Positions 1 through 51,842 of a DNA stretch of 51,842 bases are shown one piece after another. The DNA is from an uncultured Alphaproteobacteria bacterium (lineage in GTDB: Bacteria; Pseudomonadota; Alphaproteobacteria; Rhodobacterales; Rhodobacteraceae). Where the stretch lies: NCBI GenBank assembly GCA_902576905.1, contig CACGWW010000010.1, positions 1 through 51,842 of the forward strand, written 5' to 3'. Numbering within the stretch: the stretch's first letter is position 1; each line of letters opens with the position of its first letter. Made by a program: the position numbers and the translations under genes. Under the pieces are notes generated by a model. It did not search any database and was not told the origin of the DNA. It saw only the letters and a list, made by a program, of their open reading frames with translations.

Positions 1-10
1 TGTTACTAAT

Positions 11-44
11 CTGAAATATTTTTGAAAAAAACTTTGGATGTAAT
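11..44 (+). promoter_or_regulatory. candidate degenerate Pho box and -10 for plcP copy 1
   Basis: Three 7-bp units start 11 bp apart at 11 (CTGAAAT), 22 (TTGAAAA) and 33 (TTTGGAT). TGTAAT at 39-44 lies 10 nt after the second unit and could be a -10. The units match the PhoB consensus CTGTCAT only partly, so AT-rich background could produce them. The same -10 hexamer at similar spacing occurs before pstS. Confidence 0.3.
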
Positions 45-73
45 CTAGATGATTAAGTGTAGAAGGCAGGTTC

Positions 74-934
74 GTGGATAATCGGTTTGATGGCCTCAAG
101 ATCTATAGAAGTATCTGGATTTCAGATATACATCTTGGTACTCCTGGCGCCAGTACAGATCAACTTATGCATTTTTTAAAGTGTACGCGATCTGAAAATT
201 TGTTTTTGGTCGGAGATATCATCGACGGTTGGCAATTGAAAAAGCGTTGGTATTGGCCACAAGCTCACAATGACATCGTGCAAAAACTCCTCAGAAAAGC
301 TCGTCATGGTACGAATGTAGTGTTTATTCCAGGAAACCATGATGAGGCAGCGCGTCAATTTGTTAATGTGACCTTTGGTGAGATCAAAATATGCCTTGAC
401 TACATCCATGAAACTGCTGACGGTAAGAGACTGTGGATCGTGCATGGTGATCTTTTTGACCATGTCATTCAACATGCGCGCTGGTTAGCGTATATTGGTG
501 ACAAAGCTTATCAGATTTTGCTTCGCGTGAATCGCTGGCTAAATATTTGGCGTGACGCATTCAAACTGCCTTATTGGTCGTTTTCTCAATACTTAAAACT
601 TAAAGTCAAATTGGCAGTTTCATTCATTTCTGCATTTGAACATGCAATGGTAACAGAAACTCGAAGGCGCGGATGTAGCGGAATTATATGCGGGCATATA
701 CACAAACCAGAGTTAAAAATTACAGACGGAATCATATACGGAAATGACGGTGATTGGGTAGAATCTCGCTCTGCACTGGTAGAGCATTACGACGGTAAAT
801 TGGAATTACTAAATTGGGATAAAATTTCAAAAAATATTGCTTCAGTGGCTGATGTATCATCAGTGAAAGACGGGATTGATGGGGGGCCAACAGCAGCGCT
901 TGGTGAACTACTTAGCAAGAGTAACAGTCCGTGA
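74..934 (+). CDS. plcP: PlcP-like phospholipase C of the metallophosphoesterase family (UDP-2,3-diacylglucosamine diphosphatase-like), copy 1
   Basis: A calcineurin-like metallophosphoesterase of 286 residues. The metal-binding motifs are visible in order: SDIHLG (17-22), GDIIDGW (47-53), GNHDE (87-91), HGDLFD (124-129) and GHIH (207-210). Such proteins are often named after LpxH. In SAR11 and roseobacters, the homologue beside a GT4 glycosyltransferase is PlcP, which strips phosphate headgroups from membrane phospholipids under phosphate starvation and leaves diacylglycerol. The 3' neighbour is such a glycosyltransferase, joined by a GTGA overlap, which supports PlcP over LpxH. The start is GTG at 74, with GAAGGCAGG upstream. 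A clearly related copy is at 36236-37024. This copy has a longer C-terminal tail of about 24 residues. The specific function is inferred from family and context. Confidence 0.82.
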   Translation: MDNRFDGLKIYRSIWISDIHLGTPGASTDQLMHFLKCTRSENLFLVGDIIDGWQLKKRWYWPQAHNDIVQKLLRKARHGTNVVFIPGNHDEAARQFVNVTFGEIKICLDYIHETADGKRLWIVHGDLFDHVIQHARWLAYIGDKAYQILLRVNRWLNIWRDAFKLPYWSFSQYLKLKVKLAVSFISAFEHAMVTETRRRGCSGIICGHIHKPELKITDGIIYGNDGDWVESRSALVEHYDGKLELLNWDKISKNIASVADVSSVKDGIDGGPTAALGELLSKSNSP

Positions 935-2043
935 AAATTTTAATTATCACAGATGCGTGGTACCCACAAGTCAATGGAGTTGTACAAACACTAACAAAAA
1001 CACGCGATCATTTGGTCCAGATGGGGCATAAAGCTGAACTTATTACCCCTGAATCGTTTCGTACGATTCCTTGTCCAACTTATCCGGAAATTAGACTTTC
1101 AATTTTTCCAGGAAAAAAGATTGCTGAAAAAATTCAGGTGTCTCAACCAGACGCAATTCATATTGCAACTGAGGGGCCGCTTGGTCTGGCTGCCCGGCGT
1201 TACGCAACTTCACATAATTTAGATTTCACAACTGCATTCCACACCCGTTTTCCAGAGTATATACGTTCTAGGACTAAATTGCCGCTTGGAGCTACATACG
1301 CACTCTTGCGTTGGTTTCACAGTCCGGCTAAAAATGTGATGGCACCAACCAACACTGTTATAAGAGACCTAGAAAAATGGCAAATCGGAAACCCTGTATT
1401 GTGGCCGCGAGGGGTTGATCTTACCATTTTTAATCCATGTAACAGAAACGTTAAGAAACCCACTGGAAACATCGAAAAGCTAAACGCGAGTATCGCAAAA
1501 CTGGATAACGCAACGAAACCTGTTTTTATTTATGTTGGGCGAGTAGCTGTTGAGAAAAATCTTAGTGGATTTTTAGATTTGGATCTACCAGGTGAAAAAC
1601 ATGTTGTTGGAGAAGGGCCCGCTCTTAAAACACTGAAGAAAAAATATCCCAAAGTTATTTTTCATGATGCGCATCCAACGGAGAACTTACCGGCATTCTA
1701 CAATCGCGCGGATGTTTTTGTGTTTCCTAGTCGAACAGATACTTTTGGCCTTGTTCTGTTAGAAGCAATGGGTTGCGGTCTGCCTGTAGCAGCTTTTCCA
1801 GTCACGGGTCCAATAGATGTCGTAGGTGAATCTGGTGCAGGCATCTTGGACAATGACTTAAAGAAAGGCTGTCTAGCTGCCCTAAAAATTGACCGAAAAA
1901 TTGTTCGTATGCATGCGGAGAAATTCTCATGGAAGTCGGCAACGGATATATTTTTTAGCCATCTAACCAATGCTCACAAGATTGTAGACAGGTATCAGAT
2001 ATCTAAAAAGCCTTATAAGACCAATTATAGGTTTGGCGCCTGA
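931..2043 (+). CDS. agt: Agt-like glycosyltransferase family 4, glycolipid synthesis, copy 1
   Basis: A GT-B glycosyltransferase of 370 residues. The N-terminal domain begins ITDAWYPQVNGV, typical of the MgtA/Agt group. The C-terminal nucleotide-sugar domain carries FVFPSRTDTFGLVLLEAM, the EX7E-type region, followed by CGLPVAA. In marine alphaproteobacteria, Agt adds sugar or glucuronate to the diacylglycerol released by PlcP and so replaces phospholipids. The GTG start at 931 overlaps the plcP stop by 4 bp, implying translational coupling. Its last 41 bp overlap the 3' end of the convergent acyltransferase gene. A second copy, 338 residues long, lies at 35236-36252. Sugar specificity cannot be read from the sequence. 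Confidence 0.82.
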   Translation: MKILIITDAWYPQVNGVVQTLTKTRDHLVQMGHKAELITPESFRTIPCPTYPEIRLSIFPGKKIAEKIQVSQPDAIHIATEGPLGLAARRYATSHNLDFTTAFHTRFPEYIRSRTKLPLGATYALLRWFHSPAKNVMAPTNTVIRDLEKWQIGNPVLWPRGVDLTIFNPCNRNVKKPTGNIEKLNASIAKLDNATKPVFIYVGRVAVEKNLSGFLDLDLPGEKHVVGEGPALKTLKKKYPKVIFHDAHPTENLPAFYNRADVFVFPSRTDTFGLVLLEAMGCGLPVAAFPVTGPIDVVGESGAGILDNDLKKGCLAALKIDRKIVRMHAEKFSWKSATDIFFSHLTNAHKIVDRYQISKKPYKTNYRFGA

Positions 2044-2845
2044 GATATTCTGTGACCACATTCCGGTTTTCCATTTCAGCTAGTTCGGAACTGTGTATGG
2101 GGGGGCGCATCGTGACCGTTAAATTTGTCCCAATTCTTCTACAAATTTCTCTAAACATCAGAGAATAACCAAGAGTAAAGCTTACTCTTCTTGCAATTTG
2201 AAATAACGCTGAATTACGTCCCTCGAAGAAGAACGGAATAGTAGTTGTGTCAGGCTGCAATGCTAATTTCGCAACAAATGTTTTCCACGGCGCATCACTC
2301 GCAGTCCCAAATATATTTGGCGCCAATGATATGGCACCTGCTGGGAAGATGATAAGTGCTCCGCCATTTCTGAGATGCTCCAACGCTCTGCGACGAGACT
2401 CCATATTTGTTTTAAGCGCAATTTTAGTCTCTGCAAAATCTATTGGCAGAATTTTATCCATTACCGCTGGTGCCTGTCTCAATACCCTGTGGGTAATGAT
2501 TTTATAGTCATGCCGCACCTCGGCCATAATTGAACACAAGGCAAGTCCATCTATGACTCCATATGGATGATTAGCGATGGTCACGACCCGTCCAGTAGAC
2601 GGTATGGATGCCATTATTCCATTTGAAACCTCTCGACTAACATCTAGTTCGATACGCAGTCGGTCAAGTGCATCTGACCAAAAATATTCTGGATTTAGAT
2701 TGTCATTTACATAGTCAAAATACAGTTTTTCTATACGCGGTTGACCCGTTAATTTTTCTAAGTAGCGGATTATTTTGTTGGGAATTACACCCATTTCTCC
2801 GTCGGCGAATGAAAACACAGGGTGTGTCTGACTGCTATTTTGCAA
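2003..2845 (-). CDS. PlsC-like lysophospholipid/glycerolipid acyltransferase
   Basis: An acyltransferase of about 280 residues. Its first block is NHPYGVIDG, the NHX4D catalytic motif (about residues 90-100). A downstream block, IFPAGAIS, resembles the glycerol-binding FPEG block. No clear membrane helices are seen. The start is uncertain. AGGAG at 2854-2858 is only 2 nt from a TTG at 2851 but 8 nt from a TTG at 2845, so the latter is chosen. A Pho-box-like repeat (2904-2921) lies 59 bp upstream in the right orientation. With PlcP-Agt adjacent, a role in phosphate-starvation membrane lipid synthesis, such as acylating glycolipid or aminolipid precursors, is plausible but inferred. The 3' end overlaps agt by 41 bp. 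Confidence 0.78.
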   Translation of the reverse strand: MQNSSQTHPVFSFADGEMGVIPNKIIRYLEKLTGQPRIEKLYFDYVNDNLNPEYFWSDALDRLRIELDVSREVSNGIMASIPSTGRVVTIANHPYGVIDGLALCSIMAEVRHDYKIITHRVLRQAPAVMDKILPIDFAETKIALKTNMESRRRALEHLRNGGALIIFPAGAISLAPNIFGTASDAPWKTFVAKLALQPDTTTIPFFFEGRNSALFQIARRVSFTLGYSLMFREICRRIGTNLTVTMRPPIHSSELAEMENRNVVTEYLRRQTYNWSYKAF

Positions 2846-2903
2846 AATCAATACTCCTAGCCTGTCAAATAGTTAAAAGATGTAACAAATAATTGATGAA
2901 TTT

Positions 2904-2921
2904 ATGAAAAATTAATGACAT
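2904..2921 (-). promoter_or_regulatory. Pho box upstream of the acyltransferase
   Basis: On the minus strand the sequence reads ATGTCAT, TAAT, TTTTCAT: two 7-bp units with starts 11 bp apart, matching the alphaproteobacterial PhoB consensus at 6/7 and 5/7. A possible -10, AATTAT, follows about 9 nt downstream. The site is conserved in module copy B at 4183-4200. Confidence 0.6.
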
Positions 2922-3012
2922 CCACGTGAGTAAGTTCTCAAATTTTGATTGTACTTTTTCAACAAATTTAGATTGAATAATAAAATTATTAACTCAAATG
3001 ATGATTTAAAAA

Positions 3013-3030
3013 TTTTCATCAAATTGTCAT
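3013..3030 (+). promoter_or_regulatory. Pho box driving the candidate small RNA
   Basis: On the plus strand TTTTCAT (3013-3019), CAAA, TTGTCAT (3024-3030) form two units at 11-bp spacing, matching CTGTCAT at 5/7 and 6/7. AACATT/CATTAA around 3039-3046 lies about 10 nt downstream and could be the -10. No large ORF begins before the terminator at 3093-3125. Confidence 0.55.
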
Positions 3031-3051
3031 CAATCTTTAACATTAAAAAGT

Positions 3052-3125
3052 TAGACAATCTGTAAATACACGCATGTATTTCCCTCCCAACTGGGCCGTT
3101 ATAAGCAGACGGCCCTTTTCTTTTT
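3052..3125 (+). ncRNA. candidate phosphate-regulated small RNA
   Basis: A transcript starting about 7 nt after the -10-like sequence near 3041 would be roughly 75 nt long. It would contain a small hairpin AATACA-CGCA-TGTATT (3064-3079 region), a single-stranded pyrimidine-rich stretch TTTCCCTCCC, and a strong intrinsic terminator at 3093-3125. This architecture fits a trans-acting small RNA. Both ends are predicted, and the RNA family is not recognised. It could instead be a leader that terminates before the gene at 3270. Confidence 0.45.
3093..3125 (+). terminator. intrinsic terminator
   Basis: A perfect 7-bp stem, GGGCCGT (3093-3099) with ACGGCCC (3109-3115), closes a 9-nt loop and is followed directly by TTTTCTTTTT. 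No CDS ends upstream on this strand for more than 1 kb, so it should terminate a noncoding transcript. The second module copy has lost one stem arm. Confidence 0.8.
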
Positions 3126-3269
3126 GATACATTGATGTAACAGCTAATCAATATATAAAATTGGACTTTAGAAGCGTGTTGTAAGACTATTTTTAATTTT
3201 TATTTGACTAAATTATTAGTATTGCTAAATTTTGGCGCGATTGAAATTAAATCCTCAAAAGGAAATAAA

Positions 3270-3692
3270 ATGTCGAAGGAAAAAGACGCTGATACCATCA
3301 CTGAATTAGGTGAAGACGGAAAATTACATAATATAACTACTAAAGCAGGAAGACTAGCAATGGAGTTAGCGTCTGAAAAAAAGAGGCTTGCTCAAGAGCT
3401 AGAAGAATTACAAGGCGAGTACGATGACATTAAACCTCTTACGCCTACTGGTACAAGAGATTGGTATGTTAAATGGGGAGCCATGCTATTGTGTGTATTA
3501 GGAGTATTTCTTACATCAGGAAAAATGTATATTTTGGGGCAATTGTGTTATTTCTTTAGTGCCATCGGATGGATATATGTCGGCATGCAATGGAGCGACA
3601 GAGCACTAATGATTGGATCCGCGATATGTGGTACTGCAGTTGCCATGCTGTTGATAGACAATCCCGACTTGTATCTGCTTTTTTCAAGGTGA
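3270..3692 (+). CDS. small membrane protein of unknown function
   Basis: A 140-residue protein not recognised as a characterised family. The first 55 residues are charged and predict a coiled coil (about 28-52, rich in E, K and L). Three hydrophobic segments follow at about 69-85, 88-105 and 110-128. The ATG at 3270 is chosen over an in-frame TTG at 3204 because AAAGGAAATAA precedes it at good spacing. The upstream region carries module copy A with its terminator. An imperfect hairpin, AATACCA/TGGTATT (3701-3718), follows the stop without a T-tract. Confidence 0.65.
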   Translation: MSKEKDADTITELGEDGKLHNITTKAGRLAMELASEKKRLAQELEELQGEYDDIKPLTPTGTRDWYVKWGAMLLCVLGVFLTSGKMYILGQLCYFFSAIGWIYVGMQWSDRALMIGSAICGTAVAMLLIDNPDLYLLFSR

Positions 3693-3770
3693 ATAATCCT
3701 AATACCATCTTTGGTATTGGCAGCATAAAGAAACTCACGACTAGAACGGCAGACTGGACTGAGTTCAAGA

Positions 3771-4124
3771 CTACCCTTTCTTGCTTAAAGGTCTTTTACC
3801 CCTTGCATGAGACATTTCTATAATTTCATTCTTCTCAATTTTTACAAACCCCAAGATCACTCCATCAGGTTCGACATGATCTGGAACCGAGTGTTGGTAA
3901 ACTATAATTTTATCGTTTTCGAAATGACAAGTTATTTTTCCAATATTTGATCTTGGCTGTTCTTCGAACCAGGCGATAGTTTCCGACTTATCACGTTTAT
4001 TTTTTGTAAGACTTGATTGAGTTATTGATCGCCAAAAAAAATTTTCAGACAAATATTTTTTAAGAAGAGATACGTCTCCATTATTTGCGGTTTCAAACAT
4101 TGCTTCAAGTTTCTTAAAATTCAT
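3771..4124 (-). CDS. NTF2/SnoaL-like small protein
   Basis: A 117-residue soluble protein. The pattern resembles the NTF2-like/SnoaL fold: an N-terminal helix (KLEAMFETANNGDVSLLKKYL), a conserved-looking FW pair (about 29-30), then strands around CHFENDKIIVYQ and VILGFVKIEKNEIIEM. Members act as small enzymes or ligand-binding domains, and no activity can be assigned here. AAAGGAGTCGGCT precedes the ATG, a good ribosome binding site. Module copy B, with a Pho-box-like element at 4183-4200, lies directly upstream, so phosphate control is possible. Confidence 0.6.
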   Translation of the reverse strand: MNFKKLEAMFETANNGDVSLLKKYLSENFFWRSITQSSLTKNKRDKSETIAWFEEQPRSNIGKITCHFENDKIIVYQHSVPDHVEPDGVILGFVKIEKNEIIEMSHARGKRPLSKKG

Positions 4125-4159
4125 AGCCGACTCCTTTGCCTTATAAAATGAAAAAAATA

Positions 4160-4400
4160 TGCAACAAATTATTGATGAATTTATGAAAAATTAATGACTT
4201 GTACGTAAGAAAGTTCTCAGATTCTATCTATATTTTTTCAATTAATTTAGATTGAATGAAAATTATTAACTCAAGTGATGGTTTAAAAAATTTTTATCTG
4301 AATGTAATAAATCTTAACATTAATAAGATAGATAATACCCAAACAGTCGCGTGTATTTCCCTTCCCACTGGGCCGTTTTCTTTTTGATACATTAAAGTAA
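4160..4400. repeat. intergenic direct repeat module, copy B
   Basis: Second copy of the module at 2881-3140, with the same block order but more divergence. The minus-strand Pho-box-like element is kept (4183-4200, reading AAGTCAT, TAAT, TTTTCAT). It is followed at 9 nt by AATAAT, a good -10 toward the gene at 3771-4124. The plus-strand box has decayed to TTTTTAT, CTGA, ATGTAAT (4291-4308). The terminator has lost its second arm: GGGCCG runs straight into TTTTCTTTTT. Confidence 0.8.
4183..4200 (-). promoter_or_regulatory. Pho-box-like element upstream of the NTF2-like gene
   Basis: On the minus strand AAGTCAT, TAAT, TTTTCAT are two units 11 bp apart, with AATAAT 9 nt downstream as -10. It is conserved at the same place in module copy A, which argues for selection rather than chance. 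Confidence 0.5.
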
Positions 4401-4521
4401 CTTACCATCTGCTGCTCACTCCAAGAACATGCTACATGAGCATCCCATGCGTCCCATGCGTTGAAAGGCTAGACCAAGCGGTAGCTATAGGTAATGGCAA
4501 AATTATGAATTTTACTCAAAA
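4401..4521. other. intergenic stretch with a less AT-rich patch
   Basis: Between module B and the next gene, roughly 4408-4498 is visibly less AT-rich than its surroundings. It contains a perfect 9-bp tandem duplication, TCCCATGCG twice (4444-4461). Both strands have stops in all longer frames. It looks like a small relic of unknown origin. No RNA fold or gene was recognised. Confidence 0.3.
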
Positions 4522-4743
4522 TTAATGGACAATATCATCTTGCATTTCTTTATCGAGTTCGAAGTAGGCCAACTCTTCTGGAAATCTATCTCCATAAAGA
4601 AATACATATTCATCTGGGTTTTCTTTTTGAAATTTCGAGTAATAATCGCATAAATATTGAAAATACTCCGCCGCAGTACAATACTCTTTGCCTTCATCAA
4701 ACGGCTCGTTATCTAAAACATTTAACAAAAAATAATTTTTCAT
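4522..4743 (-). CDS. small acidic hypothetical protein
   Basis: A 73-residue acidic protein rich in E, D, Y and F (ends EMQDDIVH), not recognised. GAGG lies 8 nt before the ATG at 4743 but only 2 nt before an ATG at 4749, so the internal ATG is chosen. A degenerate Pho-like triplet of 7-bp units on the minus strand (4783-4811) with TATGAT overlapping it may be its promoter. An overlapping 62-codon frame (4512-4700) has a less protein-like composition. Confidence 0.45.
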   Translation of the reverse strand: MKNYFLLNVLDNEPFDEGKEYCTAAEYFQYLCDYYSKFQKENPDEYVFLYGDRFPEELAYFELDKEMQDDIVH

Positions 4744-4782
4744 CAACATTGCCTCGATTTTTTATAAATTGATTTGGTTGAT

Positions 4783-4811
4783 ATCATAAAATTATTACAT
4801 AAATGCGACTA
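4783..4811 (-). promoter_or_regulatory. weak Pho-like repeat
   Basis: Minus-strand units TAGTCGC, ATGTAAT and TTATGAT start 11 bp apart. Matches to CTGTCAT are 3/7, 5/7 and 4/7. TATGAT at 4788-4783 could be a -10 for the gene at 4522-4743. This is weak in such AT-rich DNA. Confidence 0.2.
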
Positions 4812-4890
4812 ACTAAAAAAATAACTTAGCAAGTGATTTCAGCAAGCTCGGTATTTGCAATTATAGAAACGGGGTTTCACGAGAAAGAAT

Positions 4891-5010
4891 ATGGCAGATA
4901 TGATTGTTGGGATATCACAAAAGGTACTAAACAACTATATTGCTGAAAATCCAATAAACAAAGAATTTCAACCTTCTGCTTTGTTAAATTATTTAATAGT
5001 TATTTCTTGA
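4891..5010 (+). CDS. possible 39-residue small ORF
   Basis: ATG at 4891 opens a 39-codon frame (MADMIVGISQKVLN... to TTGAATT) in an otherwise empty 383-bp gap (4750-5132). GAGAAAGAAT precedes the start and is a weak ribosome binding site with short spacing. Composition is protein-like, with no transmembrane segment or known motif. It may be a remnant. The rest of the gap shows nothing recognisable. Confidence 0.2.
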   Translation: MADMIVGISQKVLNNYIAENPINKEFQPSALLNYLIVIS

Positions 5011-5132
5011 ATTAATGTAATACTTCTTCTGCTATAAACTCTTCCATCTTTATTAAAGTTTTCACATAGCCCAAGTCGTTTCCCGTTTATTCTGACAATT
5101 GTTTAGCATCGCAAAAAAGGTTTTTCAAAGGA

Positions 5133-5906
5133 TTAATTTACCTCTTCGTTATGGATGGTATAGTTTTTACCATCCAGTAGGATAATGCCATATCCCGAAT
5201 TTTCACCTTTGGCATATTCTACTCGATCAGCTTTGAACTTTAGGACCATTTGCTGATTTATGCTTTTGAACGTGGAGAAATTATATCCTTCGTAAAGACC
5301 ACACATACTTCGATGTATGTGACCAGATATTAGATGGTTTACATTATTGAAATTTTTTATAGTTGAAAAAAAATCGTGGGAATTTTTTAGTCTTAGTAAG
5401 TCCATAGCCTGCATTCCCGTTGTAAAAGCGGGATGGTGCATAAACAAAATTACTTTTTTATGATCCGCTTCTTTAAGTTTTTGACTCAACCAGTCGAGTC
5501 TTTTTTCACATAAGTAACCACAGCTTTTGGGTATGTCATCGTGAGGATCTTTAAGCGTATCTAAGAATATAAAATCAAGATTTTCATAAGCCTCACTACT
5601 CTGTAAGAATCCATTATGATCTGGTTGGTAGTATGGAAATACATCGAGGAAGTTCTTTCGGTTATCGTGATTTCCAAGCATAAATTTTATGGGTCTATTT
5701 ATTACCGAGACCAAATTTCTTAAGGCACTATATTCTTCAATTTTACCACTATCCGCTAAGTCGCCTGTAAAGACTAGCGTATCAAAATCATTATGATTGC
5801 CTTGCAAGTGCAGTATAGCTTTCTCAAGTTTTTGAGATGATTTTTTTAAACTTGGTTCATCAGCAGAGTTTAAGTGAATATCTGAAAAGACTATGATTTT
5901 TTTCAT
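5133..5906 (-). CDS. class III cyclic-nucleotide/glycerophospho-phosphodiesterase-like metallophosphoesterase
   Basis: A 257-residue calcineurin-like phosphoesterase resembling CpdA/GpdQ. Motifs in order: SDIHLNS (8-14), GDLADSG (48-54), GNHDNR (78-83), FMHHPAF (about 155-161) and SGHIHRS (about 194-200). The dinuclear metal site therefore looks complete. It lies between small genes and phnM, in the phosphonate locus, pointing the same way as phnM. No phnP was seen in this window, so hydrolysis of the cyclic phosphate left by C-P lyase is one possible job. General phosphodiester scavenging is another. GAGAGC lies 5 nt before the ATG. No Pho box was found upstream. Confidence 0.75.
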   Translation of the reverse strand: MKKIIVFSDIHLNSADEPSLKKSSQKLEKAILHLQGNHNDFDTLVFTGDLADSGKIEEYSALRNLVSVINRPIKFMLGNHDNRKNFLDVFPYYQPDHNGFLQSSEAYENLDFIFLDTLKDPHDDIPKSCGYLCEKRLDWLSQKLKEADHKKVILFMHHPAFTTGMQAMDLLRLKNSHDFFSTIKNFNNVNHLISGHIHRSMCGLYEGYNFSTFKSINQQMVLKFKADRVEYAKGENSGYGIILLDGKNYTIHNEEVN

Positions 5907-5924
5907 TTTTAGCTCTCGAAAAAT

Positions 5925-6005
5925 TTATTGGTCTAAACGTCCGCCCCACCCACGACGTGACTCTATAGCTCTTCTAAAGTTGCATTTTACAAAAGATAGA
6001 TCCAT
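5925..6005 (-). other. 26-codon ORF with G+C-rich arginine/glycine codons
   Basis: Between the phosphodiesterase and phnM (5907-6183), a short minus-strand frame from ATG 6005 encodes a basic peptide ending RRGWGGRLDQ. The frame stays open about 12 codons upstream of the ATG. The GGGTGGGGCGG stretch stands out from the AT-rich surroundings. No good ribosome binding site is seen. It could be a gene relic or a micropeptide. The rest of the gap shows nothing clear. Confidence 0.15.
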
Positions 6006-6183
6006 TGGTCTACGATTTAGTCTGCAGCTTAAATTTATTGTCTAGGCCCTTTTGAAGAAGTTGGAAAATTGAATTAATGATATCTACTGTCAAATGAAAC
6101 CCGGTAGTAATATAATTCGAATATGTGACCAGATATGATACTGAAAATAACCTATGGTATATCGCAGATACTAAAATCCCTTT

Positions 6184-7350
6184 TCACTGGCGTTCATGAA
6201 AGATATGTGGGCTTTGAGTAGAATTAGGAGTCCACACCCTTTGAATTATAGGGAAATTATTTTTTACATCAAAAAGAAGTAAATCAGCTCGCATACCAAT
6301 CTTAATCAAACCACGATCATTTAGATTAGCTGCTTTTGCTGGTGTCTCAGTAACCGCCTTTATTCCCTTTGCAAAATCTCCCAAAATATCTCCAAGTTTT
6401 ACCGCTCCCATTAGCAGTGAAGAAGGCATATAATCCGATGAAAGAATGTTACAGCAACCCATGGAAACAAGGTCCTTAGCCGCGACGTTTCCGGAGTGGG
6501 ACTCCCCTCTCAGAATGTTTGGTCCTCCCATGATAATATTAATTGATGATCGATTTAATACCTTTGAAGCTTCAACAGTTGTTGGAAACTCGGCGATTTT
6601 ACATCCATTTTCAATTGATGTAATTGCATCATTCTCTGTCGTGTCGTCATGACTTGCGAGAATAGCGCCAAGTCTTTTATTCGCACTTAAAGTTGCGGCA
6701 TGGTTTCTATCTCCCCAAGCCTTTTTTATTTTATAAAGACGTTCAAAATGATCTTCCAAATCTTTTGGACTCATAGAGTATTTTCCCTTTAAATACTCTG
6801 CCATTTTATCTAAGTCTCTAAATTGCTTTTGGCCCGGAGTATGATCCATTAAACTAACTATTCCAACTCGGTCTTCTGGGGTAAACTCTTCCAATTCGAT
6901 TTCCAAAGTTTCAGAACAAACTTCTGCTCTAAGATGCGTAAAATGACTTATTTTCAGGCTTTTCTCTGCTCTGAGCTCCTTAATGGTGTCCGTAACTTGC
7001 CTAGCATATTTAAGATAGTTACCCCTTTTATCTGACACTATCGAACCAACTCGCAATGCGTCAAAAACAGTCGTAATACCAGCACTTTCTAGTTCTCTAT
7101 CATGTGATAAAATCGCAGCCTTTATTGGCCATTTAACATTTGCTCTTGGTTGCATATGTCTTTCCAAATTGTCTGTGTGTAGTTCAATCAGGCCTGGTGA
7201 TAAATAATTTTCATTACAATCGAAAGAACCACGTATAAATCCTTTTCCAGAGTTAACCTCTTTAATGACCCCATCCGCTACCCTGATGCTTCCGTTTACT
7301 ACTTCGTTCTCCAGAACGAGACGTGCATTGCTTAAAATAAATTCATGCAT
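6184..7350 (-). CDS. phnM: PhnM, alpha-D-ribose 1-methylphosphonate 5-triphosphate diphosphatase, copy 1
   Basis: An amidohydrolase-fold enzyme of 388 residues that removes pyrophosphate from ribosyl-phosphonate triphosphate, giving the C-P lyase substrate. Metal motifs seen: LHTDNLERHMQPR (57-69), the region around VSLMDHTPGQ, and SHDDTTEND (about 233-241). The C-terminal ETPAKAANLNDRG block is typical. It is transcribed away from the DUF1045 gene, separated by 76 bp, and not directly with phnG-N. A second, more divergent PhnM is encoded at 15469-16626. No strong Pho box was found in the shared gap. TTGACTT, AAAA, GTTTCAT (7365-7382, plus strand) is a weak candidate for the other gene. Confidence 0.93.
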   Translation of the reverse strand: MHEFILSNARLVLENEVVNGSIRVADGVIKEVNSGKGFIRGSFDCNENYLSPGLIELHTDNLERHMQPRANVKWPIKAAILSHDRELESAGITTVFDALRVGSIVSDKRGNYLKYARQVTDTIKELRAEKSLKISHFTHLRAEVCSETLEIELEEFTPEDRVGIVSLMDHTPGQKQFRDLDKMAEYLKGKYSMSPKDLEDHFERLYKIKKAWGDRNHAATLSANKRLGAILASHDDTTENDAITSIENGCKIAEFPTTVEASKVLNRSSINIIMGGPNILRGESHSGNVAAKDLVSMGCCNILSSDYMPSSLLMGAVKLGDILGDFAKGIKAVTETPAKAANLNDRGLIKIGMRADLLLFDVKNNFPIIQRVWTPNSTQSPHIFHERQ

Positions 7351-7426
7351 ATAAATTCATACTCTTGACTTAAAAGTTTCATATAAATATCCCAAATTTT
7401 TTGTACTCTGTTATTAGGACATTTTT

Positions 7427-8119
7427 ATGACAAATTATTCCAGATACGCAATTTATTTTTCTCCCTATCCAGATACATTTCTCGATAAAGTTGGGTCTCA
7501 ATGGTTAGGCTGGAATCCAAAGAAAGGTAAGATTACCAATCACAAGAAAATAAAAAACCCAAAATTTGTTGACTTAAAGTCTATCACGGAAAAAGCAAGG
7601 ATATATGGTTTGCATGGCACGCTCAAAGCACCATTTGTCCTAAAAGATAAGTATTCATACAATGATCTCATTAGCGATGTGGAATTAATTTCAAAGCGAC
7701 ATAGTAGGTTTATAATCCAAAATCCAGTCTTGAAAAAGCTTGGCCGATTTTATGCTTTAGTCCCTGAAAGAAGCCCTAAGGCACTAAAATCTTTAGCAGA
7801 TGATTGCGTTTTAACTCTAGATAAGTTTAGAGAACCTCCCACATCCACAGAACTAGAAAAAAGAAGAGCTAGTGGACTTGACTTTGAAGAGGAGGAAAAC
7901 TTAAAGAAGTGGGGTTATCCATATGTCTTTAATAGATATAAATTTCACATTACATTAACCGGAGAAATAAGGTTGGGTGAAGAGAAAAATATTCGAGACA
8001 CAATAGAATTAAATTTTCAAGAAGTTATCGGATATCCCTTACCTTTTTTAGATATCTGTCTTTTTGGGCAAAGGGATGATAGGTATTTTTGTGAACTGAA
8101 AAGATTTTCGCTGCTTTAA
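7427..8119 (+). CDS. DUF1045 phosphonate-operon protein, 2H phosphoesterase-like
   Basis: A 230-residue protein of the phosphonate-operon DUF1045 family. The two HxT motifs of the 2H phosphoesterase superfamily are visible: YGLHGTLKAPF (HGT, residues about 66-68) and FHITLTG (HIT, about 176-178). 2H enzymes act on cyclic phosphates and related esters. C-P lyase leaves 5-phosphoribosyl-1,2-cyclic phosphate, normally opened by PhnP, which is absent here. This protein is therefore a candidate for that step, by inference only. It diverges from phnM and ends with a 4-bp convergent overlap with phnN. Confidence 0.85.
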   Translation: MTNYSRYAIYFSPYPDTFLDKVGSQWLGWNPKKGKITNHKKIKNPKFVDLKSITEKARIYGLHGTLKAPFVLKDKYSYNDLISDVELISKRHSRFIIQNPVLKKLGRFYALVPERSPKALKSLADDCVLTLDKFREPPTSTELEKRRASGLDFEEEENLKKWGYPYVFNRYKFHITLTGEIRLGEEKNIRDTIELNFQEVIGYPLPFLDICLFGQRDDRYFCELKRFSLL

Positions 8120-8640
8120 TGCATTACAGATAATAATTGAATAACTGCTTTATCTAGATCATCCTCATTGTTGATAATAATTGAGCCCGTTGGAATATCA
8201 AATTTCGCCCTTTTTAACCTTAGTTGAATATCCTTTACATTTTCTCTAGCTCTTTTTTTCAATCTTTCCAGAACGATTTCTTCTTTAGCATCAATGTAAA
8301 TTATTTTCAACTCTGGAAATTGCTGCTTATATTCCTTAATAGCATGTCTAGATCCATTGAAAATTACGTTTGTTCCCTTATTAAGGTGATATATAATATC
8401 AATAGGTATCCCATAAAAGTTATTATGCGCATACCAATGAATAGCTACTCTTTTTTCTTTTAATAAAATATCTATTTGAGACTGATCCACTTTAATAAAG
8501 TCTTCGTTGTCGACCTCAGCACTTCTAGAAATATATCTTTTAGGAAAATATGCATCGACTTTATTCTTAGCAGCATTAAGAATTGAATCTTTCCCCACTC
8601 CAGAAGGGCCTACCACTGTAAATAATGTTCCTTTACGCAT
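8116..8640 (-). CDS. phnN: PhnN, ribose 1,5-bisphosphate phosphokinase
   Basis: A 174-residue P-loop kinase related to guanylate kinase. The Walker A motif GPSGVGKDS is at 11-19, and YISRS (36-40) sits in the substrate region. PhnN converts ribose 1,5-bisphosphate to PRPP, closing the C-P lyase pathway. It is the last gene of the phnGHIJKLN run, 12 bp after phnL. Its 3' end overlaps the convergent DUF1045 gene by 4 bp. Confidence 0.9.
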   Translation of the reverse strand: MRKGTLFTVVGPSGVGKDSILNAAKNKVDAYFPKRYISRSAEVDNEDFIKVDQSQIDILLKEKRVAIHWYAHNNFYGIPIDIIYHLNKGTNVIFNGSRHAIKEYKQQFPELKIIYIDAKEEIVLERLKKRARENVKDIQLRLKRAKFDIPTGSIIINNEDDLDKAVIQLLSVMH

Positions 8641-8652
8641 AATAGATTTCTC

Positions 8653-9327
8653 TCAGCTTGCTGAAAAGTTGCTTACATCTATTTCTCGATCACACACTTT
8701 ATCTCTTACTTCTTTGTCATGAAAGATACCAAGTATCGCCGACCCTTTTTCTTTTTTTTCTGAAATCATATCCATAACAATTCTTTTGTTTTCACGATCG
8801 AGGCTTGCCGTCGGCTCATCCAAAAGAAGCAACTTGTAGTCTTTAGAAAAGCCAATAGCAATATTTACCCTTTGTTGTTCCCCTCCTGAAAAAGTCAGTG
8901 GCGAGAGGTGCCATAACTTAGAGCTTAAATTTAGCCTAGACAATAATGTCTCAGCGATATCCTTCGCTCTGGCGCGACTTTCAAATTGATCAAGAAGAGG
9001 TTCCATAACCAAATCTATGGTGCTTACTCTCGGTAAAACTCTTAAAAATTGACTTACATACCCCATTTTTTGTTTTCTTAATATCGACATTTCAATGGCT
9101 TTTAAATCAAGGATATTTTCCTTATCTATATAAATCTTTCCAACTGCACATACATAATTACCGTAAATCATTCTCATTAAAGTTGATTTGCCACAACCAG
9201 AGTTACCTATCAATGCAACACATTCCCCCGAATTAACATTAAAGCAAGCATCTCTAATAACTGAAAATTTCCCTTTGTCTAAGTTCTTTAGATTGAAGGA
9301 TTTTGCAACATTTTTTACTTCCAACAT
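8653..9327 (-). CDS. phnL: PhnL, C-P lyase ABC-type ATPase subunit
   Basis: A 224-residue ABC ATPase without membrane segments. Walker A GNSGCGKST (42-50), signature FSGGEQQR (about 145-152) and Walker B LLLLDEPTASLD (about 164-175) are present. PhnL works with PhnG, H and I in forming the ribosyl-phosphonate triphosphate and can bind the C-P lyase core complex. It starts 2 bp after phnK, so the two are almost certainly co-translated. Confidence 0.92.
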   Translation of the reverse strand: MLEVKNVAKSFNLKNLDKGKFSVIRDACFNVNSGECVALIGNSGCGKSTLMRMIYGNYVCAVGKIYIDKENILDLKAIEMSILRKQKMGYVSQFLRVLPRVSTIDLVMEPLLDQFESRARAKDIAETLLSRLNLSSKLWHLSPLTFSGGEQQRVNIAIGFSKDYKLLLLDEPTASLDRENKRIVMDMISEKKEKGSAILGIFHDKEVRDKVCDREIDVSNFSAS

Positions 9328-9329
9328 TT

Positions 9330-10100
9330 TTACACCTTTAGTATTGAGGAGACAAGTAATTGCGTGTAGGAATGCTGTGGATCATCCAAAACTTGGTCGG
9401 TTAATCCAGTTTCAACTATTTTACCATTTTTCATAACAATCAATCTATTTGCCATGAACCTCGCAACTGCAAGATCATGCGTTACGATTATCACTGACAA
9501 TCCTAATTCTCTAACCAAAGATCTTATGAGATCAAGTAATCTTGCTTGGACAGATACATCAAGCCCACCTGTAGGTTCATCCATAAATATTAGCCTAGGT
9601 TTCGTTATAAGATTTTTAGCAATCTGAAGTCTTTGTTGCATTCCACCAGAAAAAATACTCGGTTTGTCATCCAGTCTGATTGCATCTATTTCAACCTTTT
9701 CGATCCATTCGGTGGCTTCAGCCCTAATTTGGGAGTAATTTCTATAACCTATTGCCATTAGTCTTTCGCCAATGTTCCCTCCAGCACTCACTGCCATTCT
9801 AAGACCATCTCGAGGGTTTTGGTGGACAAAGGCCCACTCGGTTCTCAGTAGGTTTCTTTTTCTGGGTTCCGGCAAAGACAGTAGATCCAACCAATTATTA
9901 TCTCTATCCAAATATGTTATATTACCACCATCTGGTACCAAGCTTCCAGACAAGCAATTTAGAAGAGTTGATTTGCCAGAGCCAGACTCTCCAACAATTC
10001 CAACGACCTCACCAGTATAAAGCTCTATACTTAAGTTGTCGCAAGCATATACACTGCCAAATTTCTTATCTATAGCCTTAGCTTTTAAAATCTGTTCCAT
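9330..10100 (-). CDS. phnK: PhnK, C-P lyase ABC-type ATPase subunit
   Basis: A 256-residue ABC ATPase. Walker A GESGSGKST (35-43), signature FSGGMQQR (about 157-164) and Walker B LIFMDEPTGGLD (about 176-187) are intact. In E. coli PhnK docks on the PhnGHIJ core via PhnJ. It lies 3 bp downstream of phnJ and 2 bp upstream of phnL, in the standard order. No permease is encoded beside it, as expected for this non-transport ABC protein. Confidence 0.93.
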   Translation of the reverse strand: MEQILKAKAIDKKFGSVYACDNLSIELYTGEVVGIVGESGSGKSTLLNCLSGSLVPDGGNITYLDRDNNWLDLLSLPEPRKRNLLRTEWAFVHQNPRDGLRMAVSAGGNIGERLMAIGYRNYSQIRAEATEWIEKVEIDAIRLDDKPSIFSGGMQQRLQIAKNLITKPRLIFMDEPTGGLDVSVQARLLDLIRSLVRELGLSVIIVTHDLAVARFMANRLIVMKNGKIVETGLTDQVLDDPQHSYTQLLVSSILKV

Positions 10101-10103
10101 TGT

Positions 10104-10940
10104 TTAACTTTTTCTACTATTGCAGTAATCACTATCTGAACATGAAAACATTCTAGTTCCCTTATCATCAATAACTACTTCATCGAGATATGTATTGGTG
10201 GCACCACATATTTCACAAGTCTTCTCGGCTCTTGAGGCTTCAAATGGATAATCTTCAAAATCAAGACTTATAACCTTAGTATATGGAGGAACTGCGTAAA
10301 TCCTTTGTTCTCTCCCAGCTCCAAAAAGCTGAATTGCCGGGCAAAAATTCATTTTTGGGTTATCAAATTTTGGTGTAGGTGATGGATCCATTATATAACG
10401 ATCGTTTACTTTTACTGGATAAGCGTATGCTGTCGAAATCTCCCCGTTAATAGATATGTCTTCATATAATTTAACATGCATCAAGCCATATTCTTCTAAT
10501 GCGTGCATAACCCTTGTTTCGGTCTCTCTAGGCTCTAAAAATCTTAAGGGCTCTGGGATTGGAACTTGATAAACAAGTATTTGATCTTCTGATAAAACTT
10601 GTTCGGGAATGCGGTGTCTGGTTTGAATTACAGATGCTTTTCCAGTGTTTTCAGTAGTTTTTACACCAGCTACTCTTTCAAAAAATTTTCTTATAGAGAC
10701 TGCGTTGGTTGTGTCATCTGAACCCTGATCTATGACCTTCAATACATCTGTTTCTTGCAAGCATGCTGCTGTGACCTGAACGCCGCCAGTACCCCAACCA
10801 TAAGGCATTGGCATTTCCCTACTTGCAAAGGGCACCTGATATCCTGGAATGCATATCGCTTTTATTAGAGCCCTTCTTATCATTCTCTTGGTTTGCTCAT
10901 CAAGGTATGCAAAATTGAAATCCTCTTCTGAGTTACTCAT
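10104..10940 (-). CDS. phnJ: PhnJ, C-P lyase radical-SAM catalytic subunit
   Basis: The enzyme that breaks the carbon-phosphorus bond, releasing alkane (methane from methylphosphonate) and a cyclic ribose phosphate. The ATG at 10940 (278 residues) is preferred over TTG 10955 because GAGG lies 9 nt before it. With this start, cluster cysteines fall at 242, 245, 267 and 273, one residue from the E. coli positions. The glycyl region GYQVPFASREMPMPYGWG begins at Gly33, likewise offset by one from E. coli. The gene overlaps phnI by 8 bp. All key residues are intact. Confidence 0.96.
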   Translation of the reverse strand: MSNSEEDFNFAYLDEQTKRMIRRALIKAICIPGYQVPFASREMPMPYGWGTGGVQVTAACLQETDVLKVIDQGSDDTTNAVSIRKFFERVAGVKTTENTGKASVIQTRHRIPEQVLSEDQILVYQVPIPEPLRFLEPRETETRVMHALEEYGLMHVKLYEDISINGEISTAYAYPVKVNDRYIMDPSPTPKFDNPKMNFCPAIQLFGAGREQRIYAVPPYTKVISLDFEDYPFEASRAEKTCEICGATNTYLDEVVIDDKGTRMFSCSDSDYCNSRKS

Positions 10941-12018
10941 CTTTTTTTGCCTCAAAAGCTGTCTTTCTTATCTTTCTAATTAGCTCTAGTTCTGCCTGAA
11001 AATCGACGTAATGAGGAAGTTTGATATGCTCTACAAAACCAGTCGCTTGAATATTATCTCCATGATATAGAACAAACTCTTCATCTTGAGCAGGGGCACC
11101 ATCGCTAACCTCTCCCAATTCTTTCCAACGTAAAGCGCGATCAACTAAAGCCATCGATATCGCTTTTCTCTCCGATTGACCAAAAACAAAACCATAGCCT
11201 CTAGTGAATTTAGGGGGATGGATCTTCGAGCCCAGAAATTGATTAACCGTCTCGCATTCTGAGATCTCTATCTCAGCTATCTCTATATTAAACCCTAGCT
11301 CTGGGATTTCAAATTCGACAGATATAAGTCCTATTCTTAGCTCACCAACGAATGGATGATTTCTTCCGAACCCCCTTTGGGTTGAGTATGCCATACCTAA
11401 TAAAAACCCTTCATCGCTTCGAGTAAGAGCCTGTAGCCGCAATGCTCTATTAGCCGGAATTTCCAAAGGCTGTCGAGTGAGATCAGGCGAGTCCGCTTCA
11501 CTAGATGATGTCTCTTCTGTCTCAATAATTCCTTCATTATTTAGGAACTGAGTGACGTGTTGGAACATTTGTTCAGTGTCTTTTCCAGGCTCAAATTCAT
11601 CGATGCTGCCATCAGCTAATAGTTTGAAATCTAAAAGTCGATGAGTGTAATCAAAAGTCGGTCCAAGAAGCTGGCCTCCTGGAATGTCCTTAAACGTCGC
11701 TGATATTCTTCTTTTAGCAATCATTTTGTCCGTATTTATAGGCTTCCCAACTCCAAATCTTGGTAAGGTTGTTCGGTATGCTCTTATTAAAAAAATCGCT
11801 TCGATTAAATCTCCTCTAGCTTGCTTTATTGCTAAAGACGCAAGCTCAGGATCAAATAGCGAACCTTCAGCCATCACTTTTGCTATTGATAAAGATAATT
11901 GAGTCTTTATTTGATCGACACTCAGATCTGTGACTTTTCTGTCTCCTCGACGCTCATCCTCCAGCCACCGATGTGCATTATCAATCGCTCTTTCGCCTCC
12001 TTTTACCGCTACATACAT
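10933..12018 (-). CDS. phnI: PhnI, C-P lyase core nucleosidase subunit
   Basis: A 361-residue PhnI. The start MYVAVKGGERAIDNAH is characteristic, as is the internal LPRFGVGKP and LDFKLLADGS region. With PhnG, H and L it displaces adenine of ATP by phosphonate to form ribosyl-phosphonate triphosphate. It begins 2 bp before the phnH stop codon, in tight operon layout, and ends overlapping phnJ. Length is normal for the family. Confidence 0.95.
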   Translation of the reverse strand: MYVAVKGGERAIDNAHRWLEDERRGDRKVTDLSVDQIKTQLSLSIAKVMAEGSLFDPELASLAIKQARGDLIEAIFLIRAYRTTLPRFGVGKPINTDKMIAKRRISATFKDIPGGQLLGPTFDYTHRLLDFKLLADGSIDEFEPGKDTEQMFQHVTQFLNNEGIIETEETSSSEADSPDLTRQPLEIPANRALRLQALTRSDEGFLLGMAYSTQRGFGRNHPFVGELRIGLISVEFEIPELGFNIEIAEIEISECETVNQFLGSKIHPPKFTRGYGFVFGQSERKAISMALVDRALRWKELGEVSDGAPAQDEEFVLYHGDNIQATGFVEHIKLPHYVDFQAELELIRKIRKTAFEAKKDE

Positions 12019-12019
12019 A

Positions 12020-12583
12020 TTATGTCTCTACAATTGTTGTTCTAGGCAGTCCCATAACCAAATTTTCTTTTGTCAAAAAAATATCAATTCCTAAAGGAAA
12101 ACTAATAGCACTTTCTCTTTCAATAATCTTTTCCGGGAGCTCTACATGAAGCGTCTCTTTAATCCCTGGTCCATTTATAGAAAAACTTTTTACATCATTG
12201 CTTGTGTTTTCAATCACAATATTGGCCGACCTGTCAGGATACTCGTCCGTACCAATAGGAAATTCGTGAAAAGGTAGTAGTTCCTGTATATGCCCCACTG
12301 CGAAATCAACATTTTTATCGCCAGAAATTTTTGCACCGGTATAAAAATTTATCCAATCCTCGACATTTTTATTGCGAAAGGTCTCTCCCAAAAAAATCTT
12401 AGTATTAAAATCACAAAAAACTAATATAAGCGTTGCACCAGCGATAGATAGAGGTGTGGGAAGCCCATCAATAACCTGAAAATTCTGAATTTTTCCTGGC
12501 ATTGCCATCGCTTTCAAAGCCATCCTAAAAGCTCTAGCAGCATCCTTGGACTGGTCTTGGAAGAAGGGAAGCGGATTTGTCAT
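12020..12583 (-). CDS. phnH: PhnH, C-P lyase core subunit
   Basis: A 187-residue PhnH. The N-terminus QDQSKDAARAFRMALKAMAMPG matches the family start, in which a substrate-independent F-R-x-hydrophobic helix is typical. GPGIKETLHVELP and the C-terminal FPLGIDIFL block are also characteristic. It is a structural subunit of the PhnGHIJ core. It overlaps phnG by 4 bp, with its ATG at the phnG stop. Confidence 0.92.
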   Translation of the reverse strand: MTNPLPFFQDQSKDAARAFRMALKAMAMPGKIQNFQVIDGLPTPLSIAGATLILVFCDFNTKIFLGETFRNKNVEDWINFYTGAKISGDKNVDFAVGHIQELLPFHEFPIGTDEYPDRSANIVIENTSNDVKSFSINGPGIKETLHVELPEKIIERESAISFPLGIDIFLTKENLVMGLPRTTIVET

Positions 12584-13026
12584 TTTTCGTCTTCTCCACG
12601 CACAAGAGTAAAAAAGTCCACCTTTGTTTTTTCTGCTTTTCTTTTAATTAAGTCATGTCTTTTTTTCTCTATTTCTTTTAGTTTTATTACAATTTTACTT
12701 TCAATTAAGGTCCTCTTATCGCTTTGCATTAAAGCGTCACACAGCGCAGCAACGGTCGACTTCTTTTTACTTCTACCTTGCACATATCCATGACCAACTA
12801 TCTTACCGTCTTCTAATTGAATAGAGCATCGCGTAACGGAAATTTCGCCTGCATTAAATTTTTGCCCAGTATTTCCAATCCTCGCTGTCGCCATAATTGT
12901 GCCTATTTCCGGTTTTCTCAGATAAGTATAGCTCGGATCTAACCCAGTAGACTCATACAACCCAACGAGATCGGATTCGGATGATTTTGCTAAATAGCTT
13001 AACCATTTAGATCTGCCTAGCAACAT
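12580..13026 (-). CDS. phnG: PhnG, C-P lyase core subunit
   Basis: A 148-residue PhnG, first gene of phnGHIJKLN. Recognisable parts are the RSKWLSYLAKS start, the central RKPEIGTIMATARIGNTGQKFNAGE block and the GYVQGRSKKKSTVAALCDAL region. It forms the inner part of the (PhnGHIJ)2 complex. A strong Pho box (13095-13112) lies 69 bp upstream. No phnF-type GntR repressor gene is present, so PhoB is the likely main regulator. Confidence 0.92.
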   Translation of the reverse strand: MLLGRSKWLSYLAKSSESDLVGLYESTGLDPSYTYLRKPEIGTIMATARIGNTGQKFNAGEISVTRCSIQLEDGKIVGHGYVQGRSKKKSTVAALCDALMQSDKRTLIESKIVIKLKEIEKKRHDLIKRKAEKTKVDFFTLVRGEDEK

Positions 13027-13094
13027 GCTTACTCATACAGGTTAAAATTAAACCGGTTTTCTCAAACCTATGATTTGATCTCTATTTGAAAATT

Positions 13095-13112
13095 ATGACA
13101 AGAGCATGACAG
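13095..13112 (-). promoter_or_regulatory. Pho box of the phnGHIJKLN operon
   Basis: On the minus strand the site reads CTGTCATGCTCTTGTCAT: a perfect and a 6/7 unit at 11-bp spacing, the best Pho box in the window. TAGAGA about 10 nt downstream may be the -10. The box is followed by AATTT, as at two other promoters here. Confidence 0.88.
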
Positions 13113-13113
13113 A

Positions 13114-13881
13114 TTAAGTTCTATGAGCTTTTTCTTTAAGAAAAATCCTTATTTGCTCCAAATTGAACTTTGCATCATTATCACCATTATCAGCAGCTGA
13201 CAAATACCACTTCATTGCCTGGGAAAAGCTTTGCTTCGTGCCGATTCCCATATGATGCATGTAGCCTAAATTAAATTGTGCCTCTACTAAGCCTGATGAG
13301 GCAGCTTTTTCATACCAATAAAGAGCTCTCTTGAGGTCTTGCTTGATGCATTTACCGGTTTCAAGTAATAGCGCCAAGTTATATTGTGCATGGTAATCTC
13401 CACCCTCAGCAGCCACAAGGTACCAATATTTTGCTTTTGAAAGATCTACTAGAGATCCTTCTCCACTTTCATACATGAGAGCTACATTGTATTGAGCCAC
13501 CGAATTACCTAACCTTGCAGCATCCAAATATAGGTCCAGCGCTTTACTTTTGTTTTTTTCTAGCACTAAGCCCTGATCATAAAAATATGCTAAGTTAGTC
13601 ATAGCTTTAGGGTGCTTTTTTTTTGCTGCTTTCTTATACCATTTTATAGCCACAACATTATTTTGTGACACCAACAGCCCTTTATCATAAGCCCTTCCTA
13701 ATTTGTATTGATATTCCGGATGGCCCGAGTAGGCCATTACCTTATTGAAACTGAGCTCCGTGAAACTAATATCATCTTCGTCTCTTTTTTTACCATTTGC
13801 ATCGATTATTAAAAGCGAGACAAATGCTATGACTATTAAAATGTATGGGGATTTCTTAGCGTATTTTTTTGAATAATACAT
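13114..13881 (-). CDS. Sel1-repeat (TPR-like) protein, membrane-anchored or exported
   Basis: A 255-residue protein with an N-terminal hydrophobic segment (about 12-27), then about five to six Sel1-like repeats of roughly 36 residues (A-x-x-x-L-G-x-x-Y-x-x-G, A-x-x-W-Y-x-x-A-A pattern) from residue 54 to 240. Sel1 proteins are usually scaffolds for protein-protein contacts. The stop lies just beside the phnG Pho box. A three-unit Pho box (13886-13914) ends only 4 bp before the ATG, leaving no room for a ribosome binding site. Either the mRNA starts differently or the annotated start is wrong. The next ATG (13737) would lose the membrane segment. Confidence 0.8.
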   Translation of the reverse strand: MYYSKKYAKKSPYILIVIAFVSLLIIDANGKKRDEDDISFTELSFNKVMAYSGHPEYQYKLGRAYDKGLLVSQNNVVAIKWYKKAAKKKHPKAMTNLAYFYDQGLVLEKNKSKALDLYLDAARLGNSVAQYNVALMYESGEGSLVDLSKAKYWYLVAAEGGDYHAQYNLALLLETGKCIKQDLKRALYWYEKAASSGLVEAQFNLGYMHHMGIGTKQSFSQAMKWYLSAADNGDNDAKFNLEQIRIFLKEKAHRT

Positions 13882-13885
13882 TATG

Positions 13886-13914
13886 ATGACATTTATATGA
13901 CAAAAATATGACTA
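13886..13914 (-). promoter_or_regulatory. three-unit Pho box upstream of the Sel1 gene
   Basis: Minus-strand units TAGTCAT, TTGTCAT and ATGTCAT start exactly 11 bp apart, each matching CTGTCAT at 5-6 of 7. CATAAT and TATTAT just downstream are -10-like but overlap the apparent start codon of the Sel1 gene. Confidence 0.8.
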
Positions 13915-13992
13915 AGTAAAGCATTATTATTGTTGATTTTTTTATATTTATATGTATCATAATTTGTAAAAAAAGTCAGATTGAGGGGAAAA

Positions 13993-14151
13993 ATGAGGTT
14001 TCGAACAGTAAAATCAGAGAATTTTTTCAGAAAAAAGCAAACTAAGCTATTGAAAGCTTACGCTTTAGGAAAAGTAAAAAAGGCCGAGAAAATCAGGCAA
14101 GGCCTTCTTATATCTAACACGGTTCACGTCAATAGATCTGGGTTTAAATAA
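13993..14151 (+). CDS. 52-residue basic small protein, hypothetical
   Basis: ATG at 13993 follows TTGAGGGGAAAA, one of the best Shine-Dalgarno sequences in the window (GAGGGG, 6 nt spacing). The predicted peptide is strongly basic (MRFRTVKSENFFRKK...), with a helical middle rich in K, A and L and no transmembrane segment. Its stop lies within the last 8 bp of the convergent chrA gene. It fills the only sizeable gap between the Sel1 gene and chrA. A nucleic-acid or membrane-surface role would be a guess. Confidence 0.5.
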   Translation: MRFRTVKSENFFRKKQTKLLKAYALGKVKKAEKIRQGLLISNTVHVNRSGFK

Positions 14152-15364
14152 TATTCGTCAATGTATTTAAATCCAATCCGTAATGTTTAAGTTGAGTGAA
14201 GCAAGCGCCCATAAGGCCTAAAAAAATAAGAGATAGCCAAGGTGACATCCGTAGATAAAAAATCAGGATGAAGGAAATTAGAATTAAAATAATCGATGTT
14301 TCTGATGTTGCTATCGATGGTATAACAAAAGCCAAAAAACTTACAAATAGAATTGAGGTTACAGCTACATTTACTCCCCTTATTCCCCGCAGAAAAACTC
14401 TATGTCTTTGAAGAACATTCCAAAAGTTTATTGCAGGAGCTACGAGAAGTAAGGTGGAGCCATAAAGAGAAATTAGTAGAATTAATGAGTACAAGAGCTT
14501 TTTCTGATCTGACACGTCGCCTAATAGAGCACCAAGATACGCAGCAAAAGAAAATAGTGGTCCAGGAATAGCTTGGGCCATTCCATAGCCAAGCATAAAA
14601 TCTTCCGAAGATATAAAGCCATTCTGGACAACTACACCCTCTAACAACGGGAGCACAACGTGACCACCTCCAAAAACCAAAAAACTCATATTGAAAAAGT
14701 CCCGGCATATTGCAGGAACGCCTTCTAAACTGATAACATTCGAAAAAATTAATAAAATCACAAGAATAAAAAGACAGAGAATAGAATGTATACTGTTCCC
14801 TATTTTCAACTGGTTAGAAAAGTTTGGTCCTTTAACAGTGTCATTGGTTGAAAGCACACCATATATCCAGCCAATAAGAAGAATCGCGATAGGGTATAGT
14901 AATAAGTTAGTAAAAATTAAAATACCGCAAAAAATTATAAACCCTATTTTGTCCAAGTTATCATTACAAAACATCTTAAACATTGAATAGACCGCCTTCC
15001 CCACGATAGGAATAGAGATGGACGATAATCCAACAATAGTTAAGGAACTTAAAACCACCAAATCGTTGGATATAAATAGAGCAAAAGCAATCATTATAAA
15101 AGTTGATGGTAGGCTGAATGCTAATAAGGCTAGGTGACCACTAATAATCCCTCCTTGCTGCAACCCAATAGCTAATGCTAATTGACTCGAAGTTGGTCCT
15201 GGCAATGCTTGTGTTATCGATAGTAAATGCGTGAATCTCATATCATCGATAATCTTCATCCGCTCTACAAACTTTTCTCTAAAAAAACCTATATGGGCGG
15301 TAGGTCCTCCAAAGGATGTAAAGCCTAAAGAAAGAAATGTAATGAAAATCTTCCACAAAGTCAT
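14144..15364 (-). CDS. chrA: ChrA, chromate transporter (CHR family, two-domain)
   Basis: A 406-residue membrane protein made of two homologous halves. The N-terminal half has SLGFTSFGGPTAHIGFFREKF (12-32) and QALPGPTSSQLA. The C-terminal half has SFLVFGGGHVVLPLLE (about 228-243) and AQAIPGPLFSFAAYLG. About 10-12 hydrophobic segments are visible. ChrA proteins expel chromate, and some homologues may carry other oxyanions. It lies inside the phosphonate cluster between the Sel1 gene and the second phnM, from which it diverges by about 90-100 bp. The true substrate is not evident. Confidence 0.9.
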   Translation of the reverse strand: MTLWKIFITFLSLGFTSFGGPTAHIGFFREKFVERMKIIDDMRFTHLLSITQALPGPTSSQLALAIGLQQGGIISGHLALLAFSLPSTFIMIAFALFISNDLVVLSSLTIVGLSSISIPIVGKAVYSMFKMFCNDNLDKIGFIIFCGILIFTNLLLYPIAILLIGWIYGVLSTNDTVKGPNFSNQLKIGNSIHSILCLFILVILLIFSNVISLEGVPAICRDFFNMSFLVFGGGHVVLPLLEGVVVQNGFISSEDFMLGYGMAQAIPGPLFSFAAYLGALLGDVSDQKKLLYSLILLISLYGSTLLLVAPAINFWNVLQRHRVFLRGIRGVNVAVTSILFVSFLAFVIPSIATSETSIILILISFILIFYLRMSPWLSLIFLGLMGACFTQLKHYGLDLNTLTNII

Positions 15365-15417
15365 CCTATGACGATATCAGTAGTATTAGGAAAGTAACCT
15401 TAAAAATTGAGAAATTT

Positions 15418-15446
15418 TTGTAAACTTTTTGTAACATTCTTGTCAT
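15418..15446 (+). promoter_or_regulatory. three-unit Pho box upstream of phnM copy 2
   Basis: Plus-strand units begin at 15418 (TTGTAAA), 15429 (TTGTAAC) and 15440 (TTGTCAT), exactly 11 bp apart. CATAAT at 15444-15449 or TAAATG at 15451-15456 could be the -10, placing the transcript start very near the coding start. Confidence 0.72.
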
Positions 15447-15468
15447 AATTTAAATGTACACGGACACT

Positions 15469-16626
15469 ATGTTTTCAGATTTTTCTTTCTCTAGCTCTAA
15501 CGTTTTAATTGATGGCAAGCTTCAAAAGGGAAGCTTAACCATTGAACAAGGTAAAATTCAATTAGATAGGGAGAGTAGCCCATACAGGCATTATAAAATG
15601 GGGAATTTCTACATTCTTCCCGGAATAATAGATCTTCATGGGGATGGCTTCGAACGCCACTTATTCCCAAGACCTTCCGCTCCGGTAAAACATACAATAG
15701 CCCTCAAAAATTTAAGTAACGAATTAATATATAATGGAATTACCACTGCCTATTTAGCCCAATGCTATTCTTGGGAAGGTGGATACAGAAGTCCTGAGTT
15801 TACTACTGAATTGCTAACGTCTTTAAAAATACTAAAAAATGACTTTATGCCCGATCTACGGCTTCAAATAAGATTTGAAACACACCTGATTGACGAGAAA
15901 AAATATCTTATTGATCTTATAGATCAATTTAATATTGATTACTTAGTCTTTAATAACCATTTGCCTGAGGCAATTAAAAAGTGGGAAAACGATAAACCGA
16001 GGATCGAGGCTTGGGCTGGTCAAACAGGTAGAACTGGCGAGCAACATATGAACATTGTAAAGGGTTACTTGAAGAATAATGTGAGAGTTAAGGGGTTTCT
16101 TGAAGAACTCTCAGGAGAACTGAAAAGAAGAAACATTACCCTTGGATCACATGATGACGATAGCCCTTCAGACAGAGAGTATTATCATTCACTCGGGGCT
16201 TACATCTGCGAATTTCCAACAACTTTGCAAGCGGCTGAGGCAGCAAAGAAAAATAACAACGGTGTCATAATGGGAGCACCAAATGTCATGAGAGGAGGAT
16301 CACAAGCTGGAAACATAGATGCAATAAATTTAGTTAAAAGTGATCTAGTTGACTGCTTGGTTTCTGATTACTACTACCCAGCGCTCTTAGAGTCGGTATG
16401 GAAGATGGCTGATATGAAGGTTAGGTCATTTGAGAACTCGTATAAGATGATCTCGACTAATCCAGCTAGGCTTTTAAATTTAGCTGATAGAGGAGAGTTA
16501 GTAGATAATGCCCGAGCTGACTTACTGATATTAAACCCCGATAATAGAAAAATTGTCGCTGTCTTCTGTAGGGGAATTCCTTTTTTTGTGTCTGATGAGC
16601 TCGTGGGTAGTTTAAGCGCTGCTTAA
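15469..16626 (+). CDS. phnM: PhnM-like alpha-D-ribose 1-methylphosphonate 5-triphosphate diphosphatase, copy 2
   Basis: A second PhnM-type amidohydrolase (385 residues from ATG 15469; an in-frame ATG at 15454 would give 390). Motifs correspond to copy 1: DLHGDGFERHLFPR, SHDDDSPSDREYY and STNPARLLNLADRGEL. It lacks much sequence identity to copy 1 elsewhere, so it is an old paralogue rather than a recent duplicate. ATG 15454 is 7 bp from the Pho box, so 15469 is favoured. No Shine-Dalgarno precedes either ATG, so a leaderless or nearly leaderless message is possible. It ends in a 4-bp convergent overlap with the hexapeptide transferase. Confidence 0.85.
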   Translation: MFSDFSFSSSNVLIDGKLQKGSLTIEQGKIQLDRESSPYRHYKMGNFYILPGIIDLHGDGFERHLFPRPSAPVKHTIALKNLSNELIYNGITTAYLAQCYSWEGGYRSPEFTTELLTSLKILKNDFMPDLRLQIRFETHLIDEKKYLIDLIDQFNIDYLVFNNHLPEAIKKWENDKPRIEAWAGQTGRTGEQHMNIVKGYLKNNVRVKGFLEELSGELKRRNITLGSHDDDSPSDREYYHSLGAYICEFPTTLQAAEAAKKNNNGVIMGAPNVMRGGSQAGNIDAINLVKSDLVDCLVSDYYYPALLESVWKMADMKVRSFENSYKMISTNPARLLNLADRGELVDNARADLLILNPDNRKIVAVFCRGIPFFVSDELVGSLSAA

Positions 16627-17240
16627 GAAAACTTCTCTATGAAGCTCTCTACTGAAAGTTCTCTAAAATCCTTTAACCGTTGACCTATCGTATCATGATC
16701 CCAATCCCACCAAGACATTTCCATAAGTTGATCAACAACTTTATCGTTAAATCGCATTCTTATAAGCCTTGCAGGATTCCCTGCCACTATTGAATATGGT
16801 TTAATATTTTTTGTAACAACACTTCCTGCTCCAATAATTGAGCCATGTCCAATAATTACTTCTGGTTTAATAATTGAGCCATGGCCTAACCAGGTATCAT
16901 GGCCAACATTAGCCATTCTTGATTCTCGAGCAGCAAAAAATTCGTGATCCTCTTTCTGGTCCTTCCAGTAATCATTAGAGCGGTAAAGAAAATGGTGCAA
17001 AGATGCTTTATCCATAGGATGGTCTGTTGGACCGATCCTAACGAAGCTTGCTATATTAGAGAATTTCCCAATCTCAACATTCGCAAAATCACAATATCTT
17101 GCACAGTAAGAGTAATCACCGACAAACGCATTTATAAGATGCGTACCCATTCCAATCTCTACAAAGCGTCCAAAGTTGCTATTCTTTATGCTGCACTCTT
17201 GATGTATAAGCGGTTTTTCGATTAAGAGATTTTTGGTCAT
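16623..17240 (-). CDS. phosphonate-cluster transferase of the hexapeptide-repeat family
   Basis: A left-handed beta-helix acyltransferase related to chloramphenicol/xenobiotic acetyltransferases, of the type found in phn clusters (TIGR03308-like). Hexapeptide turns are visible around VGDYSYCARYCDFANVEIG and VGHDTWLGHGSIIKPE through IGAGSVVTKNI. The catalytic-type H lies in GPTDHPMD. VAGNPARLIR near the end is a family hallmark. The ATG at 17240 is chosen because an upstream TTG/ATG choice (17318) would overlap the preceding gene by 56 bp. It probably modifies phosphonates or their intermediates. The acceptor is unknown. Confidence 0.85.
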   Translation of the reverse strand: MTKNLLIEKPLIHQECSIKNSNFGRFVEIGMGTHLINAFVGDYSYCARYCDFANVEIGKFSNIASFVRIGPTDHPMDKASLHHFLYRSNDYWKDQKEDHEFFAARESRMANVGHDTWLGHGSIIKPEVIIGHGSIIGAGSVVTKNIKPYSIVAGNPARLIRMRFNDKVVDQLMEMSWWDWDHDTIGQRLKDFRELSVESFIEKFS

Positions 17241-17262
17241 GCTTTGGTCTTGAAAGTCTAAT

Positions 17263-17685
17263 TCACCAAAACTTCCACCAAGGTTTTTGTTCTTCCTTAT
17301 TAATTTTTTTATCCTCACTGTTTTTTTGAACTTCAGTCACCGCATTATCTCCTACCTGACCAAATTTATCCGTAACTCCTTGTCGAGCAATTTCATAAGC
17401 ATTTTTTGCCATTTCAACAGCTTTTTCAACTTGTCCTTCACCACAAACTTTGTATGCACTTTCTAACATTCCCATTGCGTCTTTCCCAGCGGACTCAGTA
17501 GCTCTACTGATTTCAAGTCTAATTTTTGCTCTAAGAACTAAAATCTCTGTATTATCACATTGGTCAATTATCTTTTGAAACGTTTCCTCTGTATTTCTAC
17601 TGGCCTCATTGCCAGCCTTCTGTTCCTGACCGAAACCGAGAGTGACACTACAAAATAACACAAAAAATGTCAGTAAAACCTTCAT
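17263..17685 (-). CDS. small exported protein in the phn transport operon, unknown
   Basis: A 140-residue protein with a clear Sec signal peptide (MKVLLTFFVLFCSVTLGFG, cut near residue 19-20). The mature part is helical and charged with two cysteines (about 43 and 82) and ends KPWWKFW. I do not recognise a family. It lies 12 bp after phnE2 and 22 bp before the hexapeptide transferase on the same strand, so it is probably part of the phnCDEE transcript. A periplasmic accessory role in phosphonate uptake is an inference from position. Confidence 0.6.
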   Translation of the reverse strand: MKVLLTFFVLFCSVTLGFGQEQKAGNEASRNTEETFQKIIDQCDNTEILVLRAKIRLEISRATESAGKDAMGMLESAYKVCGEGQVEKAVEMAKNAYEIARQGVTDKFGQVGDNAVTEVQKNSEDKKINKEEQKPWWKFW

Positions 17686-17697
17686 CCAAACCTCCTT

Positions 17698-19080
17698 TTA
17701 ATTTTTTTCTATTCCAATTAAAAAACGTCTCAAAAATGCTGACATTTGATCCATGACTGTTACCAGTAGCACAATTAACACTGCCATATAACCAACGTTT
17801 TCAAAATCATTACCCGTTCTTATAGCCCCAAGAAGTTGAAGACCTATACCTCCAGCGCCCATAGCACCTAATATAACCGCTCCTCTTGTGTTGGATTCCA
17901 GATAGTATAGTGACTGAGATATAAAAACAGGCATTATCTGGGGAATAATACCAAATCTATGCTGTAGTATAGTTGATGCTCCAGTAGATTTGACACCCTC
18001 CTGCTGTTTATTATCAGCGTTTTCTATTGCTTCCGACATCAACTTTCCCAACGTTCCTGTATCGGTGAAAGCTATCGCAAATATTCCTGTGAAAAGACCA
18101 GGGCCAAATGATCTTACAAATATTAAGCACCAAATGATCATGTCTATTCCTCGTAGCATATCAAAAAGTCTACGAAGCGAGAATCGAACAAATTTGAAGG
18201 GTGTTATATTATATGCTGCCAGAAATGCGAGCGGCAAACCGAGCAAAGACGCCAAAAGCGTGCCCAAAACAGCCATAAGCAATGTTTCCAAGATCGAGAA
18301 CAGGACTGTACCGTGCATCCATTGTTCGTTATCACTGATTTCAGAGAAAACTAATTCAAAATTAGTTTTGTCAGGTTCTATTCTTTCATTACTAAAAATG
18401 AGCGATAAGGCCTCTGGAAGCGAATAATCTTTCAGTGGGCTGAAAAAATCGAACCAAAAATACTTCCATCCGAATTCATATCTATGTACTTCCACCTTTC
18501 TCTTATAAATTTGAATCCTCTCGTAAAGTGATGGTCTTACTTCTACCTTTGACTCAGTAACTCTTATCCAGTTAGGAAGATCTTTTTCGTTTCCATCGTT
18601 ATCATAAGCTTCTGCGTAAGGCTTTCCATTGTTCCCTATTCCAAAAATAAATTTTCTATCTTCACTCTTACTTTGTTCGAAAATTATTTTATCGTCTCTA
18701 AAGATTGCCTTGCTACCACTGTTAAAGGTAAGGATAGCGATGTCTTTCCCATCTCCTATGCGTTCTAACCACTCAGGGAAACTAGGGTACTGATATCTAT
18801 AATCTCCTTCAAAATTAACAGATATTTTCGAAGTGTCCTTCCAGTTCATTACCACATGGTCTTTGTGCGCGTATGTATCCAAAAATAATCGCGATGCTCT
18901 GTCTGGACTCCATTTTCTCGATATACTGCCTAAATCAAACTGAATAATCGAAAACACAAAATATAATAGAATCCCTCCTATGGACACCAGGGTAATTAGC
19001 TTCTGGTAGTATGCTTTTTTTTCAACGCTTTGATAGATCTCTTGAAAAGAAACCCCTCTATCATCTACCGTAATACTCAT
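17698..19080 (-). CDS. phnE: PhnE-type phosphonate ABC transporter permease, long form
   Basis: A 460-residue permease. One membrane helix lies near 35-52. Then comes a periplasmic domain of about 190 residues (60-250). After that is the permease domain (about 260-455) with EAIENADNKQQEG, the EAA-like loop that contacts the ATPase. Standard PhnE is about 270 residues, so the loop domain is an addition, seen in some alphaproteobacterial second PhnE proteins. It overlaps the first phnE by 4 bp. The two probably form a heterodimeric pore with PhnC and PhnD. Confidence 0.9.
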   Translation of the reverse strand: MSITVDDRGVSFQEIYQSVEKKAYYQKLITLVSIGGILLYFVFSIIQFDLGSISRKWSPDRASRLFLDTYAHKDHVVMNWKDTSKISVNFEGDYRYQYPSFPEWLERIGDGKDIAILTFNSGSKAIFRDDKIIFEQSKSEDRKFIFGIGNNGKPYAEAYDNDGNEKDLPNWIRVTESKVEVRPSLYERIQIYKRKVEVHRYEFGWKYFWFDFFSPLKDYSLPEALSLIFSNERIEPDKTNFELVFSEISDNEQWMHGTVLFSILETLLMAVLGTLLASLLGLPLAFLAAYNITPFKFVRFSLRRLFDMLRGIDMIIWCLIFVRSFGPGLFTGIFAIAFTDTGTLGKLMSEAIENADNKQQEGVKSTGASTILQHRFGIIPQIMPVFISQSLYYLESNTRGAVILGAMGAGGIGLQLLGAIRTGNDFENVGYMAVLIVLLVTVMDQMSAFLRRFLIGIEKN

Positions 19081-19931
19081 GCTGAAATCTTCCCAATGAG
19101 CTTATGTCGGACATATGATGAAAAATAATCCAAAGCAGTTATTGTTGCTACGAGTAGAAACATAATTGCTAACACTTCGTCTCCATATCTCCATTGAAGT
19201 GATGCTGTTAAATATGCTCCAATTCCCCCAGCTCCTACAAAACCCAAAATAGTAGAGGCCCTGACATTTATCTCCAATCTTAAAAGAGAGTAGGAGAGAA
19301 CCAACGGTAATACCTGTGGATAAACAGCAAAGCAAATAATCTGGTACCAGCTAGCTCCCACAGATTTGAGACCATCTACTGGTTTCATATCAATATTTTC
19401 TATAGCTTCCGAAAAAAGTTTACCCATCGCTCCAATTGTATGAAGAGTTACCGCTATAATGGCGGGAACGATCGATTTTCCCATGAGATATAATAATATT
19501 AACGCAAAAACTAACTCTGGAAAAGATCTGAGAATATCAAAGGTCCTTCTTACGATCTGTACGGTAACCTGATTTGGCGAAAGGTTAATGGTGGCCAAGG
19601 GACATAGGATTAATGCGATCGAAGCACCAACTACGGTAGAAAACACTGCAGCGGAAAAAGTCTCGAATAAAGCGGGGATAAAACTTAAGACTATACCAAA
19701 CCATCCCCAACCAGCCTCAAAGGCATCACTGAAAAGATCCACCGGGTAGTCAAAAAAATTCTCGACTCCTCTTGTAAAACTTCCAGCATTATATTGATTG
19801 GCAACACCAACACCACTCACAACTATAAAAATTATAGCACCGATAAAGAGGACCGAATAAATCGCTCTTTGTCTTGCTAAAACTTTTAGATTTTCTTCAA
19901 GACTTTCGATTGTTATTGCGTTTTGTGACAT
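19077..19931 (-). CDS. phnE: PhnE-type phosphonate ABC transporter permease, short form
   Basis: A 284-residue inner-membrane permease with about six hydrophobic segments and the loop SEAIENIDMKPVDGLKSVGAS (EAA-type, about 173-193). It pairs with the long permease downstream (4-bp overlap). A strong hairpin (19956-19984) separates it from phnD, and its own ribosome binding site is weak, suggesting lower expression than the binding protein. Confidence 0.93.
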   Translation of the reverse strand: MSQNAITIESLEENLKVLARQRAIYSVLFIGAIIFIVVSGVGVANQYNAGSFTRGVENFFDYPVDLFSDAFEAGWGWFGIVLSFIPALFETFSAAVFSTVVGASIALILCPLATINLSPNQVTVQIVRRTFDILRSFPELVFALILLYLMGKSIVPAIIAVTLHTIGAMGKLFSEAIENIDMKPVDGLKSVGASWYQIICFAVYPQVLPLVLSYSLLRLEINVRASTILGFVGAGGIGAYLTASLQWRYGDEVLAIMFLLVATITALDYFSSYVRHKLIGKISA

Positions 19932-19955
19932 AAAATAATTCTTTTTTTAAAGGAG

Positions 19956-19984
19956 TAATGTGCCCCTTTTTTTGGGGCACATTA
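19956..19984 (-). other. intercistronic hairpin between phnD and phnE
   Basis: An 11-bp perfect stem (TAATGTGCCCC and GGGGCACATTA) with a 7-nt loop stands 22 bp after the phnD stop. On the minus strand no T-tract follows, so it is not a classical terminator. It is more likely an mRNA-stabilising or partial attenuation element that raises phnD over phnE. A similar hairpin follows pstS. Confidence 0.7.
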
Positions 19985-20006
19985 TAAAACCATTACTATG
20001 AAGTAC

Positions 20007-20960
20007 TTAGTTTTTCTTCTTAGCTTCGAGCTTAGCCTTTCTGGCCTTCACAACCACCTCATAAAAGGAGTGATCAACAGGAACCCACGCTCTTACTATA
20101 CCGTTTGCAATATTTTCGCTGCACTTCGGGTCGTTTTCGTGAATCCACTGCTTCATGCCAACCATTACGTCTCTTGCTTCTTTTGGTATAGCTTTTCGCA
20201 TAACCATTGGACCGTTCGGGATAAGCTTTGATGACCATATTTGCTTTATATCGTCCATATTAAGAAGACCTTTTTCAACCATTCTTCTTAAGTTACCTGA
20301 AGAGTAGCCCTCGTCCCATTCACCGACGCCAGACACCCAAGTTACTGCGGCATCCACGTCACCGTTCAGCACCCCGAGCACTCCATTTTCGTGCCCTCCC
20401 ATGAAAGGGGTATCTTTGAAGTATTCAGCCATATTTATATTGTAAATGTCAGGTAATTCAACTGATGGGATTAGGTATCCTGAGGTTGAATTCGGATCTG
20501 CAAAGCCGAGCACTTTACCTTTCATATCATCAAGATTGTTTATCCCTGAATCCTTTAAGGTTACCATTATTGAATAATAGCCTGTATCTCCAGTTGGTTG
20601 CATTCTTGTCAACACTGGGACGACTGCGTCAGGATCTGCTAAGTACATTCCGGCATAGCCCGATGCACCAAACCATGCATAATCTATATTACCACCTAGC
20701 ATTGACTCCATCGTTCCAGCGTAGTCAGTAAACGTAAACATTTTTGCTGGAACTCCATACGCAGCTTCAAAGTACGGTGGCAAGCACTGGTTCCTTGCAA
20801 TTATATCTTGTGCGGCTTCATCCCCTAAAAAACCAATTCTAAACTCTGGTTGTATTTTACTTAGATCGTATGTTGGGCCCTTGTAGTTTGGATTAGGCTC
20901 AGCATAGGTTGCTCCAAAAAATAGCAGCAAAGTAGATACTAAAAAAAACTTCTTTAACAT
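20007..20960 (-). CDS. phnD: PhnD-like phosphonate-binding periplasmic protein
   Basis: A 317-residue substrate-binding protein with signal peptide MLKKFFLVSTLLLFFGATYA (1-20). The mature protein shows FRIGFLGDEAAQDI, TDYAGTMESMLGGNIDYAWFG (ligand-pocket region) and ADPNSTSGYLIPS, the PhnD-type S/T-S-G-Y motif. It delivers phosphonates to PhnE. The gene follows phnC by 22 bp and is followed by a strong hairpin. Ligand range cannot be deduced. Confidence 0.92.
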   Translation of the reverse strand: MLKKFFLVSTLLLFFGATYAEPNPNYKGPTYDLSKIQPEFRIGFLGDEAAQDIIARNQCLPPYFEAAYGVPAKMFTFTDYAGTMESMLGGNIDYAWFGASGYAGMYLADPDAVVPVLTRMQPTGDTGYYSIMVTLKDSGINNLDDMKGKVLGFADPNSTSGYLIPSVELPDIYNINMAEYFKDTPFMGGHENGVLGVLNGDVDAAVTWVSGVGEWDEGYSSGNLRRMVEKGLLNMDDIKQIWSSKLIPNGPMVMRKAIPKEARDVMVGMKQWIHENDPKCSENIANGIVRAWVPVDHSFYEVVVKARKAKLEAKKKN

Positions 20961-20982
20961 CGTGAACTCCTCATTTTAAATA

Positions 20983-21789
20983 TTAACTTGCAATCCCTAT
21001 GTGGGATTTATTTAAGGACGTTGAGGTTATTGACGCTTCGAATGCCTCGTCAGTCTCAACACCGTAAATTTCTCTTGCTTTCGCATCGCTCAATTCACTC
21101 GGCTTGCCGTCAAATACTATCTCTCCAGACCGCATTCCAATAATCCTGTCGCAATATGTTCTTGCTGTATCTAAAGTGTGCAAATTACATATCACTTTGA
21201 TTTTTTCGTTCGAATTAATTGATTGCAGTGCTTCCATTACTAGCCGTGCGTTTAATGGATCCAAGGATGCAATTGGCTCATCTGCTAAAATTATTTTTGG
21301 ATTTTGCATCATCGCTCTACAGATCGCTACCCTCTGTTGCTGACCTCCAGATAAAGTTTCTGCTCTTTGCAAAGCTGTAGGAGCGACACCGAAACGATTC
21401 ATCAAATCAAGGGCATCCGAACGCTCTTCTTTAGTAAAAAATCTGAGTGTTGACCTTAAGGTAGACTGGTAGAACAAGCGACCCAATATGACGTTTGTGA
21501 TCACGTCCAAGCGAGGCACTAAATTAAATTGCTGGAAAATCATTGCGCATTGAGATTGCCATTGCCTTTTCTCTGAACCCTTGAGTTCCAGAATATTTAT
21601 GCTCCCGGCAAACACTTTCCCTTCAGTTTCAGTAGTCAGTCTATTTAAAACCCGGAGGAGCGTTGACTTTCCTGCGCCAGAACGACCGATGATACCTATG
21701 AACTCATTTTTAGTAGATTCAAAAGAAACACTATCTATTGCGACTGTCGAACCAAATTCTTTTTTAAGTTTTGATACTTGTAGATGCAT
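20983..21789 (-). CDS. phnC: PhnC, phosphonate ABC transporter ATPase
   Basis: The ATPase of the phosphonate importer, 268 residues from ATG 21789. Walker A GRSGAGKST (about 35-43), LSGGQQQR signature and ILADEPIASLDP Walker B are present. A longer reading from 21843 is rejected because it would run through the Pho box region (21826-21865) and adds residues without family similarity. It heads phnC-phnD-phnE-phnE and probably the two downstream genes. Confidence 0.93.
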   Translation of the reverse strand: MHLQVSKLKKEFGSTVAIDSVSFESTKNEFIGIIGRSGAGKSTLLRVLNRLTTETEGKVFAGSINILELKGSEKRQWQSQCAMIFQQFNLVPRLDVITNVILGRLFYQSTLRSTLRFFTKEERSDALDLMNRFGVAPTALQRAETLSGGQQQRVAICRAMMQNPKIILADEPIASLDPLNARLVMEALQSINSNEKIKVICNLHTLDTARTYCDRIIGMRSGEIVFDGKPSELSDAKAREIYGVETDEAFEASITSTSLNKSHIGIAS

Positions 21790-21825
21790 GATTTCACTTT
21801 CTGAACACATAAATAGATCAGCAAA

Positions 21826-21865
21826 GTGACAGAATGATTTCACATTTGTGAAAGAAAAATAACAG
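21826..21865 (-). promoter_or_regulatory. multi-unit Pho box of phnCDEE
   Basis: On the minus strand CTGTTAT, TTTT, CTTTCAC (21865-21848) matches the consensus at 6/7 and 5/7. In the same 11-bp phase CTGTCAC (21832-21826) lies two steps further, with a poor unit between. The array ends 36 bp before the preferred phnC start. Confidence 0.72.
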
Positions 21866-21883
21866 GTTAAAAATATGAATTCT

Positions 21884-23059
21884 TTAACTAATAATTGACG
21901 CGTTTATTAATTTTTCAATGTCGGTAACGATCACCTTAACCGGATTTGTTGACGTAGCTGTGTCAAACATAGCTTTTTTTGCAATCCTTTTGGCACAGCT
22001 ATCAGGGACTCCAATTTCTGAGAGTGACTCCGGGATTTCTAATTGTGTTAATAATTGTTTAATACATGAAATTAAATGATGCTGGGTATCTTCCTTTAAA
22101 CCAAGTGATTTGGTTATTCTATTTGTCTTTTCACCCATATTCACCAAGTTAAAATCTAAGACCGTTGGCAAAATAATAGCATTGGTCAAGCCGTGATGAG
22201 TGTTAAACTCCGCGCCAATCATGTGAGATATTGCATGAACCAACCCCAGACCCTTTAAAAATGACACACCGGCCATACATGACCCTATAAGCATTCCCGA
22301 TCTTGCGTTCAAGTCATTAAGATTATCACATGCTCTTGGCAAATATTTCCATATGAGGTGTAACGATTCCAATGCCATTGCATCATAGATAGGGTTAAAG
22401 TCAGGAACCAAATACGCTTCAATTGCATGCGTAAGAGCATCCAATCCAGTCCATGCGGTTAAATTAAAAGGGAGATCCAGTGTTACCATTGGGTCTAATA
22501 TTGTTTGGCAGGGCTTGTACATCGGATGCCAAACACAGAACTTCATTAGTTTTTTTGAATGCGTTACCATCGCGGTACTTTCGGTTTCCGCTCCAGTACC
22601 CGCTGTTGTCGGAATGGTAATAAGCTTTGGGAACACACTATTATTGTCTATTTTGGGAGGATTTTTCTCGTAGTCAAATCTCCAGAGATCTTTACCACTA
22701 TTAACAGTCAAGCCAATGGCTTTACCTCCATCCAATGCGCTGCCTCCACCAATTGCTATTATCCCATCATGTTTGTCTTTTGAGAACTGGTCGCACCCCA
22801 TTTCTAAATCTTTATCATTTGGGTTAGGCGCTATACCGCTGTAAAAACCAAAAGAAACATTTTTCTTTTTCAAAGCCTTTTTTAAAATATCTATAAATGA
22901 TAGGTTTTTGCTTCCTTTATCAGTGACAATTAAAGGATTTGAAATACCATATTTTGTGCAATAATCACCTACCTCCCAAATGCGTCCAGGTCCATAAGCT
23001 ATTGGTATTGGGAATACCCAATCCTGTGGTGTTAAAATTTTTTCATCCTCTATAAACAT
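21884..23059 (-). CDS. iron-containing alcohol dehydrogenase
   Basis: A group III alcohol dehydrogenase of 391 residues. The NAD(P)-binding GGGSALDGGKA (104-114) and TTAGTGAETES (151-161) are typical. The metal ligands are visible as D207 and H211 (GLDALTHAIEAY), H275 (GLVHAISH) and H288/H289 (NTHHGLTNA). Position beside phnC suggests oxidation of an alcohol from phosphonate breakdown, or of a phosphonate alcohol itself, but nothing in the sequence proves this. It is transcribed toward phnC with a gap of about 94 bp, which holds the phnC Pho box. Confidence 0.88.
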   Translation of the reverse strand: MFIEDEKILTPQDWVFPIPIAYGPGRIWEVGDYCTKYGISNPLIVTDKGSKNLSFIDILKKALKKKNVSFGFYSGIAPNPNDKDLEMGCDQFSKDKHDGIIAIGGGSALDGGKAIGLTVNSGKDLWRFDYEKNPPKIDNNSVFPKLITIPTTAGTGAETESTAMVTHSKKLMKFCVWHPMYKPCQTILDPMVTLDLPFNLTAWTGLDALTHAIEAYLVPDFNPIYDAMALESLHLIWKYLPRACDNLNDLNARSGMLIGSCMAGVSFLKGLGLVHAISHMIGAEFNTHHGLTNAIILPTVLDFNLVNMGEKTNRITKSLGLKEDTQHHLISCIKQLLTQLEIPESLSEIGVPDSCAKRIAKKAMFDTATSTNPVKVIVTDIEKLINASIIS

Positions 23060-23165
23060 TTTTTCTCAATTTACTGTTTTCTTTTTACAGAATAGATTGT
23101 TTTAGGAAAGGTTTGTAAAAAACTTTTAAGTGGTTGTGGAACACTAAAACATTGAGAAGCTGTTA

Positions 23166-24092
23166 ATGATACTTGAAAGAATCACTGTAGAGCCAAAATA
23201 CTCAGATACATCTTTAAGCTTAGCGCTTTTAATTAGCGGAGGCTTATGGGGTCTTTATTGGATACCAATAAGGGAACTGTCATTGGCAGGATTGGATAGC
23301 TATTGGAGTATCTTTTTTATAAATGCTTGCCCACTTCTAGTTCTATCCCCAATGGCACTTTTCAAGATCAATCAATTTAAATTTACAGATTGGTCCACTC
23401 TATTATCTGGTCTTACCATAGGACTTGCTTTCACGCTTTACGCAGGCGCGATTTTAGAGACTACCGTTGTCAGGGCAACCCTCTTGTTTTATCTTAGCCC
23501 GATCTGGGGAACTATTTTCGGCACGATTTTTTTATCGGAGAGATTTACCGTCAGACGGACAATTGCAATTATTTTTGCTTTGTTCGGGATTTTTTTGCTT
23601 CTATCAAATAAAGATACTTCAAATTTTACATTGAAGATAGGTGACTTTTTCGGTTTTTCATCAGGCCTTCTTTTTGCTATTGGATCGGGATTGTTGAAGC
23701 GCTCGCCAAGAATAAAAATATTTCCTCTAACGTTCTTCGTTTATGCATTCACCAGTGCAGGCGCGTTAGCATTGGTATTTTTTTTCGTCGGCCAGACTGA
23801 AATACCAAAAAAGACTGTAATTGATTTTTTCCCTTATGTTTTTCTATGGTCTACAATTATATTTATGCCAAGCTTTATGGTTGTCTTTAAAGTCTCACAG
23901 ACTTTGTTTCCTGGACGCGTAGCTATTCTCCTTATGTCAGAGATCATAGTTGCTGTTGTTACGGCTAGTATTTTACTTCCAGAGGAAAGAATGACTTTAA
24001 TTCAATGGCTTGGAGCACTTGCAATTGTTATAGCCGGCTTTATTGAGATACTATTTAGCAAGTCGACAGCATACATATCAAAGCCCATGTAA
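23166..24092 (+). CDS. EamA/DMT-family permease
   Basis: A 308-residue inner-membrane protein with about ten hydrophobic segments and two EamA halves. SLALLISGGLWGLYWIPIREL opens the first, and the second repeats the FYLSPIWGTIFG-like pattern as LLMSEIIVAVVTA. DMT permeases export or import small metabolites, and no substrate is evident. It stands between the alcohol and aldehyde dehydrogenase genes on the opposite strand and overlaps the ALDH 3' end by 15 bp. TTGTAAA with TTTTAAG 11 bp on (from 23129) is a very weak Pho-like pair upstream. Confidence 0.82.
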   Translation: MILERITVEPKYSDTSLSLALLISGGLWGLYWIPIRELSLAGLDSYWSIFFINACPLLVLSPMALFKINQFKFTDWSTLLSGLTIGLAFTLYAGAILETTVVRATLLFYLSPIWGTIFGTIFLSERFTVRRTIAIIFALFGIFLLLSNKDTSNFTLKIGDFFGFSSGLLFAIGSGLLKRSPRIKIFPLTFFVYAFTSAGALALVFFFVGQTEIPKKTVIDFFPYVFLWSTIIFMPSFMVVFKVSQTLFPGRVAILLMSEIIVAVVTASILLPEERMTLIQWLGALAIVIAGFIEILFSKSTAYISKPM

Positions 24093-25502
24093 CGATTTAG
24101 TTTCCAAATAATCCTCCAAACCCATTAAACCACCCTCTCTGCCATTGCCGGATTGTTTGTATCCACCAAAAGGTGTTCCATAATTGTATCCACCTCCATT
24201 TATGTGAACTGCCCCGACTCTCAATTGTGAACTAACACGCTCTGCTTTTTTAATGTCAGACGTTTGCACATAGGCCGCTAAGCCATAGGGCGAGTCATTT
24301 GCTATAGATATCGCTTCCTGCTCATTCTTGAATGGCATTATAACTAAAACTGGTCCGAAAATTTCTTCTCTAGCGATCCTCATAGTATTTCTAACATTAT
24401 AAAAAATTGTTGGTTTAACAAACCAACCCTTTTCTAAACCGTGAGGCTTACCTAAACCTCCCGTTAAGACGGAGGCTCCTTCTTTTATTCCCAAATCAAT
24501 CATATTTTGAACTCGATCGAATTGTATTTTATCAAATAAGGGCCCTATGTGATCTCCCTCTTTAGTTGGATCTCCGATTAAAATTTCTTCTGCTGACTTC
24601 TTTGCTATTTTTAAAACCTCTTCGTAACAAGAGTGTTCAACTAGTAGCCTCGTCGGTGCATCACAAGATTGACCCGTATTGAACATGCACTCATTGATCG
24701 AATATTTTATATCCCTTTCTAGATTTGCATCCGAAAATACAATGTTAGGTGATTTTCCACCAAGTTCCAAAGTAACTCTTTTAATGGTCTCAGAAGAATC
24801 TTTGGTTACCATGATTCCAGCTCTTGTCGATCCAGTGAAAGACATCATATCTATTTCTGGATGCTTTGACATTACCCTTCCCACCGTATCTCCGACACCG
24901 TTAACCAAATTAAAAACACCGGCTGGGTAGCCGGCCTCCTCAATGATTTCGGTATAAACCATCGCAGATAAGGGTGTGTACTCTGACGGTTTCAAGATAC
25001 AGGTACAGCCAGTTGCTAAAGCTGGTATAACCTTCAGTGCGATTTGATTTACAGGCCAGTTCCAAGGTGTTATCAGTCCACAAATCCCTACCGGTTCTTT
25101 TAAAAGAATATCCCCACTATCCAAAAGTGTTCTTTCCTTAAGCTCTGCCAGCGCACCAATAAATGATTCCAAGTGCCCTACAGCTGCATCCGCTTGGGCA
25201 GATCGTGCCATTGATATAGGTGCACCCATCTCTTCGCGCATGGCCTGGGCTAAATCTTCGAACCTTCTCTCTGTTATTCTCTTGAGATCCTTCAAGAGAT
25301 CTATTCTTTCTTTCTTTTTCGTTTTGGAAAAGCTTGTAAATGCTTTTTTCGCCGACTGAACTGCATCATTGACATCCTGTTCATTTCCTAGTGACACAGT
25401 CCCGATTTGTCTTAAATCCGATGGGCTTATCACAGCCATTGTTTCGTCTGATCTTGGGTTTACCCACGTCCCATTAATAAAAAATTTTTTTAACTTTTCC
25501 AT
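24078..25502 (-). CDS. NAD(P)-dependent aldehyde dehydrogenase
   Basis: An ALDH superfamily protein of 474 residues from ATG 25502. Key parts are intact: TPWNWPVNQ, FTGSTRAG, LELGGKSPN (catalytic Glu), NTGQSCDAP (catalytic Cys) and EEIFGPVLVI. The C-terminal PFGGYKQSGNGREGG block is standard. An in-frame TTG at 25532 would add 10 residues. It may oxidise the aldehyde made by the iron alcohol dehydrogenase 1 kb away. It diverges from gap, whose Pho box (25556-25573) lies in the shared 103-bp gap. Confidence 0.88.
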   Translation of the reverse strand: MEKLKKFFINGTWVNPRSDETMAVISPSDLRQIGTVSLGNEQDVNDAVQSAKKAFTSFSKTKKKERIDLLKDLKRITERRFEDLAQAMREEMGAPISMARSAQADAAVGHLESFIGALAELKERTLLDSGDILLKEPVGICGLITPWNWPVNQIALKVIPALATGCTCILKPSEYTPLSAMVYTEIIEEAGYPAGVFNLVNGVGDTVGRVMSKHPEIDMMSFTGSTRAGIMVTKDSSETIKRVTLELGGKSPNIVFSDANLERDIKYSINECMFNTGQSCDAPTRLLVEHSCYEEVLKIAKKSAEEILIGDPTKEGDHIGPLFDKIQFDRVQNMIDLGIKEGASVLTGGLGKPHGLEKGWFVKPTIFYNVRNTMRIAREEIFGPVLVIMPFKNEQEAISIANDSPYGLAAYVQTSDIKKAERVSSQLRVGAVHINGGGYNYGTPFGGYKQSGNGREGGLMGLEDYLETKSLHGL

Positions 25503-25555
25503 TTTTTTAATCCGTGATTTTTCTATCCTCAACTATAGACAATTAATTGTATTTT

Positions 25556-25573
25556 CTTACATATTTTTGTCAT
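25556..25573 (+). promoter_or_regulatory. Pho box upstream of gap-arsJ
   Basis: CTTACAT, ATTT, TTGTCAT: two units 11 bp apart, matching CTGTCAT at 5/7 and 6/7, 32 bp before the gap start. The second unit continues into AATTT, as at the phnG and phnM2 boxes. Confidence 0.6.
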
Positions 25574-25605
25574 AATTTTTTTGTAACGTCTATCCGAGGT
25601 CTATT

Positions 25606-26610
25606 ATGAAAATAATTATTAACGGGTTAGGAAGAATTGGGAAGCTTGTCTTTAGAAGACTATGCGATGAGAACCTCCATAAAAATATTTTAATGGTGAA
25701 TGAGAAAGCAGGGTCTGCTTCTGACCAAGAGTATTTTTTAAGATATGACACTGTTCATGGGACTTGGGGTGATGACCTATGTTTTGAAAATGGTTGTCTT
25801 AATTACAAAGATCATTCTATAGCTGTGATGACAGAGGGGTCTATAGAGAGTATTAGTTTTCCTAAATCTGAAAAGTTTCTGGTAGTAGATTGCACTGGCG
25901 TGAATAAATCAGAAAAATTACTTGAGCCATACTTCGAAAGAAAGGCATCATACGTATTAATTTCTGCCCCTATAGAATCATCCAATGTCCAGAATATTGT
26001 TTATGGAATAAATCATCAATCCATAGACACTAGTGCTTATAAAATATTTACAGCCGCAAGCTGTACCACTAATTGCCTCGCGCCTATTGTAAAAGTTCTC
26101 GAAGAAAATATTGGAATAAAGCATGGGTCAATTACAACTATCCATAACATTACAAACTCTCAAACTATTGTTGATGCTCCAAAAAATAATTTAAGGCGAT
26201 CGAGATCCGGAATTAACTCATTAATCCCCACGACCACGGGCTCAGCTAGGGCAATTTCATTAATTTATCCAGAGCTTAAAGGAAGGCTGAATGGTCATGC
26301 TGTAAGAGTTCCTCTCTTGAACGCATCATTGACTGATTGTGTTTTTGAGATGAAACAGAATGTAGAAGTTGATAAGATTAATCAACTTTTTAACGAAGCT
26401 TCAAATACCTATTTGAGAGATATCTTATCTTATGAAGAAAAACCCTTGGTGTCATCTGATTATGTTAATAATCCCCACTCAGCAATTATCGACTCTCTTT
26501 CAACTATGGTCGTAAATAAAACCCAGCTTAAGATATATGCCTGGTATGATAATGAATGGGGATACGCCTGTAGAATGGTTGACATCTTATCTAAATTAAT
26601 CCGAGACTAG
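25606..26610 (+). CDS. gap: ArsJ-associated glyceraldehyde-3-phosphate dehydrogenase
   Basis: A 334-residue type I GAPDH. NAD-binding INGLGRIGKLVFRRL (5-19), the active-site AASCTTNCLAP with Cys153, His180 in TTIHN, and the C-terminal WYDNEWGYACRMVD are intact. The catalytic-helper motif reads HNITNSQ rather than the usual HAYTNDQ, a sign of a specialised GAPDH. In gap-arsJ pairs the enzyme uses arsenate in place of phosphate to make 1-arseno-3-phosphoglycerate, which ArsJ exports. Here arsJ starts 9 bp downstream, which supports this role over glycolysis. The upstream Pho box implies induction by phosphate starvation. Confidence 0.9.
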   Translation: MKIIINGLGRIGKLVFRRLCDENLHKNILMVNEKAGSASDQEYFLRYDTVHGTWGDDLCFENGCLNYKDHSIAVMTEGSIESISFPKSEKFLVVDCTGVNKSEKLLEPYFERKASYVLISAPIESSNVQNIVYGINHQSIDTSAYKIFTAASCTTNCLAPIVKVLEENIGIKHGSITTIHNITNSQTIVDAPKNNLRRSRSGINSLIPTTTGSARAISLIYPELKGRLNGHAVRVPLLNASLTDCVFEMKQNVEVDKINQLFNEASNTYLRDILSYEEKPLVSSDYVNNPHSAIIDSLSTMVVNKTQLKIYAWYDNEWGYACRMVDILSKLIRD

Positions 26611-26619
26611 GCTTTCCTC

Positions 26620-27873
26620 TTGTTGATATTCAATCCATTTTTAAATGTATCGATTATTTATTGGTTTTTGATGCTGACCGATGGTGCTTTACGAATGTTA
26701 GTGCTAATGCATTTTCATGATAAAGGCTATTCTCCTTTTACTCTCGCTTATATATTTCTACTCTACGAATTTATGGGTGTTATTACAAATTTTATGGCTG
26801 GCATTTTTGGTCGTCGCTTTGGATTATCCACCCTCTTGATAGCTGGTACTAGCCTGCAGGTATTAAGCCTAACATCACTTGGCCTTCTTTCGATTAATAG
26901 CCCAGAATGGTTTATGATTTTTTGCCTTATCTTTTTTCAAGGTCTCTGTGGTGTCGCTAAAGATTTGACTAAAATAGGAAGTAAGACAGCCGTAAAGTTT
27001 CTAAGCAATGAAAATATTAAAGGGAAGCTTTTTAGGAACGTCAGTTGGCTCACAGGATCCAAAAATACTGTTAAAGGGTTAGGTTTTTTTGTTGGTGCTT
27101 TTTTGATTACCATTCATCCCTTCTCAATCTCTTTATATATTCTTGCCTTCATTTTGTTTATAGCTCTAATGATTGCGTTGAACCCAGTGTTAAAAACGCC
27201 TGAATTAAATACAAAATCAAATAGAATACAATCAGAAGGAAAGTTTTTTTCTGACATTTCCAGTATAAATTATCTTTCTTTGTCGAGAATTTTCTTGTTT
27301 GGTGCACGAGACATTTGGTTCGTAATTGGAATTCCTTTGTTTTTATTGGAAGTGTTTTCAACTATGTTTGTTACGGGATCAAACGGTAAAGTTGTTTTCC
27401 TTTTGGTAGGCAGCTTCATGGCTCTATGGGTCATTTTTTATGGCTTCGTACAATCTCAAGTGCCAGCAATTATTCAAAGAAAAACTGATTTAAATATAGA
27501 ATCTAGTGCTTTTCGCTGGTCCATTATTGTAATTTTCCCTACCTTATTTTTAACTTTGTTAACTTTTGTTTTTGATAACACTCTGTCAGTGACGCTGATT
27601 GTAATAATAATCACTTTACTTTTTATATTTGGAGGTTTTTTTGCAATTAATTCAAGCATCCATTCTTATTTGATATTAAAGTTAACAAGTAAAAAAAATG
27701 CATCCGAAGATGTTGGTTTTTACTATTCAGCTAACGCAGTGGGTCGCTTTTTTGGAACACTATTATCTGGAGTTAGCTATCAGTTGGGCGGGCTTAGCCT
27801 TTGCTTATTCTTTACGACGGTCTTTTTAGTTTGTTCCAGTTATTTTATTGCAATTTTGGCAAAAAAAACTTGA
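26620..27873 (+). CDS. arsJ: ArsJ, MFS exporter of 1-arseno-3-phosphoglycerate
   Basis: A 417-residue MFS protein with about twelve membrane segments. The N-terminal block MLTDGALRMLVLMHFHDKGYSP (from residue 18) followed by LLYEFMGVITNFMAGIFGRRFGL is the ArsJ hallmark. The start is TTG at 26620 (or the next TTG), 9 bp after gap. With gap it forms an arsenate-efflux pathway. No arsR regulator or arsC reductase is adjacent, so control is probably through the Pho box before gap. Confidence 0.9.
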   Translation: MLIFNPFLNVSIIYWFLMLTDGALRMLVLMHFHDKGYSPFTLAYIFLLYEFMGVITNFMAGIFGRRFGLSTLLIAGTSLQVLSLTSLGLLSINSPEWFMIFCLIFFQGLCGVAKDLTKIGSKTAVKFLSNENIKGKLFRNVSWLTGSKNTVKGLGFFVGAFLITIHPFSISLYILAFILFIALMIALNPVLKTPELNTKSNRIQSEGKFFSDISSINYLSLSRIFLFGARDIWFVIGIPLFLLEVFSTMFVTGSNGKVVFLLVGSFMALWVIFYGFVQSQVPAIIQRKTDLNIESSAFRWSIIVIFPTLFLTLLTFVFDNTLSVTLIVIIITLLFIFGGFFAINSSIHSYLILKLTSKKNASEDVGFYYSANAVGRFFGTLLSGVSYQLGGLSLCLFFTTVFLVCSSYFIAILAKKT

Positions 27874-27933
27874 TATCTGGATTTAAAAATGAATCACTGT
27901 AAGCTACAATTTACGTTCTGAGTTGGTTTTAAG

Positions 27934-29232
27934 ATGAAAGACAATCGTAAAGATTATATCATTTTTTCTACTATTCTAATTGGTTTAACAATGGTTTTTG
28001 CGAGCTTAGGATATCCAATCTGGGTTTTCCCTGCAACGGTTCTCATGTGCTCGATAATATTTTTTATGTATTTAAAGTCTAGCCAAATAGGCGAAAAGCA
28101 CCATGTTAACGCATTGAAACAGGAAGCTATCAAGGAAGAGATTCAAGATACGTATAATGCCAAGATCACTTACAGGGTAATTAAAGGATTATTGAACATT
28201 CTTCCTTCACCCTATATTTTGATCGACAGAAATGGTAGAATAACATTCATAAATTCAGAGGCTAAAGGAATAGTCCCTGATTTTCATGCTGGCTCCCATA
28301 TTTCGAACGTTTTCAGGTCGCCTATTTTTTTAGCTGCTGTCGAGAATGCAATAAAAAAAGATAAGCAGGTAAAGCTGTCTTTTGAAGTTCAAAGCCCACA
28401 ATTTCGTCAATTTAGTGCAAATATTTTTTTCATATCATCAAATAAAATATCAAACAATTTCAATGACATTTTTATCCAACTAACAGATGACTCAACTCAT
28501 ATAAAAGCCGAAAAAATGCGGACGGATTTTGTTGCAAACGCTAGTCATGAGCTTAGAACTCCATTAGCGTCGATCACAGGCTTTATCGAAACATTGCAAG
28601 GGCCAGCAAAAAATGATCCGAAGGCAAAGGATCTTTTCTTAAATCTTATGGCCAAACAGGCTGGTAAAATGGAACTTTTAATTAAAGATTTGATGTCTCT
28701 TTCCAAATTGGAAATACTAGAGACTAAACCTATTACGTCTGTCTGCTCATTAAGTGAACTTATCAGTGATTTAACGCAGAGCTTACAACAATACGCACAA
28801 GACAATAATGTTAAACTAGTTAATAATATTTCTAAAAAAATGATGCCAATAATGGGGGAAGTTGATCAATTGCGACAACTATTCTCAAACTTAATAGAGA
28901 ATGCTATTAAATACTCAGGATCTGAATGTGAAGTAAAAATTTTTCTGTCCAAAGAAAAACACAAAGGTATGGTTGGAATAGTGATTGAGGATAACGGGCG
29001 TGGAATTTCTGCAGAACATTTACCTAGACTTACGGAGAGATTTTATAGAGCTAACACAAATTCTGAAGCTGAAAAAGAGGGTACTGGTTTAGGATTGGCG
29101 ATAGTGAAGCATATTTTAATCAGACACCGCGGAAAACTCCAGATTGATTCCAAACTTGACAAAGGCAGTCAATTTACTGCTTGGCTACCAAAAGGGAATT
29201 TGGGTAAACAAAAAAAAAATAAAGTGAATTAA
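27934..29232 (+). CDS. phoR: PhoR, phosphate-regulon sensor histidine kinase
   Basis: A 432-residue membrane kinase. Two membrane segments (about 9-27 and 30-47) are followed by a PAS-like domain (about 85-185, SPYILIDRNGRITFIN). Then comes the HisKA box ASHELRTPLAS with phospho-acceptor His205. The ATPase domain has N box LIENAIKYS, G1 DNGRGI and G2 GTGLGLAIV. It heads phoR-pstSCAB-phoU-phoB, the usual alphaproteobacterial layout. PhoR senses Pst/PhoU status and phosphorylates PhoB. No clear Pho box was found before it. Confidence 0.92.
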   Translation: MKDNRKDYIIFSTILIGLTMVFASLGYPIWVFPATVLMCSIIFFMYLKSSQIGEKHHVNALKQEAIKEEIQDTYNAKITYRVIKGLLNILPSPYILIDRNGRITFINSEAKGIVPDFHAGSHISNVFRSPIFLAAVENAIKKDKQVKLSFEVQSPQFRQFSANIFFISSNKISNNFNDIFIQLTDDSTHIKAEKMRTDFVANASHELRTPLASITGFIETLQGPAKNDPKAKDLFLNLMAKQAGKMELLIKDLMSLSKLEILETKPITSVCSLSELISDLTQSLQQYAQDNNVKLVNNISKKMMPIMGEVDQLRQLFSNLIENAIKYSGSECEVKIFLSKEKHKGMVGIVIEDNGRGISAEHLPRLTERFYRANTNSEAEKEGTGLGLAIVKHILIRHRGKLQIDSKLDKGSQFTAWLPKGNLGKQKKNKVN

Positions 29233-29289
29233 AAATTTGAAAAAATTTATGTTTTCAATATCTTATTTATTCATAAAATTTTAATATTT

Positions 29290-29333
29290 TTGACACATTT
29301 AAGTGAGGATCTAGTGACATTGTTCGATGTAAT
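29290..29333 (+). promoter_or_regulatory. candidate degenerate Pho promoter of pstS
   Basis: Units TTGACAC (29290), AAGTGAG (29301) and TAGTGAC (29312) keep an 11-bp period with G and A in register but match CTGTCAT poorly (3-4 of 7). TGTAAT (29328-29333) sits 9 nt after the last unit and would be a good -10. The start would lie near 29340, 27 bp before pstS. Confidence 0.4.
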
Positions 29334-29366
29334 TAGACTTTTGAGTTAACAAAGGAGTTGTCAATA

Positions 29367-30332
29367 ATGAACAATATTTTAAAAATTTTTACTGCTGCAG
29401 TTGTAGGGGCAGTCTTAAGCACTGGCTCGCTGATGGCTAGGGAAGGCGATCAAATATCGATCGTTGGATCCTCAACTGTATTCCCATTTTCAACCATCGT
29501 TGCAGAGCGTTTTGCCAAAAACACTGACTTTAAAGCCCCAGTTATAGAATCAACGGGTACCGGTGGGGGCGCGAAACTATTTTGTGCAGGGATCGGTCTT
29601 GATCATCCAGACGTAACCAATGCAAGTAGGGCAATGAAATCAAGCGAAAAAGAGACTTGTACTGCAAACGGTATAACGCCGGTTGAGTATATGATCGGCT
29701 TTGATGGAATAACTTTCTCAAACAGCAATAAAGCACAGAAGTATTCTTTAACTAAGGAAGAGATTTTCAAAGCTGTGTCAGCTAAAATAATGTCTAACGG
29801 GAAAATGGTAGACAATGGCTATAAGAGATGGAGCGACATTAATCCGTCCTTGCCGAGTGTTAAAATAGATGTTTTGGCTCCTCCACCATCTTCCGGCACA
29901 CGAGATGCTTTCGTAGAGTTGGTCATGCACGATACTTGCAAGAAGGTTTATAAAATGCCTAAAAAAGGTGATGACGGGTACAAGGCCCTTTGTTCTGCAC
30001 TAAGAGAAGACGGTGCTGTTACCGAGGCAGGAGAAAATGACAACCTGATTATAGAAAAGCTTGCTGCAAATCAGGATCGATTTGGTATTTTCGGATATTC
30101 ATTTCTTGACCAAAATAAAGATAAGGTTCAGGGTTCTGTCATAAACGGTGTAGCTCCATCAATGGGTACAATTGCTGATAGTTCGTACAAAGTTTCTCGG
30201 CCACTATTCTTTTATGTTAAAAAAGAACACGTTGGGGTAGTTCCAGGACTTCAAGAGTTTTCTGACTATTTTATGAGCTTAGCAGTGAGCGGTAGCCCCT
30301 TAGAAGCTGCTGGCCTTATTCCAAAGCCATAG
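29367..30332 (+). CDS. pstS: PstS, phosphate-binding periplasmic protein
   Basis: A 321-residue phosphate-binding protein. AAAGGAG lies 9 nt before ATG 29367, which fixes this start over an in-frame TTG at 29358. The signal peptide ends near SLMA-REG (about 20). Phosphate-binding elements are visible as VGSSTVFPFS (about 30-39), STGTGGG (about 58-64), NASRAMKSSE (about 85-94) and PPSSGTRDAF. It presents phosphate to PstCA. A strong hairpin follows the stop. Length and motifs are those of the alphaproteobacterial long-form PstS. Confidence 0.95.
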   Translation: MNNILKIFTAAVVGAVLSTGSLMAREGDQISIVGSSTVFPFSTIVAERFAKNTDFKAPVIESTGTGGGAKLFCAGIGLDHPDVTNASRAMKSSEKETCTANGITPVEYMIGFDGITFSNSNKAQKYSLTKEEIFKAVSAKIMSNGKMVDNGYKRWSDINPSLPSVKIDVLAPPPSSGTRDAFVELVMHDTCKKVYKMPKKGDDGYKALCSALREDGAVTEAGENDNLIIEKLAANQDRFGIFGYSFLDQNKDKVQGSVINGVAPSMGTIADSSYKVSRPLFFYVKKEHVGVVPGLQEFSDYFMSLAVSGSPLEAAGLIPKP

Positions 30333-30354
30333 TGTACTAACCTATTTACTTAGA

Positions 30355-30386
30355 CCATAAAGCCGATTACCATATCGGCTTTATGG
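30355..30386 (+). other. intercistronic hairpin between pstS and pstC
   Basis: A perfect 13-bp stem, CCATAAAGCCGAT and ATCGGCTTTATGG, with a 6-nt loop, 22 bp after the pstS stop. No T-run follows, so read-through into pstC is expected. It probably stabilises the upstream pstS message or attenuates pstC, giving excess binding protein. Confidence 0.8.
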
Positions 30387-30418
30387 CACATTAAATTACA
30401 GACAGGATTTTCACTTCA

Positions 30419-31801
30419 ATGACCCTTCCTCTAAGTTTCGTTTTTTTTGTGCTTCTGGGGTTATCTGTATATTTTTATTATCATGCAAAAAGCGGTATAG
30501 TTAGAAAAGCTGCATTACTTAGCGATCGTACAAAAGCACTTCCGTCTCACTATGGACAACAATCCTTCCTCTGGGCTTTCATACCCTCTTTCCTAATATT
30601 ATTGGTTCTAACAATCGGTGGGCCAAACTATATAGATCAAATTTTCTATAATAAAATTCAAGAATTAAATCCCACATTTAATGAATCTTTTGTAAGTCTT
30701 ATCTTGGCAAAAGTTATTAATGTCTCAAATGGAAAAATTTCCACTGGTGAAGAGAATATAATAATGCTCGCAAAGGACTATAAAATAGCTTTCGAGCAAC
30801 TGCACTTTTATCGTGGATTAGTGGTTATTTTATGCGCTGCGTTATTGGGAATGATTATTTCCTATAGACAGAAACCTGGCTCAAACGCAAGGGAACAGGT
30901 TGAAAAATTTATAGTTAATATTTTCTTCGCTTCAGCAGTTATTGCTATTTTTACAACGGTAGCCATTATATTAAGTCTATTTTTTGAAGCGTTGAGATTT
31001 TTTAATTTATATAATTTTTTTGATTTTATATTCGGACTTCATTGGGCTCCAAATGTAGCTATAAGAACAGATCAAGTGGCTGCTGAAGGTTCATTTGGCA
31101 TGATACCTGTGCTATTAGGTACATTACTAATTTCTTTCATAGCAATGTGTGTGGCTATCCCAATTGGCCTTTTCTCTGCAATATATCTTGCGGAGTTTGC
31201 TACGCCTAAAATTCGAGATTTCGTAAAACCAACTTTGGAAATTTTAGCTGGTATTCCAACTGTTGTGTATGGATATTTTGCTGCTTTGACTGCCGCTCCA
31301 TTTTTCCGGGAAATTGGTTTTTCACTGGGTTTAGATGTTTCATCTGAGTCAGCTATAGCAGCTGGTGCTGTAATGGGTATAATGATTATTCCGTTTATTT
31401 CCTCTTTATCCGACGACGTTATTAGAGCTGTTCCGCAAAGCTTGCGAGACGGTTCAATGGGACTTGGTGCCACAAAAGCTGAAACAATTTACCTCGTGAT
31501 ACTGCCCGCTGCTATTCCTGGTTTGGTCGGCGCGGTTCTCTTGGCCGTTAGTCGTGCTATCGGAGAGACAATGATTGTTGTAATGGCCGCGGGATTAAGC
31601 GCAAATTTGACAGTCAATCCATTAGAGTCCGTAACAACCGTCACAGTTCAAATTGTTTCACTCCTTACTGGAGATACAGAGTTTGATGATATTAAAACCT
31701 TGTCAGCCTTTGGCCTAGGGCTAGCACTTTTCTTTTTCACTTTGTTGCTTAATATTTTTGCACTCTCTATATCGCGGAGGTTAGCTGAAAGATATGATTA
31801 G
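30419..31801 (+). CDS. pstC: PstC, phosphate ABC transporter permease
   Basis: A 460-residue permease with an N-terminal extension (first 160 residues with three membrane segments and a periplasmic loop) as in alphaproteobacterial PstC. The core has GMIPVLLGTLLISFIAM, the loop ILAGIPTVVYGYFA and the EAA-type sequence LRDGSMGLGATKAETIYLVILPAAIPG. It pairs with PstA to form the phosphate channel. Its stop overlaps the pstA start by 8 bp. Confidence 0.93.
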   Translation: MTLPLSFVFFVLLGLSVYFYYHAKSGIVRKAALLSDRTKALPSHYGQQSFLWAFIPSFLILLVLTIGGPNYIDQIFYNKIQELNPTFNESFVSLILAKVINVSNGKISTGEENIIMLAKDYKIAFEQLHFYRGLVVILCAALLGMIISYRQKPGSNAREQVEKFIVNIFFASAVIAIFTTVAIILSLFFEALRFFNLYNFFDFIFGLHWAPNVAIRTDQVAAEGSFGMIPVLLGTLLISFIAMCVAIPIGLFSAIYLAEFATPKIRDFVKPTLEILAGIPTVVYGYFAALTAAPFFREIGFSLGLDVSSESAIAAGAVMGIMIIPFISSLSDDVIRAVPQSLRDGSMGLGATKAETIYLVILPAAIPGLVGAVLLAVSRAIGETMIVVMAAGLSANLTVNPLESVTTVTVQIVSLLTGDTEFDDIKTLSAFGLGLALFFFTLLLNIFALSISRRLAERYD

Positions 31802-33059
31802 AAAAAGTATACAATCAAGAAGAGCCCGTGAAACCAGATTAAAGATCTATGGTATTACCTCCATTTGTTTTGCTCTTATTATGCTTGCAACGCTACTTAT
31901 ATCGATAGGGCTTAATGGGTATAGCGCACTTCAGCAAGCCTACTTTAAGTTAGATATATCTGTAAACACGGAAAAGTTCGTTGATGACAGTGGGGCTCCT
32001 GACAACAATAAGATGAATCTTTTTAACTGGGATGGTTTAGTGCAAAGCGCATTAAGAGAATTTTTTCCAGAGGTAAAAGATAGAGATGAAAAAAAAGAAT
32101 TGTTTGCAATTATCTCTGCTAATGCTGGCTATGATCTAAAGGAAATTATTAAAAAGAAAGCCCTTGGTAGTGGCTCTCATACTTTGTCAGTTTGGCTTCA
32201 TTTATCTGACGACGCAGATCAGTATTTAAAAGGTAGATTAAGCATTGATATTCCAGAGGAAGATAGAAGGATTAATAATAAGCAAATAGCATGGGTAAAT
32301 AGCTTGGTGGAGAGAGATATTGCAAAACTTAAATTTAACAAAACATTTTTCACATCTGCTGACTCCAGAGAGCCTGAGAGCGCTGGAATTCTCGGATCGG
32401 TTATTGGTTCAGCTTTAACCCTTTTCGTCACGATAATGTTTGCACTTCCACTGGCTGTTATGGCCGCGATATACCTCGAGTATTTTGCAAAACCTGGAAA
32501 GATAACAGACTTTATTGAAGTAAATGTTAACAACTTAGCGGCAGTCCCATCTATAGTATTTGGATTGCTTGGTTTATCAGTTTTTCTATCTACGTTTGGT
32601 CTTCCTAGATCAGCACCTCTTGTCGGTGGACTTGTGTTAGGTTTGATGACGCTACCTACGATAATTATAGCCTCAAGAGCATCTATACGCTCTATTCCTC
32701 CATCTATACGAGAGGCTGCTTTGGGGCTGGGCGCTTCAAAAATGCAGGCAGCACTACATCATGTATTACCCCTAGCAACCCCTGGCATTTTAACGGGCAC
32801 AATTATAGGTATGGCTCAAGCATTGGGCGAGACAGCACCTCTTTTAATGATTGGGATGGTGGCCTTTATAATTGATATTCCAACAACCTTTACCTCTAGT
32901 GCCACAGCCATGCCAGTTCAAATATATATGTGGTCTGACAGCGCAGAAAGAGCGTTTTATGAAAGGAGTTCTTTAGCTATACTATTCTTAGTGGCGTTTT
33001 TAATCTCAATGAATCTCTTAGCCGTTGTATTGAGGAAAAAATTCGAGAAGAAATGGTGA
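31794..33059 (+). CDS. pstA: PstA, phosphate ABC transporter permease
   Basis: A 421-residue permease with the N-terminal DUF3333-type region (about 10-190, one membrane helix then a periplasmic part) seen in alphaproteobacterial PstA. The core includes [40 protein letters not shown] and the EAA-type [27 protein letters not shown]. It overlaps pstC and ends 4 bp before pstB, so the transporter genes are translationally coupled. Confidence 0.93.
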
Positions 33060-33063
33060 AATA

Positions 33064-33822
33064 ATGACTAGCAAATTTAGAACAAAAAAAGTTGAGGTAT
33101 CTTACGGCGACAAAAAAGCGATAAGAGATATAAGCCTTGATATAGAAAAAAATATAATTACGGCGCTAATTGGTCCCTCTGGGTGTGGAAAATCAACTTT
33201 TTTGCGTTGTCTAAATAGAATGAATGATGTCATAGAGAATTGCTCAATAAAAGGGAGTATACATCTTGATGAACAAGATATTTATGGGCCAGACATAGAT
33301 CCTGTCGAACTCAGAGCACGCGTTGGAATGGTTTTTCAAAAGGCAAATCCGTTTCCGAAATCTATTTTTGACAACATTGCCTATGGCCCAAGAATTCATG
33401 GCTTGGCTAGTAATGACAGCGAGTTGAAAGATATAGTCCACAATAGTTTGGAAAAAGCAGGACTTATGGATGAAGTCAAAGATCGGTTAAATGATCAAGC
33501 AACGGGGCTTTCAGGGGGTCAGCAACAGAGAATATGTATTGCCAGAGCCATTGCCGTTAGCCCTGAAGTTATTCTCATGGATGAACCCTGTTCTGCACTT
33601 GATCCGATCGCCACTGCAAAAATCGAAGAACTTATGAGTGAACTATGTGAGTCTTATACCATAATTATTGTAACCCATTCAATGCAGCAAGCGGCACGTG
33701 TATCAAAGAAAACGGCCTTTTTTCATTTAGGAGACTTAATTGAATATAACGACACAGATAAAATTTTTACTCAACCCGAGAATCAAAAAACACAGGACTA
33801 CATTACCGGGCGATTTGGATGA
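33064..33822 (+). CDS. pstB: PstB, phosphate ABC transporter ATPase
   Basis: A 252-residue ATPase. Walker [10 protein letters not shown] (36-44), CLNRMND, the PstB-typical [23 protein letters not shown] (about 90-110), signature [14 protein letters not shown] and Walker [13 protein letters not shown] are all present. It powers phosphate import and takes part with PhoU in signalling to PhoR. Confidence 0.96.
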
Positions 33823-33834
33823 TAAGGAAATAGG

Positions 33835-34518
33835 ATGACTTTACATATTTCATCAGCATATAACGAAGACTTAATTCACATTAACAGCAAAATCGTGGAG
33901 ATGGGTGGCTTGTGCGAGCAGATTATAGATAACACGAACCTTTCGATAAAGGATAATAACGTTCAACTTGCTGAAAAGGCTATTCTTTTGGACGAGAAGC
34001 TTGATTTTCTAGAAAACGAAATCAACGAGTCCGTGATAAAGGCAATTGCTTTGAGACAACCTGTTGCCGATGATTTGCGGGTTTTATTCTCTGCAATAAA
34101 GATTTCTGGAGCTTTTGAAAGGGTCGGTGATCTTTGCAAAAATATAGCAAAGCGCACCCAACTTCTAATCGATGAAAACCAGATAGAAATAAGAAGAGAA
34201 ATATTCGAGCTAGGTGAAAAGGTAAAAAAACAGCTCACTCGATCCATTAACTCATATACCAATCAAGATATTAAGTTAGCTACAAAAGTGTGGAAAAATG
34301 ATTATAAAGTTGATCAGATGTATACCGATCTTTTTAATAATCTTCTCGTATATTTAAAAAAGAAAAAACGAGTAGCCTCTGGCTCCCACCTTATGATTAT
34401 AGCAAAAAATTATGAGAGAATTGGAGATCATACCACTCATATTGGAGAAATGACACACTTTGCAATAACAGGTGAGAATTTAGTGGCAATAAGACCAAAA
34501 GTTAACCTGCCTGTATAG
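33835..34518 (+). CDS. phoU: PhoU, phosphate signalling and transport regulator
   Basis: A 227-residue all-helical protein of two PhoU repeats. Metal-binding-type E/D motifs occur in both: FERVGDLCKNIAKR (about 95-108) and YERIGDHTTHIGEM (about 191-204). It links PstB activity to PhoR and damps the response when phosphate is sufficient. It follows pstB by 12 bp and precedes phoB by 14 bp. Confidence 0.95.
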   Translation: MTLHISSAYNEDLIHINSKIVEMGGLCEQIIDNTNLSIKDNNVQLAEKAILLDEKLDFLENEINESVIKAIALRQPVADDLRVLFSAIKISGAFERVGDLCKNIAKRTQLLIDENQIEIRREIFELGEKVKKQLTRSINSYTNQDIKLATKVWKNDYKVDQMYTDLFNNLLVYLKKKKRVASGSHLMIIAKNYERIGDHTTHIGEMTHFAITGENLVAIRPKVNLPV

Positions 34519-34532
34519 AGGTTTTTTTAATA

Positions 34533-35228
34533 ATGAAACATAAAATTTTGCTTGTTGAAGATGATAAGGACATTCAAGAAATTATAGAATACAATTTTTC
34601 TAAGGAAGGCTACGAGGTAACTAAATGCTCTGATGGTGAAAGCGCTATTGACTTAGTTAGGCATGAGACACCGGACCTTGTCATTTTGGATTGGATGCTT
34701 CCAAATCTATCTGGTTCGGAAATATTAAGGCAAATACGTTCATCCAAGAAATTAAAAAAAATACCTGTCATAATGCTCACAGCGCGAACTGAAGAAAGTG
34801 ATAAATTGAGAGCTTTCGACACCGGAGCTGATGACTATATAACCAAGCCCTTTTCAAACTCTGAATTAATTGCCCGAACGAAAGCTCTTCTTAGACGCGT
34901 GAGTGAAGACAGTTTTACAGACACTTTAAATTTTCATGACATTGAATTAAACCGTGATAACAAAAGAGTATTTAGAGGTAAAAAGGAAATAAAATTAGGG
35001 CCTGTGGAATTTAAGTTACTTGAAGTTTTTCTAATGAGGCCAGGACAAGTATTTAACAGGGAGCAATTGTTAGATAAAGTCTGGGGCAATCAGATCTACG
35101 TTGAGGAAAGAACTGTTGATGTCCATGTGGGGCGTTTACGAAGAGCGCTCAATAGGGGTAAAGTGAAAAAGGATCCTATACGAACTGTAAGAAGTGCAGG
35201 TTATTCACTTAATGAAAACTATAGTTAG
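34533..35228 (+). CDS. phoB: PhoB, phosphate-regulon response regulator
   Basis: A 231-residue OmpR-type regulator. The receiver domain (1-120) has acidic pocket ED (9-10), phospho-acceptor Asp53 in VILDWMLP, and Lys in TKPFS. The C-terminal winged helix (about 130-228) has the recognition-helix region RTVDVHVGRLRRAL and RTVRSAGYSL. It should bind the CTGTCAT-type repeats listed here. It is the last gene of the pst run and ends 7 bp from the convergent agt copy 2. Confidence 0.95.
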   Translation: MKHKILLVEDDKDIQEIIEYNFSKEGYEVTKCSDGESAIDLVRHETPDLVILDWMLPNLSGSEILRQIRSSKKLKKIPVIMLTARTEESDKLRAFDTGADDYITKPFSNSELIARTKALLRRVSEDSFTDTLNFHDIELNRDNKRVFRGKKEIKLGPVEFKLLEVFLMRPGQVFNREQLLDKVWGNQIYVEERTVDVHVGRLRRALNRGKVKKDPIRTVRSAGYSLNENYS

Positions 35229-35235
35229 CGACTTC

Positions 35236-36252
35236 TCATCCTATATGTAGATAAGAAAAAAAATTTTCTGATGCTTTTTCCCACGAAAACTTCTTTGCAT
35301 GTTTTATAGCAGTCGATGCACTAAGCGATTCTAATCCTCGTGCTGCTTCAGCCAAATCTTCTCTTAGGATTCCTGCTTTCGATTTGCCGATAACATCTTT
35401 CGGACCGGAAACATTATATGCAGCAACAGGGAGCCCACATGCCATTGCTTCGAGCAACACCAATCCAAAAGTATCGGTTTTTGATGGAAAGACGAAATAA
35501 TCACACTCTTGATAAATATTTGCTATTTCCTCATGACTTTTATTTCCAAGAAATTTGACGTCTGGATATTTTTCTCTGAGCCTTTTTTCTTCTGGGCCAC
35601 TGCCTATCATCCATTTTTCCCCATCGAGTTTCAGACCTAGGAACGCATCTAAATTTTTCTCTATAGCTAGTCGACTTGTGCACACATATACTTTTTTCTT
35701 TCTAGAAGTTCTTTTCTTTGGTTGAAATGTTGAAAGATCGACTCCCAAGGACCATACCTCAGGTTTTCCCACATTCCATTTGATGAGATCTTCTTGAACT
35801 GTTTTGGAAGGAACAAGCACTCTCTCAGAGTTTTTATGGAACCATCTCAGAAAAGCGTATGTCCAGGACAATGGGATTGCTGTTCGCGCTTTTATGTACT
35901 CTGGAAAACGTGTTTGAAAAGCGGTTGTATAACGCATTTTATTTTTCTGAGCGTACGATCGAGCTGCTATTCCGAGAGGACCTTCTGTATTAACATGGAG
36001 TGCGTCCGGTTTTAAATCATCAAGGATAGCAAAAACCTTCTTTCTTGCGAAGAGGACCAATCTTATTTCCGGATAGGTTGGGCAGGGAATATTTTTAAAG
36101 CGGTCAGGTCCGATAACAAAAACATCGTGTCCCATCTTTCTAAGGTGTTTAACAGTTTGCTGGATACAAACGACAACCCCATTAACTTGAGGTGTCCACG
36201 CATCGGTTATAATAACTATTTTTGACAAATCGGCTCTACTTAACACCTTCAA
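35236..36252 (-). CDS. agt: Agt-like glycosyltransferase family 4, copy 2
   Basis: A 338-residue GT-B enzyme, paralogue of the protein at 931-2043. Shared blocks include ITDAWTPQVNGVV, IPCPTYPEIRL, GLDALHVNTEGPLG-like residues and FPSKTDTFGLVLLEAM. It is shorter, mainly in the middle linker. Its start lies 17 bp inside the plcP copy 2 gene, implying co-translation. It probably adds a sugar to diacylglycerol released by PlcP. Whether the two copies use different sugars cannot be told. Confidence 0.82.
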   Translation of the reverse strand: MKVLSRADLSKIVIITDAWTPQVNGVVVCIQQTVKHLRKMGHDVFVIGPDRFKNIPCPTYPEIRLVLFARKKVFAILDDLKPDALHVNTEGPLGIAARSYAQKNKMRYTTAFQTRFPEYIKARTAIPLSWTYAFLRWFHKNSERVLVPSKTVQEDLIKWNVGKPEVWSLGVDLSTFQPKKRTSRKKKVYVCTSRLAIEKNLDAFLGLKLDGEKWMIGSGPEEKRLREKYPDVKFLGNKSHEEIANIYQECDYFVFPSKTDTFGLVLLEAMACGLPVAAYNVSGPKDVIGKSKAGILREDLAEAARGLESLSASTAIKHAKKFSWEKASENFFSYLHIG

Positions 36253-37024
36253 CGGGTGTCAATTTACCTTTTGTTTTCGACCATTCGATTATTTCAAGTT
36301 TTCCGTCAAAATTCTCAACTAAGGCAGTCATTGACTCTACCCAGTCTCCATCATTGGCGTAGATTATATCTTCAACCATTTTCATCTCAGCCTTATGAAT
36401 GTGACCACAAATTACACCGTCACAACCTCTTCGCCTTGTCTCCGTCACTATAGACTTTTCAAAGGCAGACATGAAAGAGACAGCTAGCTTCACTTTTGAT
36501 TTTAAGTATTGAGAGAGCGACCAATACGGGAGTTTAAAGAGACGCCGAATTGCATTAAAAACAGCGTTTATTTTCAACAGAAATACATACGCCCAGTCGC
36601 CAATATAGGCAAGCCACCTTGCGTGCTGGATAACATTATCGAATAAATCGCCGTGAACGACCCAGAATTTTTTTCCATCAGCCGTATAATGTATATCGTC
36701 ATCCTTAACTTTTATTCCCCCCATGGTGAGACCTATAAAGTCCCTGGCCACTTCGTCATGATTTCCGGGAATAAAAATAATTTCTGTACCTCTCTTTGCC
36801 TTCTCCAATATCTTCTGCACAACATCATTATGGGTCTGTGGCCAGTACCATCGTTTTGACAGTTGCCATCCATCTACTATATCTCCTACCAGAAAAATTT
36901 TTTCACATTCTATGGTTTTTAGAAATTCTAAAAACTCTTTAGCTCTTGATCCTTTGGTCCCCAGGTGAACATCAGAAACCCACACCGTTTTAAAAACCTT
37001 TGCTGTGTAACTAAGATCATTCAT
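36236..37024 (-). CDS. plcP: PlcP-like phospholipase C of the metallophosphoesterase family, copy 2
   Basis: A 262-residue metallophosphoesterase. It is clearly homologous to the protein at 74-934 over its whole length and identical at well over half the aligned positions by eye. The metal motifs SDVHLG (17-22), GDIVDGW, GNHDE, HGDLFD and GHIHKAE are intact, as is the VIQHARWLAYIGD block. It lacks the longer C-terminal tail of copy 1. It pairs with agt copy 2 and ends the phosphorus island, next to phoB. No Pho box could be recognised in its upstream region. Confidence 0.82.
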   Translation of the reverse strand: MNDLSYTAKVFKTVWVSDVHLGTKGSRAKEFLEFLKTIECEKIFLVGDIVDGWQLSKRWYWPQTHNDVVQKILEKAKRGTEIIFIPGNHDEVARDFIGLTMGGIKVKDDDIHYTADGKKFWVVHGDLFDNVIQHARWLAYIGDWAYVFLLKINAVFNAIRRLFKLPYWSLSQYLKSKVKLAVSFMSAFEKSIVTETRRRGCDGVICGHIHKAEMKMVEDIIYANDGDWVESMTALVENFDGKLEIIEWSKTKGKLTPVEGVK

Positions 37025-37324
37025 TATTTATTCCAAAAACGCTTAATGATTAAACTGACTTGTAGAGACTAAAGATTGTCTTTATTTCCGAGTCTTAATT
37101 CGGCTTCTTTCCCACCTTAATATAGTGCCTTACCATATTATTTAAATACCCGTTTTGAAAGAAAAATATTAAAAAAACTCCCCTTTTTTATTATTTTCGA
37201 GAATAGGTACCAAATTTAAATTTTAGACAATAGGAGCCCTTGATAGCTTTATTTTAATTCTGGTTCATAAGTAGAATAAAATCCTATACTAAATAAATAC
37301 AACGTATGCGGAGGTAATGATCAA
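37025..37324. other. 300-bp intergenic region
   Basis: This AT-rich gap separates divergent plcP copy 2 and the ketopantoate-reductase-like gene. GCGGAGG at 37309-37315 is a strong ribosome binding site for the latter. A minimal ATG-ATC-AAA-TGA frame overlaps its start region. I see no Pho box with 11-bp phasing, no terminator with a T-tract and no RNA gene. Confidence 0.5.
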
Positions 37325-38239
37325 ATGAAAATTCTCGTTTTAGGTGCAGGTGCCGTAGGAGGTTATTTTGGAGGACGAATGGCTGAGGCCGGTATGGATG
37401 TCACTTTTTTAGTAAGAGAAAAAAGACAAAAAAAATTAGAAAAATCGAGTCTAATAATCAAGAGTCCAAAAGGTGATTTGGTCACTAGACCCAACCTTGT
37501 GACTTTAGATAACGTAGACAGTATCTATGATGTCATATTATTCACTAATAAGGCCTATGATTTGGACGAAATTTTACGGTCTCCATTTCCTGTAAAGGAT
37601 GGGTCAATAATTATCCCATTACTCAATGGCTATGCACATATGGAACAATTAAGAAATAAGTTTACAAATGCGCGTTTATTTGGAGGTATTGCGCACATCT
37701 TTTCCACATTGAACGATGAGGGTGAAATTCACCATTTCAATGATATTCACTCGCTAACTTTTGGTCACTTGAACAAAGCTGATGAAACGGATGGAAGAGG
37801 ATTTTTTGATTCTTGTAGTTCTGCAAACTTCTCAATTAAGTACTCGGATGACATCATTGTAGACCTTTGGCATAAGTGGGTACTCATAACCACCGTAGCT
37901 GGCGCCACTACTCTATTCAATGCAACCATAGGAGAAATTGCATCCACTGAGCATGGAATAGCATTTATTACTGATCTTCATAGTGAGTGTATAACTATAG
38001 CAAAGTCTGAAAAAATTAAGGTAAATGACGATGACTTAGCGCAACAAAGACGCTTTCTTTCCGACAAAGAATCTACTTGGAACTCATCTATGCGAAGAGA
38101 CATGGTGAATAAGTCAAAAATTGAGTGCGCCCATATATTTTTAGAACTCATTAATATTGCAGACAAAAACAACGTTGAATGTCCCTCTTTAAAAACCGTA
38201 ATGATAAATGGTGAAATATATATGCGGTCTCTAGTCTAA
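37325..38239 (+). CDS. 2-dehydropantoate 2-reductase family protein (ApbA/PanE-like)
   Basis: A 304-residue NAD(P)-dependent reductase. The Rossmann motif GAGAVGGYFGGRMAEAG (7-23) opens the protein. The catalytic-type Lys in FTNKAYDL (about 76) and the conserved LLNGYAHMEQL block match ketopantoate reductase. PanE makes pantoate for coenzyme A, but many ApbA paralogues act on other 2-oxoacids, so the substrate is open. Its ribosome binding site GGAGG is strong. It ends with a 4-bp convergent overlap with the PNPOx-like gene. Confidence 0.85.
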   Translation: MKILVLGAGAVGGYFGGRMAEAGMDVTFLVREKRQKKLEKSSLIIKSPKGDLVTRPNLVTLDNVDSIYDVILFTNKAYDLDEILRSPFPVKDGSIIIPLLNGYAHMEQLRNKFTNARLFGGIAHIFSTLNDEGEIHHFNDIHSLTFGHLNKADETDGRGFFDSCSSANFSIKYSDDIIVDLWHKWVLITTVAGATTLFNATIGEIASTEHGIAFITDLHSECITIAKSEKIKVNDDDLAQQRRFLSDKESTWNSSMRRDMVNKSKIECAHIFLELINIADKNNVECPSLKTVMINGEIYMRSLV

Positions 38240-38814
38240 GGTGCAATCCAGCTAGATTTATTATTATTAAAATCTAATACCATTCTCTCGTGGCCCGATG
38301 ATTTTAAATAAAGATAATCTATTTCGGTTATCTTATTGTCGACAACACAAAAATTCTTTTTTCCTTCTTCACTCTGTTCCGATGTTGGGGTCTTTCCCTT
38401 TAACTCTAGTGGCAAACCATCATCCTTTTCTTCAATGTGGCTTGAAGGATTATATTTTGTTAAATAACATTTTCTTGATGAGAGCCCTGTCTTATCCCAT
38501 GAATCATTCCATATTGAATCGTCGTAATGGATACTAGAAATTGTCTTTATCCTTAACTGCGTTTTCAGCTTATAACTATATACCAAGCAGACAGTGTTTG
38601 GGTTTTTCTTAATATCATCAAGTTTTGGACTTCTGTAATCGGTGTGAAAACGAATAATATTTTTATCTTTATCAAAATTTCTTAAAACAACACTTCTTGC
38701 TTCCACTCCCTCCTTTCCAATGGTACAAAAAGTCATAATGTGGAAATCATGATCTCTCTCTTTCGCCCCGTTTTCCAATAGCTCACTGACTTTTGTAAAA
38801 ATATTGTTATTCAT
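38236..38814 (-). CDS. pyridoxamine 5'-phosphate oxidase-like FMN-binding protein
   Basis: A PNPOx-like split-barrel protein of 192 residues from ATG 38814 (196 from 38826). EARSVVLRNFD and FHTDYRSPK are the FMN-phosphate-binding region, as in PNPOx. The C-terminal R-W-type block of true PdxH is not seen, with only MVLDF and SSWIAP at the end. It is thus probably a flavin-binding oxidoreductase and not the vitamin B6 enzyme. The start is 15 bp from the divergent MFS gene, so the two share a very small promoter region. Confidence 0.75.
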   Translation of the reverse strand: MNNNIFTKVSELLENGAKERDHDFHIMTFCTIGKEGVEARSVVLRNFDKDKNIIRFHTDYRSPKLDDIKKNPNTVCLVYSYKLKTQLRIKTISSIHYDDSIWNDSWDKTGLSSRKCYLTKYNPSSHIEEKDDGLPLELKGKTPTSEQSEEGKKNFCVVDNKITEIDYLYLKSSGHERMVLDFNNNKSSWIAP

Positions 38815-38828
38815 TTCCAATTCCATTA

Positions 38829-40034
38829 ATGCCTAATATCTTAAATATATTAAAAAAAACAGTTTTTTCAAAAGAGCCTTTCGGATTACTTATCTTACTC
38901 GCTATAGCAATGCCCATAGCATTTTCAACTTGGGTTGCTTTGCTTAACAATTTTGTAATAGAAGTATCCAGTTTTTCTGGCGTCGAGATAGGTTGGCTTC
39001 AAAGTGTAAGAGAGATACCAGGGTTTCTTGCTGTCTGTGTCATTTTTATCTTGTTTTTTATAAGCGAACAAAGACTTGCATACATATCGCTAGCTCTTCT
39101 GGCGTTGGCGGTCGCGGTTACTGCTCTTTTCCCTGAGTTTAAAGGATTAATAATTACAACATTAATCAGTTCAATTGGTTTTCATTACTATGAGACAGTC
39201 AATCAATCACTGCAATTACAGTGGCTCAAGAAAGAAACAGCACCTTCATCAATAGGATGGATTGTAGCGGCTGGATCAGGCTCCGCTTTTTTTGTTTATA
39301 TCGCTATAATTATTCTTTGGATAAATCTTAATTTTAATTATTTTTTTATCTATTTCTTTGCAGGCTTATTGTGCTTATTAATTGTTGTCTTTTGCTTTTT
39401 TTATTATCCACAATTTCAAATTGGCAAAAAACAGCGGTTAGCTATTGTGTTAAAGCGTAGATATTGGGTCTACTATGCCCTGCAGTTTTTTTCGGGAGCC
39501 AGGCGACAAATATTTGTTGTTTTTGCAAGCTTTATGATGGTTGAAAAATATGGTTTTGATGTTCACCAAATCACACTTCTTCTTTTAGCAAACTTTTTAA
39601 TCAACATATTTATGGCACCATTAATAGGGCGATTCATAGAAAAGTTTGGTGAAAGACTTTCATTAATTGTGGAGTACTTCGGGCTTATGGTTATTTTCCT
39701 TCTTTATGCTGGCCTCTATTATTTTGATTGGTCTTACATTGTCGCGTCTATTCTTTTTATTGCAGACCATATGTTTTTTGGGTTGGCTTTTGCAATGAAA
39801 ACATATTTTCAAAAAATTGCTGATAGTGAGGATTTTGCTCCAACCGCTGCTGTGGCTTTTACAATAAACCATATCTCTGCTGTATTTCTTCCAGTCCTAT
39901 TGGGCTATATCTGGATTCATAATAATAGTGCTGTTTTTTACCTAGCTGCGGTATTATCATTTATTTCATTGATAGTGGCGATATTGATACCAAGATTTCC
40001 GTCTAAAGGTAACGAGAGTATTTTACGTGTCTAG
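38829..40034 (+). CDS. MFS transporter
   Basis: A 401-residue membrane protein with about twelve hydrophobic segments. VSSFSGVEIGWLQSVREIPGFLAV (about 46-69) is the loop 2-3 region, and FIEKFGERLSL the matching loop of the second half. It belongs to the major facilitator superfamily. No substrate signature was recognised. It diverges from the PNPOx-like gene and overlaps the next convergent gene by 4 bp. Confidence 0.8.
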   Translation: MPNILNILKKTVFSKEPFGLLILLAIAMPIAFSTWVALLNNFVIEVSSFSGVEIGWLQSVREIPGFLAVCVIFILFFISEQRLAYISLALLALAVAVTALFPEFKGLIITTLISSIGFHYYETVNQSLQLQWLKKETAPSSIGWIVAAGSGSAFFVYIAIIILWINLNFNYFFIYFFAGLLCLLIVVFCFFYYPQFQIGKKQRLAIVLKRRYWVYYALQFFSGARRQIFVVFASFMMVEKYGFDVHQITLLLLANFLINIFMAPLIGRFIEKFGERLSLIVEYFGLMVIFLLYAGLYYFDWSYIVASILFIADHMFFGLAFAMKTYFQKIADSEDFAPTAAVAFTINHISAVFLPVLLGYIWIHNNSAVFYLAAVLSFISLIVAILIPRFPSKGNESILRV

Positions 40035-40531
40035 GTGTTTTGTTGATGAAGGTCCAAGCCACTACCCGTCTCATACATTTCTTCATCTGGTTGTGGCGGT
40101 TCAGGAATTTGTACAATTTCAATCCAGCCGTTTAAAAAGTCAAACCGCAGACCAACTTCATCCATACCGGTTCTAAGAATTATTAGGTCAAGACCATTTG
40201 TATTCTTTACAGCTCTATTAATAGATTTACACATAATTTTGTGGAGAAACTCTCTCTCCAATTTTGTTTTAGGTTTGAAGGTTTTCTCTATTTCTAAATA
40301 TTCAAGGTCTAAGCACCGAACATTTACTTTATCTTTTCCAGCTAATAGGCTGATCGCCACTATTGGTTTGGTTTCGCCAATTCGTGGAATTGCCCAAAAA
40401 GATTCATATTCCCAGTTGGGACGAACTAGACTACTTATTTCATAATTTAAAGCACTCATCTGCGAAAATAATGCTTTTAGCGATATGATTAAAGTTATGA
40501 CAGTGGTGCTGAAAATTTTTATGAACAACAT
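40031..40531 (-). CDS. hypothetical exported protein
   Basis: A 166-residue protein with an N-terminal signal-like segment (IFSTTVITLIISLKALFSQ, 6-24). The remainder is soluble, with WEYESFWAIPRIGETKPIVA and a C-terminal proline/acid run PEPPQPDEEM. I recognise no family. The gene lies 34 bp downstream of the HemY-like gene's end on the other side, in the same orientation. It may be the last gene of the hem run or separately expressed. Confidence 0.55.
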   Translation of the reverse strand: MLFIKIFSTTVITLIISLKALFSQMSALNYEISSLVRPNWEYESFWAIPRIGETKPIVAISLLAGKDKVNVRCLDLEYLEIEKTFKPKTKLEREFLHKIMCKSINRAVKNTNGLDLIILRTGMDEVGLRFDFLNGWIEIVQIPEPPQPDEEMYETGSGLDLHQQNT

Positions 40532-40564
40532 ACAACCTATTTGTTAATTACATCCAAAGATGCC

Positions 40565-41998
40565 TCAAACTTTATTACCATCTATTTCAACTTTGTCTAC
40601 TTGTATATCTGGGCTGTAATTATTCTCTCCAATTATCAAAGGAAGTATTTCACTTTGATCATTTCCTCCTAGGTTTTCATATCTCTCTTCTCTCCATTCG
40701 AGCGTTGAGAACTCTCCGCATTTTTTACAAACGGGTTCCCATTCGCTTTGACTATCACATTTAGAGCAAATCCACCTTTTTGATCGCTTAGCTGTAACAG
40801 CTTTTGCAAGCCATCCTTTTACAACAGCATCTGATGATCCAACTCCCTTTTCAATGGCAGCCATTAGGGTAAACACCTTAGCGTTTGCTTGATCAGTTTC
40901 TATTAGATCACTTATAGCCCGTCTCGCTTCAGGAAAATTTTCAGAAAGAATATTTAATTCGGCTTTTAAGGTTTTTGTCTCTACATCAGTCTTTTTAACA
41001 TTTAATATTTTTTTAAATCGTTCTACACGATCATCGACGCTTTCATTAGCCTCGATCTCTGCAAATTTTTTTGCTACATCTGGGTGAGGAATAACTTTCC
41101 ATGTACTTAACAATACTGTTTCTGCTTTCTTTTTTTGTCCTTCAAGAACCTCTAGCTCTGACAAAAAGATCGAATTTGGAACAAGGCCCGCATATTTTTT
41201 TAACGCCTGCCTGGAAATCTTCAAGGCATCCAGCGTCTTTCCATCTGATCTAAGTTCCTTAGCTTTCTGAAATAAAAGAATACTTTCTCCTTTGCTATAC
41301 GTTTCTTTATCTATTCTTTTAATCTTATTAATATTTTTATAACTAGTTAAGGCTCCATCCCAATCACCCTCTGTGAGTTGGAGATTAAAAAAAGTTTTAT
41401 TAAATGATAGGTTTCGGGGTTTCAACTTGATTAACCGCTCTGTCAGTTTTAGTGCTAGGCTCGTATTCCCCTCAGTTAGTTTCATCTTTATGAGACCAAA
41501 CAACCCCATGCTCCGTGTCGTTTTGTCTTTAATTAATTCTTGAAAAATCTCTTCTTGTTTTGCCACGTTTCCTTTGGCGTCATATGCGCTAAGAGATAAT
41601 ATGTTCGGCAAAGATTTTGACTTGAGATATTTCTTGCTTCGCTTTATTTCTGATAAAGCTCTTTCATGATCCCCCTCAAAGCTTGCAGTATATGCACTGA
41701 TTAAAATGCTTTGTCCTTTTCTTTCTGACCTTTTTTCAAAGAACCTCTTTAGAGCTGTATCATCTCCTCTCAAAAATCCAATAAAAGACCATAAAAACTT
41801 TAGGGCTATATTCATCATTAAAGCAACAAAGAGAAGCGCTAAGATGAGGGCAAAAAACGATATGAAACTTAACTGGTATTCTCTATCAAGAAAGTCAATC
41901 GTTAATGTCCCGTCGGTATCTTTTACAAAATTAAATGCAACAGCTAGTGCTATCGCAATGCTGAAAAAAAATATTGCCTTTATAAATACCCAAATCAC
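40565..41998 (-). CDS. HemY-like membrane TPR protein with C-terminal zinc ribbon
   Basis: A 477-residue inner-membrane protein of the HemY N-terminal family. Two membrane segments (about 3-22 and 45-70) are followed by TPR-like helical repeats (about 95-400). The C-terminal zinc ribbon has WICSKCDSQSEW and CKKCGEFSTLEW (two CxxC pairs). HemY proteins of this kind sit beside hemC/hemD but their role in heme formation is unclear. They are unrelated to protoporphyrinogen oxidase. It overlaps the mitofilin-like gene by 4 bp. Confidence 0.85.
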   Translation of the reverse strand: MIWVFIKAIFFFSIAIALAVAFNFVKDTDGTLTIDFLDREYQLSFISFFALILALLFVALMMNIALKFLWSFIGFLRGDDTALKRFFEKRSERKGQSILISAYTASFEGDHERALSEIKRSKKYLKSKSLPNILSLSAYDAKGNVAKQEEIFQELIKDKTTRSMGLFGLIKMKLTEGNTSLALKLTERLIKLKPRNLSFNKTFFNLQLTEGDWDGALTSYKNINKIKRIDKETYSKGESILLFQKAKELRSDGKTLDALKISRQALKKYAGLVPNSIFLSELEVLEGQKKKAETVLLSTWKVIPHPDVAKKFAEIEANESVDDRVERFKKILNVKKTDVETKTLKAELNILSENFPEARRAISDLIETDQANAKVFTLMAAIEKGVGSSDAVVKGWLAKAVTAKRSKRWICSKCDSQSEWEPVCKKCGEFSTLEWREERYENLGGNDQSEILPLIIGENNYSPDIQVDKVEIDGNKV

Positions 41999-42918
41999 TG
42001 ATTTATCTGATCTTTCATTTCAATAAGTTTATCCAGCTTTCCGATCCACTCTTTCATAAAGGCTCTAGTCTCTGACGATAATTTACTAATCTCAATTTTT
42101 GCGTTTTCTAGCTTTCCGCTTTTTAATGAATCATCAATTCTGGATAGTATTGCGTCTGTGTGATCACCCTCAATAGGCTCAGTAGACCTAGATATAAAAA
42201 TAGTGCTGAAGTAACTTGTTAACCAGTCTGTCCAGTCTTGTTTCTCAAGCGAGTTTATTTCGTTTTTCAAAGCACGATAAGAAATCTCGGTGAATTCCTC
42301 TATTAAAATAAAAAGCTCTCGACTCATTTCTAAGGACTGTTTTTTCTCTATATTCTGATAGGAACTTCTTAAAACCGATAAAGTCTTTTTGTTATTATCA
42401 ATAAGCTCTTGGTTCTTTGATATTCGTTGCTGCAACACATCTAATTCACTTTTATATGTTTGTTGAAAATTTTTCAGCTTGTCTATTTGGTTTTTCGATA
42501 ACCCCTCACTTTTAATATCACTTTGGTTTTGTGCCTCATCTTTGGATTTGTATTTCACATTTTCAGAAATAGCAGCGCTTATTTTTGACTCTATATCTTT
42601 CGCGTTCTTTTCAACCAAGTCATTGACGATATTAATTCTTGATAGCAAAAATTCTTTTTCTGATTGTAACTCTTCGATACTAGAGCTTACAATTTTCTCT
42701 CTTTCCAAGAAAAATGTGTTTTTGTTCAACTTAGAATTTAATTCAGATTTTAAATCTTTAATTTCAACAAAGAAAATGAAATATAAAGAACCTAAGGCTA
42801 ATGCTGATAATGCCAAACTAACTACTGCCAACATAAGGGCATAGTTAAAGTGATAACCCAATGTTTTTGGTCCATCACCGTTTTTTTTCAAACTCTTCTT
42901 AGTATTCGATTCTGTCAC
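41995..42918 (-). CDS. mitofilin/Mic60-like coiled-coil inner-membrane protein (HemX position)
   Basis: A 307-residue protein. One membrane helix (about 27-50) is followed by a long coiled coil (about 50-200, rich in K, E, L and S). The C-terminal part (about 205-305) resembles the mitofilin signature, including LKSGKLENAKIEISKLSSETRAFMKEW. In alphaproteobacteria, the Mic60 homologue lies in the heme cluster between hemD and the HemY-like gene, as here. It bends or organises membranes in related bacteria. Confidence 0.82.
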   Translation of the reverse strand: MTESNTKKSLKKNGDGPKTLGYHFNYALMLAVVSLALSALALGSLYFIFFVEIKDLKSELNSKLNKNTFFLEREKIVSSSIEELQSEKEFLLSRINIVNDLVEKNAKDIESKISAAISENVKYKSKDEAQNQSDIKSEGLSKNQIDKLKNFQQTYKSELDVLQQRISKNQELIDNNKKTLSVLRSSYQNIEKKQSLEMSRELFILIEEFTEISYRALKNEINSLEKQDWTDWLTSYFSTIFISRSTEPIEGDHTDAILSRIDDSLKSGKLENAKIEISKLSSETRAFMKEWIGKLDKLIEMKDQINQ

Positions 42919-42941
42919 TTTTAAGCTTTTTAATTTTAGTC

Positions 42942-43598
42942 TTAATAACGTGCATACTCTTTAACTATCATCTTGACCATTTCAGAAATCAAAGGCTCTT
43001 GAATTGTCTTACATCTAATGTCTTTATCTAAGACCGATCTTAATCTATTTTCAATTTTTTTGCTAAAACAGAAAAATATTTTATTGAGTTTGTTTTCTGA
43101 AGCGCCCTTTGTCAAACTGTCCACGGATTTTTCCGAGAATAGCGCTATACCCTCCAAATGTTTTCTGGCTAAGACATTGTCTAATTCTCTTTGCTGAATA
43201 GGTCTTTTCTGCTTATAAACCACATACTCTTCACAATTAAAGTTGTACTTTGAAAGATCCGCCTTCAAGTCAAACGATATTTCGTCACCTCGCAAATAAA
43301 ATATAGTTGGTCTTTTATTATTACAGTAGTCTTTTAAGCTATCAAGCAACTGCTTTACATTTGCAAAAATAAATGTCTCCTTTGCTCCAATTTCTCTAAG
43401 AAACTCATCACATCTTTGCCCAACAGCAAAAATAGGTGTTTCCGAGTTTTTCAATTCTATATTCAATTTTTCTACAGCATAAACGGATGTAAAGACTAAA
43501 ATATCCGCTCTCTCTAGGTTTACACTTATATTTTGGAACTCTATTTCCAAGAGAGGAAAAATCAAAACCCTACCGTTAAACTTTTCTTTTTGTAACAT
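42942..43598 (-). CDS. hemD: uroporphyrinogen-III synthase
   Basis: A 218-residue protein in the hemD position between hemC and the mitofilin-like gene. The family is poorly conserved. Recognisable features are VFTSVYAVEKL (about 35-45), PIFAVGQRCDEFL, TIFYLRGDE and ALFSEKSVDSL, which fit the two-domain HemD fold. It cyclises hydroxymethylbilane to uroporphyrinogen III. It starts 49 bp after the hemC stop. Confidence 0.85.
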   Translation of the reverse strand: MLQKEKFNGRVLIFPLLEIEFQNISVNLERADILVFTSVYAVEKLNIELKNSETPIFAVGQRCDEFLREIGAKETFIFANVKQLLDSLKDYCNNKRPTIFYLRGDEISFDLKADLSKYNFNCEEYVVYKQKRPIQQRELDNVLARKHLEGIALFSEKSVDSLTKGASENKLNKIFFCFSKKIENRLRSVLDKDIRCKTIQEPLISEMVKMIVKEYARY

Positions 43599-43647
43599 TT
43601 CTTTGAAACGGCAGCTGTCTTTAAAAGTCCGCGTTAAAAGAATTTCT

Positions 43648-44574
43648 TTATTGGAAGAAATTTTTCCCTCCTTTTGACTTTATCTCTCTTCCTGCCTCGC
43701 GCCCAATTTCTACCGCCATGGCCCAGTCTCCTTGCCAAACATCATGTATCTTTACCTCGCCATTAGCACTTATAATTTCTCCCATAAATTTAAATTCTTC
43801 ATTATTTTTTTGCGCCAATCCTCCAATAGGCGTTCTACAGGATCCGTCTAACTCCCTTAAGAATGCTCTTTCAGCCTCAACTCTTTTCTTTGATACACTG
43901 TCGTTGAGAGGTGCCAAAAATTCTTCCATTTTTTCGCTGCGTAAATGCTCAATTCCGACGGCTCCCTGAGCAACAGCAGGCAAAATTTCATCTGTTGATA
44001 TAGGGTTAATCAGCTCAACTAATCCAAGTCTATTTAATCCTGCAGTAGCTAAAAAGGTTGCAACAGCCACGTTGTTGTCTAACTTTTCAAGTCTTTTTTG
44101 AACATTTCCTCTAAACTCAACCACCTTTAAATCCTTTCGCTTGTTTAGTAACTGTGCCTTTCTTCGAAGAGATGATGTTCCAACAACAGACCCCAATGGC
44201 AAATCTGCGATGGAGGAGTATCTTCTCGATATGAAAGAGTCTCTTACATCTTCGCGCTTTAAGATAGTTGAGATAACCAATTTTTCTGGAAGGTCCGTTT
44301 CAACATCTTTCATAGAGTGAACAGCTATGTCTATTCGCTTGTCGATAAGAGCTTGTTGAATTTCCTTCGTAAACAAGCCTTTTCCCCCAATTTTTGATAG
44401 TGACGTATTCAAAAACTTGTCGCCACTCGTTTTTATGATTTCTATTTTTACCTTTCCAGGATCTATTTGATTTAATGATAATAATTTATTTCTTACTTCA
44501 TTGGCTTGTGCTAAAGCCAAAGGAGAGCCTCTTGTGCCAATAATTAATTTTTCTGGATAACTACCTTTACTCAT
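43648..44574 (-). CDS. hemC: hydroxymethylbilane synthase
   Basis: A 308-residue porphobilinogen deaminase. GTRGSPLALAQANEV opens the protein. KDVETDLP, SSLRRKAQL (substrate-binding arginines), FRGNVQKRL and the cofactor-cysteine block LDGSCRTPIGG are intact. It joins four porphobilinogen units into hydroxymethylbilane. It starts 48 bp from the divergent tsaD gene, the usual arrangement in Rhodobacterales. Confidence 0.96.
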   Translation of the reverse strand: MSKGSYPEKLIIGTRGSPLALAQANEVRNKLLSLNQIDPGKVKIEIIKTSGDKFLNTSLSKIGGKGLFTKEIQQALIDKRIDIAVHSMKDVETDLPEKLVISTILKREDVRDSFISRRYSSIADLPLGSVVGTSSLRRKAQLLNKRKDLKVVEFRGNVQKRLEKLDNNVAVATFLATAGLNRLGLVELINPISTDEILPAVAQGAVGIEHLRSEKMEEFLAPLNDSVSKKRVEAERAFLRELDGSCRTPIGGLAQKNNEEFKFMGEIISANGEVKIHDVWQGDWAMAVEIGREAGREIKSKGGKNFFQ

Positions 44575-44622
44575 TCTCTGATTTTCTAATTAATAATTTT
44601 TTAATTAATGTAATATATAACT

Positions 44623-45732
44623 ATGCACAAGTCTATCATAGCACTAGGAATCGAAAGTAGCTGCGATGACACTTCAATAGGCGTTATCAAAGTAACTCGT
44701 AAAGATAATATACTGGCTTCAGAAAAACTGGGACTTGTAACACTATCTCAAGAAAAACTCCATAAAGGCTACGGCGGTGTCGTGCCGGAAATTGCGGCGC
44801 GTGCCCATTCAGAAAGAGTGGATACATGCTTTAAAAAAGCTCTAAAAGAAAATAGCATTACACTTGGTGATATTGATATTGTTTGTGTGACAAAGGGGCC
44901 TGGATTAATTGGAGGTCTTATCTCAGGTATAAATTTTGCGAAGGGATTGGCTTTTTCAACAGGAAAACCGCTGATTGGCGTTAATCACCTCGTTGGTCAT
45001 GCGCTCACACCTCAAATGACAGATGATCTAAGCTATCCTTATCTACTGCTTTTAGCTTCAGGTGGTCATTGTCAATATTTAGCCGTTTTGGGAGCGAATA
45101 AAATAAAGAGGCTTGGAACAACTATAGATGATGCTCCAGGTGAGGTTTTTGATAAAGTAGCAAAAATGTTGAGCCTTCCTATATTTTCCGGATCAGAAGT
45201 GGAAAAGTGGGCGGAAAAAGGTGATAAAAGTCGGTTTTCGTTTCCATTGCCACTAATCAATAAAAATGACTGTAACCTTTCCTTTTCTGGCCTTAAATCG
45301 TCCGTAAGAAGACAAGTAGATTATCTAGTTGAAAAACAATCTGGCCTATATTTGCGTGATCAAAGAGATATTTGCGCATCGTTTCAAAAATCTATGAAAT
45401 TAATTTTTGAGCAGAAAACAAAAAAAGCTATAGAACAATTCTCCAAGGTTTCTTCTGTGAAAAGTCTATCCTTTTCATTAGCAGGTGGTGTTGCAGCAAA
45501 TAAGGAAATAAGAAATTCACTGAGGGAGCTATGTGATAATCTCGGGGTCCGATTTTCTGCACCGCCACTAGATCTGTGCACAGACAACGGCCTAATGATC
45601 GCGTATGCGGGAACACAAATGTATTTAGGAGGACAAGTTGATGATATGGACTTGTCCCCAAGACCAAGGTGGCCTATTGACATAGACAATCGACATTCTC
45701 TAGGCTTTGGAAAGCGGGGACGGAAAGTTTAA
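44623..45732 (+). CDS. tsaD: TsaD, tRNA N6-threonylcarbamoyladenosine transferase
   Basis: A 369-residue ASKHA-fold enzyme. ALGIESSCDDTSIG opens the ATPase domain. The metal motif HLVGHA (HxxxH, about 121-126), SGGHCQYL and the C-terminal GGVAANKEIRNSL with CTDNGLMIAYAG are standard. It transfers the threonylcarbamoyl group to A37 of ANN-decoding tRNAs. It diverges from hemC and its stop abuts the ahcY stop. Confidence 0.96.
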   Translation: MHKSIIALGIESSCDDTSIGVIKVTRKDNILASEKLGLVTLSQEKLHKGYGGVVPEIAARAHSERVDTCFKKALKENSITLGDIDIVCVTKGPGLIGGLISGINFAKGLAFSTGKPLIGVNHLVGHALTPQMTDDLSYPYLLLLASGGHCQYLAVLGANKIKRLGTTIDDAPGEVFDKVAKMLSLPIFSGSEVEKWAEKGDKSRFSFPLPLINKNDCNLSFSGLKSSVRRQVDYLVEKQSGLYLRDQRDICASFQKSMKLIFEQKTKKAIEQFSKVSSVKSLSFSLAGGVAANKEIRNSLRELCDNLGVRFSAPPLDLCTDNGLMIAYAGTQMYLGGQVDDMDLSPRPRWPIDIDNRHSLGFGKRGRKV

Positions 45733-47127
45733 TTAATAGCGATAGCTGTCGCTTTTAAATGGTCCGGCTTCATTTACACCAATATAATCAGCCTGATCTT
45801 TCTCTAGTTTTGTAAGTTTTACTCCTATTTTCTCTAAGTGCAAACTTGCGACCTTTTCATCCAGATGTTTTGGCAGCGTGTATACGCTATTGGAATAATT
45901 CTTACCATTTTTCCACAGCTCGATTTGGGCTAGGACTTGATTACTAAAGCTTGCGGACATTACAAAAGATGGATGACCAGTTGCATTTCCGAGATTAAGC
46001 AATCTGCCTTCAGACAATAGAATTATATTCCTACCTGAAGCCATTTCCACCATATCAACCTGGTCTTTTATTTTTATCCATTTTTGATTTTTGAGAGCAG
46101 CGACTTCGATTTCGTTGTCAAAATGACCAATGTTTCCGACGATAGCCATATTTTTCATATTCCTCATATGGTCTAGCTTTATAACATCTTTGTTACCTGT
46201 AGCTGTTATAAATACATCTGCTGTTTCGACTGTGTCTTCTAATGTTACGACTTCGAAACCATCCATTGCAGCTTGCAGTGCACATATAGGATCTACTTCC
46301 GTAACCTTTACGCGGGCTCCGGCTCCTCGTAATGATGCTGCTGATCCTTTTCCCACGTCACCGTAACCACAAACGACTGCAACTTTACCTGCCATCATAG
46401 TATCTGTAGCTCTTCTTATTCCATCTACTAACGATTCTTTACAGCCATATTTGTTATCAAATTTAGACTTTGTAACGCTATCATTTACGTTAATTGCAGG
46501 AAAAGGTAGCTTACCTTCCCGCTCTAACTGATACAACCGGTTTACACCTGTAGTTGTCTCCTCTGAAACTCCAACAATTGACTCCTTTTGTTTCGTAAAC
46601 CAGCCTTTACTTGATTGTAATCTCTTTTTAATTTGTTTAAAAAGCGCTACCTCTTCCTCTGAAGATGGTTTTTCCAAAAATTCCGTGTCTCCACTCTCTG
46701 CCCGCGATCCTAATAGAACATACATAGTTGCATCACCGCCGTCATCTAGGATTAGGTTCGCTGTTTCTTCCTTAAAAAGAAATATTTTATCAGCATATTC
46801 CCAGTATTCATCGAGAGTTTCACCTTTATAAGCAAACACAGGAACACCGCTTGCCGCTATAGCTGCTGCAGCGTGATCTTGTGTAGAAAAAATATTACAA
46901 CTTGCCCAACGAACATCTGCGCCTAAATCGACCAGTGTCTCTATTAAGACAGCTGTTTGAATTGTCATATGGAGGCTTCCTGCAATTCTTGCCCCTTTAA
47001 GTGGCTTTTTTCCTTCAAACTCTTTTCTTATGGCCATCAATCCTGGCATTTCTGTTTCAGCAATAGCTATCTCTTTTCTTCCGAATGAAGCCAAACTGAT
47101 ATCTTTCACGATAAAATCTTTACTCAT
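45733..47127 (-). CDS. ahcY: adenosylhomocysteinase
   Basis: S-adenosylhomocysteine hydrolase, 464 residues from ATG 47127, preceded by AAGGAAAATAAA. Motifs: [17 protein letters not shown], the NAD-binding [15 protein letters not shown] and C-terminal [15 protein letters not shown] ending SDSYRY. It splits adenosylhomocysteine to homocysteine and adenosine. A longer frame to 47214 is rejected because it would overlap the divergent HD gene. The 63-bp gap upstream is too short for a SAH riboswitch, and none was seen. Confidence 0.97.
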
Positions 47128-47190
47128 TTTATTTTCCTTACAAAAACCTATATAATTAATAGGAGTTATAATAATTTTTGCAACTTCAAA

Positions 47191-47772
47191 ATGAAAATAA
47201 AAAGGGAATGGCAAAGGATGCTTTCAGGTAGAAGGCTTGAGCTATTAGACCCAAGCCCTCTTGATATAGAAATAGAAGATATAGCGCATGGCCTATCGTT
47301 TTTAGCCAGATGGAATGGTCAAACTATCGGAGAATACCCTTTTTCAGTAGCACAGCACTGTCTTTTAGTTGAAAATATTTTTGCAAAGCAATTCCCGCAA
47401 ATGGATAATCCTTCGAAGTTATTTGCTTTACTCCACGACTCTGCTGAATATGTGATAGGAGATATGATCTCTCCTCTAAAATCTCATTTGGGTAACACTT
47501 ATGAAGAATTGGATGAAAAGTTAACAAGAGCAATTTGTATAAGGTTCAATATTCCAACAAAAAAAATTAAAATAATAAAAAGACGCGTCAAGTTAGCAGA
47601 CAAAAAGGCTGCTTGGTTGGAAGCTATACATCTTGCAGGGTTTTCAAAACAGGAGGCTGACAGAATATTTGGAAAACATGAAGAAATTAAAGGATATGAG
47701 AACAGTTTATTACCACAGCCACCATTTTTTATAAGAAAAAAGTTTGTTAATAGATTTAATGACTTATATTAA
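47191..47772 (+). CDS. HD-domain phosphohydrolase
   Basis: A 193-residue HD-superfamily protein resembling YfbR-type nucleotidases and related hydrolases. [10 protein letters not shown] holds the first His and [13 protein letters not shown] the HD pair. [15 protein letters not shown] supplies the later conserved Asp region. The exact substrate is unknown. It diverges from ahcY and is followed 24 bp later by the thioredoxin-like gene. The translated start [10 protein letters not shown] has only weak upstream purines. Confidence 0.8.
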
Positions 47773-47796
47773 AATAGGGGAAAGGATGTTTCTAAA

Positions 47797-48666
47797 ATGC
47801 TAGCAGATTCTATAAAGGATGTAAGTGAAAATACATTTGTCCCCGAGGTTATTGAAAAATCCAAAGAAAAAATAGTAATAGTTGATTTTTGGGCTCCATG
47901 GTGTGGCCCATGCAAAGCCTTAACTCCCATTCTGGAAAATCAAGCAACGAAAAAGAAGGAACATCTTGAGGTAGTTAAAGTTAATGTAGACGAAAATCAA
48001 AGTATTGCCTCTCAACTTAGAGTACAGTCTATCCCCGCAGTCTTCGCTTTTTCAGACGGTCAACCAGTTGATGGATTTATGGGCGCCAAAACCGAACCCG
48101 AAGTGGAAAAATTTTTAGACACACTCATAAAAAAATTTTCAAAAAATAATTCGAATATATCTGAAGAGTTTGAAATATTACTTTCAGAAGGAAGGTTTGA
48201 GGAGGTAAAACTAGCATCCGAAGAGCTAATTAAGTCCAGTCCATCCCCAGAGAATTATTCTCTATTAATAAGGTCAAATATTGGATTAGGCGACTTTGAC
48301 AGTGTCGAGAAACTAATAGAAAATTTGTCACCTGAAATACTTAAAGATAATGCGGTTAAAGGTGCTATTTCATCTTATGAGCTTATGAAGAGTAATGATG
48401 TCGAGGATAGCAAGAAAGAAATTTTAGATAGAATGCGGAAAAACCCCGCCGACCTAGATTGCAAGATGAATTATTCTAAAATACTCTTTAAGGAGAATAA
48501 TTTCTCCGAGTGTATAGACGTTCTTTTAGAGATGTTTAGAAAAGACAAGGAATGGAAGGATGGTTATGCAAAAAAACAGCTACTGTTAATTTTTGATCAT
48601 CTCGGTTCTGAGAACGAGCTCTCCAAAAAAGGGCGAAGAGCGCTTACATCCCTGATTTTTGTTTGA
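47797..48666 (+). CDS. CnoX/YbbN-like thioredoxin with TPR tail
   Basis: A 289-residue two-part protein. The thioredoxin domain (about 5-112) has WAPWCGPCK with the redox pair Cys36/Cys39. The C-terminal half (about 120-289) is helical and TPR-like. This architecture matches CnoX/YbbN co-chaperones that guard clients from oxidation. AGGGGAAAGG lies upstream as ribosome binding site. It begins a short run with the LON-domain and Trm112-like genes. Confidence 0.88.
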   Translation: MLADSIKDVSENTFVPEVIEKSKEKIVIVDFWAPWCGPCKALTPILENQATKKKEHLEVVKVNVDENQSIASQLRVQSIPAVFAFSDGQPVDGFMGAKTEPEVEKFLDTLIKKFSKNNSNISEEFEILLSEGRFEEVKLASEELIKSSPSPENYSLLIRSNIGLGDFDSVEKLIENLSPEILKDNAVKGAISSYELMKSNDVEDSKKEILDRMRKNPADLDCKMNYSKILFKENNFSECIDVLLEMFRKDKEWKDGYAKKQLLLIFDHLGSENELSKKGRRALTSLIFV

Positions 48667-48673
48667 ATAACGT

Positions 48674-49321
48674 ATGGAAAAATTACCTAAAAATATACCT
48701 CTTTTTCCTCTGCCAGGTGCATTGTTACTTCCTAATAGCAGACTTCCGCTCAATATATTTGAGCCAAGGTACATAAGAATGGTTGAAGACACACTTGCCA
48801 CAAAACATAGACTGATAGGAATGATTCAGCCTATTAAAATAGATAAAAGAAACAATCTGACCGGAACAAATAAGTTTCAAAAAGTAGGGTGTGCAGGCAG
48901 AATTGTTTCATTTACTGAAACTGAAGACGGAAGATACCTTATTACCTTAGAAGGCGTATCGAGATTTAATTTTAGAAAAGAAATGGAGGATCAAAAGCCT
49001 TATATATTGTCTGAAATAGATTGGGATTTTTACAGTAATGACCTTGTTCCCTTCGAAGGTATAAACAGTTTTGACAGAAACGGTTTTTTAGAAATTTTGA
49101 AAAAGTATTTAGATAGCGCACAAATTGCATCCGACTGGGACGTGCTCAAAAAAGCTAGAGAAGAAGTTCTTGTGAACTCTTTATCTATGCTTTGTCCGTT
49201 TGAGCCTGAGGAAAAGCAGGTTCTTTTAGAGGCGGAAACGATAGTCAAGAGGTTAGACGTTTTAGTAACATTGATGAAGCTATCATCGGAAAATGACCTA
49301 GAAAGTCGATATGTCCAATAA
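48674..49321 (+). CDS. LON-peptidase N-terminal substrate-binding-domain protein
   Basis: A 215-residue stand-alone LON substrate-binding domain, without ATPase or protease parts. LPKNIPLFPLPGALLLPNSRLPLNIFEPRY is the family opening (listed here as two blocks: IPLFPLPGALLLP and LPLNIFEPRY). VGCAGRIV and YLITLEGVSRF follow. Its job is unknown. It begins 7 bp after the thioredoxin gene and overlaps the next gene by 11 bp. Confidence 0.88.
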   Translation: MEKLPKNIPLFPLPGALLLPNSRLPLNIFEPRYIRMVEDTLATKHRLIGMIQPIKIDKRNNLTGTNKFQKVGCAGRIVSFTETEDGRYLITLEGVSRFNFRKEMEDQKPYILSEIDWDFYSNDLVPFEGINSFDRNGFLEILKKYLDSAQIASDWDVLKKAREEVLVNSLSMLCPFEPEEKQVLLEAETIVKRLDVLVTLMKLSSENDLESRYVQ

Positions 49322-49505
49322 GAAAAAAAATGAGTTCAATACTTATCTTACGAGATTGTTGGTGTGTCCCATTAGTGGTGGAGCGCTGTATTATGATAAA
49401 AATGAAAATTATCTGATATCTAAAGTTGCTAAAATAAAGTTTCCGGTGCGAGACGGCGTACCAATACTTTTAGCATCAGAGTCCAAGCCAATATTTAATG
49501 ACTGA
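49311..49505 (+). CDS. Trm112-like small protein
   Basis: A 64-residue protein of the Trm112/UPF0434 family. LLVCPISGGALYYD and the C-terminal FPVRDGVPILL are the family blocks. Only one of the usual zinc-binding Cys positions (C-P-x-x-G-G) is obvious, common in bacterial forms. Trm112 proteins activate methyltransferases in other lineages. It overlaps both the LON gene and, convergently, the purH 3' end by 11 bp. Confidence 0.85.
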   Translation: MSNKKKNEFNTYLTRLLVCPISGGALYYDKNENYLISKVAKIKFPVRDGVPILLASESKPIFND

Positions 49506-51084
49506 AAAGCCTCCTTTTTGTAAAAACCATTGAGATATTTAGCTTATCAGCTGCCTTAATAACGTCCAAATCGTTTATTGATCCCCCAGGCTGAATTATA
49601 CAAGAAATTCCTTTTCGAGAAGCCATTTTAATTGAGTCAGGAAATGGAAAAAAAGCATCTGAAGCCATACCATTGGATATGGTTTTCGTGTTATTTGTAT
49701 AATTTTTTTCTAACCTTTTCGAATTTTCTATTGCTATTTTCACACTCCCTACCCTGTTGGTCTGTCCAGCTCCAATTCCAGTTATGCACAGGTTTTTTCC
49801 AACAACGATAGCGTTTGATTTTACGTGTTTGACTATCTTCCATAGAAAAACTAAGTTATCAAATTCTTTTTTGCTCGGTCTTCTTTTCGTTACTACTTTA
49901 AATTCCTCTTCATTTGGTTTACTTAAAGACGTTTCCTGTACAAGATATCCTCCTATGACTGACCTAACCTCCTCTGTATGTAATAATGTTCTATCAAAGC
50001 TCTTTATTTCAACTATCTTGATATTCTTTTTAAAACTCAGCATTTTAAAAGCCTCTGGTGAGAAGCTTTTTGCGATTATCACCTCTGTAAATACGCTTAA
50101 TATTCTCTTTGCTAGTTTCTCATCAACTTTCTGATTTACAGCAACAATTCCTCCAAAAGCAGATATAGGGTCTGTTTCAAAACTTTTTTTATAAGCACCT
50201 AAAATTTTGTTATCAATTGCTACTCCGCACGGGTTTCCATGCTTTATAATTACACAGGATGATTTGTTGTAATCTTCAAGCTCACATAATATTTTGTAGG
50301 CTGCCGTCGTATCAGCGAGGTTATTGTAAGATAAAGCTCCATGTAAAATTTTTACAAGATTTTTTGCTTTTCTTTCTAAATCAGGACTATTGAGATAGGA
50401 TGCCTCTTGGTGAGGATTCTCTCCATACTTCAAAACCTCCCTTGATGGTCCACCAAACAGACGGCTTTTAGTATCTTTAAGCTGCTTTTTCGATAAAAAC
50501 CATCCCGTTATTAAGTGATCGTAATAAGATGTTTGGGAAAACGCTTTTCCCGCAAAAAATTTTCTCGTTTTTTGTCGCGTACACCCTTGAAAATTTGTTA
50601 GCTCTTTCTTTAATGGGATATAATCTGTTGGATCAGAAATAACCATTACATGATCAAAGTTCTTGGCTGCTGCCCTCATAAGAGCTACCCCTCCTATGTC
50701 GATATTATCGATTATGTCTTTTCTGGGGGCTCTACTTTTTAAAATAGTTTCAAAAGGATAAAGATTAATAACTACAAGGTCTATAGCATTTGAGCCCATT
50801 TTTCTTAACTCTTTAATACTACCCCTATCATCCCTATCAAATAGTATCGGAGCATGAACTTTTGGATGGAGTGTTTTGACCCGACCATTCAAAATCTCAG
50901 GAAATCCTGTTATATCGCTCACCTCTTTAACTTTTAAGCCCACTTTTTTTAAATATCGAGCAGTTCCTCCTGTAGAGACGAGCTCTACACCCAATCCTTC
51001 TAGAAATTTTCCTAAATCCTCCAGATTAGTCTTGTCACTAACACTTATTAATGCCCTGCGGATTGGTGTTGTTCCTGCTTTCAA
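49495..51084 (-). CDS. purH: PurH, bifunctional AICAR formyltransferase/IMP cyclohydrolase
   Basis: A 529-residue purine enzyme with both domains. The N-terminal MGS-like IMP cyclohydrolase (about 8-150) has SVSDKTNLEDL, STGGTARYL and GRVKTLHPKVHA. The C-terminal AICAR formyltransferase has KYGENPHQEA, the catalytic KHGNPCGVA and SDAFFPFPDS. The last two steps to IMP are thus covered. It starts 4 bp inside the end of the heparinase-like gene. Confidence 0.97.
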   Translation of the reverse strand: MKAGTTPIRRALISVSDKTNLEDLGKFLEGLGVELVSTGGTARYLKKVGLKVKEVSDITGFPEILNGRVKTLHPKVHAPILFDRDDRGSIKELRKMGSNAIDLVVINLYPFETILKSRAPRKDIIDNIDIGGVALMRAAAKNFDHVMVISDPTDYIPLKKELTNFQGCTRQKTRKFFAGKAFSQTSYYDHLITGWFLSKKQLKDTKSRLFGGPSREVLKYGENPHQEASYLNSPDLERKAKNLVKILHGALSYNNLADTTAAYKILCELEDYNKSSCVIIKHGNPCGVAIDNKILGAYKKSFETDPISAFGGIVAVNQKVDEKLAKRILSVFTEVIIAKSFSPEAFKMLSFKKNIKIVEIKSFDRTLLHTEEVRSVIGGYLVQETSLSKPNEEEFKVVTKRRPSKKEFDNLVFLWKIVKHVKSNAIVVGKNLCITGIGAGQTNRVGSVKIAIENSKRLEKNYTNNTKTISNGMASDAFFPFPDSIKMASRKGISCIIQPGGSINDLDVIKAADKLNISMVFTKRRLFSH

Positions 51085-51842
51085 TCAACGAACTCCTCTA
51101 ATTTCCAATTTATTTTTCCTTCACTTTGTTTGACACTATTTTCAATAACCATCATTGTTATTTCCTGAGGTTCATTAAAATTACCGGTGTATGTTGACTT
51201 TTCAAGGCGTAAAATTCCTCCTTTATATGAAAATAACATTTTTTTATTACCTGGAATTTCGAGCATGACTCCATTACTCCTCTTTTTGCAAGAAATTGAA
51301 GGGTGCAAATGAAAATAGAGAGTAAAAGAGGCATCAATTAAATTTTTTTTTAAATTACTTTCAGGAAATACTGTATCCTGTCCAATCACACAGTTTTTTA
51401 CAAGATCCATTGAAAGTCTCCTGTTAACGGATATGTTATAGTCTTTTTTGTATGCATCATGAGACAACTCTACGGTTTTTTCAGTGATAGAATTTTCACA
51501 GCCTATCTTAGTGTTCCTAGGCCCATCCTTTAAGTAATAATAAGAGTTTCCTCTTGAAAAAATCTTTTTTCCAAAAGAACATTGTGACTTTTCATTAAAC
51601 AACAAAACGTTGTGTGCCTTAGAGCTTTGACAATATTTCCTGTATTGATGCCCAAACCTGCTACCACCCCCACAGTTTACAAAAATAGCCTTGGTTCCAT
51701 AGTACAACTCGAAAGATGAAAATCCTGCGTGCGCAATCCCATTTCTTTTTCCGTAAAGAGGGGCGCTAGCATCAATAATCATTGTTAATCTAGCTCCATT
51801 AAGCCGCTTGAAACCTAAGTCACTTACTTCATCATCTTCTTT
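51081..51842 (-). CDS. heparinase II/III-like protein, 3' part only (5' end outside window)
   Basis: The frame is open to the window edge, so about 253 C-terminal residues are visible. It includes the stretch before the internal ATG at 51782 (GFKRLNGARLTMIIDASAP). NGIAHAGFSSFELYYG, FVNCGGG and AHNVLLFNEKSQCSFG match the C-terminal beta-sandwich of the heparinase II/III family. In Rhodobacterales this gene commonly precedes purH, and the role is probably in polysaccharide or envelope metabolism. It overlaps purH by 4 bp. The rest cannot be judged. Confidence 0.82.
   Translation of the reverse strand, partial: KEDDEVSDLGFKRLNGARLTMIIDASAPLYGKRNGIAHAGFSSFELYYGTKAIFVNCGGGSRFGHQYRKYCQSSKAHNVLLFNEKSQCSFGKKIFSRGNSYYYLKDGPRNTKIGCENSITEKTVELSHDAYKKDYNISVNRRLSMDLVKNCVIGQDTVFPESNLKKNLIDASFTLYFHLHPSISCKKRSNGVMLEIPGNKKMLFSYKGGILRLEKSTYTGNFNEPQEITMMVIENSVKQSEGKINWKLEEFVD

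Follow-up and report, generated by a model that had tools for sequence, protein, structure and literature searches.

Why should two intergenic regions within one bacterial gene island carry versions of the same sequence module, each preceding a minus-strand gene and each with PhoB-like sites on both strands, and what might such a module do? The window analysed here, the whole stretch of 51,842 nucleotides (51.8 kb), holds two copies of this module, which we call A and B. The island around them includes phosphate genes (for a PstS-type protein, a histidine kinase, an ABC ATPase, PhoU and a response regulator) and phosphonate genes (for a phosphonate-binding protein, an ATPase, PhnG, PhnI and PhnJ). 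The PstS-type protein was detected with PF12849 in place of TIGR00975, a model that is unsuited to this lineage and matched in none of the 22 genomes of the genus. The neighbours of A are genes of the lipid-remodelling type, encoding a phosphoesterase and a glycosyltransferase, to which the names plcP and agt can be given provisionally. The features discussed below are collected in Table 1.

Table 1. Module copies, flanking genes and PhoB-like sites. All PhoB-like scores come from a hand-written matrix for the E. coli PhoB unit.
Feature	Position	Strand	Remarks
Module copy A	2875..3145	.	divergent Pho-like promoters and predicted sRNA gene
Module copy B	4154..4401	.	plus side decayed
Segment with B and NTF2-like gene	3713..5102	.	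1.39 kb, absent in 4 relatives
Acyltransferase gene, putatively served by A	2003..2851	-	PF19576/PF01553
PhoB-like box toward acyltransferase gene	2900..2921	-	score 14.3, second best in window
PhoB-like box toward predicted sRNA	3013..3034	+	score 14.1; overlapping second pair to 3045
Predicted sRNA, ~60 nt	3064..3125	+	fold, model R1 matches; start point inferred
5' hairpin AAAUACA-CGCA-UGUAUUU	3064..3081	+	predicted fold
UUUCCCUCCCAACU, anti-Shine-Dalgarno-like stretch	3079..3092	+	last 11 letters unpaired in fold
Putative Rho-independent terminator	3093..3125	+	conserved terminator pattern
DUF6552 membrane protein gene, downstream of A sRNA	3204..3692	+	PF20189; alternative ATG 3270 by eye
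SnoaL/NTF2-like small protein gene, putatively served by B	3771..4124	-	sub-threshold DUF4440/SnoaL matches only
PhoB-like box toward NTF2-like gene	4179..4200	-	score 13.3
Degraded PhoB-like box of B	4291..4312	+	score 11.6, within noise range
sRNA remnant in B, terminator hairpin deleted	4341..4386	+	alignment; R1 24.2 bits, E 0.405
PhoB-like site >=13.0			before ORF starting 7350, amidohydrolase, phnM-like
PhoB-like site >=13.0			before ORF starting 13026, PhnG
Two overlapping PhoB-like sites >=13.0	13882-13914		before ORF starting 13881, Sel1 repeats
PhoB-like site >=13.0	15429-15450		before ORF starting 15454, amidohydrolase
PhoB-like site >=13.0			before ORF starting 21843, ABC ATPase
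PhoB-like site >=13.0	25556-25577		before ORF starting 25606, GAPDH, of a GAPDH-MFS pair

A duplicated module

A and B form a direct repeat that is about 81% identical. Four ungapped blocks connect them: 2875-2983 with 4154-4262 (83%), 2982-3016 with 4259-4293 (91%), 3037-3100 with 4314-4377 (80%) and 3111-3141 with 4371-4401 (90%). With A as the query, blastn returns B at 81% over query positions 1-226 (E 4.5e-54), so the repeat is not AT-rich noise. A sequence-only reading of this DNA had proposed that a regulatory cassette, with Pho-like sites on either strand, was duplicated here. The repeat and the scored sites support this proposal, and further copies occur in relatives. The gaps of about 30 bp that it gave between each copy and a minus-strand gene fit the ORF starts at 2851 (acyltransferase) and 4124 (SnoaL/NTF2-like), and the Pho-like pairs that it saw pointing at these genes are among the scored sites of both copies. 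It had also described, in each copy, the remains of a pair facing the other way. That holds for B, where the opposite site is degraded, but not for A, where it is intact. What the reading missed is that this second site faces a predicted RNA that ends in a terminator, and that B has lost the terminator. The module is more than a promoter cassette.

PhoB-like sites

Both strands of the whole window were scanned, and 11 PhoB-like sites reached a score of at least 13.0, at nine distinct places, two of which are overlapping pairs. Because the best scores in ten first-order Markov resamplings of the window were 12.5-14.0, a single score is no proof, and the placement of the sites is a stronger argument than their score. 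All 11 precede an ORF or the predicted sRNA; one of them, at 7412-7433, also reaches into the beginning of a divergent ORF. With the same matrix, sites preceding pstS, phnG, the phnM-like gene and the gene of the phosphonate ABC ATPase reach scores from 12.5 to 14.4. Four of the 11 lie inside the modules (2900-2921 minus, 3013-3034 plus, 3024-3045 plus and 4179-4200 minus), and the two divergent sites of A are among the best in the window. The Pho regulon is recognized by at least two 11-bp PhoB units upstream of a transcribed gene, and A carries units that resemble these at both of its divergent sites.

The same sites recur in relatives. Both sites of module A score 13.3-14.3 in all eight A copies; the RNA-facing site alone scores 14.0-14.1 in these eight, 11.6 in all five B copies, and 12.3 in both measured copies of a further type, C, described below, the third C copy being cut off by a contig end.

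A predicted small RNA in copy A

The stretch 3064-3126, to the right of the plus-strand site of A, is predicted to form two hairpins, one at its 5' end and one belonging to the terminator, with an unpaired CCCUCCCAACU between them, at -17.5 kcal/mol, and none of 200 shuffles was equally stable. In the same test a second A copy was matched by 9 of 200 shuffles, a C copy by 7 and a longer stretch from genome G020 by 44. A terminator-like site at 3093-3115 on the plus strand, followed by TTTTCTTTTT, is the only such site found in 2700-5000; shuffles lead to an expectation of 1.0 in that region, so the claim of a terminator rests on conservation. The terminator pattern is present in 9 of the 22 genus genomes, with a count of 0 for the reversed control and of 0 in viral contigs.

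Conservation was also used to judge the other parts of the predicted RNA. Every scored pair of the 5' hairpin is retained across nine distinct aligned copies; covariation is weak, with one pair changed on both sides, a result matched by 280 of 500 shuffles. On these pair counts the 5' hairpin is plausible, not proven. Comparison of the eight A orthologs shows stronger conservation of the RNA than of the preceding linker (p 0.0002), and no such excess over the spacer (p 0.31) or the downstream DNA (p 0.75). In distant copies the Pho box and the 3' half of the RNA are conserved and the linker differs.

Copies in the genus

Full-length A occurs in 8 of the 22 genus genomes, counting the genome from which the window comes, and B in 5; because these genomes are incomplete, the absence of a copy says little. 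Matches of 25-28 nt in G021 and G041 were taken as chance and excluded from the counts. Three further copies (C) lie elsewhere in the genus, two of them preceding bioY, and each shares its contig with an mmgR-type RNA, at distances of about 0.3, 1.4 and 2.2 kb, all within about 2.3 kb. A model, R1, built from 10 module copies, recovered the eight A and three C copies in the genus at E 1.7e-10 or better, 10 of these 11 having been used in building it or being near-identical to those used. Outside the genus, R1 gave no match at E 0.01 among 295 genomes of the family (two of them of the same genus) under stricter filters, and neither blastn nor R1 searches found the module in other genera.

The acyltransferase gene has a close ortholog in 9 of the 22 genomes, split over two frames in one of them, and eight of the nine have A; in G011, the remaining genome, the contig breaks off within the first letters of A. 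An acyltransferase search of a genome contig collection gave 17 loci, seven with the A RNA and ten without it, one of the ten being cut off by a contig end; several same-genus records in this collection are not independent evidence beside the genus genomes.

Probable kinship with alphaR8 RNAs

According to those sections of PMC12559287 that define them, an alphaR8 RNA is recognized by a weak hairpin, a single-stranded UUUCCUCCCU that follows it, and a Rho-independent terminator. The predicted A RNA has this layout, with a weak 5' hairpin, a single-stranded stretch and a Rho-independent terminator. The unpaired 10-mer differs: in place of UUUCCUCCCU, A has UUUCCCUCCCAA, with one extra C. This altered form in A, UUUCCCUCCC, is further eroded in the C copies, which have UUCCCUUC, UUCCCUUA or UUUUCUUCC in the region.

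Rfam at its curated cut-offs matches nothing in the window. From RF00519 the A RNA obtains 21.4 bits over model positions 1-77 (E 0.033 for one genome), below the cut-off of 41 bits, and this score is weak alone because the same search gave matches at E <=1 in 13 of 14 control genomes. Weaker R1 matches in the genus share the order hairpin, UUCCUCCC, ACUGGG, terminator; eight of these matches or their neighbours fit RF00519 (suhB/MmgR) with E values between 0.00013 and 0.011, short of the cut-off, and one genus locus (G005:C51) passes it with 42.1 bits. When the window was searched with a model of 12 mmgR-type RNAs of the genus, from which all Pho copies had been left out, the A RNA was the top match at 21.2 bits (E 0.0082), ahead of a runner-up at 14.3. 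On the A copies this model gives 20.2-26.8 bits, close to what unrelated sequence can reach, since 201 kb of DNA fetched on account of other genes yielded matches of 20.4 and 18.0 bits; two of the C copies score 23.7 and 14.7 bits with it, and the one in G020 is missed at E 1. Local alignment with four mmgR-type RNAs gave the A RNA a score that 2 of 5000 first-order Markov resamplings reached as well.

These results have to be weighed against the idea that the module encodes a Pho-induced sRNA unrelated to alphaR8, whose shared CCUCCC and ACUGGGCC would be convergent or generic to anti-Shine-Dalgarno RNAs. The sub-threshold Rfam score, the altered 10-mer and the similar model scores of unrelated sequence would all fit it. 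We nevertheless judge it unlikely, since the A RNA aligns to the mmgR-type RNAs of the genus as well as several cut-off-passing RF00519 members from other genera do: four such RNAs score 25-42 against genus mmgR, and the A copies 29-37. The C copies, moreover, neighbour mmgR-type RNAs, and the best 45 of 135 terminator entries compared with them are module copies or CCUCCC-bearing RNA-model matches, in a set that includes some near-duplicates and is biased, many of its loci having been fetched by RNA models. From the model scores, the local alignments and the position of the C copies near mmgR-type RNAs, we therefore describe the A RNA as a probable divergent sibling of the alphaR8/MmgR/SisA-D RNAs, its kinship suggested and not proven, and not as an established member. 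Such a sibling would have acquired its PhoB promoter. None of the 12 mmgR-type promoters of the genus has a PhoB-like score of at least 13 (best 11.8), nor does any region upstream of 30 RF00519 matches fetched from other genera, 10 of them over the cut-off (best 11.6).

Other RNA-like elements were seen in the course of these comparisons. A palindrome-like element, TTACGTTAACGTCACGTTA with close variants, recurs in the mmgR-type promoters of the genus (L067-L078, L089-L091). A third alphaR8-like RNA type has CUCCUCCCUUCACUGGGCCG or similar and a terminator, with TTGCAAAAATGCA upstream (L048, L050, L053, L080, L094); in L048 it is flanked by genes of the acyl-CoA dehydrogenase and beta-lactamase families, L050, L080 and L094 look alike, and the genome of the window has this type in L130, around 2330-2400. 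A further conserved RNA-like element in the genus has a terminator after ACCUCCCUGUUG(G)ACU or a like sequence (L081-L084, L086, L087, L095), and elements of this type also occur in other genera of the family (L218, L219, L221, L226, L228, L230-L232).

Neighbouring genes

In A, the terminator lies about 80 nt upstream of the DUF6552 ORF. This position would suit another reading, in which nothing but a divergent Pho promoter was duplicated and the terminator shields the DUF6552 gene or a leader attenuates it; divergent Pho sites would suffice for the minus-strand genes. We consider this improbable. The gene downstream is not constant: it is DUF6552 for A and bioY for two C copies, and the 600 nt that follow B have no ORF of 60 aa on the plus strand. 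Yet the Pho box remains joined to the 5' hairpin and the terminator, and the likeness to mmgR-type RNAs reaches upstream of the terminator.

Small genes of the SnoaL/NTF2-like type, tandem or single, also adjoin the bioY locus (L010 133-1144, L069 163-483); their products have at best about 21% identity to the NTF2-like protein of the window over 60-80 residues.

Decay and history of copy B

The alignment shows the terminator hairpin to be deleted in all five B copies, and the B stretch folds no better than shuffles, 133 of 200 being as stable. B retains its gene-facing Pho site and, judged from these changes, appears to have lost the working RNA. The NTF2-like gene was found only in the same five genomes as B. 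An empty-site comparison shows that the segment carrying both is missing from G005, G006, G009 and G013. From the T run onward, B shares ~64 nt with the C copies at 85-91%, and its gene-facing Pho side is common to A; B thus unites features of A and C. Separately, in G016 the NTF2-like gene beside B is split by a frame break (G016:C23 17538-17887; L186, L187).

Copies at several loci and a segment that is present in some relatives and absent from others could be taken as signs of a mobile element with its own promoters that moves the module, and "mobile" was indeed one label offered by the sequence-only reading. We give this little credence: no transposase-like ORF or terminal repeat was noticed, in the searched genomes the module is confined to one genus, and plasmid, phage and viral collections held no match. 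Sequence comparison makes the duplication plain, and not mobility. There is scarcely any likelihood that the plus strand holds a gene for a peptide of 17 codons, with its ATG at 3074, in place of one for a regulatory RNA, for although the ATG...TGA frame spans the terminator of the A copy in the window and, by eye, is open in other A copies too, no ribosome-binding site is evident by eye before 3074, and the frame is not kept in the C copies or B.

A model for the module

The reading that we favour, and hold to be fairly probable, is that A is a divergent PhoB-dependent promoter pair with a trans-acting anti-Shine-Dalgarno RNA, probably a sibling of alphaR8, and that B is its decayed duplicate. 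Under phosphate starvation, phosphorylated PhoB would activate both promoters of A. The leftward one would drive the acyltransferase gene of a membrane-lipid-remodelling cluster with plcP/agt-like genes, and the rightward one a non-coding RNA of ~60 nt ended by the Rho-independent terminator. Probably helped by Hfq, this trans-acting RNA would pair through its unpaired CCCUCCCAACU with purine-rich ribosome-binding sites and would lower the translation of non-phosphate genes during starvation. The direction of regulation and the kind of target are proposed by analogy with alphaR8 RNAs. As to history, a sibling of MmgR/SisA-D may have come under PhoB control before the module was duplicated, B then keeping the Pho site for the NTF2-like gene and losing the working RNA.

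A search of the genome of the window for targets, with one 11-nt word at no more than one mismatch, yielded no convincing candidate: the four exact non-self matches included none at ribosome sites, and 29 of 49 non-self sites were inspected, 10 of them lying near a start codon, with no theme evident among them. Among the start regions in the window, none stood out as a target. The hfq gene was found in 15 of the 22 genus genomes and not in the genome of the window, which is 77% complete.

More broadly, the locus might represent a PhoB-driven arm of the alphaR8 network, with an MmgR sibling that carries a changed pairing stretch inside a lipid-remodelling/phosphonate island of an open-ocean lineage; we see the chances of this as slightly short of even. 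If it were so, one starvation signal would both switch on phosphate saving and silence other mRNAs, and the paralog set (C, A and the decaying B) would capture the birth of an sRNA, the capture of a promoter and loss within one genus.

Relation to known systems

The alphaR8 RNAs, namely MmgR of Sinorhizobium meliloti, SisA-D of Caulobacter crescentus and the suhB family RF00519, have the same weak 5' hairpin, unpaired UCCC stretch and Rho-independent terminator as the predicted A RNA, which differs from them in the extra C of its 10-mer, in an Rfam score of half the cut-off and in its PhoB-like promoter. Single-copy members of the family are typically linked to an N-formylglutamate amidohydrolase gene; A has genes of the lipid-remodelling type as neighbours. 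The relevant passages of PMC12559287 give the SisA-D sibling copies unrelated promoters, and those of PMC7143759 have MmgR induced by NtrC and repressed by AniA. Several sRNAs of S. meliloti change with phosphate, and Hfq is implicated, in the portion of PMC8829014 that treats them; the term MmgR is absent from the main text of that paper. Among the titles and opening abstracts of the literature covered, none concerned a PhoB-controlled alphaR8 RNA. In the A, B and C copies, a promoter-plus-RNA unit appears to duplicate and decay, with one of two promoters kept.

The closest parallel on the other side of the module is the marine lipid-remodelling cluster, in which, as the pertinent sections of PMC4796936 describe it, plcP stands beside an agt-like glycosyltransferase gene and Pho boxes are present. 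Module A likewise adjoins a phosphoesterase and a glycosyltransferase gene of matching families. Those sections of PMC4796936 mention no small RNA, whereas here the cluster borders a predicted RNA gene together with an acyltransferase gene. If our model is right, a phosphate-controlled sibling beside lipid-remodelling genes would supply a pairing stretch and a promoter that can both be tested, and would tie the alphaR8 family to phosphorus stress in marine bacteria.
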